A DNA stretch of 64,000 bases, taken from contig NZ_ML708626.1 of assembly GCF_008831305.1 (NCBI RefSeq), positions 1 through 64,000 on the forward strand, read 5' to 3'. Both the position numbers and the translations under genes were made by a program. The notes under the pieces are model-generated. The model ran no database searches and was not told where the DNA came from. It saw only the letters and a list, made by a program, of their open reading frames with translations. How positions within the stretch are numbered: position 1 is the first letter of the stretch; the number at the start of each line of letters is the position of its first letter. This DNA comes from Kocuria coralli (GTDB lineage: Bacteria; Actinomycetota; Actinomycetes; Actinomycetales; Micrococcaceae). Of the stretch, positions 1 to 64,000 are shown in pieces.

Positions 1-10
1 CAGAAATCAT
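1..10 (-). CDS. First codons of a gene leaving the window
   Basis: An ATG at position 10 on the minus strand is preceded by a good ribosome binding site (GGGGAG, 3 bases upstream). Only three codons lie inside the window, so the product cannot be identified. It follows putA in the same direction. A proline transporter is a common neighbour of putA, but nothing visible supports that here. Confidence 0.4.
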
Positions 11-18
11 AGTCTCCC

Positions 19-144
19 CTAGCCAGCCAGGAGAGAACCGGCGGATGAGGATACCCCCGGCACTGCCTCTCCCTCGGCGGGATAAAAGGCTCCTGGCTTG
101 TCGAGTTCTCGGGCGTCACCGTTGAACGCGCCGTACAGCATCAT
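19..144 (-). CDS. Small ORF of 41 residues downstream of putA
   Basis: A 41-codon frame starts at an ATG (a second ATG follows at once) preceded by AGGAG four bases upstream, and ends in TAG. The peptide is not hydrophobic; it has a mildly acidic first half (FNGDARELDKPG) and a Ser/Gly/Ala-rich end, with no recognised family. It lies between the putA terminator-like hairpin and the start of the next gene, all in one direction, so it may be a leader peptide or a small protein translated with the next gene. The good ribosome binding site is the main support; chance remains possible. Confidence 0.35.
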   Translation of the reverse strand: MMLYGAFNGDARELDKPGAFYPAEGEAVPGVSSSAGSLLAG

Positions 145-207
145 ATGACTCCTGGGCGGCTACGCCCACCGGCGCGGCGATTTCTGAAGTCATAAAGACA
201 CCAGGAA

Positions 208-231
208 CGGGCGCCGAGGGGCAGGCGCCCG
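208..231 (-). terminator. Hairpin after putA
   Basis: CGGGCGCC and GGCGCCCG form a perfect 8-bp stem around an 8-base loop, starting 7 bases past the putA stop. No long T tract follows, so it may be a weak terminator, a processing site or an attenuator ahead of the small ORF. Confidence 0.5.
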
Positions 232-237
232 AATTCG

Positions 238-3200
238 TTATGAAAGAGTTGTCATCAGATCGGTCTTGAGCAATTCCATGTCCGGGAAGGGATTGCCGAA
301 TCTGTGCATGGTCATCGACACGGCCTGCTCGTGCAGCATCTCCATGAGCTCGACCCGTGCCGCTCCGACCACGGGGTGCGTGAGCACCGCGATCTCGGGA
401 GTGCCTCCCAAGGCCGCGACCAGGTCGACGTCGGAGCCGATCAGCTTGATGCGGGCACCGGCGCTCAGATCCTCCGGTTCGGCGGTGACGATACCGCCTT
501 CGGCAGCACCCGCTGCGCCGTGGCCGGAAGCCTTGGCCTGATCCCCGGACAAGGTGCCGGACAGGGCCTGCTCCCGGAAGTCCTCGTCGGTGCTCGCGGG
601 CAATACCGCCGCGAAGAGCTTGCGGGCCACCAGCGGCAGCTCGTCGGAGATCCGCGGCGAGGGGCTGAGCACCACGTGGGAGCCGGAGCGCCCGGCGGCC
701 AGGCCCACGCGCACGACGTCGGTCACCGGCGCATCCTCGGCCGCTCGCACCACGACGCGCCGTGGCCGGTACCGGAACAGGTTGACCTCGGCGGTGAGTG
801 CCGTGGGGTCCTTCGCGACCCCGAACTCCTCGTCCCAGGCGCGCTGGTCGACCGCCGCGCAGGCCCGCAGCCAGGCGATGTCGGCCTCCGGCAGGGTCAT
901 GCCCAGCTCCGGGGAGTTCACCACCTCGTCCACCACGGGATGCGAGCTGCTGCCGGGGGTCTCTCGATGGAACCCCGCCTTGTACCACGTGCCCAGCTGG
1001 GCCAGGTAGTTCGGTCCGCCGGACTTGGCGCCCAGGCCCACGGAGGATCTCTTCCAGCCCCCGAAGGGCTGCCGTTGCACGATCGCGCCGGTGATACCTC
1101 GATTGACGTAGAGGTTGCCGGCCTCCACCCGCTCCAGCCACTGCCGGATCTCATCCGTGTCCAGTGAGTGGATGCCCGCGGTCAGCCCGTAGTCCACGGC
1201 GTTCTGCCATTCGAGGGCCTGGTCCAGGTCCTTGGCCTCCATGAGCCCCAGAACCGGCCCGAAGACCTCCGTGAGGTGGAAGAACGAGCCGGGTCGCACG
1301 CCCTTCTTGATGCCTGGGCGCCACAGCCTGCCGGTGTCGTCCAGCCGCCTGGGTTCCAGCAGCCACTCCTCGCCGTCGTCGAGCTGGGTGAGCGCACGGC
1401 GCAGCTTGTCCTCCGGCTCCTCGATGACCGGCCCCACCACCGCCTGCAGGTTCTGCGGCCAGTCGACCACCATGGACTCTGCGGCGTCCAGCAGCTGCCG
1501 CTCGAAGCGCTCGGATCTGCCCACGGAACCCACCAGGATGCCGAGTGAGGCCGCCGAGCACTTCTGGCCGGCATGGCCGAACGCGCTGGTGACCAGGTCC
1601 CACACCGCCTTGTCGCGGTCGGCCGCCGGGGTGACCACCAGGGCGTTCTTGCCGGAGGTCTCACCCGTGACGGGTCGCCCGGTGCGCCATTTCCCGAAGA
1701 GCTCCGCGGTCTCGTAAGCGCCGGTCAGCACGATGCGGTCCACGCCGGGGTGAGTCACGAGGGACTTGCCGGTGTCCCCCTCCACGGCCTCGACGAGCTG
1801 CAGGACGTCGCGGGGGACCCCGGCGTCCCAGAGCGCCTCGAGGATCGCCGCCGAGCAGCGCCGGGTCTGCGGCGAGGGCTTGTGGATCACCGCCGCACCC
1901 ACGGCGAGGGCCGCGACGGTGGAGCCGCAGGGTATGGCCAGCGGGAAGTTCCAGGGCGGCGTGACCAGGACCAGGGTGTCGGGGTCGAAGACGGCGCCGT
2001 CCACCTGTTCGAGCTCGAGCGCCTTGCGGGCGTACCAGCGGCAGAAGTCCATGGCTTCCGAGACCTCGGGGTCGCCCTGCGGAAGGGCCTTGCCGGTCTC
2101 GGCGGCGGCCACCGCCAGCAGGTGCGAGCGCCGCTCCCCCAGCAGATCGGCGGCACGGTTGAGGATCTCGGCCCGCTCCCGCGCACCGCGTGCCCGCCAT
2201 TGCCTGGCTGCGTAGCGGCCCTTCTCGACGACGACGGCCACCCCGTCCTCGTCGAGGTCCTCCGGGAGGGGAAGGGCCCTGAACCAGCGCCGGTCCGTGA
2301 CCCGCTCGGCGATACCCTGCGCCCAGCGCTGATTGGCGGGGACGGAGACGTCCGTGTCGGGTTCGTTGGCGAACGGCTCGTCCAGGGGGATGTGCCCCCG
2401 GTACCCGCCCTGCTCCTCGGCCGCGCGGTCCTGGAGGCGGTGCGGCTCAGGGGCCCCTTCACCGCCCGTCGCGATGCCCTCGGCCAGCACCTGGTCCACG
2501 GCGGTCCGGAACCGGCCCGCTTCTCGTTCGAAGACCTCGTTGCCCGGCGCCAGCTCGAAGATCCCGGACATGAAGTTCTCGCTGGCGGCGTTCTCCTCCA
2601 GCCGGCGGACCAGGTAGGACACGGCCACGTCGAACTCCGCCGGACGCACCGCCGGCACGTAGAGCAGGATGGGCCCGAGGTCCTCGGAGACCGCCACGGA
2701 CTGCTCCACGGCCATGCCCTGCAGCATCTCGAACTCGATCCGGCCCCCGACGCCGCGCTGTTCTGCGAGCAGATGCGCGAAGGCGATGTCGAACAGATTG
2801 TGCCCCGCTACGCCGATCCGCAGACCGGTCAGCCGGTCGGGGGTGAAGGCCCAGGCCAGCACCCGCTTGTAGTTGGCGTCGGTGGACTGCTTGGAGTCCA
2901 TGGTGGCCAGCGGCCAGTCGTGGATCTCGGCGTCGACGTGCTCCAGGGCCAAATTCGCGCCTTTGACCAGCCGGACCTTGACCTGCGCCCCGCCGTCGGC
3001 CACGCGGCGTGCCGCCCAGGCGGAGAGGCGCTGGATCGCGCCCAGGGCGTCCGGGAGGTATGCCTGGACCACGATCCCCGCCTCGAGGCGGCTCAGTTCG
3101 GGACGGCTCAGCAGGCGGATGAAGACCTCGGTGGTGAGATGGAGGTCGGAGTAGAACTCCATGTCCAGATTGATGAACTTGGTTCCGGCCGGGGCCGCGG

Positions 3201-3891
3201 CCGCTTTGGTGTAGAGGGGCAGGAGCCGTTCCACCACGCGCTCGACGGTGCCCTCGAACCCCCAGTGCGACAGTTGCGCGACCACGGAGGAGACCTTGAT
3301 GGAGGCGTAGTCGACGTCATCGCGGTCCAGGAGCTCGTCGACGTCGGCCAGGTGCTTGTCGGCCTCGGTGCCGCCCAGGACCTCCTCGCCCAGGAGGTTG
3401 ATGTTCAGGGGGTTGCCGCGCTCGGTGAGCCGTGCGATGGCCTTGCCGAACGCGGCGGGACGGGCGTCGATCACGAGGTGGCCGACCATCTGGCGCAGGC
3501 GGCCCCGGGCCACCGGGATGACCACGGCCGGGGCCAGCCGGGAGAGGCTCCCGCCCGCCACGATCTGGGAGCGGTCCAGCGCGGAAAGGCTCCTGGGCGC
3601 CAGCTTCGACACCCGTTGCAGCGCCTTCGCAGCGGCCCTGCTGTCCTCCGTACGGATCACCCGGTCCACGAAACCGGTGGTGAACTCCAGGCCCTTCGGA
3701 TCCTTCAGGATCGCCGCGAGCCGGTCCGCGCCCGGGGAGCTCGCCTTGCCCTCCTGGGCCAGCTGCTCAGCGCGCCGGAGCCACGTCTCCACCTGGTCGA
3801 TCGCGGGCTCGACCAGATCGGCCAGGCCGGCCAGGGCGCCGTCGTCGTTCATGTGTCCGGTATCAGCGGGCTCGTGCGAGGTGTTCGACAC
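238..3891 (-). CDS. putA: Bifunctional proline dehydrogenase / glutamate-semialdehyde dehydrogenase
   Basis: It oxidises proline in two steps to glutamate, using FAD in the first domain and NAD in the second. The 1217-residue protein has the proline dehydrogenase barrel at roughly residues 90-450 (MEFYSDLHLTTEVF, EFEMLQGMA and the RRLEENAASENF signature) and an aldehyde dehydrogenase domain at about 540-1000. The catalytic Cys is C778 (GQKCSAAS) and the general base Glu is E744 (GETSGKN), with the usual spacing. There is no N-terminal ribbon-helix-helix, so it should not act as its own repressor as in enterobacteria. About 200 C-terminal residues resemble the extra region of long PutA proteins. 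The GTG at 3891 is used here; an ATG 13 codons later is an alternative. The upstream gap to 4078 holds no gene. Confidence 0.95.
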   Translation of the reverse strand: MSNTSHEPADTGHMNDDGALAGLADLVEPAIDQVETWLRRAEQLAQEGKASSPGADRLAAILKDPKGLEFTTGFVDRVIRTEDSRAAAKALQRVSKLAPRSLSALDRSQIVAGGSLSRLAPAVVIPVARGRLRQMVGHLVIDARPAAFGKAIARLTERGNPLNINLLGEEVLGGTEADKHLADVDELLDRDDVDYASIKVSSVVAQLSHWGFEGTVERVVERLLPLYTKAAAAPAGTKFINLDMEFYSDLHLTTEVFIRLLSRPELSRLEAGIVVQAYLPDALGAIQRLSAWAARRVADGGAQVKVRLVKGANLALEHVDAEIHDWPLATMDSKQSTDANYKRVLAWAFTPDRLTGLRIGVAGHNLFDIAFAHLLAEQRGVGGRIEFEMLQGMAVEQSVAVSEDLGPILLYVPAVRPAEFDVAVSYLVRRLEENAASENFMSGIFELAPGNEVFEREAGRFRTAVDQVLAEGIATGGEGAPEPHRLQDRAAEEQGGYRGHIPLDEPFANEPDTDVSVPANQRWAQGIAERVTDRRWFRALPLPEDLDEDGVAVVVEKGRYAARQWRARGARERAEILNRAADLLGERRSHLLAVAAAETGKALPQGDPEVSEAMDFCRWYARKALELEQVDGAVFDPDTLVLVTPPWNFPLAIPCGSTVAALAVGAAVIHKPSPQTRRCSAAILEALWDAGVPRDVLQLVEAVEGDTGKSLVTHPGVDRIVLTGAYETAELFGKWRTGRPVTGETSGKNALVVTPAADRDKAVWDLVTSAFGHAGQKCSAASLGILVGSVGRSERFERQLLDAAESMVVDWPQNLQAVVGPVIEEPEDKLRRALTQLDDGEEWLLEPRRLDDTGRLWRPGIKKGVRPGSFFHLTEVFGPVLGLMEAKDLDQALEWQNAVDYGLTAGIHSLDTDEIRQWLERVEAGNLYVNRGITGAIVQRQPFGGWKRSSVGLGAKSGGPNYLAQLGTWYKAGFHRETPGSSSHPVVDEVVNSPELGMTLPEADIAWLRACAAVDQRAWDEEFGVAKDPTALTAEVNLFRYRPRRVVVRAAEDAPVTDVVRVGLAAGRSGSHVVLSPSPRISDELPLVARKLFAAVLPASTDEDFREQALSGTLSGDQAKASGHGAAGAAEGGIVTAEPEDLSAGARIKLIGSDVDLVAALGGTPEIAVLTHPVVGAARVELMEMLHEQAVSMTMHRFGNPFPDMELLKTDLMTTLS

Positions 3892-4077
3892 GTGTGCGGC
3901 CTCCCTTTCGCCTCACCCTGGGACGGAACCGAGGCATTCCCACGGTCTCCGGCCTTCCGATTCCGCAGGGTCCAAGTGGGCCGGTGACAACACTCTAGGC
4001 GACTCAGGTGTCGGCCGTGTCACAGGGAAAGTCGTCTCATCACCACGCTTATGACCGTGTGATCGCTACCCGCCGGA

Positions 4078-6501
4078 CTACCCCACGCCGAAGAACCTGC
4101 GCAGCTTGCGCTTGATGAATCCGAAGAACGAGTTGTCCGCCATCACGTCGGCCACGTGATGCAGTTCCCGCTGCTGTTCCCGGATGAGCACGGTGAGCTC
4201 CGCGTTCTGCCGCTCCAGCACGTCCAGGCGCTGCTGGAGGCCGTGGAACTCCCGGGCCAGGTACAGCGGCAGCCCGATCCCGTTCTGGCGGGTCCATTCC
4301 TGGAAGTGCCGCTCGCGCACCTCCAGGTCGTACCGGCGATGCCGCTCCGCCTGCGCGTGCATGGAGTTGCCCAGGTGACCGGCCTGGTCGGGGCGCTGCT
4401 GCCAGAACGCCAGGGGCCGGCCGTCGATGAAACCGATGGTCGAGGCCTGGGCGAACCGGAGGTGGAACTCCCAGTCGCCGACGGCAGGCAGGGTCTCGTC
4501 GTACTCCCCGATCAGCCGGTGCATCTCCCGCCGGTACAGCAGTGAGATCGGCACCCCGCGGTTGATCATCACCAGGTCGGACAGGGTGATCGACTGCAGG
4601 TCCTTCCAGAAGGTCTCCCGCCCCGTCTCGGTGATGACCGGCGGGTCGGCGGAGAGGTCGATCTGCTCGTAGACGATCTCGGTCCGCACCATCACCCCGC
4701 CGTCGTCGCAGGAGGGACGTTCCAGATAGGCCACGGTGCGCTGGAGGAAGAGGGGATGCCACCGGTCGTCGTCGTCATGGACGCAGACGAATTCGCTGTC
4801 CGCCGCGTGCAGGCCGATGTTGGAGGCCGCCTCCATCCCGAAGGCCCGCCGGTTGTGGATCACCGAGACCCGTCCCGCGAACTCCCTCTCCCGCGCGGCC
4901 ACGAGGGCCTCGACGGGCTCGGGATCGCCGCCGTCGTTGACCAGGACCAGCCGCCAGTCGGCGAAGCTCTGCGCCAGGACGTCGTCCAGCGCACGCTCCA
5001 GCAGCAGGGCGCGGTCCTTGGTCCGCATGATGATCGCGACGGCGGGCCGGTGCGATTCCGGGACCGGGGCCAAGGGGCGGGTCCAGTCCCGGCGCAAAGC
5101 GCGGGCGATCTCGGTGCCCGCACCCGAGGCGGGCACCTCCTGGACCCCCGACGGCGACGGCGCGGAACCCGTGAGCCCCACCGTGACCGCGTCCCACCAC
5201 GCCGCCGAGACCTCCCGGACGTCCGCCCGGCGCGCCAGCAGATCGTCCGCGACCTCGCGGTGGGCCTCCACGGCTTCGCGGGTCCACTTCTGCGCGGCAT
5301 CGCGCAGGTCCCAGGCCACGGACCGCGGGGTGATCAGGGCGGCGAGGGGCACCACCTGGCCGGTGATCCCCCACGTGGCGCAGGCACCGGTCATGCGCAC
5401 CTCGGCGAACTCGTCCACCGCGATGGGCAGGACCGTCGCCCCTCCGGCCAGGCCGAAGACCACGGGGTGGTAGCGGGAGGAGACCACGAAATCGGCCGTC
5501 AAGGTCCGGCGGAGGCTCACGGCGGCGGGCTCGATCTCGTACTGCACGGATTCGCTGTGCATCCGCCGGGCGATCCGGCGGTGGAACTCCTCGTCATGGT
5601 CGTGCTCGCCGAACTGTGCCAGGTGCGGGACGAACTCCACGGCGCCGCCCGTCCGGTGCACCAGGGCGTCCAGGACGACGGCGAAGGCCTCCGCCGCCTC
5701 GCTCTTCTCGAACGCTCCTGCACCCGGGGCGAACGTCGCCACGATCCGCGGGCGGGTGGGGTCGGAGGGAACGAGATCCGCGGAGGCGGGTTCGGCGTCC
5801 GGCCCCTCCGAGACGGTCTGGTCGATCGTCGGCACCACGGAGGTCCGTGCGCTCGGGGCGTCCGAACCGTGCTTGGCCCAGGGCGCCGACAGCGCATCGA
5901 GCGCCCAGCCCACGGCGTCGTCCGGGCAGGAGCGGATGCCCTTGTGACCGGGGCACAGCGTCCGGGCCAGATGCAGGGACTCCGCCTCCCGCAGCCCCAC
6001 CAGGACGGCGCTCTCCAGGGTCTGGCGCAGCACCTCCCGGTCGGGCGCGGACAGGGAGGGCCCCAGGGTCTGGCCGCTGATCACCACCGGCTTGCCCGCG
6101 GACCTGGCGATCCGGGCCACCGCGGCGCGTTCGTACAGCAGCCAGCCGAAGCCGGAGTTCATGTTGCCACCGCCGGCGATGAGCACCGCGTCCACGCCGC
6201 GCAGCGCCTCGATCAGGGCGAAGACCGGATCCGAGTCCGGCAGGACGCCGGTCTCCCCGGCCAGCACCCGGTCGATCTGGGCCAGCCGCCGCTCCCGCTG
6301 GGCCGGCGGCCACGGGAAGGGCAGGGCCGGGACGGTCTCGACGCTCTCGAAGTACGTCAGCGTCTGCGCGGCGTCGCGGGTCAGCACCACCAGGTCCGTG
6401 ACCCCGCGGGCCTGGAGGGCAGCGACAGCGGCGTGTCCCATGGCCTCGTCGCCAACGTGGTAGTTGGCCTGGCCGATGTCGTTGAGGATCGCTACGCGCA
6501 T
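4078..6501 (-). CDS. Polysaccharide pyruvyl transferase / family 2 glycosyltransferase fusion
   Basis: The predicted 807-residue cytoplasmic protein probably modifies a cell-envelope glycan. Residues about 1-420 match the polysaccharide pyruvyl transferase family (N-terminal ILNDIGQANYHVGDEAM, GGGNMNSGFGW, a conserved SSRYHPVVFGLA late in the domain). After a linker, residues about 455-690 are a GT-A family 2 glycosyltransferase with IIMRTKDR at the start and an acidic metal-binding run (HDDDDRW). The last 70 residues form a probable coiled coil (LQQRLDVLERQN) and a basic, aromatic tail that may touch the membrane. The open frame extends to 6579, but that start would overlap the upstream gene; the ATG at 6501 directly precedes the family motif, though no clear ribosome binding site is seen. 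There is no polysaccharide gene cluster around it. Confidence 0.85.
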   Translation of the reverse strand: MRVAILNDIGQANYHVGDEAMGHAAVAALQARGVTDLVVLTRDAAQTLTYFESVETVPALPFPWPPAQRERRLAQIDRVLAGETGVLPDSDPVFALIEALRGVDAVLIAGGGNMNSGFGWLLYERAAVARIARSAGKPVVISGQTLGPSLSAPDREVLRQTLESAVLVGLREAESLHLARTLCPGHKGIRSCPDDAVGWALDALSAPWAKHGSDAPSARTSVVPTIDQTVSEGPDAEPASADLVPSDPTRPRIVATFAPGAGAFEKSEAAEAFAVVLDALVHRTGGAVEFVPHLAQFGEHDHDEEFHRRIARRMHSESVQYEIEPAAVSLRRTLTADFVVSSRYHPVVFGLAGGATVLPIAVDEFAEVRMTGACATWGITGQVVPLAALITPRSVAWDLRDAAQKWTREAVEAHREVADDLLARRADVREVSAAWWDAVTVGLTGSAPSPSGVQEVPASGAGTEIARALRRDWTRPLAPVPESHRPAVAIIMRTKDRALLLERALDDVLAQSFADWRLVLVNDGGDPEPVEALVAAREREFAGRVSVIHNRRAFGMEAASNIGLHAADSEFVCVHDDDDRWHPLFLQRTVAYLERPSCDDGGVMVRTEIVYEQIDLSADPPVITETGRETFWKDLQSITLSDLVMINRGVPISLLYRREMHRLIGEYDETLPAVGDWEFHLRFAQASTIGFIDGRPLAFWQQRPDQAGHLGNSMHAQAERHRRYDLEVRERHFQEWTRQNGIGLPLYLAREFHGLQQRLDVLERQNAELTVLIREQQRELHHVADVMADNSFFGFIKRKLRRFFGVG

Positions 6502-6532
6502 GGGGGGAATTTTCCCACAGCCGGAGGTGGGC

Positions 6533-8680
6533 TCAGGTCTCCCGGGCACGCCGGTGGACGGCCGCGTTGCCGGCCTCACGCAGGTTGTCGTCGAAGGTGG
6601 GGACGGAGATCTCCCTCGTGCCGTGGGTCAGGTCCGCACCGTACGGCAGGGGATCGTCGTCGGGGTCGTCCAGCAGCTGCGGCGCGGCGGACCGGCCCTC
6701 GGCGCGGTCGATCGCGGCGATCGCCTGGATCAGGCTCAGGTGGGGCAGGGCCTGGGGAATGTTGCCCAGCATGCGCCCGTCCTCGCCGGGCACTCCCTCG
6801 TAGGCGGTCGAGAGCAGCCCCAGGTCGTTGCCCCTGCTCAGCACGGCGCGCACCACCTCGCGGGCTCGTTCCACCTGCCCGCTGCGAGCCCAGTTCATCG
6901 CCAGCCACAGCGTGACGCTCAGGTGCCCCACGTCCTCGCCCGCGAAGCCGTCCTGACCGATCTGGCTCTCGAAATCCTCGGGTGCGCTGCCCGGCGGCCG
7001 GTGGATGTTCTGATAGCGGCGCAGCAGGCCGCGGCTGTCGCCGAGCTCCGCCGTGATCCGGTCGACGGTCCGCGTCATGCGCTCGTCGTCCCAGGAGACG
7101 AAACCGACGGTGGGCAGCAGCAGCAGGGAGGCGTCGACGTGGGTGGAGCCGTAGTGCTGCACGAACGTGCCCACCTCGGGGTCGTAGCCGGAGGTCCAGA
7201 TCTCCAGTGCCAGCTGATCGCGGTGGGTCTCCCACATCTGCAGGTCGCCGTCCAGGCCGTGGGTCCTGACCGCATCCACGCCGGCCTGGAGCGCAGCCCA
7301 CATCATCACCCGCGAGTGGGTGTAGAACTGCGGTTCGCCGCGCATCTCCCACAGGCCCTGGTCGGCGTCCTCGTAGTGGCGCAGCAGGTGGCCCAGCAGG
7401 GCCTTCTGCAGGGGCCAGGACAGCTGGTCCTCCTCCAGGCCGCGACGGCGCAGCTTCTCGAAAGCCACCATGACGTGTCCCACGGTGTCCGACTGGTACA
7501 CCCGCGACGCCGAGTTCCCCACTCTCACGGGACGCGACCGTTCGTATCCGGGCAGGTCCAGTGAGTGCTCGGGCGTATCCCGCTCACCGCCGAGCCCGTA
7601 GACGTTGCGGATGTCCCCCGGCTCTCCCGCGAGGGCGCGCAGCAGCCAGTTGCGCAGCTGCAGCGCCTCCCGGTCGTGACCGTGGTCCAGCATGACCTCG
7701 AGAGCGAAGGCGGCGTCGCGGACCCAGGAGTAGCGGGAGTCCCAGTTGCGGTCGCCGCCGATCCGTTCGGGCAGGGAGGTCGCCACGGAGCCCACCAGCC
7801 CGCCGGTGCGCTGATGCATCAGGGCCCTGATCACCAGGAGGGACCGGCGGATCTCGGCCTCATGAGCGCTGGCCTGCAGGCTCCCACCGGCGTCGTGGGC
7901 CGCGCCGCTCTCATCGGCGTCGGCCTCGTCCCGCCCGTCCGGGGACGCCTGCCGGGCCTCCCACTGCGCATCCCAGTCCCGCCACAGCTCCTTGGTCTCG
8001 CGCAGCTGGGCGCTGATGTCCCTCGGCGTCGGCGGCGTCCGATGCGAATCGAAGTGCGTCAGCACGAAGTCCCTGGTCTGCCCCGCCGAGACCGTGAACC
8101 TGCCGACGTGCCGGGGCCCCTGCTCGTCCCGGACGAACGCCGGCATGGGCTTGCCGTACAGGGCCATGGAGTCCGGCCCAGCCATGGCGATCACGTCGGT
8201 CCCGTCGGATTGCCCGGTCTCCGGATCCGGCGCCGATGCGAACTGCGAGATCCAGGGGACGATCTGCCCGTAGCCGAACCGCAGGCGGATCTCCTGGTGC
8301 ATCTCCACCTCGCCCGTCAAGCCCTCGACGCGGCGCACCAGATCCAGGTCGGGCGACAGCGGCATGAAGTCGGAGATCCGCACGGACCCGGTGTCGGTGA
8401 TCCACACGGTCTGCAGGACGAAGGTGTTCTCCGAGTAGGAGCGATCGCCCACGCGGCAGTTCTGCCGCCATTCGGGCTCGGGGAGGTCGGCGCCGTCGTC
8501 GTCGACCGTCGCCGACGGCGCCAGGAGCCACCTCCCGTCCTGGGGCGCGCCCAGGAGGGCGCCGAACACCGACGGGGAGTCGAAACGGGGGACGCACATC
8601 CAGTCCACGGATCCGCGGCGGGACACCAGCGGACCCGTCTGCATGTCGGACAGCAGAGCGTAGTCCTCGATCAGGGAAGC
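6533..8680 (-). CDS. Glycoside hydrolase family 15 protein (glucoamylase/trehalase type)
   Basis: This 715-residue cytoplasmic enzyme belongs to the GH15 group that includes bacterial glucoamylases, glucodextranases and mycobacterial trehalase; the true substrate is unknown. The N-terminal beta domain opens with YALLSDMQTGPLVSRRGSVDW, and the (alpha/alpha)6 barrel carries RNWDSRYSWVRDAAF, the WEMRG segment with the likely acid Glu, and GNIPQALPHLSLIQA near the end. No signal peptide is present. The frame extends seven codons to an ATG at 8701; the ATG at 8680 fits the family N-terminus, and neither has a good ribosome binding site. The pyruvyl-transferase fusion follows after 31 bases. A second GH15 lies at 42.7 kb. 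Confidence 0.88.
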   Translation of the reverse strand, partial: ASLIEDYALLSDMQTGPLVSRRGSVDWMCVPRFDSPSVFGALLGAPQDGRWLLAPSATVDDDGADLPEPEWRQNCRVGDRSYSENTFVLQTVWITDTGSVRISDFMPLSPDLDLVRRVEGLTGEVEMHQEIRLRFGYGQIVPWISQFASAPDPETGQSDGTDVIAMAGPDSMALYGKPMPAFVRDEQGPRHVGRFTVSAGQTRDFVLTHFDSHRTPPTPRDISAQLRETKELWRDWDAQWEARQASPDGRDEADADESGAAHDAGGSLQASAHEAEIRRSLLVIRALMHQRTGGLVGSVATSLPERIGGDRNWDSRYSWVRDAAFALEVMLDHGHDREALQLRNWLLRALAGEPGDIRNVYGLGGERDTPEHSLDLPGYERSRPVRVGNSASRVYQSDTVGHVMVAFEKLRRRGLEEDQLSWPLQKALLGHLLRHYEDADQGLWEMRGEPQFYTHSRVMMWAALQAGVDAVRTHGLDGDLQMWETHRDQLALEIWTSGYDPEVGTFVQHYGSTHVDASLLLLPTVGFVSWDDERMTRTVDRITAELGDSRGLLRRYQNIHRPPGSAPEDFESQIGQDGFAGEDVGHLSVTLWLAMNWARSGQVERAREVVRAVLSRGNDLGLLSTAYEGVPGEDGRMLGNIPQALPHLSLIQAIAAIDRAEGRSAAPQLLDDPDDDPLPYGADLTHGTREISVPTFDDNLREAGNAAVHRRARET

Positions 8681-8755
8681 CATGGTTTTAATCTCGCACA
8701 TTCGAGACGGGTTCGCAGACCACCGGATCCCGCGTGGCCCTGCCGGCCCCGGACC

Positions 8756-9652
8756 TCAGCTACGGCGACGGCGCCCGGCCACCACCATGGCCCACGCCAG
8801 CGAGGCGACCGCGACCAGCCCCGCCCCGATGATCACCACGGGATTGGCGCCCGCCCGGGTCATGGCCAGCCGGGACTCCGCGCTGGCCTGAGGTTCCAGG
8901 ATCTCGGCGTCCTCCGCGGCGGATCGTTCCTGCGGGGTCTCTTCGTCCGTCCAGGTCTGCCCGGGTATCAGAGCGGAGGATTCCGACCCCAGGACCATGG
9001 AGGCCATGGGAGCGTCCGCCGGGGTCTCGGCCGGGTCGACCATGACCAGGAGGGAGTCACGGGCGGCCAGACTGGGTTTGACCTGCTGATCCTCGGACCG
9101 CACCTCACCGGACTCCACGGTGATCGGTTCCCCCTCACGGGTATGGCCCTTCACGGTCACGCCCATGGACTCCACTTCCGCGACGTCCTCCGAAGGCACG
9201 GCCACGTTGAAGCTCCCGGTCTCGTCCACGTACGCGGTGCCGAGCTCCTCGTGCGTCTCGGAGTCGGTCAAGGTCACCGTGGGCTCTTCCACCAGCTCCT
9301 GGCCGACGATGGTGCCGACGAAGAGCATGCTGGTGCTGGCGCTCTCGCCGGGATAAATGGTGAAGTCGGTCTCCTCGGCGGGGCCGGGTTCCGCACCTCC
9401 GGTAGCCCCCGGATCCGGCGGCAGGGTCTCCGCGGGCGCCGGCGGGGTGGTCTCAACCGGCGCGGTCTCAACCGGTACCGGCTGCGGGGCGGCGGTCTCC
9501 ACGACCTCGGGGGCGGGAGTCGCCACCGGGGCGGGCTCGGTGGTCTCGACGGCCGCCGCGCCCGGGGCCGCGACGACCACAGCCCAGCTCACCGCGAGCA
9601 TGGCGAAGCCGCTGCGGATGATTCCGCAGCGTCTGGGCTTCGCCGAGGGCAT
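8756..9652 (-). CDS. Secreted surface protein with C-terminal membrane anchor
   Basis: The family is not recognised. The 298-residue protein has a typical Sec signal peptide (hydrophobic stretch at about 15-30, likely cut after GAAA), then a Pro/Thr/Glu/Val-rich stalk with repeated VETAP-like units to about residue 85. A beta-rich region of about 150 residues follows, then a single membrane helix and the tail GRRRRS. Just before the helix is LAMTRAG, which looks like a degenerate version of the LAXTG signal used by actinobacterial sortase E. The ATG at 9652 has AAGGA seven bases upstream. It is probably a wall- or membrane-displayed protein; no enzymatic motif is visible. Confidence 0.75.
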   Translation of the reverse strand: MPSAKPRRCGIIRSGFAMLAVSWAVVVAAPGAAAVETTEPAPVATPAPEVVETAAPQPVPVETAPVETTPPAPAETLPPDPGATGGAEPGPAEETDFTIYPGESASTSMLFVGTIVGQELVEEPTVTLTDSETHEELGTAYVDETGSFNVAVPSEDVAEVESMGVTVKGHTREGEPITVESGEVRSEDQQVKPSLAARDSLLVMVDPAETPADAPMASMVLGSESSALIPGQTWTDEETPQERSAAEDAEILEPQASAESRLAMTRAGANPVVIIGAGLVAVASLAWAMVVAGRRRRS

Positions 9653-9853
9653 TGCCAGATCCTTTCTGGCGCACCGTGACGGCCTCTTGGTCTTCGAGCA
9701 GCGGGGAGAGCATGACCAGGGGACGTAACGGCAGCTGTGGTGGTGGTAAGAGAACCCTACTGCGTTCAGCCGTCCGGAGGGCCGATAACCGCGAAGATGG
9801 CAAGAATTACCGATCCCCGGCTTCAGACAGAGTCATCGGGGTGTCCGTGCCGG

Positions 9854-10006
9854 TCAGGTGGCGTCCGTCTGCTTGGGGTCCTGCGACTTGAAATGGCGCA
9901 GCGCGATGTGCAGATTGCCCGCCTGGCGCAGCAAGACCACGCCGCTGGCGAAGGCTGCTCCCGCCAGCACCACTTGGATCAGCGTTGCCATGTCGAAGTT
10001 GTTCAT
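9854..10006 (-). CDS. Small membrane protein, 50 residues
   Basis: A short frame reads MNNFDMATLIQVVLAG at its start, continues as one hydrophobic helix to about residue 27 and ends in a charged tail rich in K, Q and D. The ATG has a strong ribosome binding site (GGAGGG, 6 bases upstream). It lies about 200 bases upstream of the surface protein gene and in the same direction. No family is recognised. Support comes from the ribosome binding site, the codon use and the sensible membrane-peptide layout. Confidence 0.6.
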   Translation of the reverse strand: MNNFDMATLIQVVLAGAAFASGVVLLRQAGNLHIALRHFKSQDPKQTDAT

Positions 10007-10225
10007 TGCAGCCCTCCGTTCTGTTGTTCCCTAATGCAATCGTCCCACTTGCATGTTGTATTGACCAACAGTTGCACGGTTATTGCGTCAAGATTCGATG
10101 AACCGCCGGGAATTCCTGCGTGATCAGGAGACCGGGGTTCACGGCATTGCGACTTTGGATTGAACTCCTCCCATGGGTTCCTGCGGCGCTCGATCGGTTC
10201 GCCGGACGTCCATAGCGTCGACAGC
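10007..10225. promoter_or_regulatory. Divergent AT-rich promoter region with a short dyad
   Basis: This gap between the small membrane protein (minus) and the CPBP gene (plus) is clearly less GC-rich than its surroundings. It holds the dyad TGTTG-N7-CAACA at 10054-10070 and several TTG-rich hexamers that could be -35 boxes. No full promoter could be assigned with confidence. Confidence 0.35.
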
Positions 10226-11224
10226 ATGAACAAGAACAAGCACCGCCCACCCGCCCCTGTCGCCTCCCTGATGCCCGCCACCAGGCCGAACCCCATGGTC
10301 CGGCTCGGGCGTCTCATCCGCCGGCACCCGCTGATCGCGTTCTTCGCGCTGGCCAACGCCCTGAGCTGGACGGCGTGGTTGCCCTACGTCCTCTCCTTGA
10401 ACGGATTGGGTGTCCTGCCGTTCCGGGTTCCGGAGATCCTGGGCACCAGCCAGTTCGCCGGAGCATTGCCTGGCGCCTACCTCGGGCCGATCACGGCCGC
10501 GTTCCTGGTGACGGCCATCGTCGACGGACGGAACGGGTTGCGGGCGTGGGCCGGACGGCTATGGCGCTGGAGGGTCGCCCCGCGCTGGTATGCGATCACG
10601 CTGCTGGCCGCACCCGCTGGCATGGTCCTGACGGGCATCGCCTTCTCGGGCGGTCAGATCGCGGCGCCTTCCCTCGCGGCGATCAGCGCCTACGCTCCGA
10701 TGCTCCTGCTCCAACTCGTGACCACAGGCCTGGCGGAGGAGCCGGGGTGGCGCGACTTCGCGCTACCGCGCCTGCAGAGCCGGTTCTCTCCCCTCAGCGC
10801 GTCGTTCATCCTCGGCCCGCTGTGGGCGCTGTGGCACGCACCGCTGTTCCTCACCGAATGGGGCGGGTATCCCGACGCCGCCTGGTGGCGTCCCCTGGCC
10901 TTCGCCGGCTTCTGCATCGCGTTCAATATCGTGATGTCGTGGGTGTTCAATCGTTCCGGGCAGAGCCTGCCGCTCTCGATGCTCATGCACGTCAGCGTGA
11001 ACACCTTCGCGTCAGTGCTGTGGTTCGAGATGTTCCCGGCGTTCGACGAGGACGGCTTCTTCGCCGCCCTATTCGTCGGCGCGGCGGTCGCTGCGGTCGC
11101 CATCGTCATCGGTACGCGCGGGACACTCGGGTGCACCATGGCACCGTCGTCCTCAACGGCCGGGACTGGAATCGCGTCGGCCGAACGGGCCGAGGAGCAC
11201 GGCACCACCAGGGTCTCCCCGTGA
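10226..11224 (+). CDS. CPBP family intramembrane metalloprotease
   Basis: This polytopic membrane protein of 332 residues is of the CPBP (Abi/CAAX protease) family, known for prenyl-protein processing in eukaryotes and for bacteriocin immunity or protease roles in bacteria. The three family motifs are present: EEPGWR (Glu171/Glu172), a His in LWALWHAPLF and HVSVN. About eight hydrophobic helices are seen, and the C-terminal 40 residues are polar. The ATG at 10226 (MNKNKH) is chosen because the upstream extension is unlike the family; its ribosome binding site is weak. The stop codon overlaps the histidine kinase GTG (GTGA), so the two are translationally coupled. The substrate is unknown. Confidence 0.85.
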   Translation: MNKNKHRPPAPVASLMPATRPNPMVRLGRLIRRHPLIAFFALANALSWTAWLPYVLSLNGLGVLPFRVPEILGTSQFAGALPGAYLGPITAAFLVTAIVDGRNGLRAWAGRLWRWRVAPRWYAITLLAAPAGMVLTGIAFSGGQIAAPSLAAISAYAPMLLLQLVTTGLAEEPGWRDFALPRLQSRFSPLSASFILGPLWALWHAPLFLTEWGGYPDAAWWRPLAFAGFCIAFNIVMSWVFNRSGQSLPLSMLMHVSVNTFASVLWFEMFPAFDEDGFFAALFVGAAVAAVAIVIGTRGTLGCTMAPSSSTAGTGIASAERAEEHGTTRVSP

Positions 11225-12510
11225 GCCTGCACACCGTCGCCGCCACCCGTTACCATGAACGGGTGGCGGCGGAGCGACTCGACCTGGGAGGAACCGCGGT
11301 CATCGCGGCCGCAGCCGCATTGGTCTCCCTCGGAATCCTCGGAATGATGGCGATGGTCCTCCGCGAGGATCCCGCCGGGGACGCTCCGGCCGTCACGGCC
11401 CTGGCGTTGAGTTCGACGACCGCCACGGTCTCGCTCCAGTCCCTGACGCTGCTCTGGCTGGCCCGCGCCCCGGGCGTGAGCCTCCTGATCGCAGCCGGCC
11501 TGCCGGTGATCCTGGCGTTCCTCGTCCCCAACGAGCTGTACAGCACGACCGCGGTCCCTGTGGCGGTGGCGGCGTTCTCGGCGGGGCTCCGGATGCCCTT
11601 CCGCCGAGTGCGCCGGTCGGCCGCCGGGGCGGCCATGCTCTTGGGCGCCGGCCAGGTCGCGAACAATTTCGGCTCCGGCCGATCGGATCCGTTCGCGGTG
11701 CTGCTGGAGTCCCTCGCCCAGGCCGTCATCGTCGTGGGGCTGCCCCTTGTGCCCGCCATGGCCATCGCGGCGCAGCGCACGGTCCGGGCCGCTCAGAGCG
11801 AGACCATCACCGCTCTGAGACGTGAGCGCGACGCTCAGGTCGGCGAAGCCATCGCGCTCGAACGGGCGGCGATGGCGCGCGAACTGCACGACATCGCCGC
11901 CCACCACCTCTCCGGAATCTCGCTCATGGCCTCCGCCGTCGCCCGCCAGGTCGAATCCGACCCGGGAGGCGCGCGAGCCGGAGCCATGCAGATCCGGGAG
12001 CAGAGCACGGCGATCCTCCAGGATCTCCGCCGCCTGGTCGGTCTTCTGCGAAGCGAGACGGACGGCGAGTCATCGGTGAAGACCCTGGCCGCCCTCCCGG
12101 CGCTCGTCGAGTCCGCCGAGCGCACGAGCGGTACGGTCCTCCTGGATCTCCGTCTCGCCGACGACCGAGATCCATGGCGGGGCATCGGCCCCCTCGCCCA
12201 GCTGGCGGCCTACCGTATGGTGCAGGAGTCGCTGACGAACGCCGCGCGCCATGCACCGGGGGCAGCTCGCACCGTCGTCGTCGACGACACCGATCCCCGG
12301 CACCTGCTCCTGAGCGTGGGCAACGCCTCCTCGCCAGCATCGCTCCGCTCGGTCGACGGCACCGGATTCGGTCTCATCGGCATGCGGGAGCGGGCCACAC
12401 TGGTCGGCGGCGCTTTCGAGGCGGGCCCCACCCCGGGCAACGGATGGAAGACTCTGATGACCATCCCCCGTGATTCCGGGCATCGTGACGCACAGGAGGC
12501 ATCGCCGTGA
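11221..12510 (+). CDS. NarL-type sensor histidine kinase
   Basis: A 429-residue kinase with four or more N-terminal membrane helices (about residues 20-155) and almost no extracellular loop, so it may sense membrane state or its membrane protease partner. A HisKA_3 dimerisation domain follows with the phosphorylated His223 (ARELHDIAAHHL), then an HATPase domain with YRMVQESLTNAARHA and GFGLIGMRERA. It starts at GTG 11221, overlapping the CPBP stop, and its own stop overlaps the regulator start at 12507. The three genes form a tight operon. The signal is not deducible; liaS/desK-like kinases share this build. Confidence 0.9.
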   Translation: MSLHTVAATRYHERVAAERLDLGGTAVIAAAAALVSLGILGMMAMVLREDPAGDAPAVTALALSSTTATVSLQSLTLLWLARAPGVSLLIAAGLPVILAFLVPNELYSTTAVPVAVAAFSAGLRMPFRRVRRSAAGAAMLLGAGQVANNFGSGRSDPFAVLLESLAQAVIVVGLPLVPAMAIAAQRTVRAAQSETITALRRERDAQVGEAIALERAAMARELHDIAAHHLSGISLMASAVARQVESDPGGARAGAMQIREQSTAILQDLRRLVGLLRSETDGESSVKTLAALPALVESAERTSGTVLLDLRLADDRDPWRGIGPLAQLAAYRMVQESLTNAARHAPGAARTVVVDDTDPRHLLLSVGNASSPASLRSVDGTGFGLIGMRERATLVGGAFEAGPTPGNGWKTLMTIPRDSGHRDAQEASP

Positions 12511-13211
12511 TCCGTGTCCTCGTGGCCGACGACCAGCCACTCGTCCGCGCGGGCCTCTCGGCTCTGTTGGGCGCCGAGAACGACATCGAGGTCATCGGAG
12601 TCGCCGAAAACGGTGTCGAGGCACTCGCTCTCGCACGTCAGCTGGTACCGGATGTCGCCTGCCTCGACATCCGGATGCCTGAGATGGACGGCATCGAGGT
12701 CGCGACCCGCCTCTGCGGCCCCGACGCCGACCCGCGGATCCCGGTGCTGGTCCTGACCACCTTCGATATCGACGACTACGTATTCCGCGCGCTGGAGGCC
12801 GGCGTGGCGGGCTTCCTGCTCAAGGACTCCGACCCCGATGAGATCCTGCGCGCCGTTCGTCATATCGACGGCGGGCGCGGCACCCTCGACCATGCGCTCA
12901 CCCGCCGCATCGTCGATGAATACGTTCAGCATCGCCGTCTGCAGCCCGTCTCCGCCGGACGAGCACTGGAGATGCTCACCGCCCGGGAGCACGACATCCT
13001 GCTCCTGCTGGCGGAGGGAATGTCGAACGAGCAGATCGCCGCGTCCCTCTTCGTCGAGGTCGCCACCGTGAAGTCGCATCTCACCCGGATGCTTCCCAAA
13101 CTGGGGGTGCGGTCCCGCTTGCAGGCGGTCGTCTGGGCGTACCAGAACCGCGTCGTGGAGGTTCCCGACCCTCCTCGGGATCGGCCCGGCCGAGATCGAG
13201 GCCCCCGGTGA
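12507..13211 (+). CDS. NarL/FixJ family response regulator
   Basis: The 234-residue partner of the preceding kinase. The receiver domain has the acidic pair D8-D9, phosphoacceptor D54 (ACLDIRMPEMDG) and the conserved Lys in LLKDSDPDE. A LuxR-type helix-turn-helix begins near residue 155 (LTAREHDILLLLAEGMSNEQIA). The GTG start overlaps the kinase stop by four bases. The most likely target is its own operon or a membrane stress response, which is inference only. Confidence 0.92.
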   Translation: MIRVLVADDQPLVRAGLSALLGAENDIEVIGVAENGVEALALARQLVPDVACLDIRMPEMDGIEVATRLCGPDADPRIPVLVLTTFDIDDYVFRALEAGVAGFLLKDSDPDEILRAVRHIDGGRGTLDHALTRRIVDEYVQHRRLQPVSAGRALEMLTAREHDILLLLAEGMSNEQIAASLFVEVATVKSHLTRMLPKLGVRSRLQAVVWAYQNRVVEVPDPPRDRPGRDRGPR

Positions 13212-13222
13212 TGCCGTCAGCG

Positions 13223-13243
13223 GCGGGGCTTCGGGCTCCCCGC
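13223..13243. terminator. Hairpin between convergent genes
   Basis: GCGGGG and CCCCGC pair around a 9-base loop, immediately after the response regulator and just before the stop of the minus-strand membrane protein gene. It probably serves both directions. Confidence 0.45.
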
Positions 13244-13251
13244 GGGTCCTA

Positions 13252-13662
13252 CTACTCCGGGTACTTGCGCCGGCCGTACTGCGGGCCCTCGTCGCCCTCG
13301 TCGCCCTCGGGCGGAGTCGCCGGCCGCTGCGGCTTCGAGGTGTCCTGCGCCTGGCCGGACTGCCGCTTGGCTCGGCGTTCCGCATAGAGCTTGGCGGAGG
13401 ACCGGTTGACCCCGGACCCTTCGCCGAGACCGGGATCGTTGGGCTTATCCAGCATCATCAGGGTCGCGCAGACCACCACGGAGGCGATGAAGGCCACTCC
13501 CCCGACGATCAGCCCGAGGTCCAGGCGCATGCCGTCGTCCGTACCGCCGGCGGCCACGAAACTGGTCACACCGCCCGCCACCAGCGCCAGCACAGCCGAG
13601 ACGGCAAGGGGGCCCTTGACGTCGGGCGCGCGCCGTTGCGACTTACGGGTCTGGCGTGACAC
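13252..13662 (-). CDS. Small two-helix membrane protein
   Basis: The product of 136 residues has no recognised family. A basic N-terminus (SRQTRKSQRRAPD) is followed by two hydrophobic helices, at roughly residues 18-40 and 48-70, separated by a short polar loop with TDDGMRLD. A charged, Pro/Gly/Asp-rich cytoplasmic tail ends in QYGRRKYPE. The GTG at 13662 is preferred over upstream starts because AGGAGG lies 8 bases ahead of it. Such proteins are common and uncharacterised in Micrococcaceae. Confidence 0.7.
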   Translation of the reverse strand: MSRQTRKSQRRAPDVKGPLAVSAVLALVAGGVTSFVAAGGTDDGMRLDLGLIVGGVAFIASVVVCATLMMLDKPNDPGLGEGSGVNRSSAKLYAERRAKRQSGQAQDTSKPQRPATPPEGDEGDEGPQYGRRKYPE

Positions 13663-13778
13663 TTGGGGGTCCTCCTGGAATGGCCTCGGGCTCACCCGGG
13701 GGTCTCCCGGGCTTTCAGCACACCGGCCTAGTCTACGCGGCCACGGGAGGGGCACTCCACGCGCCGCTCCTCGGGCGG

Positions 13779-14375
13779 TCAGGCGTCGTCGGGTCGCGCT
13801 GAGACCTCGCGCTGCCGTGCGTCATGCCGCAGGGTCAGCCCCGAAATCAGCAGGAAGACCCCGGAGATGATCGCGGAACCGCCCGTCACGCCCAGGACGG
13901 CGTGCATGTCGATGCCGGAGACGAGCAGCACCCCGATGGCCGCCCCCGTTCCCACCAGGCCCGTGAGCAACCAGTCACGGCCCAGGGGATGCGACCCGCG
14001 CCGGGTGGAACCGACCCACAGCTCCGGTAGGCCGATCAGGACGAGCACCAGGGAGACCACCAGGGACAGTCCGGTCAGGGATCCGCCGAAGGCGATCGTC
14101 GCCACCGCCCCCAGCAACGCGAGGTAGCCGGTGGATCGCTGCGAGGCGTCCAGGGCGCCCAGGCTCAGGCTCTCGTGCCCCGACCCCCGGCGCTCCGTCC
14201 ACAGGATGCCCAGGCCGGTGCCCGCGAACCACAGCGCCAGCAACCACGTCCCCGTCGTGTGCGACGGCTCGGTGATGAAGATGGTGCAGGCCGCGAAGGC
14301 CAGGGTCACGCCGGCGCGTACCAGGGTGGGAACGGCCAGGGCGCGGAGTGCGGCGGCGGAATGCTCCTGGGTCAC
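13779..14375 (-). CDS. HdeD-like multi-pass membrane protein
   Basis: The 198-residue protein has about six hydrophobic helices, with paired-helix spacing and short charged loops, resembling the HdeD/DUF308 group of acid-resistance-type membrane proteins. The match is by architecture rather than by a clear signature. The GTG at 14375 (VTQEHS) is preceded by AAGGA four bases upstream. The longer frame to 14537 would overlap the next gene and has an Arg/Pro-rich, unconvincing start. It follows the DUF805 gene after 88 bases on the same strand. Confidence 0.65.
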   Translation of the reverse strand: MTQEHSAAALRALAVPTLVRAGVTLAFAACTIFITEPSHTTGTWLLALWFAGTGLGILWTERRGSGHESLSLGALDASQRSTGYLALLGAVATIAFGGSLTGLSLVVSLVLVLIGLPELWVGSTRRGSHPLGRDWLLTGLVGTGAAIGVLLVSGIDMHAVLGVTGGSAIISGVFLLISGLTLRHDARQREVSARPDDA

Positions 14376-14463
14376 GGAGTCCTTCTTTTCAGCGATACCG
14401 GTCGGCGATCGCGCCGGCCGGGCCGGGTGGCGATCATGTCCCAGCCACTGTAGACCGATCCGC

Positions 14464-15006
14464 TCAGGCGTCGAACGCCGCCCCGGAGGGATCGGGCTCC
14501 ATGGCGCACAGGACCAGCAGGATGATGCCGCCGACACCCGGGATGAAGGACAGGAAGTAGTACCAGCCCGATTTACCGGTGTCGTGCAGGCGACGGACGG
14601 TCAACGAGATGTTGGGGACGACCAGGGCCAGACCGATCAGGCTGATCACCGCGAGCAGTCCGAACATCATGGAGACCGCCCCGGCATTGGGCTGACCCCC
14701 GGCGCTGTTCTCCGCGCGGGTGACGACGACGACCACCGCGACCACCCAGACGACCGCCATCGCGAGCAGCAGCAGCACCTGAGCCAGGTAGGCCCACCAG
14801 AACTCGGACCGGGAGGCCCGGCCGGAGAACTGGGCGTACTTGCGGAAGAAGTTCCTGACGGCACCCGCGAAGGTGACCGGCTCACCGGGCTGGGACCCGG
14901 TGGGGTACGGGTAGGGCTGCCGGCCGTAGGCGGCCGGGGTGAACGAAGGTGCGGATGCGCCGGCATGGCCGGGTGAGGATTCCTGGGGGTCGATGCCGTA
15001 GCTCAT
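14464..15006 (-). CDS. DUF805 family membrane protein
   Basis: The 180-residue protein has an N-terminal Pro/Tyr-rich cytoplasmic region (YGRQPYPYPTG) and then the DUF805 domain. The domain opens with FFRKYAQFSGRASRSEFWWAYL, and VRRLHDTGKSGWYYFLSFIPGVG lies between the last two of about four helices. The role of DUF805 is unknown. The ATG at 15006 has GGGAG upstream, and a recognisable promoter is found about 80 bases further up. Confidence 0.85.
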   Translation of the reverse strand: MSYGIDPQESSPGHAGASAPSFTPAAYGRQPYPYPTGSQPGEPVTFAGAVRNFFRKYAQFSGRASRSEFWWAYLAQVLLLLAMAVVWVVAVVVVVTRAENSAGGQPNAGAVSMMFGLLAVISLIGLALVVPNISLTVRRLHDTGKSGWYYFLSFIPGVGGIILLVLCAMEPDPSGAAFDA

Positions 15007-15086
15007 GTCTGCTCCCTGGTGAGGGCCGATTTTGACAAAGGCAAACGTAGACCCGGGAGCAGGCGGCCCCATGCACGTGACGTTAA

Positions 15087-15115
15087 ATTACAAGTGCAAA
15101 TGTATGGAAAGACAA
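15087..15115 (-). promoter_or_regulatory. Sigma-70 type promoter for the DUF805 gene
   Basis: On the minus strand TTGTCT (15115-15110) and TGTAAT (15092-15087) are 17 bases apart. The predicted transcript starts near 15080 and gives a leader of roughly 75 bases. Confidence 0.55.
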
Positions 15116-15144
15116 AAGGATTTGGGGCCGGGGCCGACACGGCG

Positions 15145-15196
15145 AGGGCGTGCGCTCGAGCGCCTTCGTCATCGAATGCACACGAGCACACGCCCT
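15145..15196 (-). terminator. Terminator of the universal stress protein gene
   Basis: Thirteen-base arms (AGGGCGTGCGCTC with GAGCACACGCCCT, one wobble pair) enclose a 26-base loop, about 60 bases after the stop codon of the minus-strand gene. Confidence 0.55.
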
Positions 15197-15258
15197 GAGC
15201 GCCGGGGCGGACCTACCCCGTGCCCGTTCCGATGGGCTGGGGTAGGCCGCTGGCCGCG

Positions 15259-16140
15259 CTATTCGGCGTCGGCCTCGTACTTGTTGGGAACCACCATGAC
15301 CGGGCAGGCGGCGTCCACGAGGACGGCCTGGGAGACCGAACCCACCAGGAGGCCGCGGAAGCCGCCATGACCGCGGGTGCCCAGGACCACCAGGTCCGCG
15401 GATCCGGAGGCTTCGACCAGGGCATCGGCCGGCCGACCGGAGAGCACGTGAACGCTGGTGTCCAGCCCCTCCGCCTGCTCCAGCGCGACCTTCTCCACCT
15501 CATGGCACAGGGTGCGCGCGGGTTCGGTCAGCTGGTCGGCGATGGCCTTGTCCAGTTCTGCCGAGCCCGACGGCAGGGAGGTGATCGTGGGGATCACGGT
15601 CACGATCGACAGGCTCTTGCCGTGCCGCGCGGCGTACCTGGCGGCGTGCTTGACCGCGGGGGACTTGGGCCCCAGCTTGTCCACGGCCAGCACCACGCGT
15701 CCGGAGAAGTCGCCCTCCTGGGGCTCCCAGCCGTCCGGCAGCACGATCACGGGGCATTTGGCGTGCGCGGCGGTCGCCGCCGACACGGATCCCAGGCGAC
15801 CTCGGATGCCGTGCAGGCCCCGCTTGCCCAGGACGATCAGCGAGTTGCTGCTGGAATCGTGCACCAGGACGCCGGCCACATCGCCGCGTTCCAGGACGCC
15901 TTCCGCCTTGACGCCGGCATCCAGCGCCTTCTGCACACCCGCTTTCGCGGTCTCTTCGGCCTCCTCCTCGATCTTCTCGAGGAACGGGCCGGTAATCGCT
16001 GCATCGGCAACGACGGGGCGGCCGGTCGAGACCACGACGGTCATCCGCGCATCAGATGCCTTGGCCTCGTTGATGGCCCAATCCAATGCCTGCTCCGCAA
16101 ATGCAGAGCCGTCATACCCGACGAGAATCTTCTCGGTCAT
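15259..16140 (-). CDS. Tandem-domain universal stress protein
   Basis: A 293-residue cytoplasmic protein with two UspA domains (about 1-140 and 150-290), as in actinobacterial proteins linked to hypoxia and stationary phase. The first domain opens with ILVGYDGSAFAEQALDWAI. The second carries the ATP-binding style signature VLGTRGHGGFRGLLVGSVS, and the first has the related VLGKRGLHGIRGRLGSVS. It starts at ATG 16140, preceded by GAGAGGG; a GTG codon just before it could also be read. Monocistronic, with its own terminator. Confidence 0.9.
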   Translation of the reverse strand: MTEKILVGYDGSAFAEQALDWAINEAKASDARMTVVVSTGRPVVADAAITGPFLEKIEEEAEETAKAGVQKALDAGVKAEGVLERGDVAGVLVHDSSSNSLIVLGKRGLHGIRGRLGSVSAATAAHAKCPVIVLPDGWEPQEGDFSGRVVLAVDKLGPKSPAVKHAARYAARHGKSLSIVTVIPTITSLPSGSAELDKAIADQLTEPARTLCHEVEKVALEQAEGLDTSVHVLSGRPADALVEASGSADLVVLGTRGHGGFRGLLVGSVSQAVLVDAACPVMVVPNKYEADAE

Positions 16141-16278
16141 CACACAGCCCTCTCTTCTGGGTTTAGGGAGGACGAGACGTTTGGGACGGTCACCCAGATC
16201 GGCGCCTTCGCCTCTCCGTTTCCATTCTATGTTTTCTGCTGTTCGCGGGCCCGGGAAAATGGCAACGTTTGGCCACCG

Positions 16279-17658
16279 TCAGGCCCGCAGGAGCCATCGG
16301 TCGCCGTGCGCCCTCAGCCCGAGGGTCACGGCGCGCGCACCCATGAATCCAAAGGCGTAAGCCGCCCACAGCCACACCAGCCCCGTCACCGAACTCAGGT
16401 GCGCGAGATGCACCGCCGCCAGCAGCGGCAGGTAGACGATCAGGTTGATCACCCCGGCGACGGCCAGATAACGGGCATCCCCGGCACCGATCAGCACCCC
16501 GTCCAGCACGAAGACCCAGGAGGCCAGGGGCTGGCCCACGGCGACGACCAGCAGCGCCACCGAGAACAGACTCTGCACCTCCTCCGCGGGGGTGAGCAGG
16601 GGCGCCGTCCAGGGCAGCAGCAAGCCGACCACCAGGCCTGTGACCACCCCGAACCAGAGGCCGAACACGAGGATTCTGCGGGTCAGATGCCGTACCTCGG
16701 CCCGTTCGTCCACGCCCTCCTGTCCGGCGGCGGTGAGCCGCCGCGCCCCGGTCTCCTTGCCGACCAGTGCCTGGGCCGCGATCGCGAGCGCGTCCAGGGC
16801 GTAGGCCATGACGTTGAAGATGGTCATCACCAGCTGGTAGGCGGCGAGGTTCTCCGGCCCCTGGGCGGTGACCACCACGACCGTCAGCAGAAGCGCCGCC
16901 CTCAGGGAGACGGTGCGGAGCATGAGCCAGCTCCCGACCCCCATGAGCGAGCCGATCCGGCGGGCAGTGGTCCCGATGCCGACGCCGTGGCGCCGGGAGC
17001 GGACGGTCAGCAGGACGACGAAGGCCGCGGCCATCAGCCACTGCGTGGCGCTGGTGCCCATGGCGGCGCCCGCGACGCCCAGCCCGAGGCCGTAGACCAG
17101 GAGCACGTTGGTGCCGACGTTCACGACGGCGCCGGCCGCCGCGATGATCAGCGGCGTCCTGGTGTCCTGCAGCCCCCGCAGCACACCCATGCCCGCGGTG
17201 ACCATGAGCATGGCGGGCAGGCCGGGCAGCGACCAGTGGAGATAGGTCGTGGCCTGATCCAGTACGGCGCCCTGGCCGCCCATGGCCGTCAGCAGGGCCC
17301 GGCCTCCGGCAGCACCCGCCCCGGCGAGCAGGACGCCCAGCAGGGCTCCCAGCCAGAGCCCGTCGCGGCCGACGGCGAGGGCCTCGGCCATCCGGCCGGC
17401 ACCGAGGTGCTTGGCGACGGCGGGGGTGGTCGAGTAGGCCAGGAACACCATGAGCCCCACCGCGGTCTGCACCACCGCCGTCGCCAGGGCCACGCCTGCG
17501 AGCGGATCGGTGCCGAGGCGGCTCACGATCACGGTATCGGCCAGCAGTAGCAGGGGCTCGGCGATCAGGGCGCCGAAGGCGGGAATCGCCAGCCCCAGGA
17601 TGCGGCGGTTGAGGCCGGCTCGCGGCACGGTTCGCCGCTGCACCCGGGCACCGCTCAT
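16279..17658 (-). CDS. MATE family efflux transporter
   Basis: A 459-residue inner-membrane protein with about twelve helices in two related halves, typical of DinF-like MATE exporters that expel cationic compounds in exchange for Na+ or H+. Family features include ILGLAIPAFGALIAEPLLLLAD at the N-terminus and QDTRTPLIIAAAGAVVNVGTN in the middle. The ATG at 17658 has GGGAG ten bases upstream; the longer frame to 17757 lacks membrane character. It is divergent from the following membrane protein gene. Confidence 0.9.
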   Translation of the reverse strand: MSGARVQRRTVPRAGLNRRILGLAIPAFGALIAEPLLLLADTVIVSRLGTDPLAGVALATAVVQTAVGLMVFLAYSTTPAVAKHLGAGRMAEALAVGRDGLWLGALLGVLLAGAGAAGGRALLTAMGGQGAVLDQATTYLHWSLPGLPAMLMVTAGMGVLRGLQDTRTPLIIAAAGAVVNVGTNVLLVYGLGLGVAGAAMGTSATQWLMAAAFVVLLTVRSRRHGVGIGTTARRIGSLMGVGSWLMLRTVSLRAALLLTVVVVTAQGPENLAAYQLVMTIFNVMAYALDALAIAAQALVGKETGARRLTAAGQEGVDERAEVRHLTRRILVFGLWFGVVTGLVVGLLLPWTAPLLTPAEEVQSLFSVALLVVAVGQPLASWVFVLDGVLIGAGDARYLAVAGVINLIVYLPLLAAVHLAHLSSVTGLVWLWAAYAFGFMGARAVTLGLRAHGDRWLLRA

Positions 17659-17826
17659 GGACTCATCGCTCCCTTCATGCCGCCGCTCATTCCCTCGTGC
17701 GCCCGGACGCGGCGTCCGGGCGCGATCCGCGCGTGCTCCACCAAAATCGTGCCCCACCGTACCGCTCCTGTCCCCGGTTGCTAGCCTGGCGGATGTACTT
17801 CCCCTCTCCGGCCCCAGGAGGAGCCC

Positions 17827-18906
17827 ATGGCCCGCTCAGTCCGGGGTCGTCTCCACCACGGTTCCCTGCCTTCCTGGCCCCCTCTGCGCGTCCGGGCGCT
17901 GGTCAACGGGCTGTGCCTGGTCGCGTTCGCCTGCGCCCTGCTCTATCTGACGTGGACGATGCTCAGCTTCCGCGTCCACGACGCCTCCGGGACCGCCCCG
18001 ATCCTGAAGGTCCTGGCGATCTGGTTCGCCGTCGGATGGCCCGTGGGGTGCCTTGCGATCGGCCTCCACCTGATGCTCACGGCGTTCACCTCGACCGATC
18101 GCCTTCTGCTCGCTCACGGGGCGGCATCGTGGGATCCCGGGGAGCACGAGGACGTCCTGCGGGGCGTGCGCGTGCGCAATTGGAAACCCGAGCGCGGTCC
18201 GGACTCGGGTGCCTTCTCGGCCAGGACCCTGGGGTGGGTCCCCGTGCAGACCCCCGTGGCCCTCGTCCCTCTGCTGGCAGGCATGGTGGTCGCCCTGGGT
18301 CTCATGATCTGGGTCGCCACCGGATACGGCGGTGCCTCCGCGATCCTGCTCGTGACCCTGGCGTGGCTCGGCTGGCGCACGTGGCGGGCATGGACGGCGC
18401 TGCAGGACTACCGGGTGGATCAACGCCGCCGGGGAGCGAACCCCGGGAGCCGGCGGAACTCGCCCGGCTCCGGTTCCCGCACCGAGTCCCGTGGCGACAT
18501 CGGTGGCGAGACCGTCATCACCGCGGACGAGGCCTGGGACGACGACGAACCCTCCTACCGGCCTCCGCCGCACCCGGATCCCTATCAGCGCGAGCTGCAA
18601 CTGCGTCAGGCCATGGCCGACGACGACCACCGCAACGGCGGCGGCAACGATGTCCGGGTGGAGGCCTCGCGGCGATACGACGACCCCGAGGACACCACCG
18701 ATCTGATCCCCGTGTACCGCGACCCCGATCACGGCCCCGAGTACGCGGACCACGGCCGTCAGGACGAACGGCACGACCGGCGCCGCTCGCGCAGACGCGC
18801 GTCCCGCGGCGCCGGGCACGAACCGGACACCCAACCACAGGTGGTGCTGGTGGACCGGTCGGCGGAACGCGCCCGCCGCGCCCGCCAGCGCAAGTCAGGG
18901 GGGTAG
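17827..18906 (+). CDS. Membrane protein with acidic/basic tail, probably frameshifted at its end
   Basis: No family is recognised. The product has 359 residues with four hydrophobic helices in two pairs (about 27-50, 58-82, 138-160 and 165-185), then a long polar tail rich in Asp, Arg and Pro. AGGAGG lies six bases ahead of the ATG. The frame ends in TAG directly after a run of six G at 18898-18903. Reading on in the next frame from 18902 gives 96 further codons with strongly biased, coding-like third positions, ending DIYERRDEAASIFGYLWRRPQDD at 19192. Removing one G would join the two parts through a GGSSGG linker. It may be a sequencing error, a real frameshift mutation or a slippery site. 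Confidence 0.7.
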   Translation: MARSVRGRLHHGSLPSWPPLRVRALVNGLCLVAFACALLYLTWTMLSFRVHDASGTAPILKVLAIWFAVGWPVGCLAIGLHLMLTAFTSTDRLLLAHGAASWDPGEHEDVLRGVRVRNWKPERGPDSGAFSARTLGWVPVQTPVALVPLLAGMVVALGLMIWVATGYGGASAILLVTLAWLGWRTWRAWTALQDYRVDQRRRGANPGSRRNSPGSGSRTESRGDIGGETVITADEAWDDDEPSYRPPPHPDPYQRELQLRQAMADDDHRNGGGNDVRVEASRRYDDPEDTTDLIPVYRDPDHGPEYADHGRQDERHDRRRSRRRASRGAGHEPDTQPQVVLVDRSAERARRARQRKSGG

Positions 18907-19192
18907 CTCCGGCGGGGAGGCGGAGGATGCGGCACCCACGACCCGCGGTGCGGGCAGGCGCGGGGGCAGGCCCGAGGCGACGGGCCGGGGCCGCAGCAAG
19001 GGCCTGCGCTCCCGCGGCACCGACGGCGCTGCGGCGGAGACCGCCGCACCCGACTCCGCCACGTCGCGCGCTCCCTCCCGCCGGAGGACGGGCGCCCCGT
19101 CCAAGGCCGAGGCCGAACGGGACATCTACGAGCGACGGGACGAGGCCGCGTCGATCTTCGGCTACCTGTGGCGCCGGCCTCAGGACGACTGA
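18902..19192 (+). other. Out-of-frame C-terminal continuation of the preceding gene
   Basis: A 96-codon stretch without start codon support, reading Gly/Ser/Arg/Ala-rich sequence and then an ordered-looking end (AERDIYERRDEAASIFGYLW). Nearly all third positions are G or C. It is best explained as the displaced end of the gene at 17827. Confidence 0.55.
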
Positions 19193-19236
19193 CCGCCGCC
19201 CGCCCCACCGTGGCCCGTCTCAGGGCGCGGCAGCGG

Positions 19237-19656
19237 TCAGTGGCCCCGAAGCTCGTCGAGCTTGCGCCGGTCCTTCTTCGTGGGTCTGCCGGCACCGGGA
19301 TCGCGACGCGGGACCGCCGCCCGGATCTGCGGGGGCGGCGGCGCGGAGAGGTCCTCGTAGCACTCCCGGGCGACCGGGGCCCCGACGCGCTTGAGGATGA
19401 GCTTCCGGACGTCGAGGACCTGCTGCCACCCCGGACGGCGGACGACGACGCGGTCCCCCACCCGTACCGCCTGGGAGGCCTTCACGGGGGCGTCGTTGAG
19501 CCGCACGTGACCCGCGCGGCAGGCCGTGGTGGCAGCGGCGCGGGTCTTGAAGATCCGGACGGACCACAGCCAGACGTCCAGGCGGACGCTGGAGGGACCG
19601 GAGTCCTGGGCACCTGTGACAGGGCTCGAGCTGTGCGGTGAGGCCATGTCCGTCAT
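19237..19656 (-). CDS. S4-domain RNA-binding protein (Hsp15/HslR type)
   Basis: A 139-residue protein with an S4 RNA-binding domain at about residues 24-85 (RLDVWLWSVRIFKTRAAATTAC then GHVRLNDAPVKASQAVRVGD). This matches Hsp15, which in E. coli binds stalled 50S subunits carrying nascent chains. The C-terminal half is basic (RRDPGAGRPTKKDRRKLDELRG). The ATG at 19656 has GGGGAG three bases upstream. It is convergent with the preceding membrane protein gene. Confidence 0.88.
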   Translation of the reverse strand: MTDMASPHSSSPVTGAQDSGPSSVRLDVWLWSVRIFKTRAAATTACRAGHVRLNDAPVKASQAVRVGDRVVVRRPGWQQVLDVRKLILKRVGAPVARECYEDLSAPPPPQIRAAVPRRDPGAGRPTKKDRRKLDELRGH

Positions 19657-19757
19657 GGTCTCCCCGGCCGGGCCTCAGGGCAAATAACCGTGTCACCGGG
19701 ACGTGCCACGAAGCCTCCACCCCGGCCGAAAAAAATCTCGGAGAATGCGCAGTGGTC

Positions 19758-19786
19758 TTGATCACCCGGAGACCTGGACGTAAATT
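19758..19786 (+). promoter_or_regulatory. Strong sigma-70 type promoter of the candidate RNA gene
   Basis: TTGATC (19758-19763) and TAAATT (19781-19786) are separated by exactly 17 bases, one of the best consensus matches seen in the window. The predicted start is near 19793, in a distinctly AT-richer stretch. Confidence 0.65.
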
Positions 19787-19792
19787 ACCCGT

Positions 19793-20076
19793 AGAAGTTG
19801 TCGAGCGAGAGGAGTTCGAATGGAGATGCGGACACTGAGCGAGACCGAAACGGGCAAGGCTGCAGAAGCCGTTTGCTAATAGGCCGGAGCAGTACGCGAC
19901 CGTCGCCAGGATGACGAATTGAACCCGTTGGAACCGAACGGGACATCAAAAGGCCGACGACGCAGTCAGCGACGCAGGCATAAACCATCGAGATCAAAGC
20001 ACGGTGGCAATGCCGAACCCGCAGTAGGATCAACACAACAGGAACCCCGTAGCGATCGCGACGCTGCGGGGTTTTC
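19793..20076 (+). ncRNA. Candidate non-coding RNA of about 285 nt
   Basis: The segment begins at a strong promoter, ends in a good intrinsic terminator (20043-20076) and has no convincing long ORF. It is purine-rich and lower in GC than its neighbours. Its length and promoter-to-terminator structure recall Ms1/6S-type RNAs of actinobacteria; the assignment to that family is a guess. It does not show the conserved motifs of tmRNA, RNase P RNA or SRP RNA. One 19-codon frame (19820-19879, start MEMRTLSETETG) has AGGAG five bases upstream and could be a small peptide on a dual-function RNA. Confidence 0.55.
20043..20076 (+). terminator. Intrinsic terminator of the candidate RNA
   Basis: AACCCCGTAGCG pairs with CGCTGCGGGGTT (one wobble) around a 7-base loop and is followed by a TTTT run. 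It ends 35 bases before the start of the next gene, which would therefore need its own promoter or read-through. Confidence 0.75.
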
Positions 20077-20110
20077 CCGTGCCGACCATCAGACCCATGA
20101 GGACGTCATC

Positions 20111-21052
20111 ATGCAACGCACGCTTTTCGGTTTGGACATCGGTGGTACCTCGACCCTCGGCATACGGGCCGAGACGCAGTCCGGTTCCGCCCGGGATCCT
20201 GGAGACCCCGGCACGTGGGAGGTCCTCGGCACGGCGAAAGGGGGTAGCGCCAACCCCCAGAACGTGCCCCTGGAGGCCGCGCGCGAGGAGATCCGGCGCA
20301 CGCTGGCCCAGCTGGGCATCGACGAGGCGGTGGACCCGGAACAGGTCAGCGTGATCGCCGGCTCCGGTGGCGTCGACACCCCGGCCGACGAGCGGCGACT
20401 GCGGGAGATGATCGCAGCCGCCGCACCGGGGATCGGCCCCGGGCAAGTCACGGTGGTCCACGACAGCAGGCTGATCCTGGCCGCCGGAGGCCTGGACACG
20501 GGCATCTCGGTGATCGCCGGCACCGGCTCCGTGGCCTGGGGGCGGACCGCGGACGGCACCGAGGCGCGAGCGGGCGGCTGGGGCCACCTCCTGGGCGACG
20601 AGGGAAGCAGCTGGTGGGTGGCCCGCGAGGCCGTGCGACGGGCCCTGCACCGCGCCGATTCAGGCGTGCCGGCCGATGACCTGGACCGCGCCGTCGTCCG
20701 GGCCCGGCAGCTCGAGGACCGGACAGCGCTCATCTCCGACTTCCATCCGGATCCGGACCGCACGGAGTGGGCGGAGCTGGCGACCGTCGTCGATCGCTGC
20801 GCCGAGTCCGGCGACGTGGATGCACGCGCGCTTCTTGGGCGGGCCGCCTCGGAACTGGTCGACCTGGCCGGGGCCGTCGCCGAACGGCTCGCGGTGACCG
20901 GGCCGGTGGTGATCGGCGGCGGTCTGGCGGGACATTCGCGCTGCGTCCAGAACGCGTTCGTCTCGCTGGCCGCCGACCGCGGCCTGACGGATATCCGCCT
21001 GCTCGACGTGGAACCCGTGATGGGCGCCCTGCACCTGGCCGGCTCTCGCTGA
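20111..21052 (+). CDS. BadF/BadG/BcrA-type ATPase, N-acetylglucosamine kinase-like
   Basis: A 313-residue cytoplasmic sugar kinase of the ASKHA fold, probably phosphorylating N-acetylglucosamine or a related amino sugar. The phosphate-1 motif is LFGLDIGGTST at the N-terminus. The phosphate-2 region reads VVHDSRLILAAGG, followed by VIAGTGSVAWGR and GWGHLLGDEGSSWWVAREA, and the adenosine region GPVVIGGGLAGH lies near the end. The ATG at 20111 has GAGGA at good distance; the open frame upstream runs through the RNA gene and terminator and is not used. It stands alone, without PTS or murQ-like neighbours. Confidence 0.85.
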   Translation: MQRTLFGLDIGGTSTLGIRAETQSGSARDPGDPGTWEVLGTAKGGSANPQNVPLEAAREEIRRTLAQLGIDEAVDPEQVSVIAGSGGVDTPADERRLREMIAAAAPGIGPGQVTVVHDSRLILAAGGLDTGISVIAGTGSVAWGRTADGTEARAGGWGHLLGDEGSSWWVAREAVRRALHRADSGVPADDLDRAVVRARQLEDRTALISDFHPDPDRTEWAELATVVDRCAESGDVDARALLGRAASELVDLAGAVAERLAVTGPVVIGGGLAGHSRCVQNAFVSLAADRGLTDIRLLDVEPVMGALHLAGSR

Positions 21053-21062
21053 GCCGGCCAGG
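21034..21062. terminator. Bidirectional terminator between convergent genes
   Basis: Perfect 11-bp arms (CCTGGCCGGCT / AGCCGGCCAGG) with a 7-base loop. The hairpin includes the stop codon of the kinase gene and ends four bases from the stop of the opposite gene. Confidence 0.65.
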
Positions 21063-21065
21063 CGG

Positions 21066-22490
21066 TCAGTTGTCGTTCATGATCTCGGCGACGGCGGCGT
21101 CACGGGCCATCTGCTCGGTGGTCTCCTCGAAACCCCATTTGCCGTCGGCCTCCACGGACACCAGCCACAGGCCCTCGCCGTACTCGGTGTAGAGCGCGGT
21201 GCGGCCGATCTCGTTGGCGGCCAGCTCCTGGTCGCCGTACGTCCCGTCCTCGTAGTCGGTGGCGGCGTAGACGATGAAGTTCGAGGTGCCGTTATGGCTC
21301 ATCTTGTACCAGGTCGAGCCGTCCTTGACGTCCACCAGGAAGGCAGCGTTCCCGTCGCCCTTGATGCTGCCGCCCTCGACCTTCTGCAAGGCATCGAGGC
21401 TGTAGACCTTGAGCTCGAACTCAGCGCCCTCGTCCTCGGAGCGGACCTTGGTGATCGGGTTGCCCCGGTCGAAGGAGTAGGTCGACTCCAGCTGCACGTT
21501 CGGCTCACCGCGAGTGGCCCCGCTGATGAAGGCGTCGCTGCCATCCGCGCGCTCCGCCTCGAACGACAGGAAGCCGTCTCCCGTGTTCTCGACCGAGATC
21601 AGCTGGGGCGCATCGTCGCCGTCGGGGCGGGGCAGCTCGAACTCGCCGTCCTCCTGGGTGAAGGTCTCCACGGGATCACCGAGGTCGCCGATCTCGGTGG
21701 CGCCCTCCGGGTCCACGTTGATCCGGGTCGCCTCCTCCGAGACGGAGGGGTCGTCGGAAGCGCCCTGGGTGGCCTCGGCGGTGGCCATCCCGCCCGGTGT
21801 GACCTCGTCCCCGCCGTCGGGGGTCTGCGCCTGGGTCTGGGACTGCGTCTCCTCCCCACCGGTGGTCTCGCTGTCCGAACCGCGGAACACCCCGGTCAGG
21901 GCCAGCACCAGGATCAGCATGACCACGACCAGCAGGATGATCACGGCGCCCAGGATCCACGGGAGCTTGGATCCACCGTTCTTGCCGTTCCCGGGGCCGC
22001 CGGGACTGCCGGGACCTCCCGGCCCACCCGGGCCGCCGGTGCTCGGCGGGAAACCGGAAGAGCCCGCCGCCTGGTACTGCGGGGCGCTGCCCTGCGGAGT
22101 GTGCTGGCCCGCCGCCCCGGCGGCGACGTGACCGGCGCCGGAGTCCCGCCGGGTGGTCTCAGAGCCGTGCACGGTGCTCTGCGCGGTCGGCTCCTCCGCG
22201 GCGGACTGGTGCTTGGGCATACGGCTCGTACCCGTCCCCGCTCCCTGGTCCCCGAAGGACGGAGCGGAGGGGGAGCCGTCGGCCGCGGCAGCGCCGGAGG
22301 CCGCCTCCGCGCCCTCCGTGGTGCTGGTCGCGGAACCCGCGGAGTCGGCGGGCGCCTGTTCGTCGTCGAGCCAGACCTGCCAGCCCTCCGGGGCTGGCCC
22401 CCAGGCCGGATCGGGCTGCCATCCCGGCGGCGGTTCCCACCCTTCCGGCGGCTTGGGCCAGTTAGGCGGGGGGTTGAAGGTGCGAGCCAT
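21066..22490 (-). CDS. Membrane-anchored protein with N-terminal PPxGW region and shared C-terminal domain
   Basis: The 474-residue protein starts with a Trp/Pro motif typical of actinobacterial envelope proteins (PPPNWPKPPEGWEPPPGW), then a long Gly/Ser/Ala/Pro-rich cytoplasmic linker. One membrane helix follows at about 177-203, then an acidic Thr/Gln/Glu extracellular stretch. The outer domain (about 285-474) contains VENTGDGFLSF, SHNGTSNFIVY and LVSVEADGKWGFEE. The same order of motifs occurs in the lipoprotein at 31.7 kb, so the two share an unnamed, probably beta-sandwich domain. The ATG has GAGGAG five bases upstream. Function unknown. Confidence 0.75.
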   Translation of the reverse strand: MARTFNPPPNWPKPPEGWEPPPGWQPDPAWGPAPEGWQVWLDDEQAPADSAGSATSTTEGAEAASGAAAADGSPSAPSFGDQGAGTGTSRMPKHQSAAEEPTAQSTVHGSETTRRDSGAGHVAAGAAGQHTPQGSAPQYQAAGSSGFPPSTGGPGGPGGPGSPGGPGNGKNGGSKLPWILGAVIILLVVVMLILVLALTGVFRGSDSETTGGEETQSQTQAQTPDGGDEVTPGGMATAEATQGASDDPSVSEEATRINVDPEGATEIGDLGDPVETFTQEDGEFELPRPDGDDAPQLISVENTGDGFLSFEAERADGSDAFISGATRGEPNVQLESTYSFDRGNPITKVRSEDEGAEFELKVYSLDALQKVEGGSIKGDGNAAFLVDVKDGSTWYKMSHNGTSNFIVYAATDYEDGTYGDQELAANEIGRTALYTEYGEGLWLVSVEADGKWGFEETTEQMARDAAVAEIMNDN

Positions 22491-22822
22491 GGGTACTCCT
22501 CATGACGTGGATCAGACGTACGGATCTGGTTCGGGGAGCCGGCGCCCTGAGGATGCATGGAGGGCGCGCTGACTGGAAACCAACGCCACGTAGCCCGGCG
22601 GACAGTATCGGTAACACTTCACTGTAATCGAGACCGGCAGCCAATTCGGGTTATCTCCATGACACTGCACATAGATGTGCGCGGCCGTCTTTTTCGCCGC
22701 TTTTCGCCCAGAGCGGGGATGGCTAGGGCCTCGGGAGAGGGCAGCGTAGGCTCGGATCAGGAACCACACTGGTGTTTTCCAGTTCGCTCGCCCGACCACA
22801 GAACCGAAAAAGGTGATTCCCA
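22491..22822. promoter_or_regulatory. Divergent promoter region without a gene
   Basis: These 332 bases separate two divergent envelope protein genes. The middle (about 22590-22690) is AT-richer and must hold the promoters, but no clear -35/-10 pair was identified. No small ORF with a good ribosome binding site was seen. Confidence 0.4.
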
Positions 22823-24031
22823 GTGGCCGACGTCAGCCCTTCGGCAGCCAACGACGCTCTCCGGCGGCCCTCCGCCTTCACGGGGGACCCAGCTGGCCTG
22901 CAGCGGAACCTCGCCTCCGCCGGGGCTGAGGCGCAGAGCACCCTGAGCGCAGTGGTCACGGGGCCGGGGAACACCGCGGCGGACCGGGTCGCCGCCGCCG
23001 TCATCCTGGCCGCCCGTTTCGACGACGCGTCCGGCCTGAATGCCATCGGCTCCGAGGAGACCGGGGACCCGGAGGTCCTGGGGCTCCGCTGGTCCGAGGA
23101 CCTTCGCGCGAAAGCCCGGACGGCCGTGGGGCAGTCGGTGATCGTGTCCCTCCTGACCTGGGCGTCGACCGCCACCCCCGCCGAGCCTCCCCTCGCTGCT
23201 GCCCGCGCGGCCGCCGAGCTGGGCGTCGACGACGACGGCGCCATCTTCCAGAAGGTCTCCCAGCGCGCCGTACAGCTCGCCCAGCAGCGGGGCACGAGCA
23301 GGGCGCGGAAGGACGAGCTGCGCCAGTTCACCGAGTCCCTGGGCCGCGCGGACCAGCGGGCCCGGCAGTCCAGGGCGACGTCGGCCCCCGGCGCGGCGGA
23401 GGCATCGTCCCCCGGAGCCGCGGAGGCGAGCACGCCCCTCTCCCCGAACACGCCACCGGACGCACACCCGGCAGACGGGCCCTCGCCCGAGGCATCGTCC
23501 GGTCCCGCACCGAGGGCGGGCCCGGACCCGGCGGAGGCGGAGCGGCCGCCGTCGTCGTCGTCCGGTGACGATCACCCCGAGCACGCCTCCGACGCCCAGC
23601 CCTCGCAGTGGTCGGCCCGCGACGACCACGCCCTGAACGATCTGCTGGGCCATGGGAGTCCCGGGAAGCCCGCCGCGAACCAGCCGCCGGAGCCCCGTGA
23701 CGATCCGGACCACGGGAAGCCGGTCGGCTTCGGCGACGCACCGGCGGGCGGCACGCCCGCAGCCGGGAACGACCAGGACGCCGGCGCATCCGGGCCACCG
23801 GACGAACCACGCTACGGAGACCGGTTCGAGGACAAGCAGTGGAGCGGGGACACCGACGAGACCCAGGATCCGCCCGGCCCCGGCCCGCGCCGCGCCTATG
23901 ACCCCCGCGCTCTCTTCGACGGCCCCATGTCCCCCACCCAGAAGGCCGACGAGAAGAACGTCCTGCGGAACTGGGCCATCACGGCGGCAGTCCTGGTGGG
24001 CATCCTGATCCTGGTGGGCCTGCTGATCTGA
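22823..24031 (+). CDS. Tail-anchored protein with long disordered region
   Basis: The family is not recognised. The 402-residue protein has a mainly alpha-helical N-terminal region (about 1-175, Ala-rich, with VAAAVILAARFDDASGL) resembling a helical bundle. About 190 residues of Pro/Ser/Asp-rich disorder follow, then a C-terminal membrane helix (AITAAVLVGILILVGLLI) with essentially nothing after it. This tail-anchored layout places the protein in the cytoplasm, held to the membrane. The GTG start has AAAAGGTGA upstream. It is divergent from the PPxGW protein. Confidence 0.65.
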   Translation: MADVSPSAANDALRRPSAFTGDPAGLQRNLASAGAEAQSTLSAVVTGPGNTAADRVAAAVILAARFDDASGLNAIGSEETGDPEVLGLRWSEDLRAKARTAVGQSVIVSLLTWASTATPAEPPLAAARAAAELGVDDDGAIFQKVSQRAVQLAQQRGTSRARKDELRQFTESLGRADQRARQSRATSAPGAAEASSPGAAEASTPLSPNTPPDAHPADGPSPEASSGPAPRAGPDPAEAERPPSSSSGDDHPEHASDAQPSQWSARDDHALNDLLGHGSPGKPAANQPPEPRDDPDHGKPVGFGDAPAGGTPAAGNDQDAGASGPPDEPRYGDRFEDKQWSGDTDETQDPPGPGPRRAYDPRALFDGPMSPTQKADEKNVLRNWAITAAVLVGILILVGLLI

Positions 24032-24070
24032 TCTGAGGCGGCTCCGGCCTCCGCTCCGTGCCGCGCAGTA

Positions 24071-24086
24071 TGTGAGTTGCCTCACA
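24071..24086. promoter_or_regulatory. Candidate TetR operator
   Basis: A perfect inverted repeat TGTGAG-TTGC-CTCACA ends 17 bases before the tetR-family start codon. Position and symmetry fit autoregulation by the product of the following gene. Confidence 0.5.
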
Positions 24087-24103
24087 CTGGGTATCTTGGT
24101 GCC

Positions 24104-24745
24104 ATGATTGGCCACACCACTGCCGTGTCAGGACCCCTGTCTCGCGCCGAGGAGACACGTCAGCGCTTCGTCGAAGCCGCCGTCGCGCTGTTCCGAGAAC
24201 ACGGATACAGCGCCACGTCCATGTCCCAGGTGGCGGCCGCGGCCGGTTCGAGCCGGGCCAACCTCTACCTGTACTTCCATTCGAAATCCGAGATCGTGCT
24301 GGAGTGGATGCTGACCCTGCGCCCCGAACTGGAGCGGATCTACCTGCAGCTCGACCAGCTGGCCGACCATTCGCCGGACTCCTGCCGGAACTGGCTGACC
24401 CGGGTGGTGGCGTTGTGGCGGGCCCATCCGGCGGAGCTCGACGCCATGGAGCAGGCCACCAGCGAGGACAGCGATGTCCATCGCAGCCGCCTGCAGATGT
24501 GCCGGAGGACCGCGGCGGAGTTCCCGGCCCTGCGCCGCGCCCCCGACGGCTCCGAGTACGCTTCCGGGACGCTCAAGGCCCGGCAGGCCCACATGCTCTG
24601 CCTGATGCTCGGGACCGAGCGCTGCCTCTCGTCGCTGGTCCTGCACGAGGCCGTCCCGGAGGAGGAGTACTTCCTCGACGCCCTGGCCAGCCAGTGGTCG
24701 GCGCTGCTGCAGCCGCAGGTCGAGACCTCCGGCAGCAAGATCTGA
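24104..24745 (+). CDS. TetR family transcriptional regulator
   Basis: A 213-residue repressor with the TetR helix-turn-helix at about residues 18-65 (RQRFVEAAVALFREHGYSAT, then SSRANLYLYFHSKSEIV) and an alpha-helical ligand domain of unknown specificity. The ATG at 24104 is used; an in-frame TTG nine codons upstream lies inside the inverted repeat. It is convergent with, and four bases from, the Mo-cofactor nucleotidyltransferase gene, so it may control the purine-oxidation cluster, although that is inference from position only. Confidence 0.88.
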   Translation: MIGHTTAVSGPLSRAEETRQRFVEAAVALFREHGYSATSMSQVAAAAGSSRANLYLYFHSKSEIVLEWMLTLRPELERIYLQLDQLADHSPDSCRNWLTRVVALWRAHPAELDAMEQATSEDSDVHRSRLQMCRRTAAEFPALRRAPDGSEYASGTLKARQAHMLCLMLGTERCLSSLVLHEAVPEEEYFLDALASQWSALLQPQVETSGSKI

Positions 24746-24748
24746 CCC

Positions 24749-25423
24749 TCAGGGACACCGGTGGTCGCGGACCCTGGCCTTCCACCGGTCCAGGTCCTCC
24801 GGGAGATCGAGGTCCGAGCCGTCGTCGAGGTCGGAGCAGTCCACCAGGTCCACGAGACCCGGATGAGAGCGCAGCCATGAGCGGGCCCCCGCATCTCCGC
24901 GCGCCAGGGACGCAGCTTCTTCCAGGAGTCCGCCGGGGAAGACCACGGGGTGACGGGGGCCGCCTCCGTAGTCCGCAGCGACCACCCTGCCCGGTACACG
25001 GGCTGCGAGGATACGCTCCACGATCTCCCCGCTCAGGCCCGGCTGGTCGACGACGGCGACCAGCACCGCCCGATCTCCTCCCGTCCCGGCCGCCAGGGCC
25101 CGCACCCCAGCCCTGAGCGAGCTCGCCATCCCGCTGCGCCAGAGGGGGTTCTCCACCGCGGTGACCCCTGACGGGTGCACGCGGTTCAGGAACGTTCGCA
25201 CGTCCGCAGCGCCCGCGCCGGTCACGACGACGACGTCCCGGCATGCCTCCGCCAGGACGGCCACGGTGTGCCCGAGCAGCGTGCGCCCGCCGGGTGCGAT
25301 GCGCAGCAGCGCTTTCGGCCCGAGGCCCAGGCGCTCTCCGGACCCGGCGGCGAGCACCAGCCCGCGGAGTTCGCAGGCCGCAGGCTTCCCCCTGGACGTT
25401 CCCTCTTGCGGAGGGTCAGACAT
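24749..25423 (-). CDS. MocA-like molybdenum cofactor nucleotidyltransferase
   Basis: A 224-residue NTP transferase of the MobA/MocA fold, expected to convert Mo-molybdopterin to the dinucleotide form needed by xanthine-dehydrogenase-type enzymes. Motifs are GLVLAAGSGERLG with the downstream Lys in LGPKALL, and AVVDQPGLSGE for the metal-binding acidic position, followed by PRHPVVFPGG. The ATG overlaps the end of the deaminase gene by eight bases, so the two are co-translated. It fits the adjacent molybdenum hydroxylase genes. A nucleotidyltransferase acting on another cofactor is the alternative. Confidence 0.85.
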   Translation of the reverse strand: MSDPPQEGTSRGKPAACELRGLVLAAGSGERLGLGPKALLRIAPGGRTLLGHTVAVLAEACRDVVVVTGAGAADVRTFLNRVHPSGVTAVENPLWRSGMASSLRAGVRALAAGTGGDRAVLVAVVDQPGLSGEIVERILAARVPGRVVAADYGGGPRHPVVFPGGLLEEAASLARGDAGARSWLRSHPGLVDLVDCSDLDDGSDLDLPEDLDRWKARVRDHRCP

Positions 25424-26045
25424 TCGTCCCGGTGCCGCGGGCGTTGTAGACCACCACCTCGCCCGCCTCCTTGGCGGCCCTGTAGTCCTCGAAGACCGCG
25501 AGCGCCGAGAGCCGGTCCACCTCGGGCACCACCTCGATGCCCCTCTCCTCGAACTTCCCGATCCAGTCCTCCGGCATCGGCCCCTCGTCGAAGCCCGTCA
25601 GCTCCTCGACCTCGTCACCGTGGCCGGCCAGCACCAGGCGGGTGATCCCCGACCACATCGCCGCCCCGTAGCACTGGACGCACGTGCGCCAGTTGACCAC
25701 CAGCTCGGTCGGCTCGCTCCCGGCTGCTCCCAGGTCCCACTGGCCGCGTTCGACCTGGGCCAGGGACAGCGCCACGACCTCCGCGTGAGCGACCGACAGC
25801 CCGGAGGCCAGTACCCGGTTCACGCCGGCGGCCACGACCTGTCCCGTCTCGCGGCCGACCACCAGGGCGGCGAAGGGGCCCCCGCCGCCGTCGCGCCAGT
25901 TCAGCTCCGCGAGCCGGTTGACCAGTTGGACCTTCTGCGCGTCGGAGGTCAGCCGCGCCGGGAAGGCCCGGAGCTCTTCCCCGACCCAGCCGGGAACGGA
26001 GCAGCCGAAGGATGCGATGGGAGCCGGTTCGGAGGATGCGTTCAT
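25416..26045 (-). CDS. Guanine-deaminase-like nucleoside/nucleobase deaminase
   Basis: A 209-residue member of the cytidine/deoxycytidylate deaminase superfamily. The zinc site is given by SVAHAEVVAL (His ligand and proton-shuttle Glu) and the CVQC pair in RTCVQCYGAAMW; the usual Pro before the first Cys is replaced by Thr. It is longer than tRNA adenosine deaminases and closer to GuaD-type enzymes, which yield xanthine for oxidation by xanthine dehydrogenase. That fits its divergent position to the Mo-hydroxylase operon. The ATG at 26045 is chosen; the upstream extension looks non-coding. Confidence 0.75.
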   Translation of the reverse strand: MNASSEPAPIASFGCSVPGWVGEELRAFPARLTSDAQKVQLVNRLAELNWRDGGGGPFAALVVGRETGQVVAAGVNRVLASGLSVAHAEVVALSLAQVERGQWDLGAAGSEPTELVVNWRTCVQCYGAAMWSGITRLVLAGHGDEVEELTGFDEGPMPEDWIGKFEERGIEVVPEVDRLSALAVFEDYRAAKEAGEVVVYNARGTGTNV

Positions 26046-26083
26046 GGCCCCATCACACACGGCCGGTATGACGAACGTGTTGC

Positions 26084-26108
26084 GCCCGGGTACCGGAACC
26101 ACCCGGGC
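26084..26108. promoter_or_regulatory. Inverted repeat in the divergent purine-cluster promoter region
   Basis: GCCCGGGT and ACCCGGGC form a perfect 8-base dyad with a 9-base spacer between the deaminase (minus) and xdhC (plus). One regulator could control both operons from here. A possible -10 (TAGTCT, about 26160) follows on the plus strand. Confidence 0.4.
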
Positions 26109-26230
26109 CCGGCTTCACAGAGGGGAAACGCGGAGCAATCGTCGTGAAACCTCGTCTCCCTAGTCTCGCGCCATCAGCATCCGCACGGCGGCTGCACCCG
26201 CCTGCACCCGCCTACACCCAGGGAGGGATC

Positions 26231-27331
26231 ATGCTCGAGATTCTGAGGGCATGCCTGGAGTCCCGGAGTTCCCGGCTGGGCATCGCCACCATCGTGGACG
26301 TGTCGGGGTCGGCTCCCTCCGGCGCCGGGACGTCGATGGCCCTGACGGAGGAGGAGGCCGTGATCGGGTCGCTCTCCAGCGGGTGCGTCGACTCGGAGGT
26401 GCTGGAGGCCTGCCGCGCCGCCCTGGAGGACGGGAGGTCCTCGATCCACGTGTTCGGCTACGCCCCGGAGGACCCGTTCGGGATCGGCCTGGCCTGCGGT
26501 GGCACCATCACGGTCGTCGTCGCCCCGGCGGACCGGGTCACGCTCCTGGGGCTGTGTCCCGCTGCCTCCGGCCACGGGATCGCCCGCCTGGCCTGGAGCG
26601 GCGGGGAGGGAACCAGCGAGGAGGAGGCCGCGGATCCCGTGGCCAGGTGGCGCTGGAGCGACGCCGGGGCCGGCGAGAGCCGGGACGACCTGGGACGCCC
26701 CCTCCCCGCGCTGCACGCGCACTACGAGTCGCTGTCCCCCGCCCCGCGAGCGCTGCTCTACGGCGTCAATGCCTTCAGCGCCGCCGTCGCCCGGCAACTG
26801 CTCGTCCTGGGGTACTCGGTGGAGCTCTGCGATCCCCGGCGGGCTTTCACCGACCCCGCCCGGTTCCCCGGCTGCCAGGTGGAGGTGGAGTCCCCCATCG
26901 CGCATATGACCGCCCGGGCTGGGGAGCTCACCGCCTCCGACGTCGTCCTGATGCTGGCCCACGACACCCGCTTCGACGCCCCCGTCCTCGATCTGGCGCT
27001 GAGCTCCCGGGCCGGGTACGTCGGTGCGCTGGGTTCCCGCGCCACGGACGCCGCTCGGCGCGCGTCGCTGCGGGCGCTGGGGCACGCCCGCAGCCTGGCC
27101 GCGCTGCACTCGCCCGTCGGACTGGACCTGGGCGCGCGCACCCCGCCGGAGATAGCCGTGGCCATCGCCGCGGAGATCGTCGCCCGCCGCCACGGCCGCG
27201 AGGGTTCCGTGTCACCGCTGCACACGACCACCGGGGCGGTCCATGCCCGCCGTGCCGGTGCGGCGGCGGAAACGCTCGCCGGATCCGTGCAGGCCGGCGA
27301 GCACCCGGAGGTGGCCGGGTCATGGACATGA
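26231..27331 (+). CDS. xdhC: XdhC/CoxI family molybdenum-enzyme maturation protein
   Basis: A 366-residue protein of the XdhC/CoxI family, which binds Mo cofactor and helps insert the sulfurated cofactor into xanthine dehydrogenase. It has the N-terminal XdhC region (IATIVDVSGSAPSGAGTSMAL, then GSLSSGCVDSEV and GLACGGTITVVV) and a C-terminal Rossmann-type domain (LYGVNAFSAAVARQLLVLGY, then YVGALGSRATDAARR). The ATG has GGGAGGG four bases upstream. The FAD subunit start lies inside its last codons, showing translational coupling. Confidence 0.9.
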   Translation: MLEILRACLESRSSRLGIATIVDVSGSAPSGAGTSMALTEEEAVIGSLSSGCVDSEVLEACRAALEDGRSSIHVFGYAPEDPFGIGLACGGTITVVVAPADRVTLLGLCPAASGHGIARLAWSGGEGTSEEEAADPVARWRWSDAGAGESRDDLGRPLPALHAHYESLSPAPRALLYGVNAFSAAVARQLLVLGYSVELCDPRRAFTDPARFPGCQVEVESPIAHMTARAGELTASDVVLMLAHDTRFDAPVLDLALSSRAGYVGALGSRATDAARRASLRALGHARSLAALHSPVGLDLGARTPPEIAVAIAAEIVARRHGREGSVSPLHTTTGAVHARRAGAAAETLAGSVQAGEHPEVAGSWT

Positions 27332-28197
27332 GCGCTGTGACCGCATGGGCCGAGAGCACCGATCCCGACGACTTCCGGCCCGCTGACGCCTGGCTGGCCG
27401 GCGGCACCGTGCTGTTCTCCTACGGCTCGGATTCCATCACCCGCCTGCTGGACATCACCACGGCGGGCTGGCCTCCGATCGCGCTGCACGACGACGAGCT
27501 GGAGATCGCGGCCACGTGCACCATCGCGGAGCTCTACGAGTACTGCGGCCGGGAGGAGACCATCGCGGCCCACCCGGCCCTGCGCATCGTCCGCCCCGCC
27601 TGCGAGTGCTTCGTGGCGTCCTGGAAGATCTGGCACACCTCCACCGTGGGCGGCAACGTGGCCACCGCGCTGCCCGCCGGGCCGATGACATCGTGGCTCG
27701 CGGGTCTGGGGGCCGTCGCCAGGATCTGGGAGCGCGGTGGCGTGGTGCGGGACATCCCGGTCGCCGACCTGGTGGTCGGCAACGGGCGCACGGCGCTGAC
27801 CCCCGGGGCGCTGATCCGCTCGTTCCACGTCGCCGGGGTCGCGTTGAGGAGCCGGGCCACCTTGCGCCGGGCGTCGCTGACCTCCCGTGGACGCTCGGCG
27901 GCCCTGCTGGTGGGACGCACCGCACCGGCTGCCGGGCAGGCCCAGGCCGCAGGCACGATCCGGCTGACGCTCACAGCCAGCACCCCGCGACCCCTGCCGC
28001 TCGAGCTGCCCGCGTCCCTGACGCCCGACGAGGCCGCGGCGGCCCTGGACCGGGAGGTGCGGGAGAGCCCCGGGGGCTGGTTCGAGGACCTCCACGGCGC
28101 ACCCGCCTGGCGCCGTCACATGTCCCTGCGCTTCGCACGCGAGATCTTCGCGGAGCTGACCGGCCCGGCGCCGGCCGACCCCCTGGAGATCACGTGA
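27322..28197 (+). CDS. FAD-binding subunit of a molybdenum hydroxylase
   Basis: A 291-residue CoxM/XdhB-type flavoprotein that passes electrons from the iron-sulfur subunit to an acceptor. The FAD-binding motifs are AGGTVLFSYGSDS (family AGGTDLL-like) and HTSTVGGNVATALPAGP (family TIGGNLA). The C-terminal CO dehydrogenase flavoprotein domain follows. Two starts are possible: ATG 27322, with GGAGG ten bases upstream, and ATG 27328, which overlaps the xdhC stop as ATGA. Its own stop overlaps the next gene (GTGA). Confidence 0.85.
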   Translation: MDMSAVTAWAESTDPDDFRPADAWLAGGTVLFSYGSDSITRLLDITTAGWPPIALHDDELEIAATCTIAELYEYCGREETIAAHPALRIVRPACECFVASWKIWHTSTVGGNVATALPAGPMTSWLAGLGAVARIWERGGVVRDIPVADLVVGNGRTALTPGALIRSFHVAGVALRSRATLRRASLTSRGRSAALLVGRTAPAAGQAQAAGTIRLTLTASTPRPLPLELPASLTPDEAAAALDREVRESPGGWFEDLHGAPAWRRHMSLRFAREIFAELTGPAPADPLEIT

Positions 28198-30998
28198 GCC
28201 CCGGCCGGATGCGCCTCGATGGACACGAGGTCGAAGAACTCCCCCACCCCGGCCAGTGCCTGCGGACCTACGTACGCGAGCACGGTGCGACGGGCGTCAA
28301 GAAGGGATGCGACGCGGGCGACTGCGGGGCCTGCACCGTTCACCTCAACGGTCAGGCCGTCCACTCCTGCGTGATCCCGGCCATGCGTGCCGTGGGCCAG
28401 GAGGTCACCACCTCGGCCGGGCTGGGCTCACCCGGGCAACCGCACCCCGTGCAGCAGGCCTTCGCCGCCGCCCAGGGTTTCCAGTGCGGGTTCTGCACGT
28501 CGGGGATGGTGATGACCGCTGCCGCCATGACGGAGGAGCAGCGGGCGGACCCGGAGCGCAGTCTCAAGGGGAACCTGTGCCGCTGCACCGGCTACTGCTC
28601 GATCCGCGACGCCCTGGAGGGCACGGTCAACACCACCCCGGACGGCGGTCCGGACGCCGGCGGCGAGTGCGGACGGACCATGTCCGCCCGCGCACCGGGA
28701 GCCGAGGAGGTGGTCACGGGCCGCGCGCGCTTCACCCTGGACCTGCCGCCGGGGGCCCAGCAGGCGGTGGCCCACCTGAAGGTCCTGCGCAGCCCGTACG
28801 CCCATGCCCGCATCCGGAGCATCGACACCACTGCCGCACTGGAGACTCCCGGCGTCCTGACGGTACTGACCTGGGAGGACTCTCCCGACGTGCTGTTCTC
28901 GACCGGCCAGCACGAGCAGCGCACCGACGACCCGGACGATACGAGGGTGCTGGATCGCGTCATGCGTTTCGCCGGCCAGCGGGCCGCCGTCGTCGTCGGG
29001 GAGACGGTGAGAGCCGCCGAAGCCGGGGTCCGCGCGCTCGTGGTCGACTGGGAGGTGCTCCCGGATCTGCAGGACCCGGAGGCGGCACGGAGGCCCGGCA
29101 CGCCCCTGGTGCACGGTGACAAGGACGGCGGGCGGGCACGGATCGCCGACCCCGCGAGCAATACGGTGGCCGAGCTGCACACGGAGGTGGGCGACGTGGA
29201 GGCCGCGCTGGCGGCCTCGGCGCACGTCCACGACGCCGTCTACACCTCCCCGAGAACCGCCCACGTCACGATGGAGACCCATGCCTCCGTGGCCTGGTTC
29301 GACGACGACGGGCGGCTCACCATCCGCACCTCGAGTCAGGTCCCCTTCCTGACGCGGCGCACGTTGTACCACGTCTTCGGCCTCCCCAAGGACCGGATCA
29401 GGGTGGTGACCGGCCGGGTGGGCGGGGGCTTCGGCTCCAAGCAGGAGATCTTCACCGAGGACCTGGTCGCCCTGGCCGCACTCAGGCTCCGCCGCCCCGT
29501 CCAGCTCGAGCACACCCGCGGCGAGCAGTTCACCTCGACGGCGACCCGGCATCCCATGCGGGTCAGGGTGCGCCTGGGATGCGACGCCTCCGGCCGGCTG
29601 ACGGCGCTGCATCTGGACGCCCTGATGAACACCGGGGCCTACGGCAACCACGGGGTGGGCGTGATGTTCCACGCCGTGGGCGAGTCCACGGCCATGTACA
29701 GAGCCCCCGCCAAGCGCATCGACATCGCCAGCGTCTACACGCACCAGGTCCCGTCCGGGGCATTCCGCGGCTACGGCCTGAGCCAGACCGTATGGGCCGT
29801 GGAGTCCGCGATGGACGAACTCGCCCGCCGCGCCGGGCTGGAGCCGGGGCGGATGCGCCGACTCAACGCCATCGGGCCGGACGATCCGCTGGTGACCACC
29901 CACGCGGACCCGGCGCGGTCCTCCGAACGGGACGTGGTGATCGGCAGCTACGGCCTGGACCAGTGCTTCGACCTGGTGGACGCGGCCCTGGCCCGCGGGC
30001 GGCGGGGGCCTGAGGGCAACGCGCCCTCCGGGGACTGGCTGCTCGGCGAGGGCACTGCATTCTCGGCCCTCAACACCATCCCGCCCAACGGGCACCGCTC
30101 CGACGCCCGGGTCACCGTGCGCACCGACGGGACGGTCGGGCTGAAGGTCGGCACCGCCGAATTCGGCAACGGGACCTCCACGGTGCTGCGCGACCTGGTG
30201 GCCGCGCGGCTCGCCGTGCCGCCCCGGGCGGTGATCGTGAGCCAGTCGGACACCGACCTGGTCGAGCACGACACCGGTGCCTACGGCTCCACGGGGATCA
30301 CCGTGGCCGGCCGCGCCGTCGAGGAGGCGTGCCGGAACCTCCTGGAGCAGGCACAAAGCATCGTGGCCGCCCGATGGGGCGTGCACCGGAGCCGGCTGGA
30401 GGTCGTCGACGGCGGTCTCTCCGCCTGGGACGGCCCCAGTGTGACCTGGTCGGATCTGGCCCGGTTCCACGCCGCCCGCGAGCGGGAGCTGTCAGCCACC
30501 GGGACCTGGCGGGGCACGCCGCGATCGGTGGCCTTCAACGTCCAGGGGTTCCGGGTGGCCGTCCATCCCGGGACGGGGGAGCTGCGGATCCTGCAGTCGG
30601 TCCAGGCGGCCGATGCCGGGACCGTGCTCAACGAACATCAGTGCCGTGGCCAGATCCAGGGAGGGGTCGCCCAGGCTCTGGGAGCGGCGCTGTTCGAGGA
30701 GGTCCGCCTCGACCCGGGCGGGACCGTCACCACCACGATCCTGCGCAACTACCACATCCCCGCCATGGGGGACGTGCCGCAGACCGAGGTGTACTTCGCG
30801 GACACCTACGATCCCCTGGGGCCGTCGGGGGCCAAGTCCATGAGCGAATCGCCGTTCGACCCCGTGGCCCCCGCGCTGGCCAACGCCATCCAGGACGCGA
30901 CGGGCGTGCGGCTGCGCTCCATGCCCATGCGCCGGGATGTCCTGTGGGAGGCGCTCTCGGGAGAGGCGGATGGCCGCAGAGGGTGTCGCCAGGCCTAG
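28194..30998 (+). CDS. Xanthine-dehydrogenase-like fused [2Fe-2S]/molybdopterin subunit
   Basis: A 934-residue fusion of the iron-sulfur and molybdenum subunits, probably oxidising a purine such as xanthine or hypoxanthine. Residues about 1-150 hold two [2Fe-2S] clusters (GCDAGDCGACTVHLNG and FQCGFCTSGMV with GNLCRCTGYCSI). The Mo domains follow, with VGGGFGSKQE, GAFRGYGLSQ and the catalytic Glu in GAKSMSESPFDPVAPA; the family more often has GVGE at that point. It is not a CO dehydrogenase because the CoxL Cys loop is absent. The GTG start overlaps the FAD subunit stop, so xdhC, the FAD subunit and this gene form one coupled operon. Confidence 0.88.
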   Translation: MSPGRMRLDGHEVEELPHPGQCLRTYVREHGATGVKKGCDAGDCGACTVHLNGQAVHSCVIPAMRAVGQEVTTSAGLGSPGQPHPVQQAFAAAQGFQCGFCTSGMVMTAAAMTEEQRADPERSLKGNLCRCTGYCSIRDALEGTVNTTPDGGPDAGGECGRTMSARAPGAEEVVTGRARFTLDLPPGAQQAVAHLKVLRSPYAHARIRSIDTTAALETPGVLTVLTWEDSPDVLFSTGQHEQRTDDPDDTRVLDRVMRFAGQRAAVVVGETVRAAEAGVRALVVDWEVLPDLQDPEAARRPGTPLVHGDKDGGRARIADPASNTVAELHTEVGDVEAALAASAHVHDAVYTSPRTAHVTMETHASVAWFDDDGRLTIRTSSQVPFLTRRTLYHVFGLPKDRIRVVTGRVGGGFGSKQEIFTEDLVALAALRLRRPVQLEHTRGEQFTSTATRHPMRVRVRLGCDASGRLTALHLDALMNTGAYGNHGVGVMFHAVGESTAMYRAPAKRIDIASVYTHQVPSGAFRGYGLSQTVWAVESAMDELARRAGLEPGRMRRLNAIGPDDPLVTTHADPARSSERDVVIGSYGLDQCFDLVDAALARGRRGPEGNAPSGDWLLGEGTAFSALNTIPPNGHRSDARVTVRTDGTVGLKVGTAEFGNGTSTVLRDLVAARLAVPPRAVIVSQSDTDLVEHDTGAYGSTGITVAGRAVEEACRNLLEQAQSIVAARWGVHRSRLEVVDGGLSAWDGPSVTWSDLARFHAARERELSATGTWRGTPRSVAFNVQGFRVAVHPGTGELRILQSVQAADAGTVLNEHQCRGQIQGGVAQALGAALFEEVRLDPGGTVTTTILRNYHIPAMGDVPQTEVYFADTYDPLGPSGAKSMSESPFDPVAPALANAIQDATGVRLRSMPMRRDVLWEALSGEADGRRGCRQA

Positions 30999-31096
30999 TC
31001 GACCTGATATTGATGGAGGGCACGCGCAAGGGTCAGCCGGGCTCCCGGTCCGCTGCAGCGCGCCCCGTCATCATCGTCACGACTATCGGAGGTCGT

Positions 31097-31624
31097 ATGA
31101 CAGCCGCCCAGGAACTCTTGACCGACGCCGCCCGGCGCGCCCCGGAGACCGCTCGCCTCGTCCTCGACGGACTGAGCCATACGGCCGCGCACGAACCCCC
31201 CGGCGGGATCCAGAATCCGGTGGCCTGGCTGATCTGGCACGCCGCCCGCCAGCAGGATGTCCAGGTATCCCAACTGGCCGGCACCGAGCAGGTCTGGGAC
31301 CAGGGCGACTGGGCCGAGCGGACCGGGGTGAACCGGTCCTCCGGCGACATGGGCTTCGGCGACTCCGCCGAGCAGGCGACTTCTTTCCTGGCGGAGAACC
31401 CGCAGGAGCTGGGCGGCTACCTGGAAGCCACCGTGCAACGGACCGTCGCCTACATCCAGACCCTCGACGACGAGTCCCTGGCGGAGGTCATCGACTCCTC
31501 GTGGGATCCGCCGGTCACCCGCGGGGTCAGGCTCGTCAGCACCATCGACGACGCCGCTCAGCACCTGGGACAGGCCGCCTACGCCCGTTCGCTCGTGGAA
31601 CCGGGCTGGAAGGCACCGTACTGA
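31097..31624 (+). CDS. DinB/DUF664 mycothiol-transferase-like protein
   Basis: A 175-residue four-helix-bundle protein of the DinB superfamily. Members in actinobacteria are mycothiol-dependent S-transferases for detoxification. Likely metal-ligand histidines are in PVAWLIWHAARQQD and DDAAQHLGQAAYAR. The ATG at 31097 has GGAGG five bases upstream. It stands alone, about 100 bases after the Mo-hydroxylase operon. Confidence 0.82.
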   Translation: MTAAQELLTDAARRAPETARLVLDGLSHTAAHEPPGGIQNPVAWLIWHAARQQDVQVSQLAGTEQVWDQGDWAERTGVNRSSGDMGFGDSAEQATSFLAENPQELGGYLEATVQRTVAYIQTLDDESLAEVIDSSWDPPVTRGVRLVSTIDDAAQHLGQAAYARSLVEPGWKAPY

Positions 31625-31674
31625 TCCGCGCCCGACGGAACGACCTGGCGAGAAGCCGGGTCGACGGCAGCTGA

Positions 31675-31717
31675 AAGGCCCCGCCCGCGGACCTCCGAGG
31701 TTCACGGACGGGGCCTT
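31675..31717. terminator. Bidirectional terminator hairpin
   Basis: AAGGCCCCG and CGGGGCCTT form a 9-bp stem, with further pairing of the interior CCG/CGG and ACC/GGT, between two convergent genes. Short T runs flank it. Confidence 0.6.
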
Positions 31718-31726
31718 CGCCGGTGA

Positions 31727-32671
31727 TCAGGCGGCCGGGGTGCCCGAGTCGGCCTCGGCCTCCTCCGGCGAGGAGGGCTCGAGGGTCCAGCCTGCGTCGG
31801 CCTCGACCACGATGTAGTACTCGCCGGCGCCGATGTCGAGGTAGCCGTAACCGGTGCCGATCTCGTTGAAGGTGTACTGGGTGCCCTCACCGCCGGGCTC
31901 CGTGTCCTCGCCGTGGACGATGAAGTTGCCCTCGCCGTCGTGGCTCGCCTTCACCGTGGCGTCCTCGTCGCCCTCCCACTTGACCACTCCGAAGCCCTCG
32001 CCGGTGACGGTCTCCCCCGGCTCCGCGGTCGGGATGGCATCCACCTCGTAGAAGCTCATGGTGAAGGTCTCGTCCGAGTCGCCGTCGATCTCGTACGACT
32101 TGGTATTGGTCTGGCTGTACGGCGAGTAGGGGTCGACGAAGTTGATCGAGGTCTCCCCGGTGTCCACGCCGTCGAGCACCTCTCCGTGGTCCGCGGTGCC
32201 GTAGATGTAGGTGTAGGGGCCCGACGAGGTGTTCTCGAAGACCACCACGATCGGGCCGTCGTGCTCCGGCACCTCCACGGTGTCGCCGCCCTTGCCCTCG
32301 ACCGTGGCGATCGGCTCGCCCTCCAGCTGGGTGGAGTCGACGTCGCCGCTCGACGCCTGGCTGCCGCTGGTAGCCGTGGACCGGGGGGCGCTGGTGCTGC
32401 CGCCCGTCTTGTCACTGGAGGCGGTGCTGGACTGGGTCGGCGCCGCGCTGGTGGCCTCGGAGGTCTGGGTCTCGGCCGGGGCCGCGGACTGCGTCTCGGT
32501 CTCCGCGGTCTCCGTCTCCGCGGTCTCCGTCTCCGCGGTCTCGGTCTGGGTGGTCTCGGTCGGCTCAGGGTCGCCGTTGCCCTCGGGCACGCAGCCTGCC
32601 AGTCCGAAGGACGCGGTCAGCGCGAGCAGACCGAGGGTCAGGGGAGTGCGGAGGGTGCTGTTCTTGGACAT
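31727..32671 (-). CDS. Lipoprotein with Thr/Glu repeat linker and shared domain
   Basis: A 314-residue predicted lipoprotein: the signal peptide ends in the lipobox LAGC with lipidated Cys27. A Thr/Glu/Ser-rich spacer, including four tandem TETAE-type units, runs to about residue 125. The remainder is beta-rich, with VVFENTSSGPYTYIYG, then SHDGEGNFIVHG, NEIGTGYGYLDIG and YYIVVEADAGWTLEP. The same motif order is found in the membrane protein at 21.1 kb (VENTGDGFLSF, SHNGTSNFIVY, NEIGRTALYTEYG, LVSVEADGKWGFEE), so the two share a domain displayed outside the cell by different anchors. Function unknown. Confidence 0.78.
   Translation of the reverse strand: MSKNSTLRTPLTLGLLALTASFGLAGCVPEGNGDPEPTETTQTETAETETAETETAETETQSAAPAETQTSEATSAAPTQSSTASSDKTGGSTSAPRSTATSGSQASSGDVDSTQLEGEPIATVEGKGGDTVEVPEHDGPIVVVFENTSSGPYTYIYGTADHGEVLDGVDTGETSINFVDPYSPYSQTNTKSYEIDGDSDETFTMSFYEVDAIPTAEPGETVTGEGFGVVKWEGDEDATVKASHDGEGNFIVHGEDTEPGGEGTQYTFNEIGTGYGYLDIGAGEYYIVVEADAGWTLEPSSPEEAEADSGTPAA
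32492..32551 (-). repeat. Four tandem 15-bp units in the lipoprotein spacer
   Basis: Units of GGTCTCCGTCTCCGC (plus strand) lie at 32492, 32507, 32522 and 32537. The two middle copies are identical and the outer ones slightly diverged. In frame they encode TETAE-type repeats, so copy-number change would alter the spacer length without breaking the gene. Confidence 0.75.
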
Positions 32672-32910
32672 GGGAAGCTCCTTGAGAAGAGGGTTCGACA
32701 GGTCTTCTGTTTCGTTCTGGTGGCCTGGATCACCGGCACATCAGTAGTGAAACACCTCATGTTCCCTATTGCAAATACAGCGTACTTCATACTCTGTAAT
32801 GCTTTTGCAAACCTCGGGCCCTCCGGCGAACCACGGATCGTTCACGGCACGGACCTGCAACCGCCCGGGCCTCGCTGCCCCTGCGTGTGCGTGCCTTCTA
32901 GGCTGGAGCC
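32672..32910. promoter_or_regulatory. AT-rich divergent promoter region
   Basis: The gap between the lipoprotein (minus) and the CitE-like gene (plus) has a markedly AT-rich centre (about 32755-32812) with TTGCAA at both edges and CAG/CTG blocks inside, an imperfect dyad. It probably contains promoters for both genes; precise boxes could not be fixed. Confidence 0.4.
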
Positions 32911-33747
32911 ATGACGACGACGCTCCTGAGCACAGCCCGCACCGCCTTGTTCACCCCGGCGACCAGGCCGGACCGGGTGCTCAGGGCCGCTGATTCCGGA
33001 GCCGAGGTCGTCATCGTCGACCTCGAGGACGCCGTGGCCGCAGCGGACAAGGACCGGGCGCGGGAAGCCCTGGTGCAGTTGCTCTCCGGGGGGCATGAAG
33101 CGGGCGTCCTGCGCGCCCCTATCGCGGTGCGGATCAATTCCCCGCGGACGGAAGCCGGCCTCCTGGATCTGCAGGCCCTGGCGGGGCTCGACGATCTCGA
33201 CCTCCTGGACGCCGTCGTGGTCCCCAAACTCGAGGATCCCGAGCAGATCCGGGAGGTCCGGAGCGCGATCCCCTCCGTTCCCATGGTGGGGACCATCGAG
33301 TCCGCTGCGGGTCTGCTCTGGCTGGAGGTCCTGGCCGCGGAGACGGGCCTGATCAGGCTCACGACGGGCACCCTCGACCTCGCCCAGGACCTCAGCTGCA
33401 CCCTGGACTCGCGGACCATGGACGCTGCGCGAGCGCGTCTGGTCATGGTCTCCCGGGCCAAGGGGCTGGCCGGGCCACTGGACTCCCCCACGCCGCAGTT
33501 CCGGGACCTGCGGCCCGTCCAGGTGGCCGCACGGCTGGCCAAGGAGGACGGTTTCACGGGGAAGTCCTGCATCCACCCGGCCCAGGTGGCCGCGGTAGCG
33601 GGAATCTTCGCGCCCACCCCGGACGAGATCGAGTGGGCGCGTTCTGTGGTCGACGCCGACGACGGCGCCACCGCGGTGGACGGCTCCATGGTCGAGGCGC
33701 CTGTGATCGCACGCGCACGCGCCATCCTGCGGGATACGGTCGACTGA
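32911..33747 (+). CDS. CitE-like CoA ester lyase (HpcH/HpaI family)
   Basis: A 278-residue TIM-barrel enzyme of the citrate lyase beta / malyl-CoA lyase group, which cleaves or forms beta-hydroxyacyl-CoA thioesters with Mg2+. Motifs are LFTPATRPDRVLRAADSGAEVVIVDLEDAV at the start, VPMVGTIESAAGLLWL with the metal-binding Glu, and GFTGKSCIHPAQV near the end, typical of the family. There are no citDF genes nearby, so it is not a classical citrate lyase. Possible substrates are citramalyl-CoA or malyl-CoA. It is monocistronic with its own terminator. Confidence 0.87.
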   Translation: MTTTLLSTARTALFTPATRPDRVLRAADSGAEVVIVDLEDAVAAADKDRAREALVQLLSGGHEAGVLRAPIAVRINSPRTEAGLLDLQALAGLDDLDLLDAVVVPKLEDPEQIREVRSAIPSVPMVGTIESAAGLLWLEVLAAETGLIRLTTGTLDLAQDLSCTLDSRTMDAARARLVMVSRAKGLAGPLDSPTPQFRDLRPVQVAARLAKEDGFTGKSCIHPAQVAAVAGIFAPTPDEIEWARSVVDADDGATAVDGSMVEAPVIARARAILRDTVD

Positions 33748-33756
33748 AAGAGCACG

Positions 33757-33809
33757 GACGGCCCCCGCGCGGGCCACGGATGGACTCCGCGGCCCACGCG
33801 GGAGCCGTC
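33757..33809. terminator. Long interrupted hairpin between convergent genes
   Basis: Four paired blocks (GACGGC, CCCGCG, GGGCC, CGG with their complements) separated by single C:A mismatches close a 7-base loop. It begins nine bases past the lyase stop and would serve both the lyase and the Rpf-like gene. Confidence 0.65.
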
Positions 33810-33846
33810 ACTCATGCCGGGCCCGTATCAGCCGGCGGACGCCGGA

Positions 33847-34548
33847 TCAGCAGGCACCACCGGGCCCGGCTGCGGCCCCGGAGCCTTCAGCGGCGGGAGC
33901 CGCACCACCGGACTGGAAGTCTTGGCCCGGTCCTCCGGACTGGCCCGGCTGGACCGTCTCGGAGCCGGTGGCGGGAAGCGCAGCGGCCTCCTGGACAGGT
34001 GCAGCCGCCGCAGCGGTAGAGGCAGCGGGAACGTCTTGGACGGTCACGGCGGAACCGGAGCTGCTCACCGGGTCCGCGGCCGAGTCGTCAGCTGAAGCAC
34101 TGACTGAAGCGTCGACTGAAGCACTGGCCGAAGTGCTCTCCGCGCCGGTGGACGACTCGGTCGTGGCCGATGCGCCGGCCCAGCAGGACTGGGAGGCGAG
34201 CCACGGGGACGTGCCCTGGGCGTCGTACAGCTCCACCGCTGCGGCGTCCTGGACGGACTCCGGCGCGCTCGCGGCGGTGGTATAGCCGGAGGACGCCGAG
34301 AGCGACTGCCACGTCGAATCCAGGAACTGGTATGCCCCGGAAGCCCCCGAGGAGGCGTTGACCGCGCTGTAGTCGCCGCCCGACTCGCAGGTCTTGATCT
34401 GCTCGAGCACCGGGATCCCCGTGTCGGCGGCCTGCGCCGGTGCCGCGGCGAGGGCTGTTCCCAGCACCACGGCGGCACCGCCCAGTCCCACCGAGCTCCG
34501 GCGCAACAGCGAACGGCTACGGGTCGTCGTCGAGGTCGTGTTGGTCAT
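33847..34548 (-). CDS. Secreted Rpf-like transglycosylase
   Basis: A 233-residue exported protein with a signal peptide ending near AQA-AD and a transglycosylase-like (resuscitation-promoting factor) domain at about 45-120. The catalytic Glu is in IKTCESGGDYSAVN, followed by SGAYQFLDSTWQSL. Such enzymes cut peptidoglycan and stimulate regrowth of dormant actinobacteria. The C-terminal half is Ser/Ala/Asp-rich and disordered; it contains LPATGSE but no membrane helix after it, so covalent wall anchoring is doubtful. The start has GGAGA upstream. It is divergent from the orphan regulator. Confidence 0.85.
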   Translation of the reverse strand: MTNTTSTTTRSRSLLRRSSVGLGGAAVVLGTALAAAPAQAADTGIPVLEQIKTCESGGDYSAVNASSGASGAYQFLDSTWQSLSASSGYTTAASAPESVQDAAAVELYDAQGTSPWLASQSCWAGASATTESSTGAESTSASASVDASVSASADDSAADPVSSSGSAVTVQDVPAASTAAAAAPVQEAAALPATGSETVQPGQSGGPGQDFQSGGAAPAAEGSGAAAGPGGAC

Positions 34549-34752
34549 GAGATGTTCTCCACGTCGGTTGAGCGATTGAAGGTCGTGTCATCGGCATCCG
34601 AGCCCATGACGGTGCCGACCTTCCATGCCGTGGATGTCCGCCCGGTGTCCGGGACATGAGGGCAGGACATGAACCATCCACCCCGAGGCGGTCTCAGCCA
34701 GGATCTGAGATCGCCACAGGCCCGGCACAGGCCTCCTGCCCATATTCCTTGC

Positions 34753-35460
34753 ATGCGAATTCTCTTGGTGGACCTGATGAGCGGCCCCGGACCGGCCGGT
34801 GAAGCCCCGGGGTGGGCCGATGGCACCGACAGCGTGCTGCGCGTGACGCGCCCTTCGGAGCTGTCCTGGACCTGCGTCGACGTCCAGCCCGATGCGGTGG
34901 TGATCCATGTCGATACCGCCGGCACCTACGACACCCTGGTCGTCCGCTCCTTGCGCGGCGAGCACATCCACACGCCGGTCTCCGTGCTGGCGGAGGCCGC
35001 CGACGGCGAGTCCGTGGCCCGTGCCCTCGACTCCGGTGCGGACGACGTGGTCCCGGCGCCCGTGAGCGTCGTCGAGATGAGGGCCCGGCTCCGTGCTCTC
35101 ATCCGGCGACCGGCCGCCTGGGAGCCCGACGAGCTCGCCAGCGGGCCCCTGGCCGTCGACCTGCTGGAGCACCGTGCGCAGGCGCACGGCCGGGAAATCG
35201 GCCTCACCCCGGTGCAGTTCCGGCTTCTCGTCGCGCTGATGCGCAATGCCGGGCGGACGCTGACCCGGGACCAGCTCCGCGACTCCGTGTGGGACCCCGC
35301 CGCGCGGCTCGGGTCGAACGTGGTCGACCAGGCGGTCTCCGGGCTGCGGACCAGGCTGGACGAGCACGGGGTCCGTCATCACCTCAGGACCATCCGCGGC
35401 GTCGGCTACCGGCTGGAGGCGCCACGGCCCGGGAGCCGACGGGAGAACCGGGCTGCCTGA
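34753..35460 (+). CDS. Atypical OmpR-family regulator with degenerate receiver
   Basis: A 235-residue DNA-binding protein with a receiver-like N-terminal domain and a winged-helix C-terminal domain (LTPVQFRLLVALMRNAGRTL, then NVVDQAVSGLRTRL and RTIRGVGYRLEAP). The receiver has lost its chemistry: the acidic pair is D7-L8, the phosphoacceptor position is His52 (PDAVVIHVD), and the conserved Lys is Ala (VVPAPVS). No histidine kinase is adjacent. It is therefore probably phosphorylation-independent, like GlnR-type orphan regulators, though not that protein. Divergent from the Rpf-like gene, which is a natural candidate target. Confidence 0.82.
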   Translation: MRILLVDLMSGPGPAGEAPGWADGTDSVLRVTRPSELSWTCVDVQPDAVVIHVDTAGTYDTLVVRSLRGEHIHTPVSVLAEAADGESVARALDSGADDVVPAPVSVVEMRARLRALIRRPAAWEPDELASGPLAVDLLEHRAQAHGREIGLTPVQFRLLVALMRNAGRTLTRDQLRDSVWDPAARLGSNVVDQAVSGLRTRLDEHGVRHHLRTIRGVGYRLEAPRPGSRRENRAA

Positions 35461-35487
35461 CCCTGCCGTCCGATGCTGAGGAACAGC

Positions 35488-35542
35488 GAACCCTCGCCGG
35501 TGTCCCGCATCGGACCGGGACGCGGGACACCGGCGAGGGTTC
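35488..35542. terminator. Perfect 21-bp hairpin between convergent genes
   Basis: Arms at 35488-35508 and 35522-35542 are exact complements (start GAACCCTCGCCGG) around a 13-base loop. The position between the orphan regulator and the symporter stop fits a bidirectional terminator. Confidence 0.7.
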
Positions 35543-35557
35543 AGCGGATACCGGGGA

Positions 35558-36856
35558 TCAGTCGGCGTTGTCCGCGGCGGCGAAACGCTCGCGGTACTGC
35601 TCCTCGTCGATGTTCTCGGCGGTGACCTGCTTGTTCCCGTTGTAGATGTCGCGGTCGATGTCGTCCGTGGAACTGGCCACCAGCATGGCCACCATGGTGT
35701 CGCCGTTGACGTTGAGGAAGGTCCGGAAGATCCCGGCGAACCAGTCCACGGCGATCAGCAGGCCGACCGCCTCGAACGGCAGCCCCAGGGAGGTGGCCAG
35801 GAACATCGCCACCACGGGGAACCCGCCGGGCACGGTGATGGTGCCCATGTTGAGCAGGATCGCCAGCAGCATCCCCAGGAGGATCTGCCCGAACGTCAGG
35901 TCCACGCCCCCGGCCTGGGCCAGGAACATCACGACGATCATGTAGTTGAGCACCGCGCCGTAGGACCCCATGGTCAGGCCGACCGACAGGGTGAAGTTGG
36001 CGACGCGCTGGCCCACGCCGACCTTCTCGACCGTGTTGCGCAGCACGGTCGGGAAGGTGAACGCGGAGCTCGTGGTCGTGATGGCGATCGCGGTCTGCTC
36101 GGTGAGCTTGGCGGGCAGCTTCCACGGGTTGAGCCGGGTCCGCAGGGTCACCACCACGACGAACAGCGCCGCGATGATCACCACTCCCAGCAGCGTCGTG
36201 CCGAGATAGGCGGCCGTGGTGGTGACGACGGCGAAACCCACCTCCCCGGCGATCGAGGCCAGCAGGCAGAAGACGCCGATCGGCGCGAGGTACATGACGA
36301 AGCGGATCATCGTGAGCACGATCTGCTGGACCTGCTCCAGGAAGTCGAGCACCAGCTTGTTACCGGAGCGTGCCGCATAGCTGTTGAGCGCCAGGCCGAA
36401 CAGGAGCGAGAAGACGATGATCGGCACCATGTTGGCCGTGGACATGGCCTCGAAGACGTTGGTGGAGACGAAGTTCAGCAGCGTGTCCTGCCAGCCCGTC
36501 GCCTCCGAGGCCGACTCCTGCAGGGATGCGTCGAGCTCCCCATTGAAGGACATCCCGGCGCCGGGCCGGATCAGGACGCTCAGCCCCCAGGCCAGGACCG
36601 CGGCGACGACGGAGAAGCCGATCATCCAGCCGAAGGTCCGGCCCGCGAGCTTGCCCATGCCCGTGCCGGTCATCGAGCCCGTGGCCACGATCACGGAGGC
36701 CATCACGAGCGGGACGATGGACATCTGGATCAGCCGGATGAACATGTCCCCGACGAACTGGAGGTTCCCCGCCCAGGGACCCATCACGAGGCCGAACAGA
36801 ATGCCCGCGACTGCGGCGATGCCGATGAGCGCGGCTGGATGCTTCAGAACCTTCAA
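35558..36856 (-). CDS. Dicarboxylate/amino acid:cation symporter (DAACS family)
   Basis: A 432-residue inner-membrane transporter of the GltP/DctA family, which imports C4-dicarboxylates, glutamate or aspartate with H+ or Na+. Eight helices and two re-entrant loops are expected. The Ser-rich loop is visible as ITTTSSAFTFPTVLRNTVEKVGV and the second signature as VDWFAGIFRTFLNVNGDTMVA. The start appears to be TTG at 36856, preceded by GGGGA at suitable distance and directly followed by the first helix; no earlier ATG is in frame. A large dyad lies 15 bases upstream. Confidence 0.9.
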   Translation of the reverse strand: MKVLKHPAALIGIAAVAGILFGLVMGPWAGNLQFVGDMFIRLIQMSIVPLVMASVIVATGSMTGTGMGKLAGRTFGWMIGFSVVAAVLAWGLSVLIRPGAGMSFNGELDASLQESASEATGWQDTLLNFVSTNVFEAMSTANMVPIIVFSLLFGLALNSYAARSGNKLVLDFLEQVQQIVLTMIRFVMYLAPIGVFCLLASIAGEVGFAVVTTTAAYLGTTLLGVVIIAALFVVVVTLRTRLNPWKLPAKLTEQTAIAITTTSSAFTFPTVLRNTVEKVGVGQRVANFTLSVGLTMGSYGAVLNYMIVVMFLAQAGGVDLTFGQILLGMLLAILLNMGTITVPGGFPVVAMFLATSLGLPFEAVGLLIAVDWFAGIFRTFLNVNGDTMVAMLVASSTDDIDRDIYNGNKQVTAENIDEEQYRERFAAADNAD

Positions 36857-36871
36857 GATGATCGTCCCCTT

Positions 36872-36904
36872 CGTACCGTGGTTCGAACTATCGAACTCGG
36901 TACG
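36872..36904 (-). promoter_or_regulatory. Long dyad upstream of the symporter gene
   Basis: CGTACCG-TG-GTTCGA pairs with TCGAAC-T-CGGTACG around ACTA, giving 13 pairs with a small interior bulge. It ends 15 bases before the TTG start. It may be an operator or a leader hairpin that limits translation. A second small hairpin (GCGGGT/ACCCGC, 36922-36938) lies just upstream. Confidence 0.5.
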
Positions 36905-36977
36905 GGTTTCAGAGGACGGTCGCGGGTGTTAAACCCGCATGACGGCCGGGGCCGGGCCCCCGGGGCAGCACCGGTGA

Positions 36978-37044
36978 CGACGCCGGCCGGTCACCTCGCG
37001 CTCATGGCCCGTCTCAGGGCGCGCGGGGTGACCGGCCGGCGTCG
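36978..37044 (-). terminator. Terminator of the tctBA operon
   Basis: Arms of 24 bases (36978-37001 and 37021-37044, one wobble pair) close a 19-base loop about 20 bases after the tctA stop codon. The loop region contains a 19-base sequence also present at 19211-19229. Confidence 0.65.
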
Positions 37045-37064
37045 CTGACGCTGCGGTCGGGGTC

Positions 37065-38570
37065 TCAGACGTCGCGGCGCATCCGGTTGACCACCTTCGA
37101 GCGGACGGTCAGGAGGATGATCAGCAGCAGGACGCCGTAGAGGACCAGCGGGATGGGACCGGAGACCAGGACGGACCAGTCGCCGTCGGAGCTCAGCAGA
37201 GCATCCCGCAGGCTGGACTCCGCGAGCGGCCCCAGGACCATGCCGATCATCAGCGGCGCCAGGGGCACCCCGTGACGGCGCATCAGGAAGCCCAGCAGGG
37301 CGAGGCCGAGCAGCAGCAGCAGGTCGAAGATCCGGCCGGAGGTCGCGTACACGCCCAGGCCGCAGAAGACGGTGATCCCCGCGTACAGGTACGGCTTGGG
37401 GATCAGCAGCAGCTTGGACCACAGCGGCGCGAACGGCAGGTTCAGGATCAGCAGCACGACCATCGCCACGAAGAAGCTGGCCAGCAGCGCCCAGACCAGG
37501 TCGGGTGCGCGCTCGAACAGCAGCGGCCCCGGCTGCAGACCGTACTGCTGGAAGGCCGCCAGCATGATCGCCGCCGTCGACGAGACCGGCAGGCCCAGGG
37601 CCAGCAGCGCACCCATGGCGGTGCCCGTGGTGGCGTTGCCCGCGGCTTCCGGCGCGGCCAGGCCGCGGATGGCGCCCTTGCCGAACTGCGGGTCCTTCCG
37701 GCGACGGTCCAGCCGGCGCTCGACGTCGTACGCCATGAAGGTCGGCACCTCGGATCCGCCCACGGGGATCACGCCGAACGGGAGGCCGATCGCGGTACCG
37801 CGCGCCCAGGCGGGTGCGGCTTCCTTGAGCTCGGCGCGCTTGAGGAACGGACGGCCCGAGGCGTTGATCTGCTCGCCCTCGCGATCGCGCTTGATCCGCG
37901 ACGCGACGTGCAGCACCTCGCCGAGGGCCAGGATCGCGACCGTCACCGTGATCAGCGAGATGCCGTCGAAGATCTGCGGGGCACCCAGGGTGAACCGCTC
38001 CACGCCGGTCATGGCGTCGATACCCACGGTGGCGATCGCCAGGCCGATGATGAGCGAGGCCAGGCCCTTGATCGCCGAGTCGGCGACCACGGACGAGGTT
38101 GCGACGAACGCGAACAGGGCCAGTGCGAAGAACTCCTGCGGCCCGAACAGCGCCGAGAGCTCGGCCAGGCGGGGCGCCAGGAAGACCACGACCACCGATG
38201 CCGTCATACCGCCGATGAAGGCACCGATCGCGGCGGTGGCAAGGGCCTGCGGGGCTCTGCCGGCCAGCGCCATCTTGTGCCCCTCGAAGGTCGAGGCGAT
38301 GGCCGAGCCCTGCCCCGGCGTGTTCATCAGGATGCCCATGGTGGAGTCGCCGAAGAGGCCGCCGAAGTAGACCCCGGCGAACATGATGAAGGCCGCCGTG
38401 GGATCCAGGGCGAAGGTCATCGGCAGCAGCAGCGCCACGGCCATGGAGGAGCCCAGGCCGGGCAGAACGCCCACCGCGGTGCCGAGCAGACAGCCCACGA
38501 GCACCCACAGCATGTTCATGGGTGTCAGCGCACCCTGGAACCCCTCAGCGAGAAGACCCAGTGATTCCAT
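37065..38570 (-). CDS. tctA: Tripartite tricarboxylate transporter, large permease
   Basis: A 501-residue membrane protein with about eleven helices of the TctA family, the main channel of tripartite tricarboxylate transporters for citrate and related acids. Typical features are VLPGLGSSMAVALLLPMTF near the N-terminus and the repeated GxGPxG-like segments, with GMTASVVVVFLAPRLAE and ALLALGLPVSSTAAIMLAAF. It starts one base after the tctB stop, so the two are translated together. The binding protein gene is not here but about 12 kb away. Confidence 0.93.
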   Translation of the reverse strand: MESLGLLAEGFQGALTPMNMLWVLVGCLLGTAVGVLPGLGSSMAVALLLPMTFALDPTAAFIMFAGVYFGGLFGDSTMGILMNTPGQGSAIASTFEGHKMALAGRAPQALATAAIGAFIGGMTASVVVVFLAPRLAELSALFGPQEFFALALFAFVATSSVVADSAIKGLASLIIGLAIATVGIDAMTGVERFTLGAPQIFDGISLITVTVAILALGEVLHVASRIKRDREGEQINASGRPFLKRAELKEAAPAWARGTAIGLPFGVIPVGGSEVPTFMAYDVERRLDRRRKDPQFGKGAIRGLAAPEAAGNATTGTAMGALLALGLPVSSTAAIMLAAFQQYGLQPGPLLFERAPDLVWALLASFFVAMVVLLILNLPFAPLWSKLLLIPKPYLYAGITVFCGLGVYATSGRIFDLLLLLGLALLGFLMRRHGVPLAPLMIGMVLGPLAESSLRDALLSSDGDWSVLVSGPIPLVLYGVLLLIILLTVRSKVVNRMRRDV

Positions 38571-38571
38571 G

Positions 38572-39159
38572 TCAGAGCCCTCCCAACAGGCCGGAGGGAA
38601 GGTTCAGGCCGAGCCCGACGGCGAAGCCCAGGTAGATCAGGCTCGAGAAGACCAGGGCCAGGGACAGGTCGAAGATCGGGCGCTTGCTGCCGACGCCCCG
38701 GGCCACGCACCAGAACAGCAGTGCGCCCGCCACGATCCAGCCCAGGAACTCGATGCCCACGGCGAAGATCAGGAATCCGCCGACCAGCCACGCCACCGCC
38801 TTCCAGTCCGAGTAGAACCGGTACTCGACCTCGTCCTGCTCGGGGTGCTCGGGCTTGCGCAGGATCTCCAGGACCAGCAGGAGCGCCAGGAGGTAGCCGA
38901 CGATGGCCAGCAGCATCGGGTAGAAGCGCGGTCCTGGGAAGTCGGTGTCCTCGCCCACCGGCATGGTCACCATGCCGTAGACCAGGTATGTGCTGAGGGC
39001 CGCTAGGACCGCCGGTACGACGAGACCGCTGCGGCCCGCCCAGAACCCTCCACCGCTGCGCCTTTGCTCGGTGTCGGTCGGACGTGGCGGATCGGCGGTC
39101 GGGCCCGAGGGTTCGGCCCAGGGCGCCTCCGACGCGCCTTGAGTGGAAGCTGAGCTCAC
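38572..39159 (-). CDS. tctB: Tripartite tricarboxylate transporter, small permease
   Basis: A 195-residue membrane protein with four helices of the TctB family. The family core is FPGPRFYPMLLAIVGYLLALLLV, followed by KAVAWLVGGFLIFAVGIEFLGW. A polar N-terminal region of about 45 residues precedes the first helix. The GTG at 39159 is used because AAGGAG lies four bases upstream; the longer frame to 39183 has no ribosome binding site. Confidence 0.88.
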   Translation of the reverse strand: MSSASTQGASEAPWAEPSGPTADPPRPTDTEQRRSGGGFWAGRSGLVVPAVLAALSTYLVYGMVTMPVGEDTDFPGPRFYPMLLAIVGYLLALLLVLEILRKPEHPEQDEVEYRFYSDWKAVAWLVGGFLIFAVGIEFLGWIVAGALLFWCVARGVGSKRPIFDLSLALVFSSLIYLGFAVGLGLNLPSGLLGGL

Positions 39160-39277
39160 GCTACTCCTTGTGATGTGGTGCAATGACTTGCCGGTGCGTC
39201 ATCGGGCGTGCAACTCTGCCAACCCCTATGATTCAAGTCACAGCCGATCATATGCCACATCGAGGTCTGGAGGACGA

Positions 39278-39634
39278 ATGACCGTCGTCGTTGCCCGTAG
39301 CAGCACCCCCGAAAGCGAAGCCGCCCTGGCCGCAGGACTCGTGGAGGCCAAGCGCCGAGGGGAGGATGCGATCGTCTTCCATCTCGACGGCGACAGGCAG
39401 GAGACCGAGCCCCAGCAGATCGACGGCGTGTCGGTCACCCACCGTTTCCCGCAGGCCCGCGGGCGCGACGCTACGGGCGACCTCCTGGATGTCGCCGAGG
39501 AGGTCGATGCCTCGCTGATCGTCGTGGGCATCAAGCACCGCAGCCCGGTCGGCAAGCTGTTCCTGGGCAGCTCCGCCCAGCAGCTCCTGCTCGAGGCCGC
39601 GGCTCCCGTCCTGGCCGTCAAGGCGCCGCGGTAG
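39278..39634 (+). CDS. Single-domain universal stress protein
   Basis: A 118-residue UspA-fold protein. The N-terminal strand reads MTVVVARSSTPESEAAL, and the nucleotide-binding style end is DASLIVVGIKHRSPVGKLFLGSSAQQLL. The ATG has GGAGG five bases upstream. It is divergent from tctBA; similar small Usp genes sit next to transporters in many actinobacteria, where they may modulate uptake, but this is only a positional hint. Confidence 0.88.
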   Translation: MTVVVARSSTPESEAALAAGLVEAKRRGEDAIVFHLDGDRQETEPQQIDGVSVTHRFPQARGRDATGDLLDVAEEVDASLIVVGIKHRSPVGKLFLGSSAQQLLLEAAAPVLAVKAPR

Positions 39635-39662
39635 TCATCAGGCGGCAGTCGCCGCCCTGCGG

Positions 39663-39701
39663 CAGCGGGCCGTTCTCCCGGCATGGGAGAGCGGCCCGCT
39701 G
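39663..39701. terminator. Hairpin terminator after the universal stress protein gene
   Basis: CAGCGGGCCG and TCTCCC pair with GGGAGA and CGGCCCGCTG around GGCAT, with one mismatch between blocks, followed by GTCTTT. It separates the gene from the convergent kinase gene. Confidence 0.72.
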
Positions 39702-39715
39702 GTCTTTCCGCTCCG

Positions 39716-41356
39716 TCAATCCCCCCGGTCCGCCAGTGGCAGCCGGACCGTGAACCGCGTGCCGTGGCTGCGGCCGGTGCCGAGGTCCATACGTGGGGAA
39801 TCCACCGTGGCGCTGCCCCCGTGCGCTTCGGCCACCGTCCGGACGATGGCCAGGCCCAGGCCCGTGGATTCCTCCGCCGGGGCGGCGACGGCTCTGGCGG
39901 GATCCCCCCGGGCGAAACGGTCGAAGAGGTGCTCGTGGAAGCGGGCGGGGATACCGGGCCCGTCGTCGTCGACGTGGAGCACCGCCTCGCCGTGCTCCAC
40001 GGTCAGCTCGGCCTGCACCTCGGTTCCTCGGGGCGTGTGCTTGCGGGCGTTGGAGAGCAGGTTGCCCACCAGCTGCGCCAGCTGGGCGGAGTCCCCCGAC
40101 ACCAGCACGGGCTCGTCCGGGACCCTGAGGTCCCACCGGTGCTCAGGACCGGCCGCGGTGGCGTCCATGACGGCCTCGGCCACGATCTCCCCGAGGTCGA
40201 CCGGCGCGGACTCCGGGCTGCGCCCCGCATCCAGCCTGGCCAGCAGGAGCAGGTCGTCCACGAGCCCACCCATGCGGTACGCCTGGGCCAGCAGGCGCTC
40301 CAGGGAGACACGGCCTTGCGGGCTCAGCTGCTCGCTGAGCCGGATCATGTCCGCATAGCCGCGCACGGAGGCCAGGGGCGTGCGCAGTTCATGGGACGCG
40401 TCGGCCACGAACTGTCGCAGCTGCGACTCGGAGGCGTTGCGCCGCTGCAGGGCGTCGTCGACGTTGGCCAGGAGAAGGTTCAGGGCGTGGCCGACGTCGC
40501 CGATCTCCGTGCCGGGCCGCGCCAGGTCCCCGCGGACGCGGTAGTCCCGCACCGGGGCCTCCCCCGTCTCCATGGGCAGGGCCGCCACCTGAGCCGCGGA
40601 TCGGGAGACCTCCGCCAGCGGGCGCAGCGAATACCGGACCCACCACAGGCCCAGCAGTCCCGTCACCACCAGCGCGGCGGCGGACCCGCCCAGCACGGTG
40701 GTCACCAGGACGTCCTGGGTATGCGTGACCTGTTCCGACGGCAGGCCCGTGACCACGAACCGCTGGGCGCCGGCCTGCTGCCCGGTACCGTCCTGGCCGG
40801 TACTGCCCTGGCCGGCGTCTCCGGAGCCGGGATCCCCGTCACCGATCGGGCCCACGGCCCCGACGCGGTAGTGCCCCAGGGACAGATCCACCCCCACCAG
40901 GTCGGCCTGGTCCGCCTCAGGGGGTGCGACCGCCTCGGAACCGTCCGTGAGCCCGAGGCCCATGAGGGCGTCGACGTCCTCCGCGGGCAGCTGCTCCGCC
41001 GTGCCCTGCGCGTTGAGGTACGTCGCCTTGTGCACGGCCCCGTCGACGACGTCCACGGAGAGCACCCCGACGGGCTGCCCCGGGGTCTCCAGCGGATCAC
41101 GGTCCAGGTCGCCGGGCGAAGCGCTGGCCGCCGGGGACGGTGCCGGCTGGCCGCCCGGCGCTTCGTCGCCTCCCGTGAAGGCCGCGGAACGGGCCATCGC
41201 CTGGTGGACGGCGTCGTCGAGCTGGGTGTCCAGGGTGCGCTGCGCCTGGACCAGGATGAACGTGCCCGCGGCGGCCAGGACCGCGGCCAGCAGGAGGACC
41301 ACACCGGCCACGCTGCGGAAGGCCAGGGTGCGGTGGAACGGCACGCGTCCCGTCAT
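39716..41356 (-). CDS. OmpR-type sensor histidine kinase
   Basis: A 546-residue kinase with a membrane helix near residue 20 and another at about 230-250. The extracellular domain of about 190 residues between them is rich in Gly/Asp/Gln. A HAMP linker follows, then HisKA with phosphorylated His322 (DASHELRTPLASVRGY), and HATPase with LVGNLLSNARKHTP, HVDDDGPGIP and STGLGLAIVRTVAEAHGG. The ATG overlaps the regulator stop (ATGA). The layout resembles CutS/TcrY/TctE kinases. It lies within 600 bases of tctBA, so a TctDE-like role in sensing tricarboxylates is possible but unproved. Confidence 0.9.
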   Translation of the reverse strand: MTGRVPFHRTLAFRSVAGVVLLLAAVLAAAGTFILVQAQRTLDTQLDDAVHQAMARSAAFTGGDEAPGGQPAPSPAASASPGDLDRDPLETPGQPVGVLSVDVVDGAVHKATYLNAQGTAEQLPAEDVDALMGLGLTDGSEAVAPPEADQADLVGVDLSLGHYRVGAVGPIGDGDPGSGDAGQGSTGQDGTGQQAGAQRFVVTGLPSEQVTHTQDVLVTTVLGGSAAALVVTGLLGLWWVRYSLRPLAEVSRSAAQVAALPMETGEAPVRDYRVRGDLARPGTEIGDVGHALNLLLANVDDALQRRNASESQLRQFVADASHELRTPLASVRGYADMIRLSEQLSPQGRVSLERLLAQAYRMGGLVDDLLLLARLDAGRSPESAPVDLGEIVAEAVMDATAAGPEHRWDLRVPDEPVLVSGDSAQLAQLVGNLLSNARKHTPRGTEVQAELTVEHGEAVLHVDDDGPGIPARFHEHLFDRFARGDPARAVAAPAEESTGLGLAIVRTVAEAHGGSATVDSPRMDLGTGRSHGTRFTVRLPLADRGD

Positions 41357-42084
41357 GAGGCCGGGCGGATGACGTACCCGGCGCCGCGGACGGTGTGGAT
41401 CATGGGTTCGCGGCCGGCGTCGATCTTCTTGCGCAGATAGGAGATGTAGAGTTCCACGATGTTGGCCTGCCCGCGGAAGTCGTAGTCCCACACCGCGTCC
41501 AGGATCCGGGACTTGGAGAGCACCGCGCGGGGATTCTCCATGAGGTAGCGCAGCAGCTGGAACTGGGTGTCGGTCAGCTCGATGGGCTCCCCGCCGCGCG
41601 TGCAGTCACGGGTGCTCACGTTGAGCACGAGATCGCCGACCACCAGCTCGTCCGCGTCCTGGGCGGTGACCCCCGAACGCTCCGCCAGGCGGTGCAGCCG
41701 CAGCAGGACCTCCTCGATCGAGAAGGGCTTGGTGACGTAGTCGTCGCCGCCGGCCGAGAGACCGGCGATGCGGTCCTCCACGGAGTCCTTGGCCGTGAGG
41801 AACAGGACGGGCACCGCCGGCTGAGCACGGCGGATCTTGGCCAGGACCTGCGGCCCGTCGAGCTCGGGCAGCATCCAGTCCAGCACCAGGACGTCCGGCA
41901 CGAACTCCCGGGCGCTCTCGACGGCGGCCCGGCCGGCGTGCTCGATCCGCGTGTCCCACCCCATCATCCGGCAGCCCATGGCCACCAGGTCGGCCAGGGA
42001 GGGCTCGTCGTCGACGACGAGGACCCGCACGGGGGAGCCATCCGGGTGGGACAGGGCGGGGAGGTTCAGGGAGGGCAGGCTCAC
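41353..42084 (-). CDS. OmpR-family response regulator
   Basis: The 243-residue partner of the following kinase. The receiver is intact (VLVVDDEP, phosphoacceptor D69 in VLVLDWMLPELDG, Lys in VTKPFS). The winged helix reads LTDTQFQLLRYLMENPRAVLSK, then NIVELYISYLRKKID and HTVRGAGYVIRP. About 20 extra residues precede the receiver. It is the first gene of the two-gene operon. Confidence 0.93.
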   Translation of the reverse strand: MSLPSLNLPALSHPDGSPVRVLVVDDEPSLADLVAMGCRMMGWDTRIEHAGRAAVESAREFVPDVLVLDWMLPELDGPQVLAKIRRAQPAVPVLFLTAKDSVEDRIAGLSAGGDDYVTKPFSIEEVLLRLHRLAERSGVTAQDADELVVGDLVLNVSTRDCTRGGEPIELTDTQFQLLRYLMENPRAVLSKSRILDAVWDYDFRGQANIVELYISYLRKKIDAGREPMIHTVRGAGYVIRPAS

Positions 42085-42229
42085 GATGCTCCTTGGTGTT
42101 CCGGCGTCGTCGTTGCAGAGTATCCCCCGATCTTCCCGGATGCGCAGGATCGGACATTGACCGGGGTCCCCGGATGCCTACGCTGAGACCACACGGACGA
42201 CGCGGTCCGCACGGTGAAAGGAAGAAGCC

Positions 42230-42706
42230 ATGCCCAAGGTCTACACCTCCCTGTGGTTCGACGACGACGGGCTCGATGCGGCGGAGTACTACGCCTCCGT
42301 CATCGAGGACTGCGAGGTCACCAACGTGGTCACCGACCCCGGCGGGAACCCGCACACCACCCCGGGACAGGTCCTCGTGGTGGATTTCCGGATCGGGGAG
42401 CAGAAGTTCCAGATCATCAACGGCGGCCCCGAGTTCGTGCTGGACGAAGCCGTCTCCATCGTCCTGGAGTGCGCGACCCAGGAGGAGGCCGACCGGTACT
42501 ACGCGGAGTTCACCCGGGAGGGCTCCGAAGCCCCCTGCGGCTGGTGCAAGGACAAGTTCGGGCTCTCCTGGCAGATCGTGCCCGCCGAGGTCAACGAGCT
42601 CTTCGCCCTCGAGGACCGGGAAGCCGCCAGACGCGCCGTCAAGGCCATGCTCACCATGACCCGCCTGGACGCCGCGGCCATGCGCCGGGCCGCCCTGGGC
42701 GAGTAG
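42230..42706 (+). CDS. PhnB-like VOC family protein
   Basis: A 158-residue protein of the vicinal oxygen chelate fold, PhnB/3-demethylubiquinone-methyltransferase-like subgroup. It opens MPKVYTSLWFDDDGLDAAEYY and contains FRIGEQKFQIINGGPEF and CGWCKDKFGLSWQIVP, both typical of the subgroup. Members bind small molecules and some confer drug resistance; the ligand is not predictable. AAGGAAG lies close upstream of the ATG. Single gene, convergent with the GH15 gene. Confidence 0.85.
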   Translation: MPKVYTSLWFDDDGLDAAEYYASVIEDCEVTNVVTDPGGNPHTTPGQVLVVDFRIGEQKFQIINGGPEFVLDEAVSIVLECATQEEADRYYAEFTREGSEAPCGWCKDKFGLSWQIVPAEVNELFALEDREAARRAVKAMLTMTRLDAAAMRRAALGE

Positions 42707-42733
42707 TCAGGGACAGCGGCCGAGAGCTGGAGC

Positions 42734-44668
42734 TCAGTACCGGTGGTCGTCCTGGTCGATGCCACCGGCCTGATGGTCGACGGCATCGGCCAGGCGGACG
42801 TAGCCCAGATGGCTGAAGGCCTGGGGGAAGTTGCCGGCCAGGCGGCCGTGCTCGGGTGAGTACTCCTCGGCCAGCAGGCCCAGGTCGCTCGAGCAGTGGT
42901 CCAGCTTGTCCAGGATCGCGTTGGCCTCGTCGATCCGCCCCGTGTGCGCGTACTGCTCGCCCAGCCAGGCCAGGCAGATCAGGAACGGGTACTCGTCTCC
43001 CTCCAGCCCGTCCATCCCGGACCGGGTCCGGTAGCGGTGCAGGAAGCCGTCCTGATCCAGCAGGTCCCGTTCGATGCGCTCGGTGGTCGCGACCATCCTG
43101 GGGTCCCCGGGATCGATGAACCCGGTGTGGGGCAGCTGCAGGAGGGAGGCGTCCACCTCCTGGTAACCGGGGGCGGAGCCGTAGGTCTGCACGAACGAAC
43201 GCAGGTCCTCGTTCCAGCCCTCGCGGTGGATCTCCTCGTGCAGGGCCTCGCGCAGGGTGCGCCATCGCGACCGCTCCTCGTCCGTGGCGGACACGCAGGA
43301 GTCCTCCCGGGCGTTCTCGACGGCGCGCAGGCCCTCGTTGAAGGCCGCCCACATCATCACCCGGCCGTGGGTGAAGTACGCGGCCTCGCCCCGCATCTCC
43401 CAGATCCCGTGGTCCTTGCGGTCGAAGTTGTCCGCGCAGAAACTCAGCAGGTGCTTCTGGAGGTTCCAGGACCACGTGTCCTCCGCCTCCCCGGCGTCCC
43501 GCAGGGCGGCGAGCGCGAGCATGACCTCCCCGACCACGTCCGCCTGGAACTGATCCACGGCGCCGTTGCCCACGCGGACGGGGCGGGAGCCCTCGTAGCC
43601 GCCGAGATGCCCGAGCTCGGTCTCGGGCAGTTCCCGGCGGCCGTCGATGCCGTACATGATCTGCACGCGCCACGGGTCGCCGGCCACGGCGCGCAGCAGC
43701 CAGTCCCGCCACAGCTTGGCGCCCTGGGTGTAGCCGTGCTCCACGAGGGCCTCGATCGTCAGGGAGGCATCGCGCAGCCAGGTATAGCGGTAGTCCCAGT
43801 TGCGCGAACCGCCGAAGTCCTCGGGGAGCGAGGCCGTGGGGGCCGCCACGATGCCGCCCGTGGTGTCGTGGGTGAGCGCCCGCAGCACCATCAGGGAGCG
43901 CTGGACCATGGCCGATCGGCCGCCGCGGACCTCGATCCGGCCGGACCACCGGGTCCAGAACTCCATGGTCTCGGCGATCGCGGTCTCGGCGTCCACGACC
44001 TCCGGGACGGGCTTCCAGGACTCGGCCCAGGCGAGCGACCAGTCGGCGGTCTGGCCCGCGCCGAGCTCCATCCGGCAGCCCATCCGCGAGCTGTGCTCGC
44101 CTCCCGCCGGGACGTCGTGGTGATACCTGGAACCGTTGTCCCCCTCGTGCACGGACAGCAGGGGACCGCGCAGCACCAGCATCTCCGGCCCCGCCACGGA
44201 GACCAGGCCCTCCCCACCCTCGGGCAGGTCGGCCTTCCGGGTCCAGGCGCCGCTGCGCCCGAAATCGGGCCGGATCCGCAAGTCGTGCTCGATGGTCACC
44301 GTGCCCTCCGTGCAGGTGACCTGCCGGATCACGTTGGCCTCGCGGACGCCGGCCGGGAGCAGGTCGACGACGACGGCCTTGCCCGTGGCCGTCTCCCAGT
44401 AGGTCTCCAGCACGAACGAGCCGTCGCGGTAGCGCCTGTTGACCACCTCGCCGCCGTCGATCGAGAGCCGCCAGCATCCGTCGTCGGCGTCCCCGAGGAT
44501 CGCCGAGAACACGGCGGGCGAGTCGAAATCGGGGAAGCACAGCCAGTCGATGCTGCCGTGCCGGGACACCAGGGGCCCCGTGTGCAGGTCCGACAGGAGC
44601 GCGTACTCCCCCAGGGGAACGGACCGGGCGGCATCGACGGGGGCGGACGGAGCGGAATCCGGGGTCAT
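42734..44668 (-). CDS. Second glycoside hydrolase family 15 protein
   Basis: A 644-residue GH15 enzyme, paralogous to the one at 6.5 kb. It shares YALLSDLHTGPLVSRHGSIDWL, GSRNWDYRYTWLRDASLTIEAL, the WEMRG segment with the probable acid Glu, and GNFPQAFSHLGYVRLADAV at the end, which is closer to the consensus than in the first copy. No signal peptide. The ATG at 44668 is preferred over a GTG at 44686. It is divergent from the dehydrogenase gene with only 59 bases between starts, so their promoters must overlap. Confidence 0.88.
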   Translation of the reverse strand: MTPDSAPSAPVDAARSVPLGEYALLSDLHTGPLVSRHGSIDWLCFPDFDSPAVFSAILGDADDGCWRLSIDGGEVVNRRYRDGSFVLETYWETATGKAVVVDLLPAGVREANVIRQVTCTEGTVTIEHDLRIRPDFGRSGAWTRKADLPEGGEGLVSVAGPEMLVLRGPLLSVHEGDNGSRYHHDVPAGGEHSSRMGCRMELGAGQTADWSLAWAESWKPVPEVVDAETAIAETMEFWTRWSGRIEVRGGRSAMVQRSLMVLRALTHDTTGGIVAAPTASLPEDFGGSRNWDYRYTWLRDASLTIEALVEHGYTQGAKLWRDWLLRAVAGDPWRVQIMYGIDGRRELPETELGHLGGYEGSRPVRVGNGAVDQFQADVVGEVMLALAALRDAGEAEDTWSWNLQKHLLSFCADNFDRKDHGIWEMRGEAAYFTHGRVMMWAAFNEGLRAVENAREDSCVSATDEERSRWRTLREALHEEIHREGWNEDLRSFVQTYGSAPGYQEVDASLLQLPHTGFIDPGDPRMVATTERIERDLLDQDGFLHRYRTRSGMDGLEGDEYPFLICLAWLGEQYAHTGRIDEANAILDKLDHCSSDLGLLAEEYSPEHGRLAGNFPQAFSHLGYVRLADAVDHQAGGIDQDDHRY

Positions 44669-44727
44669 CGACCAATCTCTCTGCACGGAGGGCGCGGCGT
44701 GGACGGTTCATCAGTAGCCTACTGTTC

Positions 44728-46119
44728 ATGGCCAACTCACAAGACACCGACCGGAACGAACATCGTGATCAGCCCACCACGCTGGTGATCGCCGGCGCCA
44801 ACGGGGATGTCACCCGTCGTCTGCTGCTGCCCGGCCTCGGAGAGGTGCTCACCCTGGAACCCGGCCGCGAGGTCACGGTGATCGGCACCGCCCGCAGCGA
44901 GGACCCCACCTGGTCCGAGACGGTCCGGGAATCCTTCGCGTCAGTGGATGCCCACGGCCCCGCCGTCGAGCGGGCCTGCAAGACCACGCGTTACATCGAG
45001 GGCGACACCACCGATCCCGAGGACCTGAACGATCTGCTGGAGGCCACGGAGGGTCGCGTGCTCCTCTACTTCGCGCTTCCTCCCGCGGTCACGGAGAAGG
45101 CGCTGCACGCCCTGGCAGAGGTCGACCGCCCGGACGATCTCTGGATCGCCCTGGAGAAGCCCATCGGCACCGACCGGGAGTCCGCAGCCTCCCTGAACCG
45201 GGCAGTGGGCCGGATCGTGCCCGAGGACCGGATTTTCCGCGTCGACCACTTCCTGGGCATGCCCGCCGTCCTCGACCTGGTGGGGCTGCGCCTGGCCAAC
45301 CGCATCCTCGAGCCCCTGTTGAACCGGGACCAGGTGGGCGGCATCGAGATCGTCTTCGAGGAGACACTGGGCCTGGAGGGACGCGCGGACTTCTACGAGG
45401 GCACCGGCGCGATCCGCGACATGCTCCAGTCCCATCTGCTGCAGGTCATGGGCGTACTCATGATGAACGCCCCCGCGGCGCTCGACGACGACGAGATCCC
45501 CGCCCTGATCGCGCACGTCCTGCGGCACACCAGGCCGGCGGGCACCGTGCAGGAGACCACGGTGGCCGGCCGGTACACCGCGGGCTCGGTCGATGGGCGG
45601 GAGCTGCCGGACTACGTGGCGGAAGAGGGCGTGGACCCCGAGTTGCGGACCGAGACCTTCGGGCAGCTCACCGTGGAGGTGGACACCTGGCGGTGGAACG
45701 GCGTTCCCGTGACCCTGCGGTCGGGGAAGGCCGTCGGCAATCCGCGCCAGGAGATCATGGTGCACTTCAAGCCGGCACCGCATGACTACGACAACTACGG
45801 CTCCTGCGCCCCCAACACCTTGCGGATGGGGTTCGAGAACGCCGAGATCACCCTCGAGATCAACGCCGGCGGTCCTTACGACGCCCGGGGCCTGAGCCGG
45901 CTGAGCCTGACCTCATCCACCGGTCCTCAGCCGTTGAGCGCCTATGGCAACGTGATCCGCTGGCTGCTGGACGGCAACCCGGCCTTCTCCGTCTCCGGAA
46001 CGGCCGCCGAACAGGGGTGGCGGATCGTGCAGCCCGCGGTGGATGCGATCGCAGCGGGCGAGGTGGCGCTGCAGGACTACCCCGCGGGCTCCTCGGGCCC
46101 CCGCAAGCCCATCGCCTGA
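44728..46119 (+). CDS. Glucose-6-phosphate dehydrogenase paralogue with altered binding residues
   Basis: A 463-residue member of the Zwf family. The NADP motif is GANGDVTRRLLLP, the catalytic His region is RVDHFLGM, the second catalytic His is in AIRDMLQSH, and VTLRSGKAVG is conserved. Two Lys positions that bind substrate in characterised enzymes (GDLxKRK and RIDHYLGK) are Arg and Met here. There is no opcA, tkt or pgl neighbour as in the main pentose phosphate operon of actinobacteria. It may act on glucose-6-phosphate with changed kinetics or on another sugar phosphate. Confidence 0.82.
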   Translation: MANSQDTDRNEHRDQPTTLVIAGANGDVTRRLLLPGLGEVLTLEPGREVTVIGTARSEDPTWSETVRESFASVDAHGPAVERACKTTRYIEGDTTDPEDLNDLLEATEGRVLLYFALPPAVTEKALHALAEVDRPDDLWIALEKPIGTDRESAASLNRAVGRIVPEDRIFRVDHFLGMPAVLDLVGLRLANRILEPLLNRDQVGGIEIVFEETLGLEGRADFYEGTGAIRDMLQSHLLQVMGVLMMNAPAALDDDEIPALIAHVLRHTRPAGTVQETTVAGRYTAGSVDGRELPDYVAEEGVDPELRTETFGQLTVEVDTWRWNGVPVTLRSGKAVGNPRQEIMVHFKPAPHDYDNYGSCAPNTLRMGFENAEITLEINAGGPYDARGLSRLSLTSSTGPQPLSAYGNVIRWLLDGNPAFSVSGTAAEQGWRIVQPAVDAIAAGEVALQDYPAGSSGPRKPIA

Positions 46120-46137
46120 CCAGTTCTGGCTGGTTTC

Positions 46138-46186
46138 AACACGGATAAGTGCAGATTCGCCCGCCGGATCTGCACTTATCCGTGTT
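46138..46186. terminator. Perfect 19-bp hairpin, family member 1
   Basis: Arms at 46138-46156 (AACACGGATAAGTGCAGAT) and 46168-46186 are exact complements, and three inner pairs extend the stem. It lies between two convergent genes. The core ACACGGATAAGTGCA differs by one base from that of the hairpin at 51981-52039. Confidence 0.72.
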
Positions 46187-46216
46187 CGGAACGTGCGGGG
46201 CGTGCGATCCGGGGCC

Positions 46217-47413
46217 TCAGCGGTCCCTGATCACCCGTTCGGCGCCGGAGACGGCCAAGACGCCGCAGGCTATCCAGATGGCCGCGGCCGGTCCCAGCGG
46301 TGCCGCCACCAGGCCGGCGAGCATCGGCATGCCCACCTGCCCCAGCCGGTTGCCCATCAGCCGGACCGCCAGCGCCGATCCCCTCCAGTGCTCCGGCACC
46401 GCGGTGGTGATCATCGACATGGTCAGCGGCTGGCCCAGTCCGAGGAAGAAGCCGCCGACGGCCAGGAAGATCGCGGCCAGCCATTCATGGGTGATCACCC
46501 AGGGCGGGAAGACCAGGGTGACGGCGGCGACCAGCAGGCAGGTCTTGAGCAGTCCGCGGCGGCTGAACCGTATCGAGAGCCATGGCAGGACGACCCTCGA
46601 GAGGATCGAGGCCCCGCCGCGCACGGCCAGCAGCACGCCCACCACCACGGGGGCGACGCCGGCTTCCTCGCCCACCACCGGCAGGAAGGCCGTGAGGATG
46701 TCGATCATCGCCAGCAGGCCCAGGGAGGTCACCATGTACGGCACCACCCCTCGGGTGCCGAGGATGCGGGGGATGGAGGCAGCCGCATCGTCGTCGTTGC
46801 GCGGCCGCACGGGGCGCAGGGGGACCGCTTCGAATCGGAGCGCCGCGGGGACGACGGCGACCGCCGCCAGGATCGCCCCCACCCACAGTGCGAGATGGAT
46901 CCGCCCCAGGCTCTCCTCTCCGCCGGTGACCGAGGCCGTTCCCAGGAGCGCCCCTCCCAGGATGGGACCGATCATCTGCCCCAGGGAGTAGGACGCCGTG
47001 AACCAGCCGAACCCCGCGTCCAGCTGGTTGTTGGTGGCCGTGCGGGCGATCGTGGTCTGGCCGCCCACGGTGAACGCCAGGTGCCCCATGCCCAGCAGGG
47101 CGCTGGCGAGGGCGACCCCCAGGACGTTGGGGGAGAGCATCAGGCCCACCCCGCCGAGAGCCAGCATGATCACCCCCGCCACGATCATGATCCGCAGGGA
47201 GGCCATCCGGTCGGAGACCTTGCCCAGCCACACCGCCGCGAACAGCGGCAGCAGGGCGTAGGCCGCGGTGACCAGGCCGATCGTGACCGGCCCGGCATCC
47301 AGTGCGATGAGCTTGTACGAGGTGACCGGGCGCAGCAGGTTCAAGCCGCTCTGCGTCAGGGCCCCGGCCGCGCACAGCAGCCAGAGCCAGGTCATGGAAC
47401 GCTGACCGCTCAC
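46217..47413 (-). CDS. MFS family transporter
   Basis: A 398-residue inner-membrane protein with about twelve helices, probably an exporter driven by protons. The loop between helices 2 and 3 carries the family motif as WLGKVSDRMASLRIM. A charged central loop (RPRNDDDAAAS) separates the halves. It follows the glycerate kinase gene with a gap of only three bases, so it is likely co-transcribed; an organic-acid substrate is a guess from that. The GTG start lacks a clear ribosome binding site; an ATG five codons on is an alternative. Confidence 0.85.
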   Translation of the reverse strand: MSGQRSMTWLWLLCAAGALTQSGLNLLRPVTSYKLIALDAGPVTIGLVTAAYALLPLFAAVWLGKVSDRMASLRIMIVAGVIMLALGGVGLMLSPNVLGVALASALLGMGHLAFTVGGQTTIARTATNNQLDAGFGWFTASYSLGQMIGPILGGALLGTASVTGGEESLGRIHLALWVGAILAAVAVVPAALRFEAVPLRPVRPRNDDDAAASIPRILGTRGVVPYMVTSLGLLAMIDILTAFLPVVGEEAGVAPVVVGVLLAVRGGASILSRVVLPWLSIRFSRRGLLKTCLLVAAVTLVFPPWVITHEWLAAIFLAVGGFFLGLGQPLTMSMITTAVPEHWRGSALAVRLMGNRLGQVGMPMLAGLVAAPLGPAAAIWIACGVLAVSGAERVIRDR

Positions 47414-47416
47414 CCG

Positions 47417-48400
47417 CTAGCGACCTGTGCTCCGGCCGGCGACCGTGCGGCCGGCCTGGCGCATGGCCCGGTCGTCAGTGGCGACGAGGACCTCGGCGAA
47501 GTTCGACCGGTACTCCCCCAGATCGTCGTCCACGGAACCGACGACGGCGATCACCGGAAGCCCCGGGCGCAGCCTGCCCACCCGGGCCAGCACCGCGTCG
47601 ATGATCTTGCCCTGTCCCGTCTGGGCGTCGAGCCTGCCCTCGCCCACGACCACGGCGTCGGCCTCCCCCACGTGGTCGTCGAAGCGCACGAAGTCCAGGA
47701 CGTAGTCGGCCCCGGAGACGAGCGCGGCGTCGTACTGCGCCCACATCCCGCCGGAGAAACCGCCGGCCGCTCCCGTGCGTTCCACGCCCAGCGGGTTCCT
47801 GGGCAGTTGCCCGGCCTGCCGGCGCAACCGCGCCGTGATCCGCTCGACGGTCGCCGGGTCGGCGCCCTTCTGAGGGCCGAAGACCTCGCCCGCTCGCTCG
47901 AAAGGGGTCGTGACGTCGGTGAGCACCGTGATCGGCACCGACCCCAGGCCACCGGCCTCCTCTATGGCCCGGATGGCGCCTTCCGCGCCGTCGCTGGTGG
48001 CCGAGCCCCCCGCGGAGACCAGGATCTCCGTGGCACCGTGCCCGACAGCCGCGAGGATGAGCTGGCCGGTGCCGTAGGTGTCGGCCTCGTAGGCGTCGCG
48101 GGGACCGTCGTGGGCCACCGTGATCCCGCTGGCCTGGGCCAGTTCCACGATGCCCACGCCCGCGGGCGTGATCGCGTAGCTGCCGGTGACCGGCGCTCCC
48201 CACGGGTTGCGGACCTCCGCCTCGAAGAAGCGCGCATCCGCATTGGAGGCGAGAGCGGTCAGGGTGCCTTCGCCGCCGTCGGCAAGGGGGAGCTCGACGG
48301 CGGTCTGGCCGGTTTCCCGCACTCCGCGGGCGATCGCGGCGGCCACCTCCACGGCTGTATACGTGCCCTTGAAACTATCCGGGGCGATCAGCACCTTCAT
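47417..48400 (-). CDS. Glycerate kinase
   Basis: A 327-residue GckA/GarK-family (type 1) glycerate kinase that phosphorylates D-glycerate with ATP. Signatures are MKVLIAPDSFKGTYTAVEVA at the N-terminus, PLADGGEGTLTAL, VSAGGSATSDGAEGA, and GAAGGFSGGM with VVVGEGRLDAQTGQGK. The ATG at 48400 has AAGGAG five bases upstream; the longer open frame to 48478 is non-coding. It probably forms an operon with the MFS gene. It connects with the hydroxyacid dehydrogenase at 55 kb as possible glycerate metabolism. Confidence 0.93.
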   Translation of the reverse strand: MKVLIAPDSFKGTYTAVEVAAAIARGVRETGQTAVELPLADGGEGTLTALASNADARFFEAEVRNPWGAPVTGSYAITPAGVGIVELAQASGITVAHDGPRDAYEADTYGTGQLILAAVGHGATEILVSAGGSATSDGAEGAIRAIEEAGGLGSVPITVLTDVTTPFERAGEVFGPQKGADPATVERITARLRRQAGQLPRNPLGVERTGAAGGFSGGMWAQYDAALVSGADYVLDFVRFDDHVGEADAVVVGEGRLDAQTGQGKIIDAVLARVGRLRPGLPVIAVVGSVDDDLGEYRSNFAEVLVATDDRAMRQAGRTVAGRSTGR

Positions 48401-48544
48401 CCAGACTCCTTGCGACGTGTCGGGTCCCGTGCTCCCGCGCCGCGTCCACCGGGCAGGGCCATGGTGCGCGCCGGGCACCGTGTGCGCGGACCCTGTCCAA
48501 GCTACCGGAAGCAGGCTCCCGGGATGCTGCCGTGCCGGTTCCGG

Positions 48545-50221
48545 TCAGCCCTCATGCGTGTCGCCGTACATGTCGCCGGTGGAGGGGACGGCGACGAAGG
48601 GTCTCGGCTCGCCCAGGACGGCGCCCACCCCTTTGCTCGCGATCATGGCCGTGGGCGCGTTGGTATTGCCGGTCGGGACGGTCGGCATCACCGAGGCATC
48701 GATGACCCGCAGTCCGTCCAGGCCGTGGACGCGCAGGTCCTCCGGGGAGACCACCGCATCCGGGCCCGTGCCCATCCTGCACGTGCCGACCTGATGGTGG
48801 TAGGTGGTCACCCACCGCTTGACGTAGGCCTCCTCCGCGGCCTGATCGGCCACCTCGGCGCCCGGGTAGACCTCCACCGCGCCCCAGTCGCCGGCGAGCG
48901 CCGGTGCCGCCACCATGGCGCGCGCCTGGCGCAGCGAGGCGATCAGGGCGGCCAGGTCCCTCGGGTCCGAGAAGATCTCGGGATCCATCTCCGCCGGGTC
49001 GGAGACCCTGGGGCCCGTCAGCCGCAACGTACCGCGCGAGTACGGTCGCACCAGGCCCGCGTGCAGGGTGAAGGCGCTGGCAGGGCCGTCCATGCCGTCG
49101 TCGTACATGGGCACGCTGAAATGGATGGGCTGGGTGTCGGGGAGGGGCAGCTCAGGGTCGGAGCGCCAGAAGAGATGCGTCTGGGTGACGGACCAGTCCG
49201 TGCCGGGGTGCTCGATCTCCCGGGTCGTGGTCTCGGCGATGACCGGGGCGAGGAGGTGATCGTGCAGGTTCTCGCCGACGGGCAGATCCGCCAGGACGGG
49301 GAGGCCGAGCTCCTCCAGGTGGTGAGCGGGGCCGATCCCCGAGCGCAGCAGGATCTTCGGCGAGTCCAGGGCCCCGGCGCACAGGATGACCTCCTCCGCC
49401 CGTTCTTCGCGCCCCTCCCGGTCCGGGTCGTCCAGCGGCGCGTACTCGACGCCCACCACCGTGTTCCCCTCCAGGACCAGTCGCTGGATGACGGCCCCGG
49501 TGATGACCGTGAGCAGCGGGTTGTCGACGACGGGCTTGAGGAACGCCATCCAGGTGTTGAACCGGCGGTCGTCGCGCACGTTGATCTGCTGCTGGGAGAT
49601 GCCCTCCTGATCACCGGCGTTGTAGTCCGGGTTGTACGCGACGCCGACCTGCCCGGCGGCCTCGATGATCGAGGCGAAGATCGGGTTGAGCCGGTAGTCC
49701 TGCCTGACGGGGATCGGCCCGCCGTGGCCCCGGGTCTGCGCGGGGGTCTCCCCCGGGGCCGGGGTGTAGTCCTCCAGGGCCTCGAACCACGGTTGCACGT
49801 CGGCCCAGGACCAGCCGGGGCAGCCGTCGTCCGCCCACCCGTCGTAGTCGGCTGCCGCCCCGCGGACCCAGATGGCGGCGTTGAGGGCGTGGGAGCCTCC
49901 CATGACCCTGCCGCGGGGCCAGTGGATCACCCGGCCGTCCGAATGGGCCTGGGGAACGGTCCGGTAGTCCCAGTCCTCCGGGGAATGCCACAGCTCCCCC
50001 AGTCGTGACACCTGATGTATCGCAGGGTTCTCGTCATAGGCGCCGGCCTCGAAGACCGTCACCCGATGTCCGGCTTCCACCAGCCGGCGGGCCACGATGC
50101 AGCCCGCCGTGCCGGCGCCCACGACGATGAACGACCGCCGCCGCTCGCCGTCGGCGCCCGCACGGGCCTCTCCCTCGTGCTCGGCGTGGTTCCGTCCTGG
50201 GGTACTGGGGCTGCGCGTCAT
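48545..50221 (-). CDS. GMC family FAD-dependent oxidoreductase
   Basis: A 558-residue flavoprotein of the glucose-methanol-choline oxidoreductase family, related to choline dehydrogenases. The FAD motif is FIVVGAGTAGCIVARRL, the GMC signatures are RVMGGSHALNAAIWVRG and GALDSPKILLRSGIG, and the active-site His is in HHQVGTCRMG, followed by GNTNAPTAMIASKG. The first 28 residues are polar. The substrate is an alcohol of unknown identity; choline is possible given the osmolyte transporter at 60 kb, but no betaine aldehyde dehydrogenase is adjacent. Confidence 0.88.
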   Translation of the reverse strand: MTRSPSTPGRNHAEHEGEARAGADGERRRSFIVVGAGTAGCIVARRLVEAGHRVTVFEAGAYDENPAIHQVSRLGELWHSPEDWDYRTVPQAHSDGRVIHWPRGRVMGGSHALNAAIWVRGAAADYDGWADDGCPGWSWADVQPWFEALEDYTPAPGETPAQTRGHGGPIPVRQDYRLNPIFASIIEAAGQVGVAYNPDYNAGDQEGISQQQINVRDDRRFNTWMAFLKPVVDNPLLTVITGAVIQRLVLEGNTVVGVEYAPLDDPDREGREERAEEVILCAGALDSPKILLRSGIGPAHHLEELGLPVLADLPVGENLHDHLLAPVIAETTTREIEHPGTDWSVTQTHLFWRSDPELPLPDTQPIHFSVPMYDDGMDGPASAFTLHAGLVRPYSRGTLRLTGPRVSDPAEMDPEIFSDPRDLAALIASLRQARAMVAAPALAGDWGAVEVYPGAEVADQAAEEAYVKRWVTTYHHQVGTCRMGTGPDAVVSPEDLRVHGLDGLRVIDASVMPTVPTGNTNAPTAMIASKGVGAVLGEPRPFVAVPSTGDMYGDTHEG

Positions 50222-50392
50222 AACACCTTATAGTGATATGAATCACGCACGGGCGCTTGTCCGTGGGTGCTGTGAAGTGTCACCTGCGCGCACCCATGGC
50301 ACCCCGCCCATCCGCCCCGGCGCGGTCACCGCACCTGTGAGCCGTGTCATACGATGACGTATGACCAGTCGATCCACTGAAGGACTCCACCC

Positions 50393-51442
50393 TTGAGCAC
50401 CACCCCCTCCACCCCGGCCGACGGCTCTGACGCCACGCAGACCCCAGCCGGATCCGCGCCCAGGAAACGGCGCCCCATCCTGATGACGGTCTGGGCCATC
50501 TGCGCCGTGGCAGTCGTCGGCGTAGCAACCGCGTTCTCCGTCCAGGCCGCCGACGAGGGCGAGGACATCCGCGCCAACATGACCTTCCTCGCCCCGGCCG
50601 GCCCCGGTGGCGGCTGGGACACCTTCATGCGCGAGATGCAGCAGGCGGACACCGTCAACGGGCTCGTGGGCAACGTGCAGGTGGTCAACGTGCCGGGTGC
50701 CGCGGGCACCATCGGCCTGGGCCGGATCTCCACCATGGAAGGCGACGCCTCCGCGATCATGGTCACCGGCGCGGGACTGGTCGCCGGCGTCGAGCAGCTG
50801 AACGCGCCCGTCTCGCACGACGACGTCACCCCCATCGCCCGGGTGGTGGAGGAGTACGACGTCGTCGTCGTGCCCGCCGATTCCCCGTACGACACCATGG
50901 ACGACCTGGTGGCCGACTGGCAGGAAGACCCCCGCTCGATCGTGTGGACCGGCGGCGGTTCCTTCGACCAGCTCGTGGTCTCCGAGCTCGCCATCGCCGC
51001 TGACGTGGACCCGGCCTCGGTCGCCTATCTGCCCAACTCCGGTGGCGGCGAGGCCACTCAGGCACTCATCACGGGTACCGTCCAGGCCGCCTCGTCCGGT
51101 TACCAGGACGTCGCCGACCAGATCGACGCCGGTCGCCTCAAGGCCCTGGGGCTCGCCGCCCCGGAGCGCATGGAGGAGCTGGACACCCCCACGCTGATCG
51201 AGCAGGGGTATCAGGTCGACCTGGCCAACTGGCGTGCGATCGTGGCTCCCCCGGGGATCACGGACGAGGAGCGCGAGGATCTGACCGCCCTGGTGCGCGA
51301 GACCGTGGAGACTCCGGAATGGCAGAGCGCGGTCGACCGCAACTCCTGGACCGAGGTCTACCTGGACGGCCCCGAGCTCGAGGAGTTCCTGAACACGGAA
51401 CGAACCCGCATCGCCAACCTCTACGAGGAGATGGGCATGTGA
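50393..51442 (+). CDS. tctC: Tripartite tricarboxylate transporter substrate-binding protein
   Basis: A 349-residue secreted binding protein of the TctC/Bug family. After a polar N-terminus of about 28 residues comes a signal-type helix with a probable cut after VQA. Then follow MTFLAPAGPGGGWDTFMREM (ligand loop), VVNVPGAAGTIGLGRIS and ITGTVQAASSGYQDVADQI, all typical of the family. The TTG start is used because AAGGA lies eight bases upstream and the nearby ATG frame stops at once. There is no lipobox. It is separated from tctBA by about 11 kb, yet the window contains only one copy of each. Confidence 0.88.
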   Translation: MSTTPSTPADGSDATQTPAGSAPRKRRPILMTVWAICAVAVVGVATAFSVQAADEGEDIRANMTFLAPAGPGGGWDTFMREMQQADTVNGLVGNVQVVNVPGAAGTIGLGRISTMEGDASAIMVTGAGLVAGVEQLNAPVSHDDVTPIARVVEEYDVVVVPADSPYDTMDDLVADWQEDPRSIVWTGGGSFDQLVVSELAIAADVDPASVAYLPNSGGGEATQALITGTVQAASSGYQDVADQIDAGRLKALGLAAPERMEELDTPTLIEQGYQVDLANWRAIVAPPGITDEEREDLTALVRETVETPEWQSAVDRNSWTEVYLDGPELEEFLNTERTRIANLYEEMGM

Positions 51443-51467
51443 TCCGCGGCCAGCGGGAGCCCGGTGC

Positions 51468-51929
51468 TCAGGTGGCGCTCCGGCGCGTGAGCCGGTGCAC
51501 CAGGAAGACCGCCAGCCCCACCGCGAGCACCACGGCCGCGGTGATCCAGGGGTTGGCCAGCCAGGCGTAGACGACCGCCATGCCCACCGTGCCGTAGATG
51601 CAGCCCCAGATGAAGGTCCCCACCAGCATCGCGGGGATCCAGCGGCTGAGGGGCATGCGGGTCAGCGCGGTGGTCAGGATGACGGCCGTCTGGAATCCGA
51701 TCGTCAGGAAACAGGCGGGCACGGCCAGCACGCCACACCTGTTGACGAAAGCCGCGGCTCGCAGATAGACGGGGGATTCCATCACGCGCTGCACGAACCC
51801 GAGACTGCGGCGGGATCCCTCGGCCGCCGCCCGTCCCAGGCCGAAGATGACCGAGGTCCGGATGATGGCCACCAGCCAGAAGAACAGGATCGCCCATACC
51901 AGGGGGAGCGATTCGATCCAGGAGAGCAC
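51468..51929 (-). CDS. DedA-like small membrane protein
   Basis: A 153-residue protein with four to five hydrophobic helices. The central segment (VPACFLTIGFQTAVILTTAL, then RWIPAMLVGTFIWGCIYG) resembles the SNARE-associated/DedA family of lipid scramblase-type proteins, but it is shorter than usual and lacks the clear GRxxP motif, so the assignment is tentative. It starts at GTG 51929. It is convergent with tctC. Confidence 0.65.
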   Translation of the reverse strand: MLSWIESLPLVWAILFFWLVAIIRTSVIFGLGRAAAEGSRRSLGFVQRVMESPVYLRAAAFVNRCGVLAVPACFLTIGFQTAVILTTALTRMPLSRWIPAMLVGTFIWGCIYGTVGMAVVYAWLANPWITAAVVLAVGLAVFLVHRLTRRSAT

Positions 51930-51980
51930 CCCACAACCCTAGTCCGTCGTCCTGGAGGGCTGTGACGGGCTCCCCGGGAC

Positions 51981-52039
51981 TTCAGGACACGGAAAAGTGC
52001 ATTTCCCCGGCGGAGAAATGCACTTTTCCGTGTCCTGAA
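51981..52039. terminator. Perfect 25-bp hairpin, family member 2
   Basis: Arms at 51981-52005 and 52015-52039 are exact complements around a 9-base loop. The core ACACGGAAAAGTGCA matches the hairpin at 46138 in 14 of 15 positions. It lies downstream of the VOC gene (minus strand) and upstream of the DedA-like gene, so it would end transcription of the former. Confidence 0.72.
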
Positions 52040-52054
52040 CCCCGGACGCAGGTT

Positions 52055-52840
52055 CTACAGCGGCTGCTGGAGCTGGAACGTGGCGCCTTCGGGATCGACG
52101 ACCGTCGTGATCCGGCCGAACTCCGTGTCCTCCGGGCCGTCGGTGGCCTTGCCGCCGGCGGCTTCCAGCCTCTGTATCGCTGCGGCGGAGTCCTCCACCA
52201 TGAAGTAGGTCCGCCAGTAGGACCGGCCGTCGTCGAAGAACGCGTGCGCATCGCACAGCCCGGCCAGGGCGTTGTCCCCTGCACCGTTGGTGACGTACTT
52301 GAAGTCCTCCGTGCCGCCTTCCGGACCCATCCAAGCGATGTCCCAGCCGAACACGTCACGGTAGAAGGGCAGGTCGGCGTCGAAGTCCGAGGTCATGGCC
52401 TCGAACCACACGGCGGTCCCCGGTGTGAGCGGGAGCTCGAAGCCCGCGAACTCCACCGCCTGCCACAAGCCCAGCGATGCCCCCGACGGCGTGGTGAGCA
52501 CCGCCATGTGCCCCGTTCCCTCGACGCGCATCGGCCCCATCTCCAGCCTGCCGTCGGCGGCCTGGGCATCGGCGATGGTCTTCTCGATGTCGTCCGTCGC
52601 CAGATAGAGGGTCCACACCGACGGCGCCTCGATCGGGTTGCCCTCCCCGTCCATGGCGCGGACGAGCCCGCCGATCGGCACACCGTCCTTCTCGATGATC
52701 GTGTAGTGGCCGTATTCCTCGCCCTGGTCCTTGAACTGCCAGCCGAAGAGGCCGCCGTAGAACTTCTGGGCTCCCTCGACGTCCTGGACCATCAGGTCCA
52801 ACCAGGCCGGTGCCCCGCTGGGGTGTGCTTGTGCTGACAT
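52055..52840 (-). CDS. Double-domain VOC family protein
   Basis: A 261-residue protein with two glyoxalase/bleomycin-resistance-type modules (about 8-125 and 140-258). Module one has WLDLMVQDVEGAQKFYGGLFGW and module two has WFEAMTSDFDADLPFYRDVFGW; both end in the family Glu-type segment (TPSGASLGLWQ, DPEGATFQLQQ). Such proteins bind small toxic compounds or act as lyases; no ligand can be inferred. The ATG at 52840 has AAAGGAT upstream. The AraC regulator gene lies just upstream on the same strand and may control it. Confidence 0.87.
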   Translation of the reverse strand: MSAQAHPSGAPAWLDLMVQDVEGAQKFYGGLFGWQFKDQGEEYGHYTIIEKDGVPIGGLVRAMDGEGNPIEAPSVWTLYLATDDIEKTIADAQAADGRLEMGPMRVEGTGHMAVLTTPSGASLGLWQAVEFAGFELPLTPGTAVWFEAMTSDFDADLPFYRDVFGWDIAWMGPEGGTEDFKYVTNGAGDNALAGLCDAHAFFDDGRSYWRTYFMVEDSAAAIQRLEAAGGKATDGPEDTEFGRITTVVDPEGATFQLQQPL

Positions 52841-52967
52841 GACTGCGATCCTTTGCTCTGCGAGCGGGCGGCGGGTCTGGGCCGTGCGGCCGATGACCGC
52901 CCTTGATGCTCTGAGCCTAGGTGGCGGCGATCACGGTGTGGTGTCCGATCCTGCTCTCCTGAGGCCC

Positions 52968-53729
52968 TCAGCCCCGCGCCAGGGAGGGCAGCGCCGTGAG
53001 GACGGGATGCTCCCAGGACATCGCCTCCCGGAACTCCAGGCGGATGGCGTCCCCAGGCCGCACAGGTCCTGGGTGCATGGCCACCAGGGGTTTGAAGGCG
53101 GCGAGCTGATGCATCGGATCGGTCGAGGCGGCATAGGCGGTCGCCAGAACCCACGGGGCCGCGGGGGTGACGGGGAGGAGGAATTCGCCCTGCCCGCGTC
53201 GCAGCACCCCGGACACCGGCCTGCCCAGGGGCACCGGCTGCGGGTAGGCACCGATCCAGACCAGGGGTTCGCGGTGCACCAGGTCGTCCCGAAGGCGGGC
53301 GCGGACGCCGTCGTCGAACACCACGCGCCCCGTGACCGTCCCGGAGGCGAGCGACCCCAGCGTGAAGGGCTGGATCTCCGAGTCCGCCAGGTGATCCGCC
53401 ACGACGCGCAGCTCACCCGGCGCCACGGCGACGGCCTGGGAGAAGCGGCGCGAGAAGGTGCTGACGGAGTTGAAGCCGACCTCGTGGCAGACGTCGATCA
53501 CGGGGAAATCGTGTTCCAGCAGCAGTTCCTTGGCGCGGTGAAAGCGCATGGCGGCCACGTACCGTGCCGGAGTCGTGCGGAAGACCTTGGCGAACAGCCT
53601 GCTGAAGTGGAACGGGCTGTAACCGGCGGAATCGGCCAGGTCACCGACGGAGACGCCGGTGGCCAGATGGTCTGCGACCACGCGGGAGGTGGTCAGGGCG
53701 AATCGCTCCACGAACGGATCGAGCTCCAC
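52968..53729 (-). CDS. AraC family regulator with N-terminal DNA-binding domain
   Basis: A 253-residue regulator with the two helix-turn-helix motifs at the N-terminus (VSVGDLADSAGYSPFHFSRLF and FPVIDVCHEVGFNSVSTFSRRF), reversed from the usual AraC order. A C-terminal domain of about 140 residues is probably a ligand-binding fold. The start is taken as GTG 53729; a TTG further up is possible. Upstream lies a polypyrimidine tract and a large inverted repeat, so its leader mRNA would be very G-rich. The likely target is the neighbouring VOC gene. Confidence 0.82.
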   Translation of the reverse strand: MELDPFVERFALTTSRVVADHLATGVSVGDLADSAGYSPFHFSRLFAKVFRTTPARYVAAMRFHRAKELLLEHDFPVIDVCHEVGFNSVSTFSRRFSQAVAVAPGELRVVADHLADSEIQPFTLGSLASGTVTGRVVFDDGVRARLRDDLVHREPLVWIGAYPQPVPLGRPVSGVLRRGQGEFLLPVTPAAPWVLATAYAASTDPMHQLAAFKPLVAMHPGPVRPGDAIRLEFREAMSWEHPVLTALPSLARG

Positions 53730-53763
53730 GGACTCAATGTATCCGCCGGGCAAGGCCCTGTCA

Positions 53764-53893
53764 CCACCCTCCCTCTCCCCTCCCTCTCCCCTCTCCCTCC
53801 CCTCCTCTCCCCGCCGAGTGTCCGATCCCGTACCGGAAATCGCGGAAAATCGGTATGCAATCGGACACTCGGCGGGGAGGGGGAGGGGAGGGG
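53764..53893. repeat. Inverted-repeat element flanked by two opposite G-quadruplex tracts
   Basis: Perfect 20-base arms (53807-53826 and 53860-53879) enclose a 33-base centre with a further TACCG/CGGTA pairing. Left of it is a C/T tract (runs of 3-4 C from 53767 to 53812), G-rich on the minus strand. Right of it is GGGGAGGGGGAGGGGAGGGG (53874-53893) on the plus strand. Each divergent gene therefore starts its leader with a quadruplex-prone tract. Confidence 0.65.
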
Positions 53894-53965
53894 TCATGCG
53901 AGGATCGTCACAGGCAACGTGGTCCGCCGCCTCGGCCCGGACCGCTGAGAGGAAAGGCCGCGACC

Positions 53966-55138
53966 ATGAGCGAGCTCTACCCGGATTGTGACCCGTACGG
54001 CGTGGCCGACGTCCTGACGGAGGCCGAGCGCGGCCCGATCCTGCGCCTGAGATCGGTCCTCGAATCGCAGATCCAGCCGCTACTGGCCGAGCACTGGGAA
54101 GCCGGCACGTTCCCCGCCGAGGCGGTGCGGCGGTTGCAGGACCTGCAGCTGATGCACCCACCCGAGCTGGCCGCCGAGACTCCCCGGACGCTGTACCACG
54201 GCTTCCGCATCTTCGAGATGGCCAGGTGCGACGCCTCGATCGCATCCTTCTACACGGCGCAGGCCGGGCTGTTCCGCACAGCCTGCAGGGTGGGCGGCTC
54301 CGCAGAACAGTTCGCCGCGTGGGATCCCCGGATCCAGTCGTTCGAGATGACCGGGGTGTTCTGCCTAACTGAGCCCGAGCACGGCTCGGACATCGCCGGC
54401 GGGCTGTCGACGGCGGCCCGGAAGGACGGCGACGACTGGATCATCGACGGGGTCAAACGCTGGATCGGAGGGGCCCTGACCGCGGACTACCTGTGCATCT
54501 TCGCCCGCGACGTCGCCGACGCCCAGGTCAAGGCGTTCCTGGTCCCGCGCGAGGCCGAGGGGGTCACGCTGGAGAAGATCCACGGCAAGACCTCCCTGCG
54601 GATCATGCAGAACGCGCACATCACCCTGTCCGGGGTACGGGTTCCGGAATCCGCTCGCCTGCAGAACTGCAACTCGTTCAAGGACGTGGCCGCGATGCTG
54701 CGGGTCATGCGCTCCGACGTGTCCTGGATCGCGACGGGCCTCCAGGCCGGTGCCTACGAGGCCGCACTGCGGTACACCCGCGAACGCGAGCAGTTCGGGC
54801 GCCCGATCGCCGGTTTCCAGCTCGTACAGGAGAAACTGGCCCGGATGCTCGGCAATGTGACCGCCTCGCTGTCCCTGGTCTCCCGGCTGGCGGAGAAGCA
54901 GCAGGAGGGCGCCTACCGCGACGAGGACTCGGCCCTGGCGAAGATGTGGGTCTGCTCCAGCATGCGCGAGACCGTGGCGCTGGCCCGCGAAGTGGCGGGC
55001 GGCAACGGCATCACGCTGGCGGCCGACGTCGCCAGGTTCCACGCGGACGCCGAGGCCGTATACTCCTACGAGGGCACCCACGAGGTCAACTCGCTCATCG
55101 TCGGGCGCGCCGTCTCCGGCCGCTCGGCGTTCGTGTGA
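53966..55138 (+). CDS. Acyl-CoA dehydrogenase, glutaryl-CoA dehydrogenase-like
   Basis: A 390-residue FAD enzyme of the acyl-CoA dehydrogenase family. The FAD/substrate motif FCLTEPEHGSDIAGG lies in the middle, followed by REQFGRPIAGFQLVQEKLARML and GGNGITLAADVARF. The catalytic Glu is in the late SYEGTHEVNSLIVGRAVSG, the position and context used by glutaryl-CoA dehydrogenases (family YEGTHDI). It could work in lysine/tryptophan catabolism or on another acyl-CoA. AGGAAAGG precedes the ATG. No electron-transfer flavoprotein genes are adjacent. Confidence 0.87.
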   Translation: MSELYPDCDPYGVADVLTEAERGPILRLRSVLESQIQPLLAEHWEAGTFPAEAVRRLQDLQLMHPPELAAETPRTLYHGFRIFEMARCDASIASFYTAQAGLFRTACRVGGSAEQFAAWDPRIQSFEMTGVFCLTEPEHGSDIAGGLSTAARKDGDDWIIDGVKRWIGGALTADYLCIFARDVADAQVKAFLVPREAEGVTLEKIHGKTSLRIMQNAHITLSGVRVPESARLQNCNSFKDVAAMLRVMRSDVSWIATGLQAGAYEAALRYTREREQFGRPIAGFQLVQEKLARMLGNVTASLSLVSRLAEKQQEGAYRDEDSALAKMWVCSSMRETVALAREVAGGNGITLAADVARFHADAEAVYSYEGTHEVNSLIVGRAVSGRSAFV

Positions 55139-55228
55139 GCCGCCCCCTTACGGGCCATGCATCACAGACGGGGAGAGTGAACCCGGAGGCCCCTCCGCGG
55201 TTCGCCCTCCGCGCCTACGCCGCTCAGC

Positions 55229-56212
55229 TCAGCGCGCGACCTCCCGGTTCACGGGGTACGGAGGGACCCCCCCGCGAGCCATGGCCAGGGCGTTCTCGGC
55301 GCACATCTCGCCCATCCGCGCCCGGGTGGACCGTTCGGCGGAACCGATGTGCGGCAGCAGGAAGGTGTTGGGCAGTTCCGCGAGACCATCGGCCAGATCG
55401 GGTTCGTTCTCGAAGACGTCCAGGCCGGCGGCCTCGATGGTTCCATTGCGCAGCGCCGTCACGAGCGCCTGCTCGTCGACGACGGGTCCGCGGGCGGTGT
55501 TGACCAGAATCGCGGTGGACTTCATCCGCACCAGTTCGTCCGCACCGATCAGATGCTTGGTGTCGGGGGTCAGCGGGACGTGCAGGGAGATGTGATCGGA
55601 GGTCTCCAGCAGCTCGTCCCACGAGACCTGCTCGACCTTGCCGGCCAGGTCGCCGAGTTCGTCGTCGGACACCTCACGATCATGCGGGGGCCGCTGGACG
55701 AAGACCACCTCCATACCGAAGCCCAGCGCACGCCGGGCCATGGCCTTGCCGATGCGGCCCAGCCCCGCGATGCCCAGGCGGGTCCCGGTGATGTCCGCGC
55801 CGAGGAGCAGCTCAGGGGTCATGCCCTGGAACTGACCGGAGCGCACCAGGCGCTCGCCCTCGTGGGCGCGCCGCGCGGCGGCCAGGAGGAGCAGCATCGC
55901 CGTGTTGGCAGAGGCGTCCGAGAGGACGTCGGGGGTGTTGCCCACGAAGATCCCGTTGGCGGTCGCCGAGTCGACGTCGATGTTGTTGTAGCCCACCCCG
56001 AAGTTGGCCACGCCCTTGATCTTCGCTCCGTCGAGGACGTCCGCGGTGATCTGGTCCGAGAGCTGCGTGATCAGGACGTCGTACCGCCCGCTCGCAGCGA
56101 CCTCCTTGAGCTCCTCCGGTCCGTAGCCATGAGCGATCTCCACCTCCCCGACTTCGCGCAGCATCTCCTCGGCGGGTCCGGGCAGCGGGGCGGTGAAAAG
56201 GAACGACGGCAT
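55229..56212 (-). CDS. D-isomer 2-hydroxyacid dehydrogenase (glyoxylate/hydroxypyruvate reductase-like)
   Basis: A 327-residue NAD(P)-dependent enzyme. The Rossmann motif is GIAGLGRIGKAMARRALGFGM, and the catalytic residues are the Arg in VNTARGPVVDEQAL, the Glu in LDVFENEPDL and the His in LLPHIGSAERST. It probably reduces glyoxylate or hydroxypyruvate to glycolate or glycerate, the latter being the substrate of the kinase at 47 kb. The ATG has AGGTGA upstream. Convergent with the acyl-CoA dehydrogenase gene. Confidence 0.9.
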   Translation of the reverse strand: MPSFLFTAPLPGPAEEMLREVGEVEIAHGYGPEELKEVAASGRYDVLITQLSDQITADVLDGAKIKGVANFGVGYNNIDVDSATANGIFVGNTPDVLSDASANTAMLLLLAAARRAHEGERLVRSGQFQGMTPELLLGADITGTRLGIAGLGRIGKAMARRALGFGMEVVFVQRPPHDREVSDDELGDLAGKVEQVSWDELLETSDHISLHVPLTPDTKHLIGADELVRMKSTAILVNTARGPVVDEQALVTALRNGTIEAAGLDVFENEPDLADGLAELPNTFLLPHIGSAERSTRARMGEMCAENALAMARGGVPPYPVNREVAR

Positions 56213-56521
56213 GAGTGGTCACCTCTCTGTTTCGCCCTCACGGGCAGCATACGGCCGGGCGTCTGCGCTCGGCCCTGAGCACCCCTCCATGCTCTCACTC
56301 CGCGGCGACGGCGTCAGTCCAATCGCCTGTGCCAGGCGAGTGGTCGATTCGATCGGGCATCAGGACTGATGGGCGATTGAAGTGACCGGTCGGCCAAGGA
56401 CGGCCACCGGAATGCCGGCTCGACAGCTCGGGGAGCGGGTGCACACAAGAAATCGCGGCTACCGACTGCGCAGTCGGTAGCCGCGATGACCCGTGACCGG
56501 TGAGGTCACGCGGGCAGGCGA
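56213..56521. other. Gap between sodA and the dehydrogenase gene
   Basis: About 310 bases without a convincing ORF. It contains the sodA terminator (56452-56487) and should contain the promoter of the 2-hydroxyacid dehydrogenase. No other structure was recognised. Confidence 0.5.
56452..56487 (-). terminator. Terminator of the superoxide dismutase gene
   Basis: A perfect 36-base palindrome (arms of 18 beginning ATCGCGGCTACC, effectively no loop beyond TGCGCA) about 35 bases after the stop codon. Confidence 0.7.
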
Positions 56522-57142
56522 TCAGATGATCGAGGAACCGCCGGCGCGGGCCTTCTCGAGGCGCTGGGCGACGTCCTGCCAGTTGACGATGTTCCACCAT
56601 GCCTTGACGTAGTCAGGCTTGACGTTCTGGTAGTCCAGGTAGAAGGCGTGCTCCCACATGTCCAGCTGCAGCAGCGGGATGGTGGCGAGCGGGACGCCGT
56701 TCTGCTGGTCGTACATCTGCTCGATGACCAGGTTGCCGCCGATGGGCTCGTAGGCCAGGATCGCCCAGCCGGAACCCTGGATGGTGGTCGCGACGGCGGT
56801 GAACTGGGCCTGGAAGGCATCGAAGGAGCCGAAGGCGTCGTCGATGGCGGAGGCCAGCTCGCCGTCGGGCTTGCCGCCCCCGTCCGGGGACATGTTCTTC
56901 CAGAAGATCGAGTGGTTAACGTGACCGCCCAGGTTGAACTGGAGGTCCTTCGACAGCTTGGCGGCACCGGCGGAATCGCCGTTGGCGCGAGCCTCCTCCA
57001 TCTTCTCCAGCGCGGTATTGGCACCGGTCACGTAGGTGTTGTGGTGCTTGGAGTGGTGGAGCTCCATGATGCGCGCGGAGATGTGCGGCTCAAGAGCGGC
57101 GTAATCGTAATCGAGCTCGGGCAGAACAAACTTCTCAGCCAT
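56522..57142 (-). CDS. sodA: Superoxide dismutase (Fe/Mn family)
   Basis: A 206-residue cytoplasmic enzyme that converts superoxide to oxygen and peroxide. Metal ligands are His29 ([14 protein letters not shown]), a His in [13 protein letters not shown], and the Asp and His of [14 protein letters not shown]. Mn is the more common metal in this group, but the sequence alone does not decide. The ATG is preceded by GAGAGGG. Single gene with its own strong terminator. Confidence 0.95.
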
Positions 57143-57229
57143 GACAAACCCTCTCTATCGAAATCTCTACCCCTCAATCCAATCGAGAGCAGCCCGGTCG
57201 GTCAAGGCCGTTCAGCCAGTAGCGGAGGT

Positions 57230-59257
57230 TCAGCCCCGGATCGGCCTGCGGGGAATACACCGGATCCAAGCCCATCCGTGGGCTTCCAGGAGCACCCCGT
57301 GGCGAAGGTCCATCCGGGAATCGTCCTGCAGAGAGGTCGCGTGGGACTGGAATCCGGAGAGCGTCTCCCCGGTGACGTACTGGGTCCAGTCGGAGAAGTT
57401 GGCCAGGCACAGGACCACGCTGCCGTCCTGGCCGGGACGCTGGTAGCCCAGGACGGGCTCGTTGCGGGTGTCGAAATCGATCACGTCCTGACCGTCGAAC
57501 TCTGGAGCGGAGGACCGGATCTGGAGCATGCGCCGGATCGCGCCGTAGAGCCGCCCGGCCACGGAGAACAGGTCATGCCGGGCCGCGATGGCGTCCTGCT
57601 CGATCCGGGTCCGGTTGGCCCACCGGGGGTCGGACTCGTGGCCGGATTCGAGCGACCACAGGGGGTCGTCGAGAACGCCCAGTTCGTCCCCGAGCCAGAG
57701 CTCCGGCACCCCGCACAGGGAGAACGCCACGGCGTGGGCCAGCAGCACGCGGTCGGCGCCCGGGCCGGGCTCATGGCGCACCCCGGCCAGGGAGGCCGCG
57801 GTACCGCACACGCCGACCCCGGCCCGGCCGGACCGCGACGGCGTCACGGGGTTGGCCGCGAAGGAGCCCTCGTACCGGCCGGAGTAGAACTCGCCCAGGA
57901 ACCTGCGGTGCGCGTCGGGGTTCAGCCCGGCGGCTAGGACGACGTCGTCGGAGAACGTCCACTGCAGGGCGTCGTGGTTGCGGACCGGCTGCAGGTAGCC
58001 CTTCCCCTCTGCGGGTCCGCCGCGGTCGCGGAGGTCCAGGGCCAGCATGGTGGCGTCCCTGGTGGCGATCGAGCTCCAGATCAAGGCCGCGCGATCCAGG
58101 CCCTCCGCCACCTGCGCTCCGCCCCCCGGCGTTCGCATCTCAGCGGGGTCGCTGGACTCCAGGACCACGGACGGGGCCACGATCTGCAGCAGGTTGCCCA
58201 GGGCGCTGAGCACCCTGCTGCCCGAGGTGTAGACGTCCGAGCAGCCGACGGCGCCCCGCCACAGCTGCCACGGCGACCCGACCCGGAGCACCTGTGCACC
58301 CAGCCCGGCCACGTGCAGCATCTCCCCGGCCATGCCCAGGAACACCCGGGGGTTAGTCCAGTCCAGGTCCCACTGGTGGGCCTGCTCGGAGGTCCGCACC
58401 CGGCGGCGGTCGGAGGGGTCCTTGGGCGCCATACGCTCCCACGCGGGGCCCTGGGCCCACACGGGGCGCTGCGTCGCGTCACCGGTCGGACCGGCCGGCT
58501 GCACGCAGTAGAACTTCTCGAAGAACGGGTTGCGCCGCACCGCGGCGCGGGCCCACGGGTGCTCGGGGGCGGTGCGGGAGAGCACGACGTCGAGCATCAG
58601 CGAGATGCCGTGCTCCTGCAGCGTCTCGCCCAGTTCGGCGAGCTCGGCCATGGTCCCCAGCTTCGGGTTGGCCTCGCGGTAGGAGGCCACGGAGAATCCG
58701 CCGTCGTCCTGGGTATCGGCGGGCCGGAAGGGCGGCAGGAGCCGCAGGTGCGTGATCCCGAGTTCCCTCAGGTACGGAATGCGTTCCCGCACGCCCTGGA
58801 ATCCGCCGGCCCAGCGGTCGGCATAACAGGCGGCGACGACGGCGTTGCGCGAGTTCCACCACGGGGCATGGTGCTCCCGGTCGGAGTCGACCCCGCGGAA
58901 GTAGTCCGGACGCGCCCTCCAGGAATAGGCGATCAGGGAGCCGAGGTCTCCGATGACCAGCTGCATCTCCTCGGCGCTGACACGTTCGCCGTAGAGCTCG
59001 CGCACCGTGCTGATCAGGGGCTGCAGATAGCGGTCGAGCCGGCTGAGGAACTCGTCGTGCTGCGCCTCGCCGCTCAGGTCCACCTGCTCCAGCCGCGCCC
59101 GGGCCACCGTGAGCAGTTCGGCCACGGTGGCGTCGGGGGCGGGCAGGTCCTGGGCGTCCCTCAACCGGGGCAGCTCCTCGACCACCGCCTCGCCCTGGTC
59201 GCGCTGATCCTGGGCCCCAGCCGCCGTATGGGTGCCCCCGGTCACGATGGAAGGCAC
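57230..59257 (-). CDS. Amylosucrase-like GH13 protein lacking catalytic carboxylates
   Basis: A 675-residue protein aligned by eye with Neisseria amylosucrase over its whole length: N-terminal helical domain, (beta/alpha)8 barrel (THLRLLPPFRPADTQDDGGFSV), and the C-terminal domain with LWLGDELGVLDDPLWS and FDGQDVIDFDTRN. The nucleophile Asp of the RMDAVAFIW motif is Gly327 (VLRVGSPWQLW) and the acid/base Glu of FKSEAI is Ser369 (VLESSDPAE). The region I His is Arg (DVVLSRTAPEH), while the third carboxylate (VRNHDALQWTF) is kept. It is probably a pseudoenzyme or binding protein. The GTG start has GGGAG eight bases upstream. Confidence 0.82.
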   Translation of the reverse strand: MPSIVTGGTHTAAGAQDQRDQGEAVVEELPRLRDAQDLPAPDATVAELLTVARARLEQVDLSGEAQHDEFLSRLDRYLQPLISTVRELYGERVSAEEMQLVIGDLGSLIAYSWRARPDYFRGVDSDREHHAPWWNSRNAVVAACYADRWAGGFQGVRERIPYLRELGITHLRLLPPFRPADTQDDGGFSVASYREANPKLGTMAELAELGETLQEHGISLMLDVVLSRTAPEHPWARAAVRRNPFFEKFYCVQPAGPTGDATQRPVWAQGPAWERMAPKDPSDRRRVRTSEQAHQWDLDWTNPRVFLGMAGEMLHVAGLGAQVLRVGSPWQLWRGAVGCSDVYTSGSRVLSALGNLLQIVAPSVVLESSDPAEMRTPGGGAQVAEGLDRAALIWSSIATRDATMLALDLRDRGGPAEGKGYLQPVRNHDALQWTFSDDVVLAAGLNPDAHRRFLGEFYSGRYEGSFAANPVTPSRSGRAGVGVCGTAASLAGVRHEPGPGADRVLLAHAVAFSLCGVPELWLGDELGVLDDPLWSLESGHESDPRWANRTRIEQDAIAARHDLFSVAGRLYGAIRRMLQIRSSAPEFDGQDVIDFDTRNEPVLGYQRPGQDGSVVLCLANFSDWTQYVTGETLSGFQSHATSLQDDSRMDLRHGVLLEAHGWAWIRCIPRRPIRG

Positions 59258-59654
59258 CGACGGCGCTCCCGTGGGCCCGGTGCCGCGGGATCCGCTACGC
59301 CGTCGCCTGCCGCCGCCCGGCGCCGACCCCTTAGCGGGCAGGAGGTACCCCAGGTCGAGTGGATCGGATGCGGGCTCATGGCGTGCGTTCGAAGTAATCG
59401 TGACTCCCCTGGAATCGGCCTGGAACGAACAGATGTTGCAGGCGGACCTAACTCAGGATCGTCGTTGACACCGAGACTTGCCAAATCCGGCAGTGTGCGG
59501 AGAGACCAGCCGATCTGGGCCCGATCTCGGCGCGGAGCAGAAGCTGCCGACTACTCGCCATACTAGAGAGGTGGCCCGATTTTTGCAGGCCGCCCCCTCA
59601 GCGTCACGCATGGCCCGGCCCGGAGCACGACCGGGGGAACGGTTGAAAGCTCGT
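59258..59654. other. Long upstream region of the GH13 gene
   Basis: Nearly 400 bases without a convincing gene. The GH13 frame stays open upstream to a TGA near 59449 but without ATG, GTG or TTG in good context, so a longer protein from an unusual start cannot be excluded. No clear promoter was assigned. Confidence 0.4.
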
Positions 59655-59720
59655 GTGTCCACACCTCGTCCACAAGGATCCACAGCCTTCTCCACACCGT
59701 TGTCCACAAGCTGTGGACAA
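59655..59720. promoter_or_regulatory. Cluster of six DnaA boxes
   Basis: Nine-base boxes start at 59655 (GTGTCCACA), 59666 (TCGTCCACA), 59676 (GGATCCACA), 59688 (TTCTCCACA), 59700 (TTGTCCACA, consensus) and, inverted, 59712 (TGTGGACAA, consensus). Intervals are 11, 10, 12, 12 and 12 bases, roughly one helical turn each. The last two form a 15-bp palindrome (59694-59726). No dnaA, dnaN or other replication gene is in the window. Confidence 0.65.
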
Positions 59721-59721
59721 C

Positions 59722-59756
59722 GGTGTTCCGCCCGGGTCTCCACCGGGCGGAACACC
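59722..59756 (-). terminator. Terminator of the osmolyte transporter operon
   Basis: Perfect 14-bp arms (GGTGTTCCGCCCGG / CCGGGCGGAACACC) with a 7-base loop, 16 bases past the stop of the binding protein gene. Its GGTGT end is shared with the DnaA-box palindrome, so only one of the two hairpins can form completely. Confidence 0.7.
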
Positions 59757-59771
59757 TTGTGCCGCCTGTGA

Positions 59772-60731
59772 CTAGGCGTCGTAGCCGTTCTGGCTCAGCC
59801 AGTCCTGAGCGGCCTGCTGCGGGCTTACGGCCCCGTCCCCGGAGATGGCCTGGTTGAGCTCGATCAAGTCCTGCGTGGTCAGCTTGGCGGACAGCTCGTT
59901 CAGGGCGTCCTCGGCCCCTTCGGGCAGGCGCCCCTCCGCGGTCAGCGGGATCACCTGCTGGGCCAGGAAGTTGTTCTCCGGGTCCTCGAGCACCACCAGG
60001 TCCTGTTCCTCGATCGCCGGGGTCGTGGTGAAGATGTCCGCCACGTCCACATCCCCGCGGGTCAGAGCTTCCACGGTCAGGGTGCCGCCGCCGTCGTTGA
60101 TGGGCTCGAACGACTGCGGCACGCAGCCGTAGTTCTCCTCGAGCCCGGACAGCCCGTAGGCCCGCTCCTGGAACTCGGGCGGACCGGCGATCACCAGCTG
60201 GCCGCACACGGGAGCCATGTCGGCGATGCTGGTCAGCGAGTACTCGTCGGCGGTCTGCTGGGTCACCACCATCGCGTCCTTGTTCTCCGCCTCGGAGGCC
60301 TCCAGCACCATCAGCCCGTCGGAAAGGGCGTCGGGGAGCTCGTTCATGATCTCCTCGGCGGAGGCCGCCGAGGATTCGGGATCCACGTAGAGCAGGAGGT
60401 TGCCGGTGTAGTCGGGGACCAGGTCGATCGATCCGTCCTCCAGGGCGCCGATATACGCCTCGCGGGCCCCGATGCCCGGTTCCGTGGAGGTCTCCACGCC
60501 CGCATCCTCCAGCACGCCGGCGTAGAGCTCCGCGATGATCTGCGACTCCGGGAAGTCCGCCGATCCCACGGTGACCGACCCGTCGGCCTGCGTGCTCTGG
60601 TCGTCGTCGGCCAGCGGGTCGCCGCCACCGCACGCGCTCAGGAGGAACAAGCCCGCCACGGCGAGCGGCAGAACGGCATGACGGCGGGCAACGCGCCGGG
60701 AACGTGCGGGAAGCTGGGGCGTACGTGACAT
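59772..60731 (-). CDS. Osmolyte (glycine betaine/choline-type) ABC transporter binding lipoprotein
   Basis: A 319-residue OpuBC/ProX-type lipoprotein with lipobox LSAC (Cys34) after an Arg-rich N-terminus. The mature part opens VTVGSADFPESQIIAELYAGVLEDAG, the typical start of the family, with PDYTGNLLLYV and DVDVADIFTTTPAIEEQDLVVLEDP further on. It captures quaternary amines outside the cell. GAGGAG lies six bases upstream of the ATG. Last gene of the four-gene operon, separated from the permease by 78 bases. Confidence 0.9.
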   Translation of the reverse strand: MSRTPQLPARSRRVARRHAVLPLAVAGLFLLSACGGGDPLADDDQSTQADGSVTVGSADFPESQIIAELYAGVLEDAGVETSTEPGIGAREAYIGALEDGSIDLVPDYTGNLLLYVDPESSAASAEEIMNELPDALSDGLMVLEASEAENKDAMVVTQQTADEYSLTSIADMAPVCGQLVIAGPPEFQERAYGLSGLEENYGCVPQSFEPINDGGGTLTVEALTRGDVDVADIFTTTPAIEEQDLVVLEDPENNFLAQQVIPLTAEGRLPEGAEDALNELSAKLTTQDLIELNQAISGDGAVSPQQAAQDWLSQNGYDA

Positions 60732-60809
60732 GGTCTTCTCCTCGGTGGGCGGCTGGACTGATGACGTGATGGGCTGATGGCTGCTGAGCGGGCGGGGCGA
60801 GTGTGCCGG

Positions 60810-61490
60810 TCAGTGGGCTCCGGCCGGGCTGGCCCGGATACCCGGGGAGGTGAGGGCTCTCTGCAATGCGGCCAGGACGGCGTCGATCGCCAGCGCCAGG
60901 ACCGCCACGAGCAGCACGGAGCCCAGCATCCGCGAGTAGTCGCGCACGGCCAGTCCGTCGATCAGGTACCGGCCGAGGCCTCCCAGGTTGATGTAGGCGG
61001 CCACGGTCGCCGTCGCGATGACCTGCAGGGCCGCGTTGCGGATCCCGCCCATGGCCACCGGCAGAGCCAGCGGCATCTCGACCCGGGTCAGCACCTGCAG
61101 GGGCGTCATGCCCTGGGCCTTGGCGGCGTCCTTGACCTGGGGGCTCACCTCCGCCACCCCGGCGTACGTGGCCGTCAGGATCGGCGGTACGGCCAGGATC
61201 ACCAGGGCCAGCAGCGGCGGCACCAGCCCGAGGCCCATGAGCAAGGAGAACAGGGTCAGCAGGCCCAGGGTGGGCAGGGCGCGCAGCGCACCCGAGACCC
61301 CGATCACCGCACCCGAGCCGCGGCCGGTGTGACCCACCAGCAGTCCTAGCGGAACGGCGACGACGACGGCGACCACCATCACGATCCCCGAGTACGCCAG
61401 GTGCTCGAGGATCCTGGACGGGATCGCACCCGCTCCGGACCAGTTGGCGGGGTCCACGAGCCATTGCCACGTACCGGCCAGCAGATTCAT
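60810..61490 (-). CDS. Osmolyte ABC transporter permease (second)
   Basis: A 226-residue membrane protein with six helices of the OpuBB/OpuBD family. The binding-protein-dependent permease loop is PPILTATYAGVAEVSPQVKDAAKAQGMTPLQVLTRVEMPLALPV. The ATG overlaps the stop of the upstream permease (ATGA), so the two halves of the channel are made together. Confidence 0.9.
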   Translation of the reverse strand: MNLLAGTWQWLVDPANWSGAGAIPSRILEHLAYSGIVMVVAVVVAVPLGLLVGHTGRGSGAVIGVSGALRALPTLGLLTLFSLLMGLGLVPPLLALVILAVPPILTATYAGVAEVSPQVKDAAKAQGMTPLQVLTRVEMPLALPVAMGGIRNAALQVIATATVAAYINLGGLGRYLIDGLAVRDYSRMLGSVLLVAVLALAIDAVLAALQRALTSPGIRASPAGAH

Positions 61491-62257
61491 GCTCCACCCC
61501 CGGTGGCCGCGATACGGCCGGCAGTCGTATCAGGTGCGGGACCGGTTCCAGCCGTCCCCGCGCTGTCGGAGCGGCCGCCGCGGGGGTCGCGCCGTCGTCC
61601 GCCAGCCCGTCCGCCAGCCCGTCCTCCGGGCCGCTGCCAGCGGGTGAGCACCAGCCCCGTGAGGCGCAGGATCTGGTCCAGGCCCACGGCCAGGACGACG
61701 GTGACCACAACGCCCACCAGGATCTCCTCGGCGATGCCGCGTCGCAGTCCGTCGGTGAACAGGGTTCCGAGCGACTGGATCCCGATGACCGCCCCCACAG
61801 AGACCATGGAGATATTGGCGACCACCGCGGTGCGCACCCCGGCCAGCATGACCGGGACGGCCAGCGGCAGCTCAACGGCCCAGAACCGCTGCCAGGGCGT
61901 ATGGCCCATGGCGGTCGCCGCCTGGAGGACGGAGCGGTCCACCGATCTGAAGGCATCGGTGCAGGAGCGCACCAGGATCGCCACCACGTAGATCGTCAGC
62001 GCCACGATCACGTTGACGATCGAGGTGATCCGCGTGCCCAGCACCACCGGCAGGACGACGAACAGCGTCAGTGACGGGATGGTGTACAGCAGGGCGGCGC
62101 CATTGACCATCAGGGGACGGACCCACCGCGAACCGGCCGCCAGCCGGGCCAGGGGGATCGAGATCAGCAGGCCCAGCACGACGGGCAGCACCGACTGGAA
62201 CAGATGCGTGCCCGTCAGCCGCAGCACGAGGTCCACGTTGTCCGGCAGCCAGGTCAT
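61487..62257 (-). CDS. Osmolyte ABC transporter permease (first)
   Basis: A 256-residue homologue of the other permease with six helices. The EAA-type loop reads VRSCTDAFRSVDRSVLQAATAMGHTPWQRFWAVELPLAVPV. A Gly/Arg/Ala-rich tail of about 50 residues follows the last helix, rich in GRAGGRAGG, and has no counterpart in the second permease. The start overlaps the ATPase stop by four bases (ATGA). Confidence 0.9.
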   Translation of the reverse strand: MTWLPDNVDLVLRLTGTHLFQSVLPVVLGLLISIPLARLAAGSRWVRPLMVNGAALLYTIPSLTLFVVLPVVLGTRITSIVNVIVALTIYVVAILVRSCTDAFRSVDRSVLQAATAMGHTPWQRFWAVELPLAVPVMLAGVRTAVVANISMVSVGAVIGIQSLGTLFTDGLRRGIAEEILVGVVVTVVLAVGLDQILRLTGLVLTRWQRPGGRAGGRAGGRRRDPRGGRSDSAGTAGTGPAPDTTAGRIAATGGGA

Positions 62258-63360
62258 GATCGCGCTCCGCGTGCCTGCTCGATGGCGGCCAGCACGTCCT
62301 GAGGGCGCAGGACGCCGCGAACCCGGCCGGAGTCGTCGACGGCGACGGCCAGGCCGGAAGGCGAGGAGAGAGCCGCGTCCAGGGCGGAGCGCAAGGAGCC
62401 GCCCGGCCGGTAGAGCGATCCTCCGACCCTGTGGGCGGACGTGTCCGCCCCGTCGGACTCGCCGGGGGCCAGCCAGCCGACGGGACGACCCGCGGCGTCG
62501 ACTTCCAGGGTCCAGCCGCCGGTCGCCTCCGATCCGCCCAGGACCGTGGTCTCGCCCTCGTGGTTCCTGCTCAGCACACCGGACAGGGCCACCTCGTGGG
62601 AGTCGAAGGACAGGGCCCGGAAGCCACGGTCGCGCCCCACGAAATCGGAGACGAACTGATCGGCCGGGGCCCGCAGGACCTGTTCCGGCGGGGCGTACTG
62701 GGCCAGCCGCCCGCCCGTGGCGAACACGGCCACCCGGTCTCCCAGCAGCACCGCCTCGTCCATGTCATGGGTGACGAACACGATCGTCTTGTTCAGGCGC
62801 TGCTTGAGATCCAGCAGTTCGCGCTGCAGGTCGGCACGCACCACGGGGTCCACCGCGGAGAAGGGCTCGTCCATGAGCAGCACGGGCGGATCCGCGGCCA
62901 GTGCCCGGGCCACCCCCACCCGCTGCTGCTGCCCGCCCGACAGCTGGGAGGGATAGCGGCCTCCGAGATCGCGGTCCAGGCCGATGGTCTCCAGCAGCGA
63001 CTCGGCGCGCTCCCTGGATTCCCGCTTGGACCGGCCGAGCAGTCGCGGCACGGTGGCGATGTTCTCCAGCACCGTGCGGTGCGGCAGCAGGCCGGAGGCC
63101 TGCATGACGTAACCCATGGACCGCCGCAGCCGGGCCTCGGGGACGGAGGAGACGTCCTGCCCGTTGACCTCGACCGTTCCGGAGGTGGGCTCCACCATGC
63201 GGTTGATCATCCGCAGCGACGTGGTCTTGCCGCAGCCGGAGGGCCCTACGAAGACCGTCAGCGAGCCCTCCGGGACATCCAGGCTGAGATCGTCGACGGC
63301 GGTGGTGCCGTCCGGATAGGTCTTCCGCACGTCACGGAAGCTGATGGCGTGATTGCCCAT
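62254..63360 (-). CDS. Osmolyte ABC transporter ATPase with CBS region
   Basis: A 368-residue ATPase of the OpuBA/ProV type. Walker A is GPSGCGKTTS, the signature motif is LSGGQQQRVGVARAL, Walker B is VLLMDEPFSAVDP, and the switch His is in VFVTHDMDEA. The C-terminal 110 residues contain CBS-like sequence (GVRGVLRPQDVLAAIEQ), which in related transporters senses ionic strength and gates transport. First gene of the operon, divergent from the DUF808 gene. Confidence 0.92.
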   Translation of the reverse strand: MGNHAISFRDVRKTYPDGTTAVDDLSLDVPEGSLTVFVGPSGCGKTTSLRMINRMVEPTSGTVEVNGQDVSSVPEARLRRSMGYVMQASGLLPHRTVLENIATVPRLLGRSKRESRERAESLLETIGLDRDLGGRYPSQLSGGQQQRVGVARALAADPPVLLMDEPFSAVDPVVRADLQRELLDLKQRLNKTIVFVTHDMDEAVLLGDRVAVFATGGRLAQYAPPEQVLRAPADQFVSDFVGRDRGFRALSFDSHEVALSGVLSRNHEGETTVLGGSEATGGWTLEVDAAGRPVGWLAPGESDGADTSAHRVGGSLYRPGGSLRSALDAALSSPSGLAVAVDDSGRVRGVLRPQDVLAAIEQARGARS

Positions 63361-63487
63361 GGCAGGTTTTCCTGACCTCGAGTGACGGATTCACCCTATT
63401 CCATCGCACCGACACCATCCGCCCCCTTAACACTTACCCGTACGTTCCGTGTTCCGGTGCGAGCCGGCGTTCTCTACTGTTAGCCCC

Positions 63488-63520
63488 ATGAACTCGATCG
63501 ACGGGATGATGACCCGATGA
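63488..63520 (+). CDS. Ten-codon leader frame overlapping the DUF808 start
   Basis: ATG at 63488 opens MNSIDGMMTR and stops in the ATGA that starts the next gene. It may couple translation or be chance; no strong ribosome binding site precedes it. Confidence 0.2.
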   Translation: MNSIDGMMTR

Positions 63521-64000
63521 GCGGCGGCTTGATCGCGCTGCTGGACGACGTCGCAGCGCTGGCCCGCGCCTCGGCGGCCTCCCTCGACGACATCGGCGCC
63601 GCGGCCGGCCGTGCGAGCGCCAAGGCGGCGGGCGTCGTCGTCGACGACACGGCGGTGACACCGCAGTACGTGCGCGAGGTCGAGCCGCAGCGCGAGCTGC
63701 CGATCATCTGGCGGATCGCCAAGGGCTCGCTGCGCAACAAGCTGCTCATCATCCTGCCGGTCGCGCTGCTGCTCAGCCAGTTCGCCCCGTGGGCCCTGAC
63801 CCCCATCCTGATGGCCGGGGGCACGTATCTGTGCTTCGAGGGTGCGGAGAAGATCTGGGGTGCGATCGCCGGGCACGACAAGCATCTCGAGCCGGTGGTC
63901 GGATCGGAGGCGTCCGCGGACGAGAGCACCCGCGAAGGCGGCAAATCCGGTGAGGACAAAGTGGTCTCCGGGGCCATCCGCACGGATCTGATCCTCTCGG
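63517..64000 (+). CDS. DUF808 family membrane protein, truncated by the window edge
   Basis: The first 161 codons of a gene that continues beyond the window. The N-terminus SGGLIALLDDVAALARASAASLDDIGAAAGRASAKAAGVVVDD is the hallmark of DUF808 (YedI-like) proteins, followed by PIIWRIAKGSLRNKLLIILPVALLLS and YLCFEGAEKIW. These are inner-membrane proteins of unknown function. It is divergent from the osmolyte transporter operon. Confidence 0.88.
   Translation, partial: MSGGLIALLDDVAALARASAASLDDIGAAAGRASAKAAGVVVDDTAVTPQYVREVEPQRELPIIWRIAKGSLRNKLLIILPVALLLSQFAPWALTPILMAGGTYLCFEGAEKIWGAIAGHDKHLEPVVGSEASADESTREGGKSGEDKVVSGAIRTDLILS

Follow-up and report, generated by a model that had tools for sequence, protein, structure and literature searches.

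The window analysed here, a stretch of 64,000 nucleotides corresponding to C17:1-64000 of G000, a Kocuria assembly of 3.43 Mb spread over 70 contigs, contains a compact array of DnaA boxes in the intergenic region between a transporter operon and a gene of the alpha-amylase family. The locus raises the question of what such an array is for at a place with no dnaA gene beside it, and whether it is a product of chance, an attribute of the neighbouring genes or a site concerned with chromosome replication.

The array and its genetic setting

Six DnaA boxes with the core TCCACA lie within 66 bases (59655-59720), five of them on the + strand and one opposed. Boxes 1 to 4, all on the + strand, read GTGTCCACA (59655..59663), TCGTCCACA (59666..59674), GGATCCACA (59676..59684) and TTCTCCACA (59688..59696) and differ from TTGTCCACA by 1, 1, 3 and 1 bases respectively, box 3 being the weakest match. 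Boxes 5 (59700..59708, + strand) and 6 (59712..59720, - strand) are perfect copies of TTGTCCACA that face each other within an inverted repeat with 15-bp arms (59694..59726). Start-to-start steps along the six boxes are 11, 10, 12, 12 and 12 bp, and these coordinates and steps agree with an earlier note on this DNA that had described six phased boxes in 66 bases, 10-12 apart, two of them perfect and opposed. The same note had placed the cluster at the 3' end of a transporter operon, which is indeed its position: the last gene of the operon, beside the array, is a proX-like gene (59772..60731, - strand; PF04069) for the substrate-binding protein of a glycine-betaine-type ABC transporter. On the other side, downstream of the cluster, come a GH13 (alpha-amylase family) gene (57230..59257; PF00128) and, beyond it, sodA for an Fe/Mn superoxide dismutase (56522..57142), a flank that is common to Kocuria and part of the genus g3. 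Both genes are on the - strand, as is proX.

A chance origin of the array was rejected by shuffles, control patterns, the uniqueness of its tandem triple and the comparison of proX loci given below. The first 450 bp past proX hold six TCCACA sites in comparison to 0.30 expected, and none of 1,000 shuffles reached six. Enrichment is confined to the array, the window overall not being box-rich (10 matches to TTWTNCACA with one mismatch versus 7.5 expected). Three boxes in tandem with gaps of 3-7 bp occur at one site in the genome, the window cluster, with three overlapping matches, and the reversed control pattern of this triple gave no match in 27 Kocuria genomes. Across the genome, tandem pairs with 1-30 bp between boxes numbered 17, and the control pattern gave 6. 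Four places hold 11 of these 17 pairs: the dnaA-dnaN intergenic region has 3, the window cluster 4, and the region upstream of dnaB and a cluster at a rhomboid gene on C26 have 2 each; the remaining 6 are each single and equal the control count, so that the four cluster places account for every tandem pair above control level. Similar clusters, whose frequency in the genome had been proposed as a check, are thus not frequent, and the locus carries a cluster of several DnaA boxes outside oriC beyond chance.

Conservation in Kocuria and position relative to oriC

Of 27 Kocuria genomes, all but G006, in which no proX passed the cut-off, yielded a main copy of the gene, and each of these 26 carries at least three boxes chained in 10-12 bp steps after it. 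Sought on both strands, such a chain was absent from all seven paralogous Kocuria proX loci, which include three pairs of identical percent identity and so represent about four distinct loci. It was likewise absent from 66 proX loci outside Kocuria (2 of 68, L020 and L034, were excluded with less than 560 bp downstream), and it arose in 2 of 5,200 shuffles. The idea that the array is tied to the proX gene family was rejected, as the paralogous loci lack it. One proX locus, L086, lies on a contig titled Vibrio cholerae strain 35D, and its proX is 54% identical to that of Kocuria, like Arthrobacter copies; the record is probably mislabelled or contaminated.

Spacing is kept along with the boxes. 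In the 560 bp past proX all 26 genomes have a run of three to five TGTGG or TGTGC words on the proX strand, spaced at 10-12 bp and opening with a 12-bp step in every case, and all 57 same-strand box steps of up to 25 bp measured 10 (6), 11 (12) or 12 (39) bp. Summed over the 26 genomes, with 450 bp each, 116 TCCACA sites were observed versus 8.3 expected. With two letters in one box left free to vary, the inverted box pair is present in 21 of 26 genomes; the K. palustris lineage (G009 and G010; loci L303 and L302) is without it and has two opposed tandem arrays at the proX locus. Part of the boxes in some lineages are TGTGCACA instead of TGTGGA, with strict TCCACA down to 1-2 per 75 bp, and many relatives have just 2-3 strict TCCACA boxes per 75-bp stretch plus TGTGCACA-type ones. 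Strict enrichment was not significant in G026 (2 boxes in 450 bp, P 0.061; 1 in 75 bp, P 0.348), and inclusion of TGTGCA brought P to 0.001 or less in each of the 26 genomes.

Mean pairwise identity among five species (G000, G017, G019, G020, G022) was 0.91 in box columns, 0.51 in spacers and 0.41 in the rest, and this conservation of box columns in diverged surroundings agrees with selection acting on boxes and spacing alike. The array is also retained in G024, which has no GH13 match, and in G012, which has a GH13 fragment only. Kept despite the loss of GH13 and absent from proX paralogues, the array is tied to its chromosomal place more than to either gene. The boxes are therefore conserved as a unit in relatives, which the earlier note had named as the first check of its proposal.

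Base preferences within the boxes point to DnaA as the likely ligand. T at box positions 1 and 2 has frequencies of 0.59 and 0.65 at TCCACA sites past proX (113 sites) and of 0.55 and 0.54 at those behind dnaA (140 sites, 27 genomes), in comparison to 0.27 and 0.28 at other TCCACA sites (88 sites, a few cluster boxes included); since positions 1-2 show the preferences found behind dnaA, the ligand looks like DnaA. It could be argued that the repeats are an operator array of a different DNA-binding protein and resemble DnaA boxes by coincidence, as the six boxes share no more than the TCCACA core and box 3 fits the DnaA consensus poorly. This we regard as very improbable, given the agreement at positions 1-2 and the presence of tandem boxes both before dnaB and in the dnaA-dnaN intergenic region, where the Kocuria oriC has the same core and 12-bp step as the array (TTCTCCACA at 25452 and TTATCCACA at 25464 on C4).

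In relatives in which the distance can be measured, the array also lies close to oriC. With dnaA located by PF00308 (a search with PF11638, DnaA_N, gave no match in the 27 Kocuria genomes), the two genes share a contig in 15 genomes, and in every one of these about 40-140 kb separates the proX locus from dnaA. The gap is about 40 kb in G008, G012 and G025, 43-65 kb in G002, G003, G004, G005, G007, G013, G016, G018 and G023, 82 kb in G020 and 131-138 kb in G009 and G010; in the other 11 of 26 genomes, G000 included, dnaA and proX are on different contigs and no distance is obtainable. The locus is downstream of dnaA in 13 of the 15 genomes and on the other replication arm but turned in G009 and G010, and proX is transcribed with the replication fork in all 15. 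For G000, with dnaA on C4 and the cluster on C17, we infer nearness to oriC from these relatives. The description of the cluster as lying away from any dnaA gene therefore applies locally but not at the larger scale.

Related clusters in Kocuria and other Micrococcaceae

A core pattern, consisting of the inverted pair, AAC and then TGTG, was found in 52 of 395 Micrococcaceae genomes and in 12 of 32 genera, with no control matches. In Kocuria it marks the proX locus and a second locus. In 13 of the 14 genomes that carry this second locus on the dnaA contig it lies 13-16 kb from dnaA, the exception being G020 with 39 kb; in G006 the core pattern was found ~1.3 kb from a GH13 fragment. The second locus adjoins a rhomboid gene in both genomes inspected, G000 (C26:26934-26967) and G013. 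The rhomboid-side DnaA-box cluster of G000 spans C26:26934-27092 and has counterparts in other Kocuria genomes, as does the cluster upstream of dnaB (C4:52979-53167, with the dnaB match from 53292). The latter cluster was seen before dnaB in G024, G025 and G000, and arrays of like pattern, candidate counterparts, occur in six more genomes. A separate observation concerns dnaB itself, as the gene of G000 (L116 13292-15895; C4 about 53.3-55.9 kb) gives two partial matches separated by about 1.25 kb and the corresponding frame of G024 (L121) has an insert that resembles an intein; an intein in this replicative helicase gene is probable.

Outside Kocuria, a rhomboid gene lies within about 1.2 kb of 6 of 17 core loci (L243, L244, L245, L254, L256 and L258) and sodA is a neighbour in 4 (L251, L252, L253 and L255), the other seven having different or unassigned neighbours. 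In the genus g3, 8 of 9 core-pattern genomes, which had been chosen by the pattern, have the pair 0.4-1.3 kb before sodA and in its direction, and in g3 genomes with the pair before sodA no GH13 gene was found between the two. When g3 genomes were taken from a sodA search irrespective of the pattern, the pair was present in 2 of 6, and one of the other four has three boxes 3.2 kb away. Neither a three-box cluster nor an inverted pair occurred within 1.5 kb of 23 sodA loci from other genera. In one further genome (G311, genus g31; L247) the core pattern has a different gene pair as its neighbour and, assuming a circular contig, is about 59 kb from dnaA.

Candidate functions of the array

Across Kocuria, six phased boxes are kept as a unit near oriC while their surroundings turn over. 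The best explanation, which we consider somewhat probable, is that the array titrates DnaA close to oriC, in the manner reported for clusters of Streptomyces coelicolor and Bacillus subtilis, with binding and effect predicted by analogy. DnaA would bind the perfect box pair first and might then spread cooperatively along the phased boxes on one helix face. Because it lies close to oriC, the site would be copied soon after initiation and thus doubled early, and the doubled site would withdraw free DnaA from the new origins and so hold back a second initiation. The proX-site array would act jointly with the clusters before dnaB and beside the rhomboid gene. The differences in box number and strength among genomes weigh against this reading, as do the missing inverted pair of the K. 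palustris lineage and the helical register with a promoter-like motif discussed below.

This reading has precedents in both organisms. Three review sources (PMC10950094, PMC5742627, PMC4585315) describe B. subtilis and S. coelicolor clusters, analogous to datA, that repress untimely initiation. Removal of six B. subtilis clusters is described as leading to earlier initiation, strongly only when all were gone, in PMC5295017 and PMC13220808, and PMC4447404 places several high-affinity DnaA regions of this species between genes, beside ordinary ones. B. subtilis is like Kocuria in having several clusters outside oriC, termed oriC-proximal (Okumura et al. 2012); their gene neighbours differ, and early initiation on removal of all six is a B. 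subtilis result, an effect of this kind being a prediction for Kocuria. The S. coelicolor oriC-proximal clusters (Smulczyk-Krawczyszyn et al. 2006) are likewise actinobacterial and lie outside but close to oriC. They reportedly contain boxes of the TTGTCCACA type, with several clusters on the chromosome, and their affinity and deletion phenotype are known, both being matters of prediction for the Kocuria site. E. coli datA is like the Kocuria array a cluster outside oriC, with five boxes conserved between strains, and for its part depends on IHF and promotes DnaA-ATP hydrolysis. It also lies much farther from its oriC. Within the genus, a K. rhizophila paper describes DnaA boxes at oriC (PMC12500396), and no report of the proX-GH13 array was found in a literature search that covered few subscription papers.

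The clusters may further be viewed together as an origin-linked DnaA control set, comprising the dnaB, rhomboid and proX/GH13-sodA sites, in which the set, more than any one site, would form the initiation brake of Kocuria. Under this speculative extension, which we hold to be rather unlikely as a whole, the proX-GH13 site would predate the split from the genus with the pair directly before sodA, and box number and strength at that site would tune the brake between species. Few loci underlie what is understood of initiation control beyond E. coli and B. subtilis, and Kocuria, an actinobacterial genus of non-filamentous cells, offers sites that are precisely delimited and differ naturally between species, as box number varies and a neighbour gene has been lost in some genomes. 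With them it can be tested directly whether titration clusters time initiation in Actinobacteria whose life cycle is not that of Streptomyces, and whether promoter control and DnaA titration can be combined in one array.

Other identities were weighed in comparison to titration. The earlier note had listed oriC-, datA- and DARS-type sites as users of such phasing, and a phased cluster of datA or oriC-proximal kind is supported. An oriC-like origin is unlikely, as the array is flanked by proX and GH13 in place of the dnaA and dnaN of the Kocuria oriC and is without a comparable AT-rich stretch (lowest 40-bp GC of 0.50 within 59300-60100 versus 0.425 in the dnaA-dnaN intergenic region). A plasmid iteron origin was rejected, with no match to a 181-bp query in 72,556 plasmid records and a transporter operon, GH13 and sodA as the identified neighbours. 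A datA- or DARS-like site would alter the nucleotide state of DnaA by hydrolysis or recharging, beyond binding it; DARS stimulates ADP release from DnaA. The inverted pair and phased boxes could bring DnaA AAA+ domains together, and such clusters are, as noted, called analogous to datA in PMC10950094, PMC5742627 and PMC4585315. We nevertheless judge this kind of activity improbable at the locus, as datA requires an IHF site at fixed spacing (PMC4585315) and, in the five-species alignment, no non-box conserved block that could be such a partner site stands out inside the cluster. An effect of DnaA binding on transcription termination, also suggested by the earlier note, has fared worst. The bases past box 6 up to 59756 form a GC-rich hairpin free of boxes (59722..59756, - strand), terminator-like without a T tail, and in this species the inverted repeat overlaps it by GGTGT. 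That the array governs how transcription of the proX operon ends, or arose as a by-product of the terminator, is nonetheless scarcely credible. The four other aligned species keep the boxes and show no such hairpin, and between 15 and over 280 bp separate the proX stop from the array, depending on the genome. An RNA fold model forms the hairpin and the box palindrome side by side and not as mutually exclusive structures, the paralogous proX genes have no array at their ends, and a search for a T-tailed terminator gave none. An Rfam match to Rhizobiales-2 over the palindrome (35.5 bits, gathering 40; E 0.22) was below threshold and was set aside.

The main rival to titration is that DnaA acts here chiefly as a transcription factor for GH13, or for sodA beyond it, and links a sugar or stress gene to the replication cycle; it holds this place because the distances between array and promoter differ by about whole helical turns. 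A conserved promoter-like element identified by motif, CTGCAAAAA...TAGTAT (59553..59588, - strand), lies beyond the array and ahead of GH13, 12-86 bp from the last (nearest) box in five species, and GH13 has a match in 25 of 27 Kocuria genomes. In 17 other genomes the first box is 71-73, 93-94, 105, 158 or 175 bp from a TATGCT-type -10 motif, values near whole turns apart, with a phase concentration R of 0.84 that none of 5,000 random draws equalled, although these genomes are related and represent few independent events and the -10 element is named from its motif alone. Regulation of genes by DnaA at some B. subtilis clusters, as stated in PMC4447404, also counts for this rival. On the other hand, no significant register emerged among the five species closest to the window (R 0.54, P 0.23), the window itself being out of phase, and 4 of 26 genomes have no promoter match. 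The persistence of the array in G024 and G012, as well as the g3 pair directly before sodA, likewise speaks against GH13 as its main target. An absence of helical register between array and promoter was dropped as an argument once the register was seen in the 17 genomes, and this observation moved some weight from titration, previously held as fairly probable, to promoter control, which has risen from a doubtful idea to a tentative possibility that is still rather unlikely. Titration and GH13 control by one array could coexist. Between the promoter-like element and the GH13 start, a stretch on the - strand (59452-59475; CTCGGxGTCAAxGxCGATCCTGAG) is strongly conserved in five species and may possibly represent a short peptide, LGVNDDPELG, or an operator.
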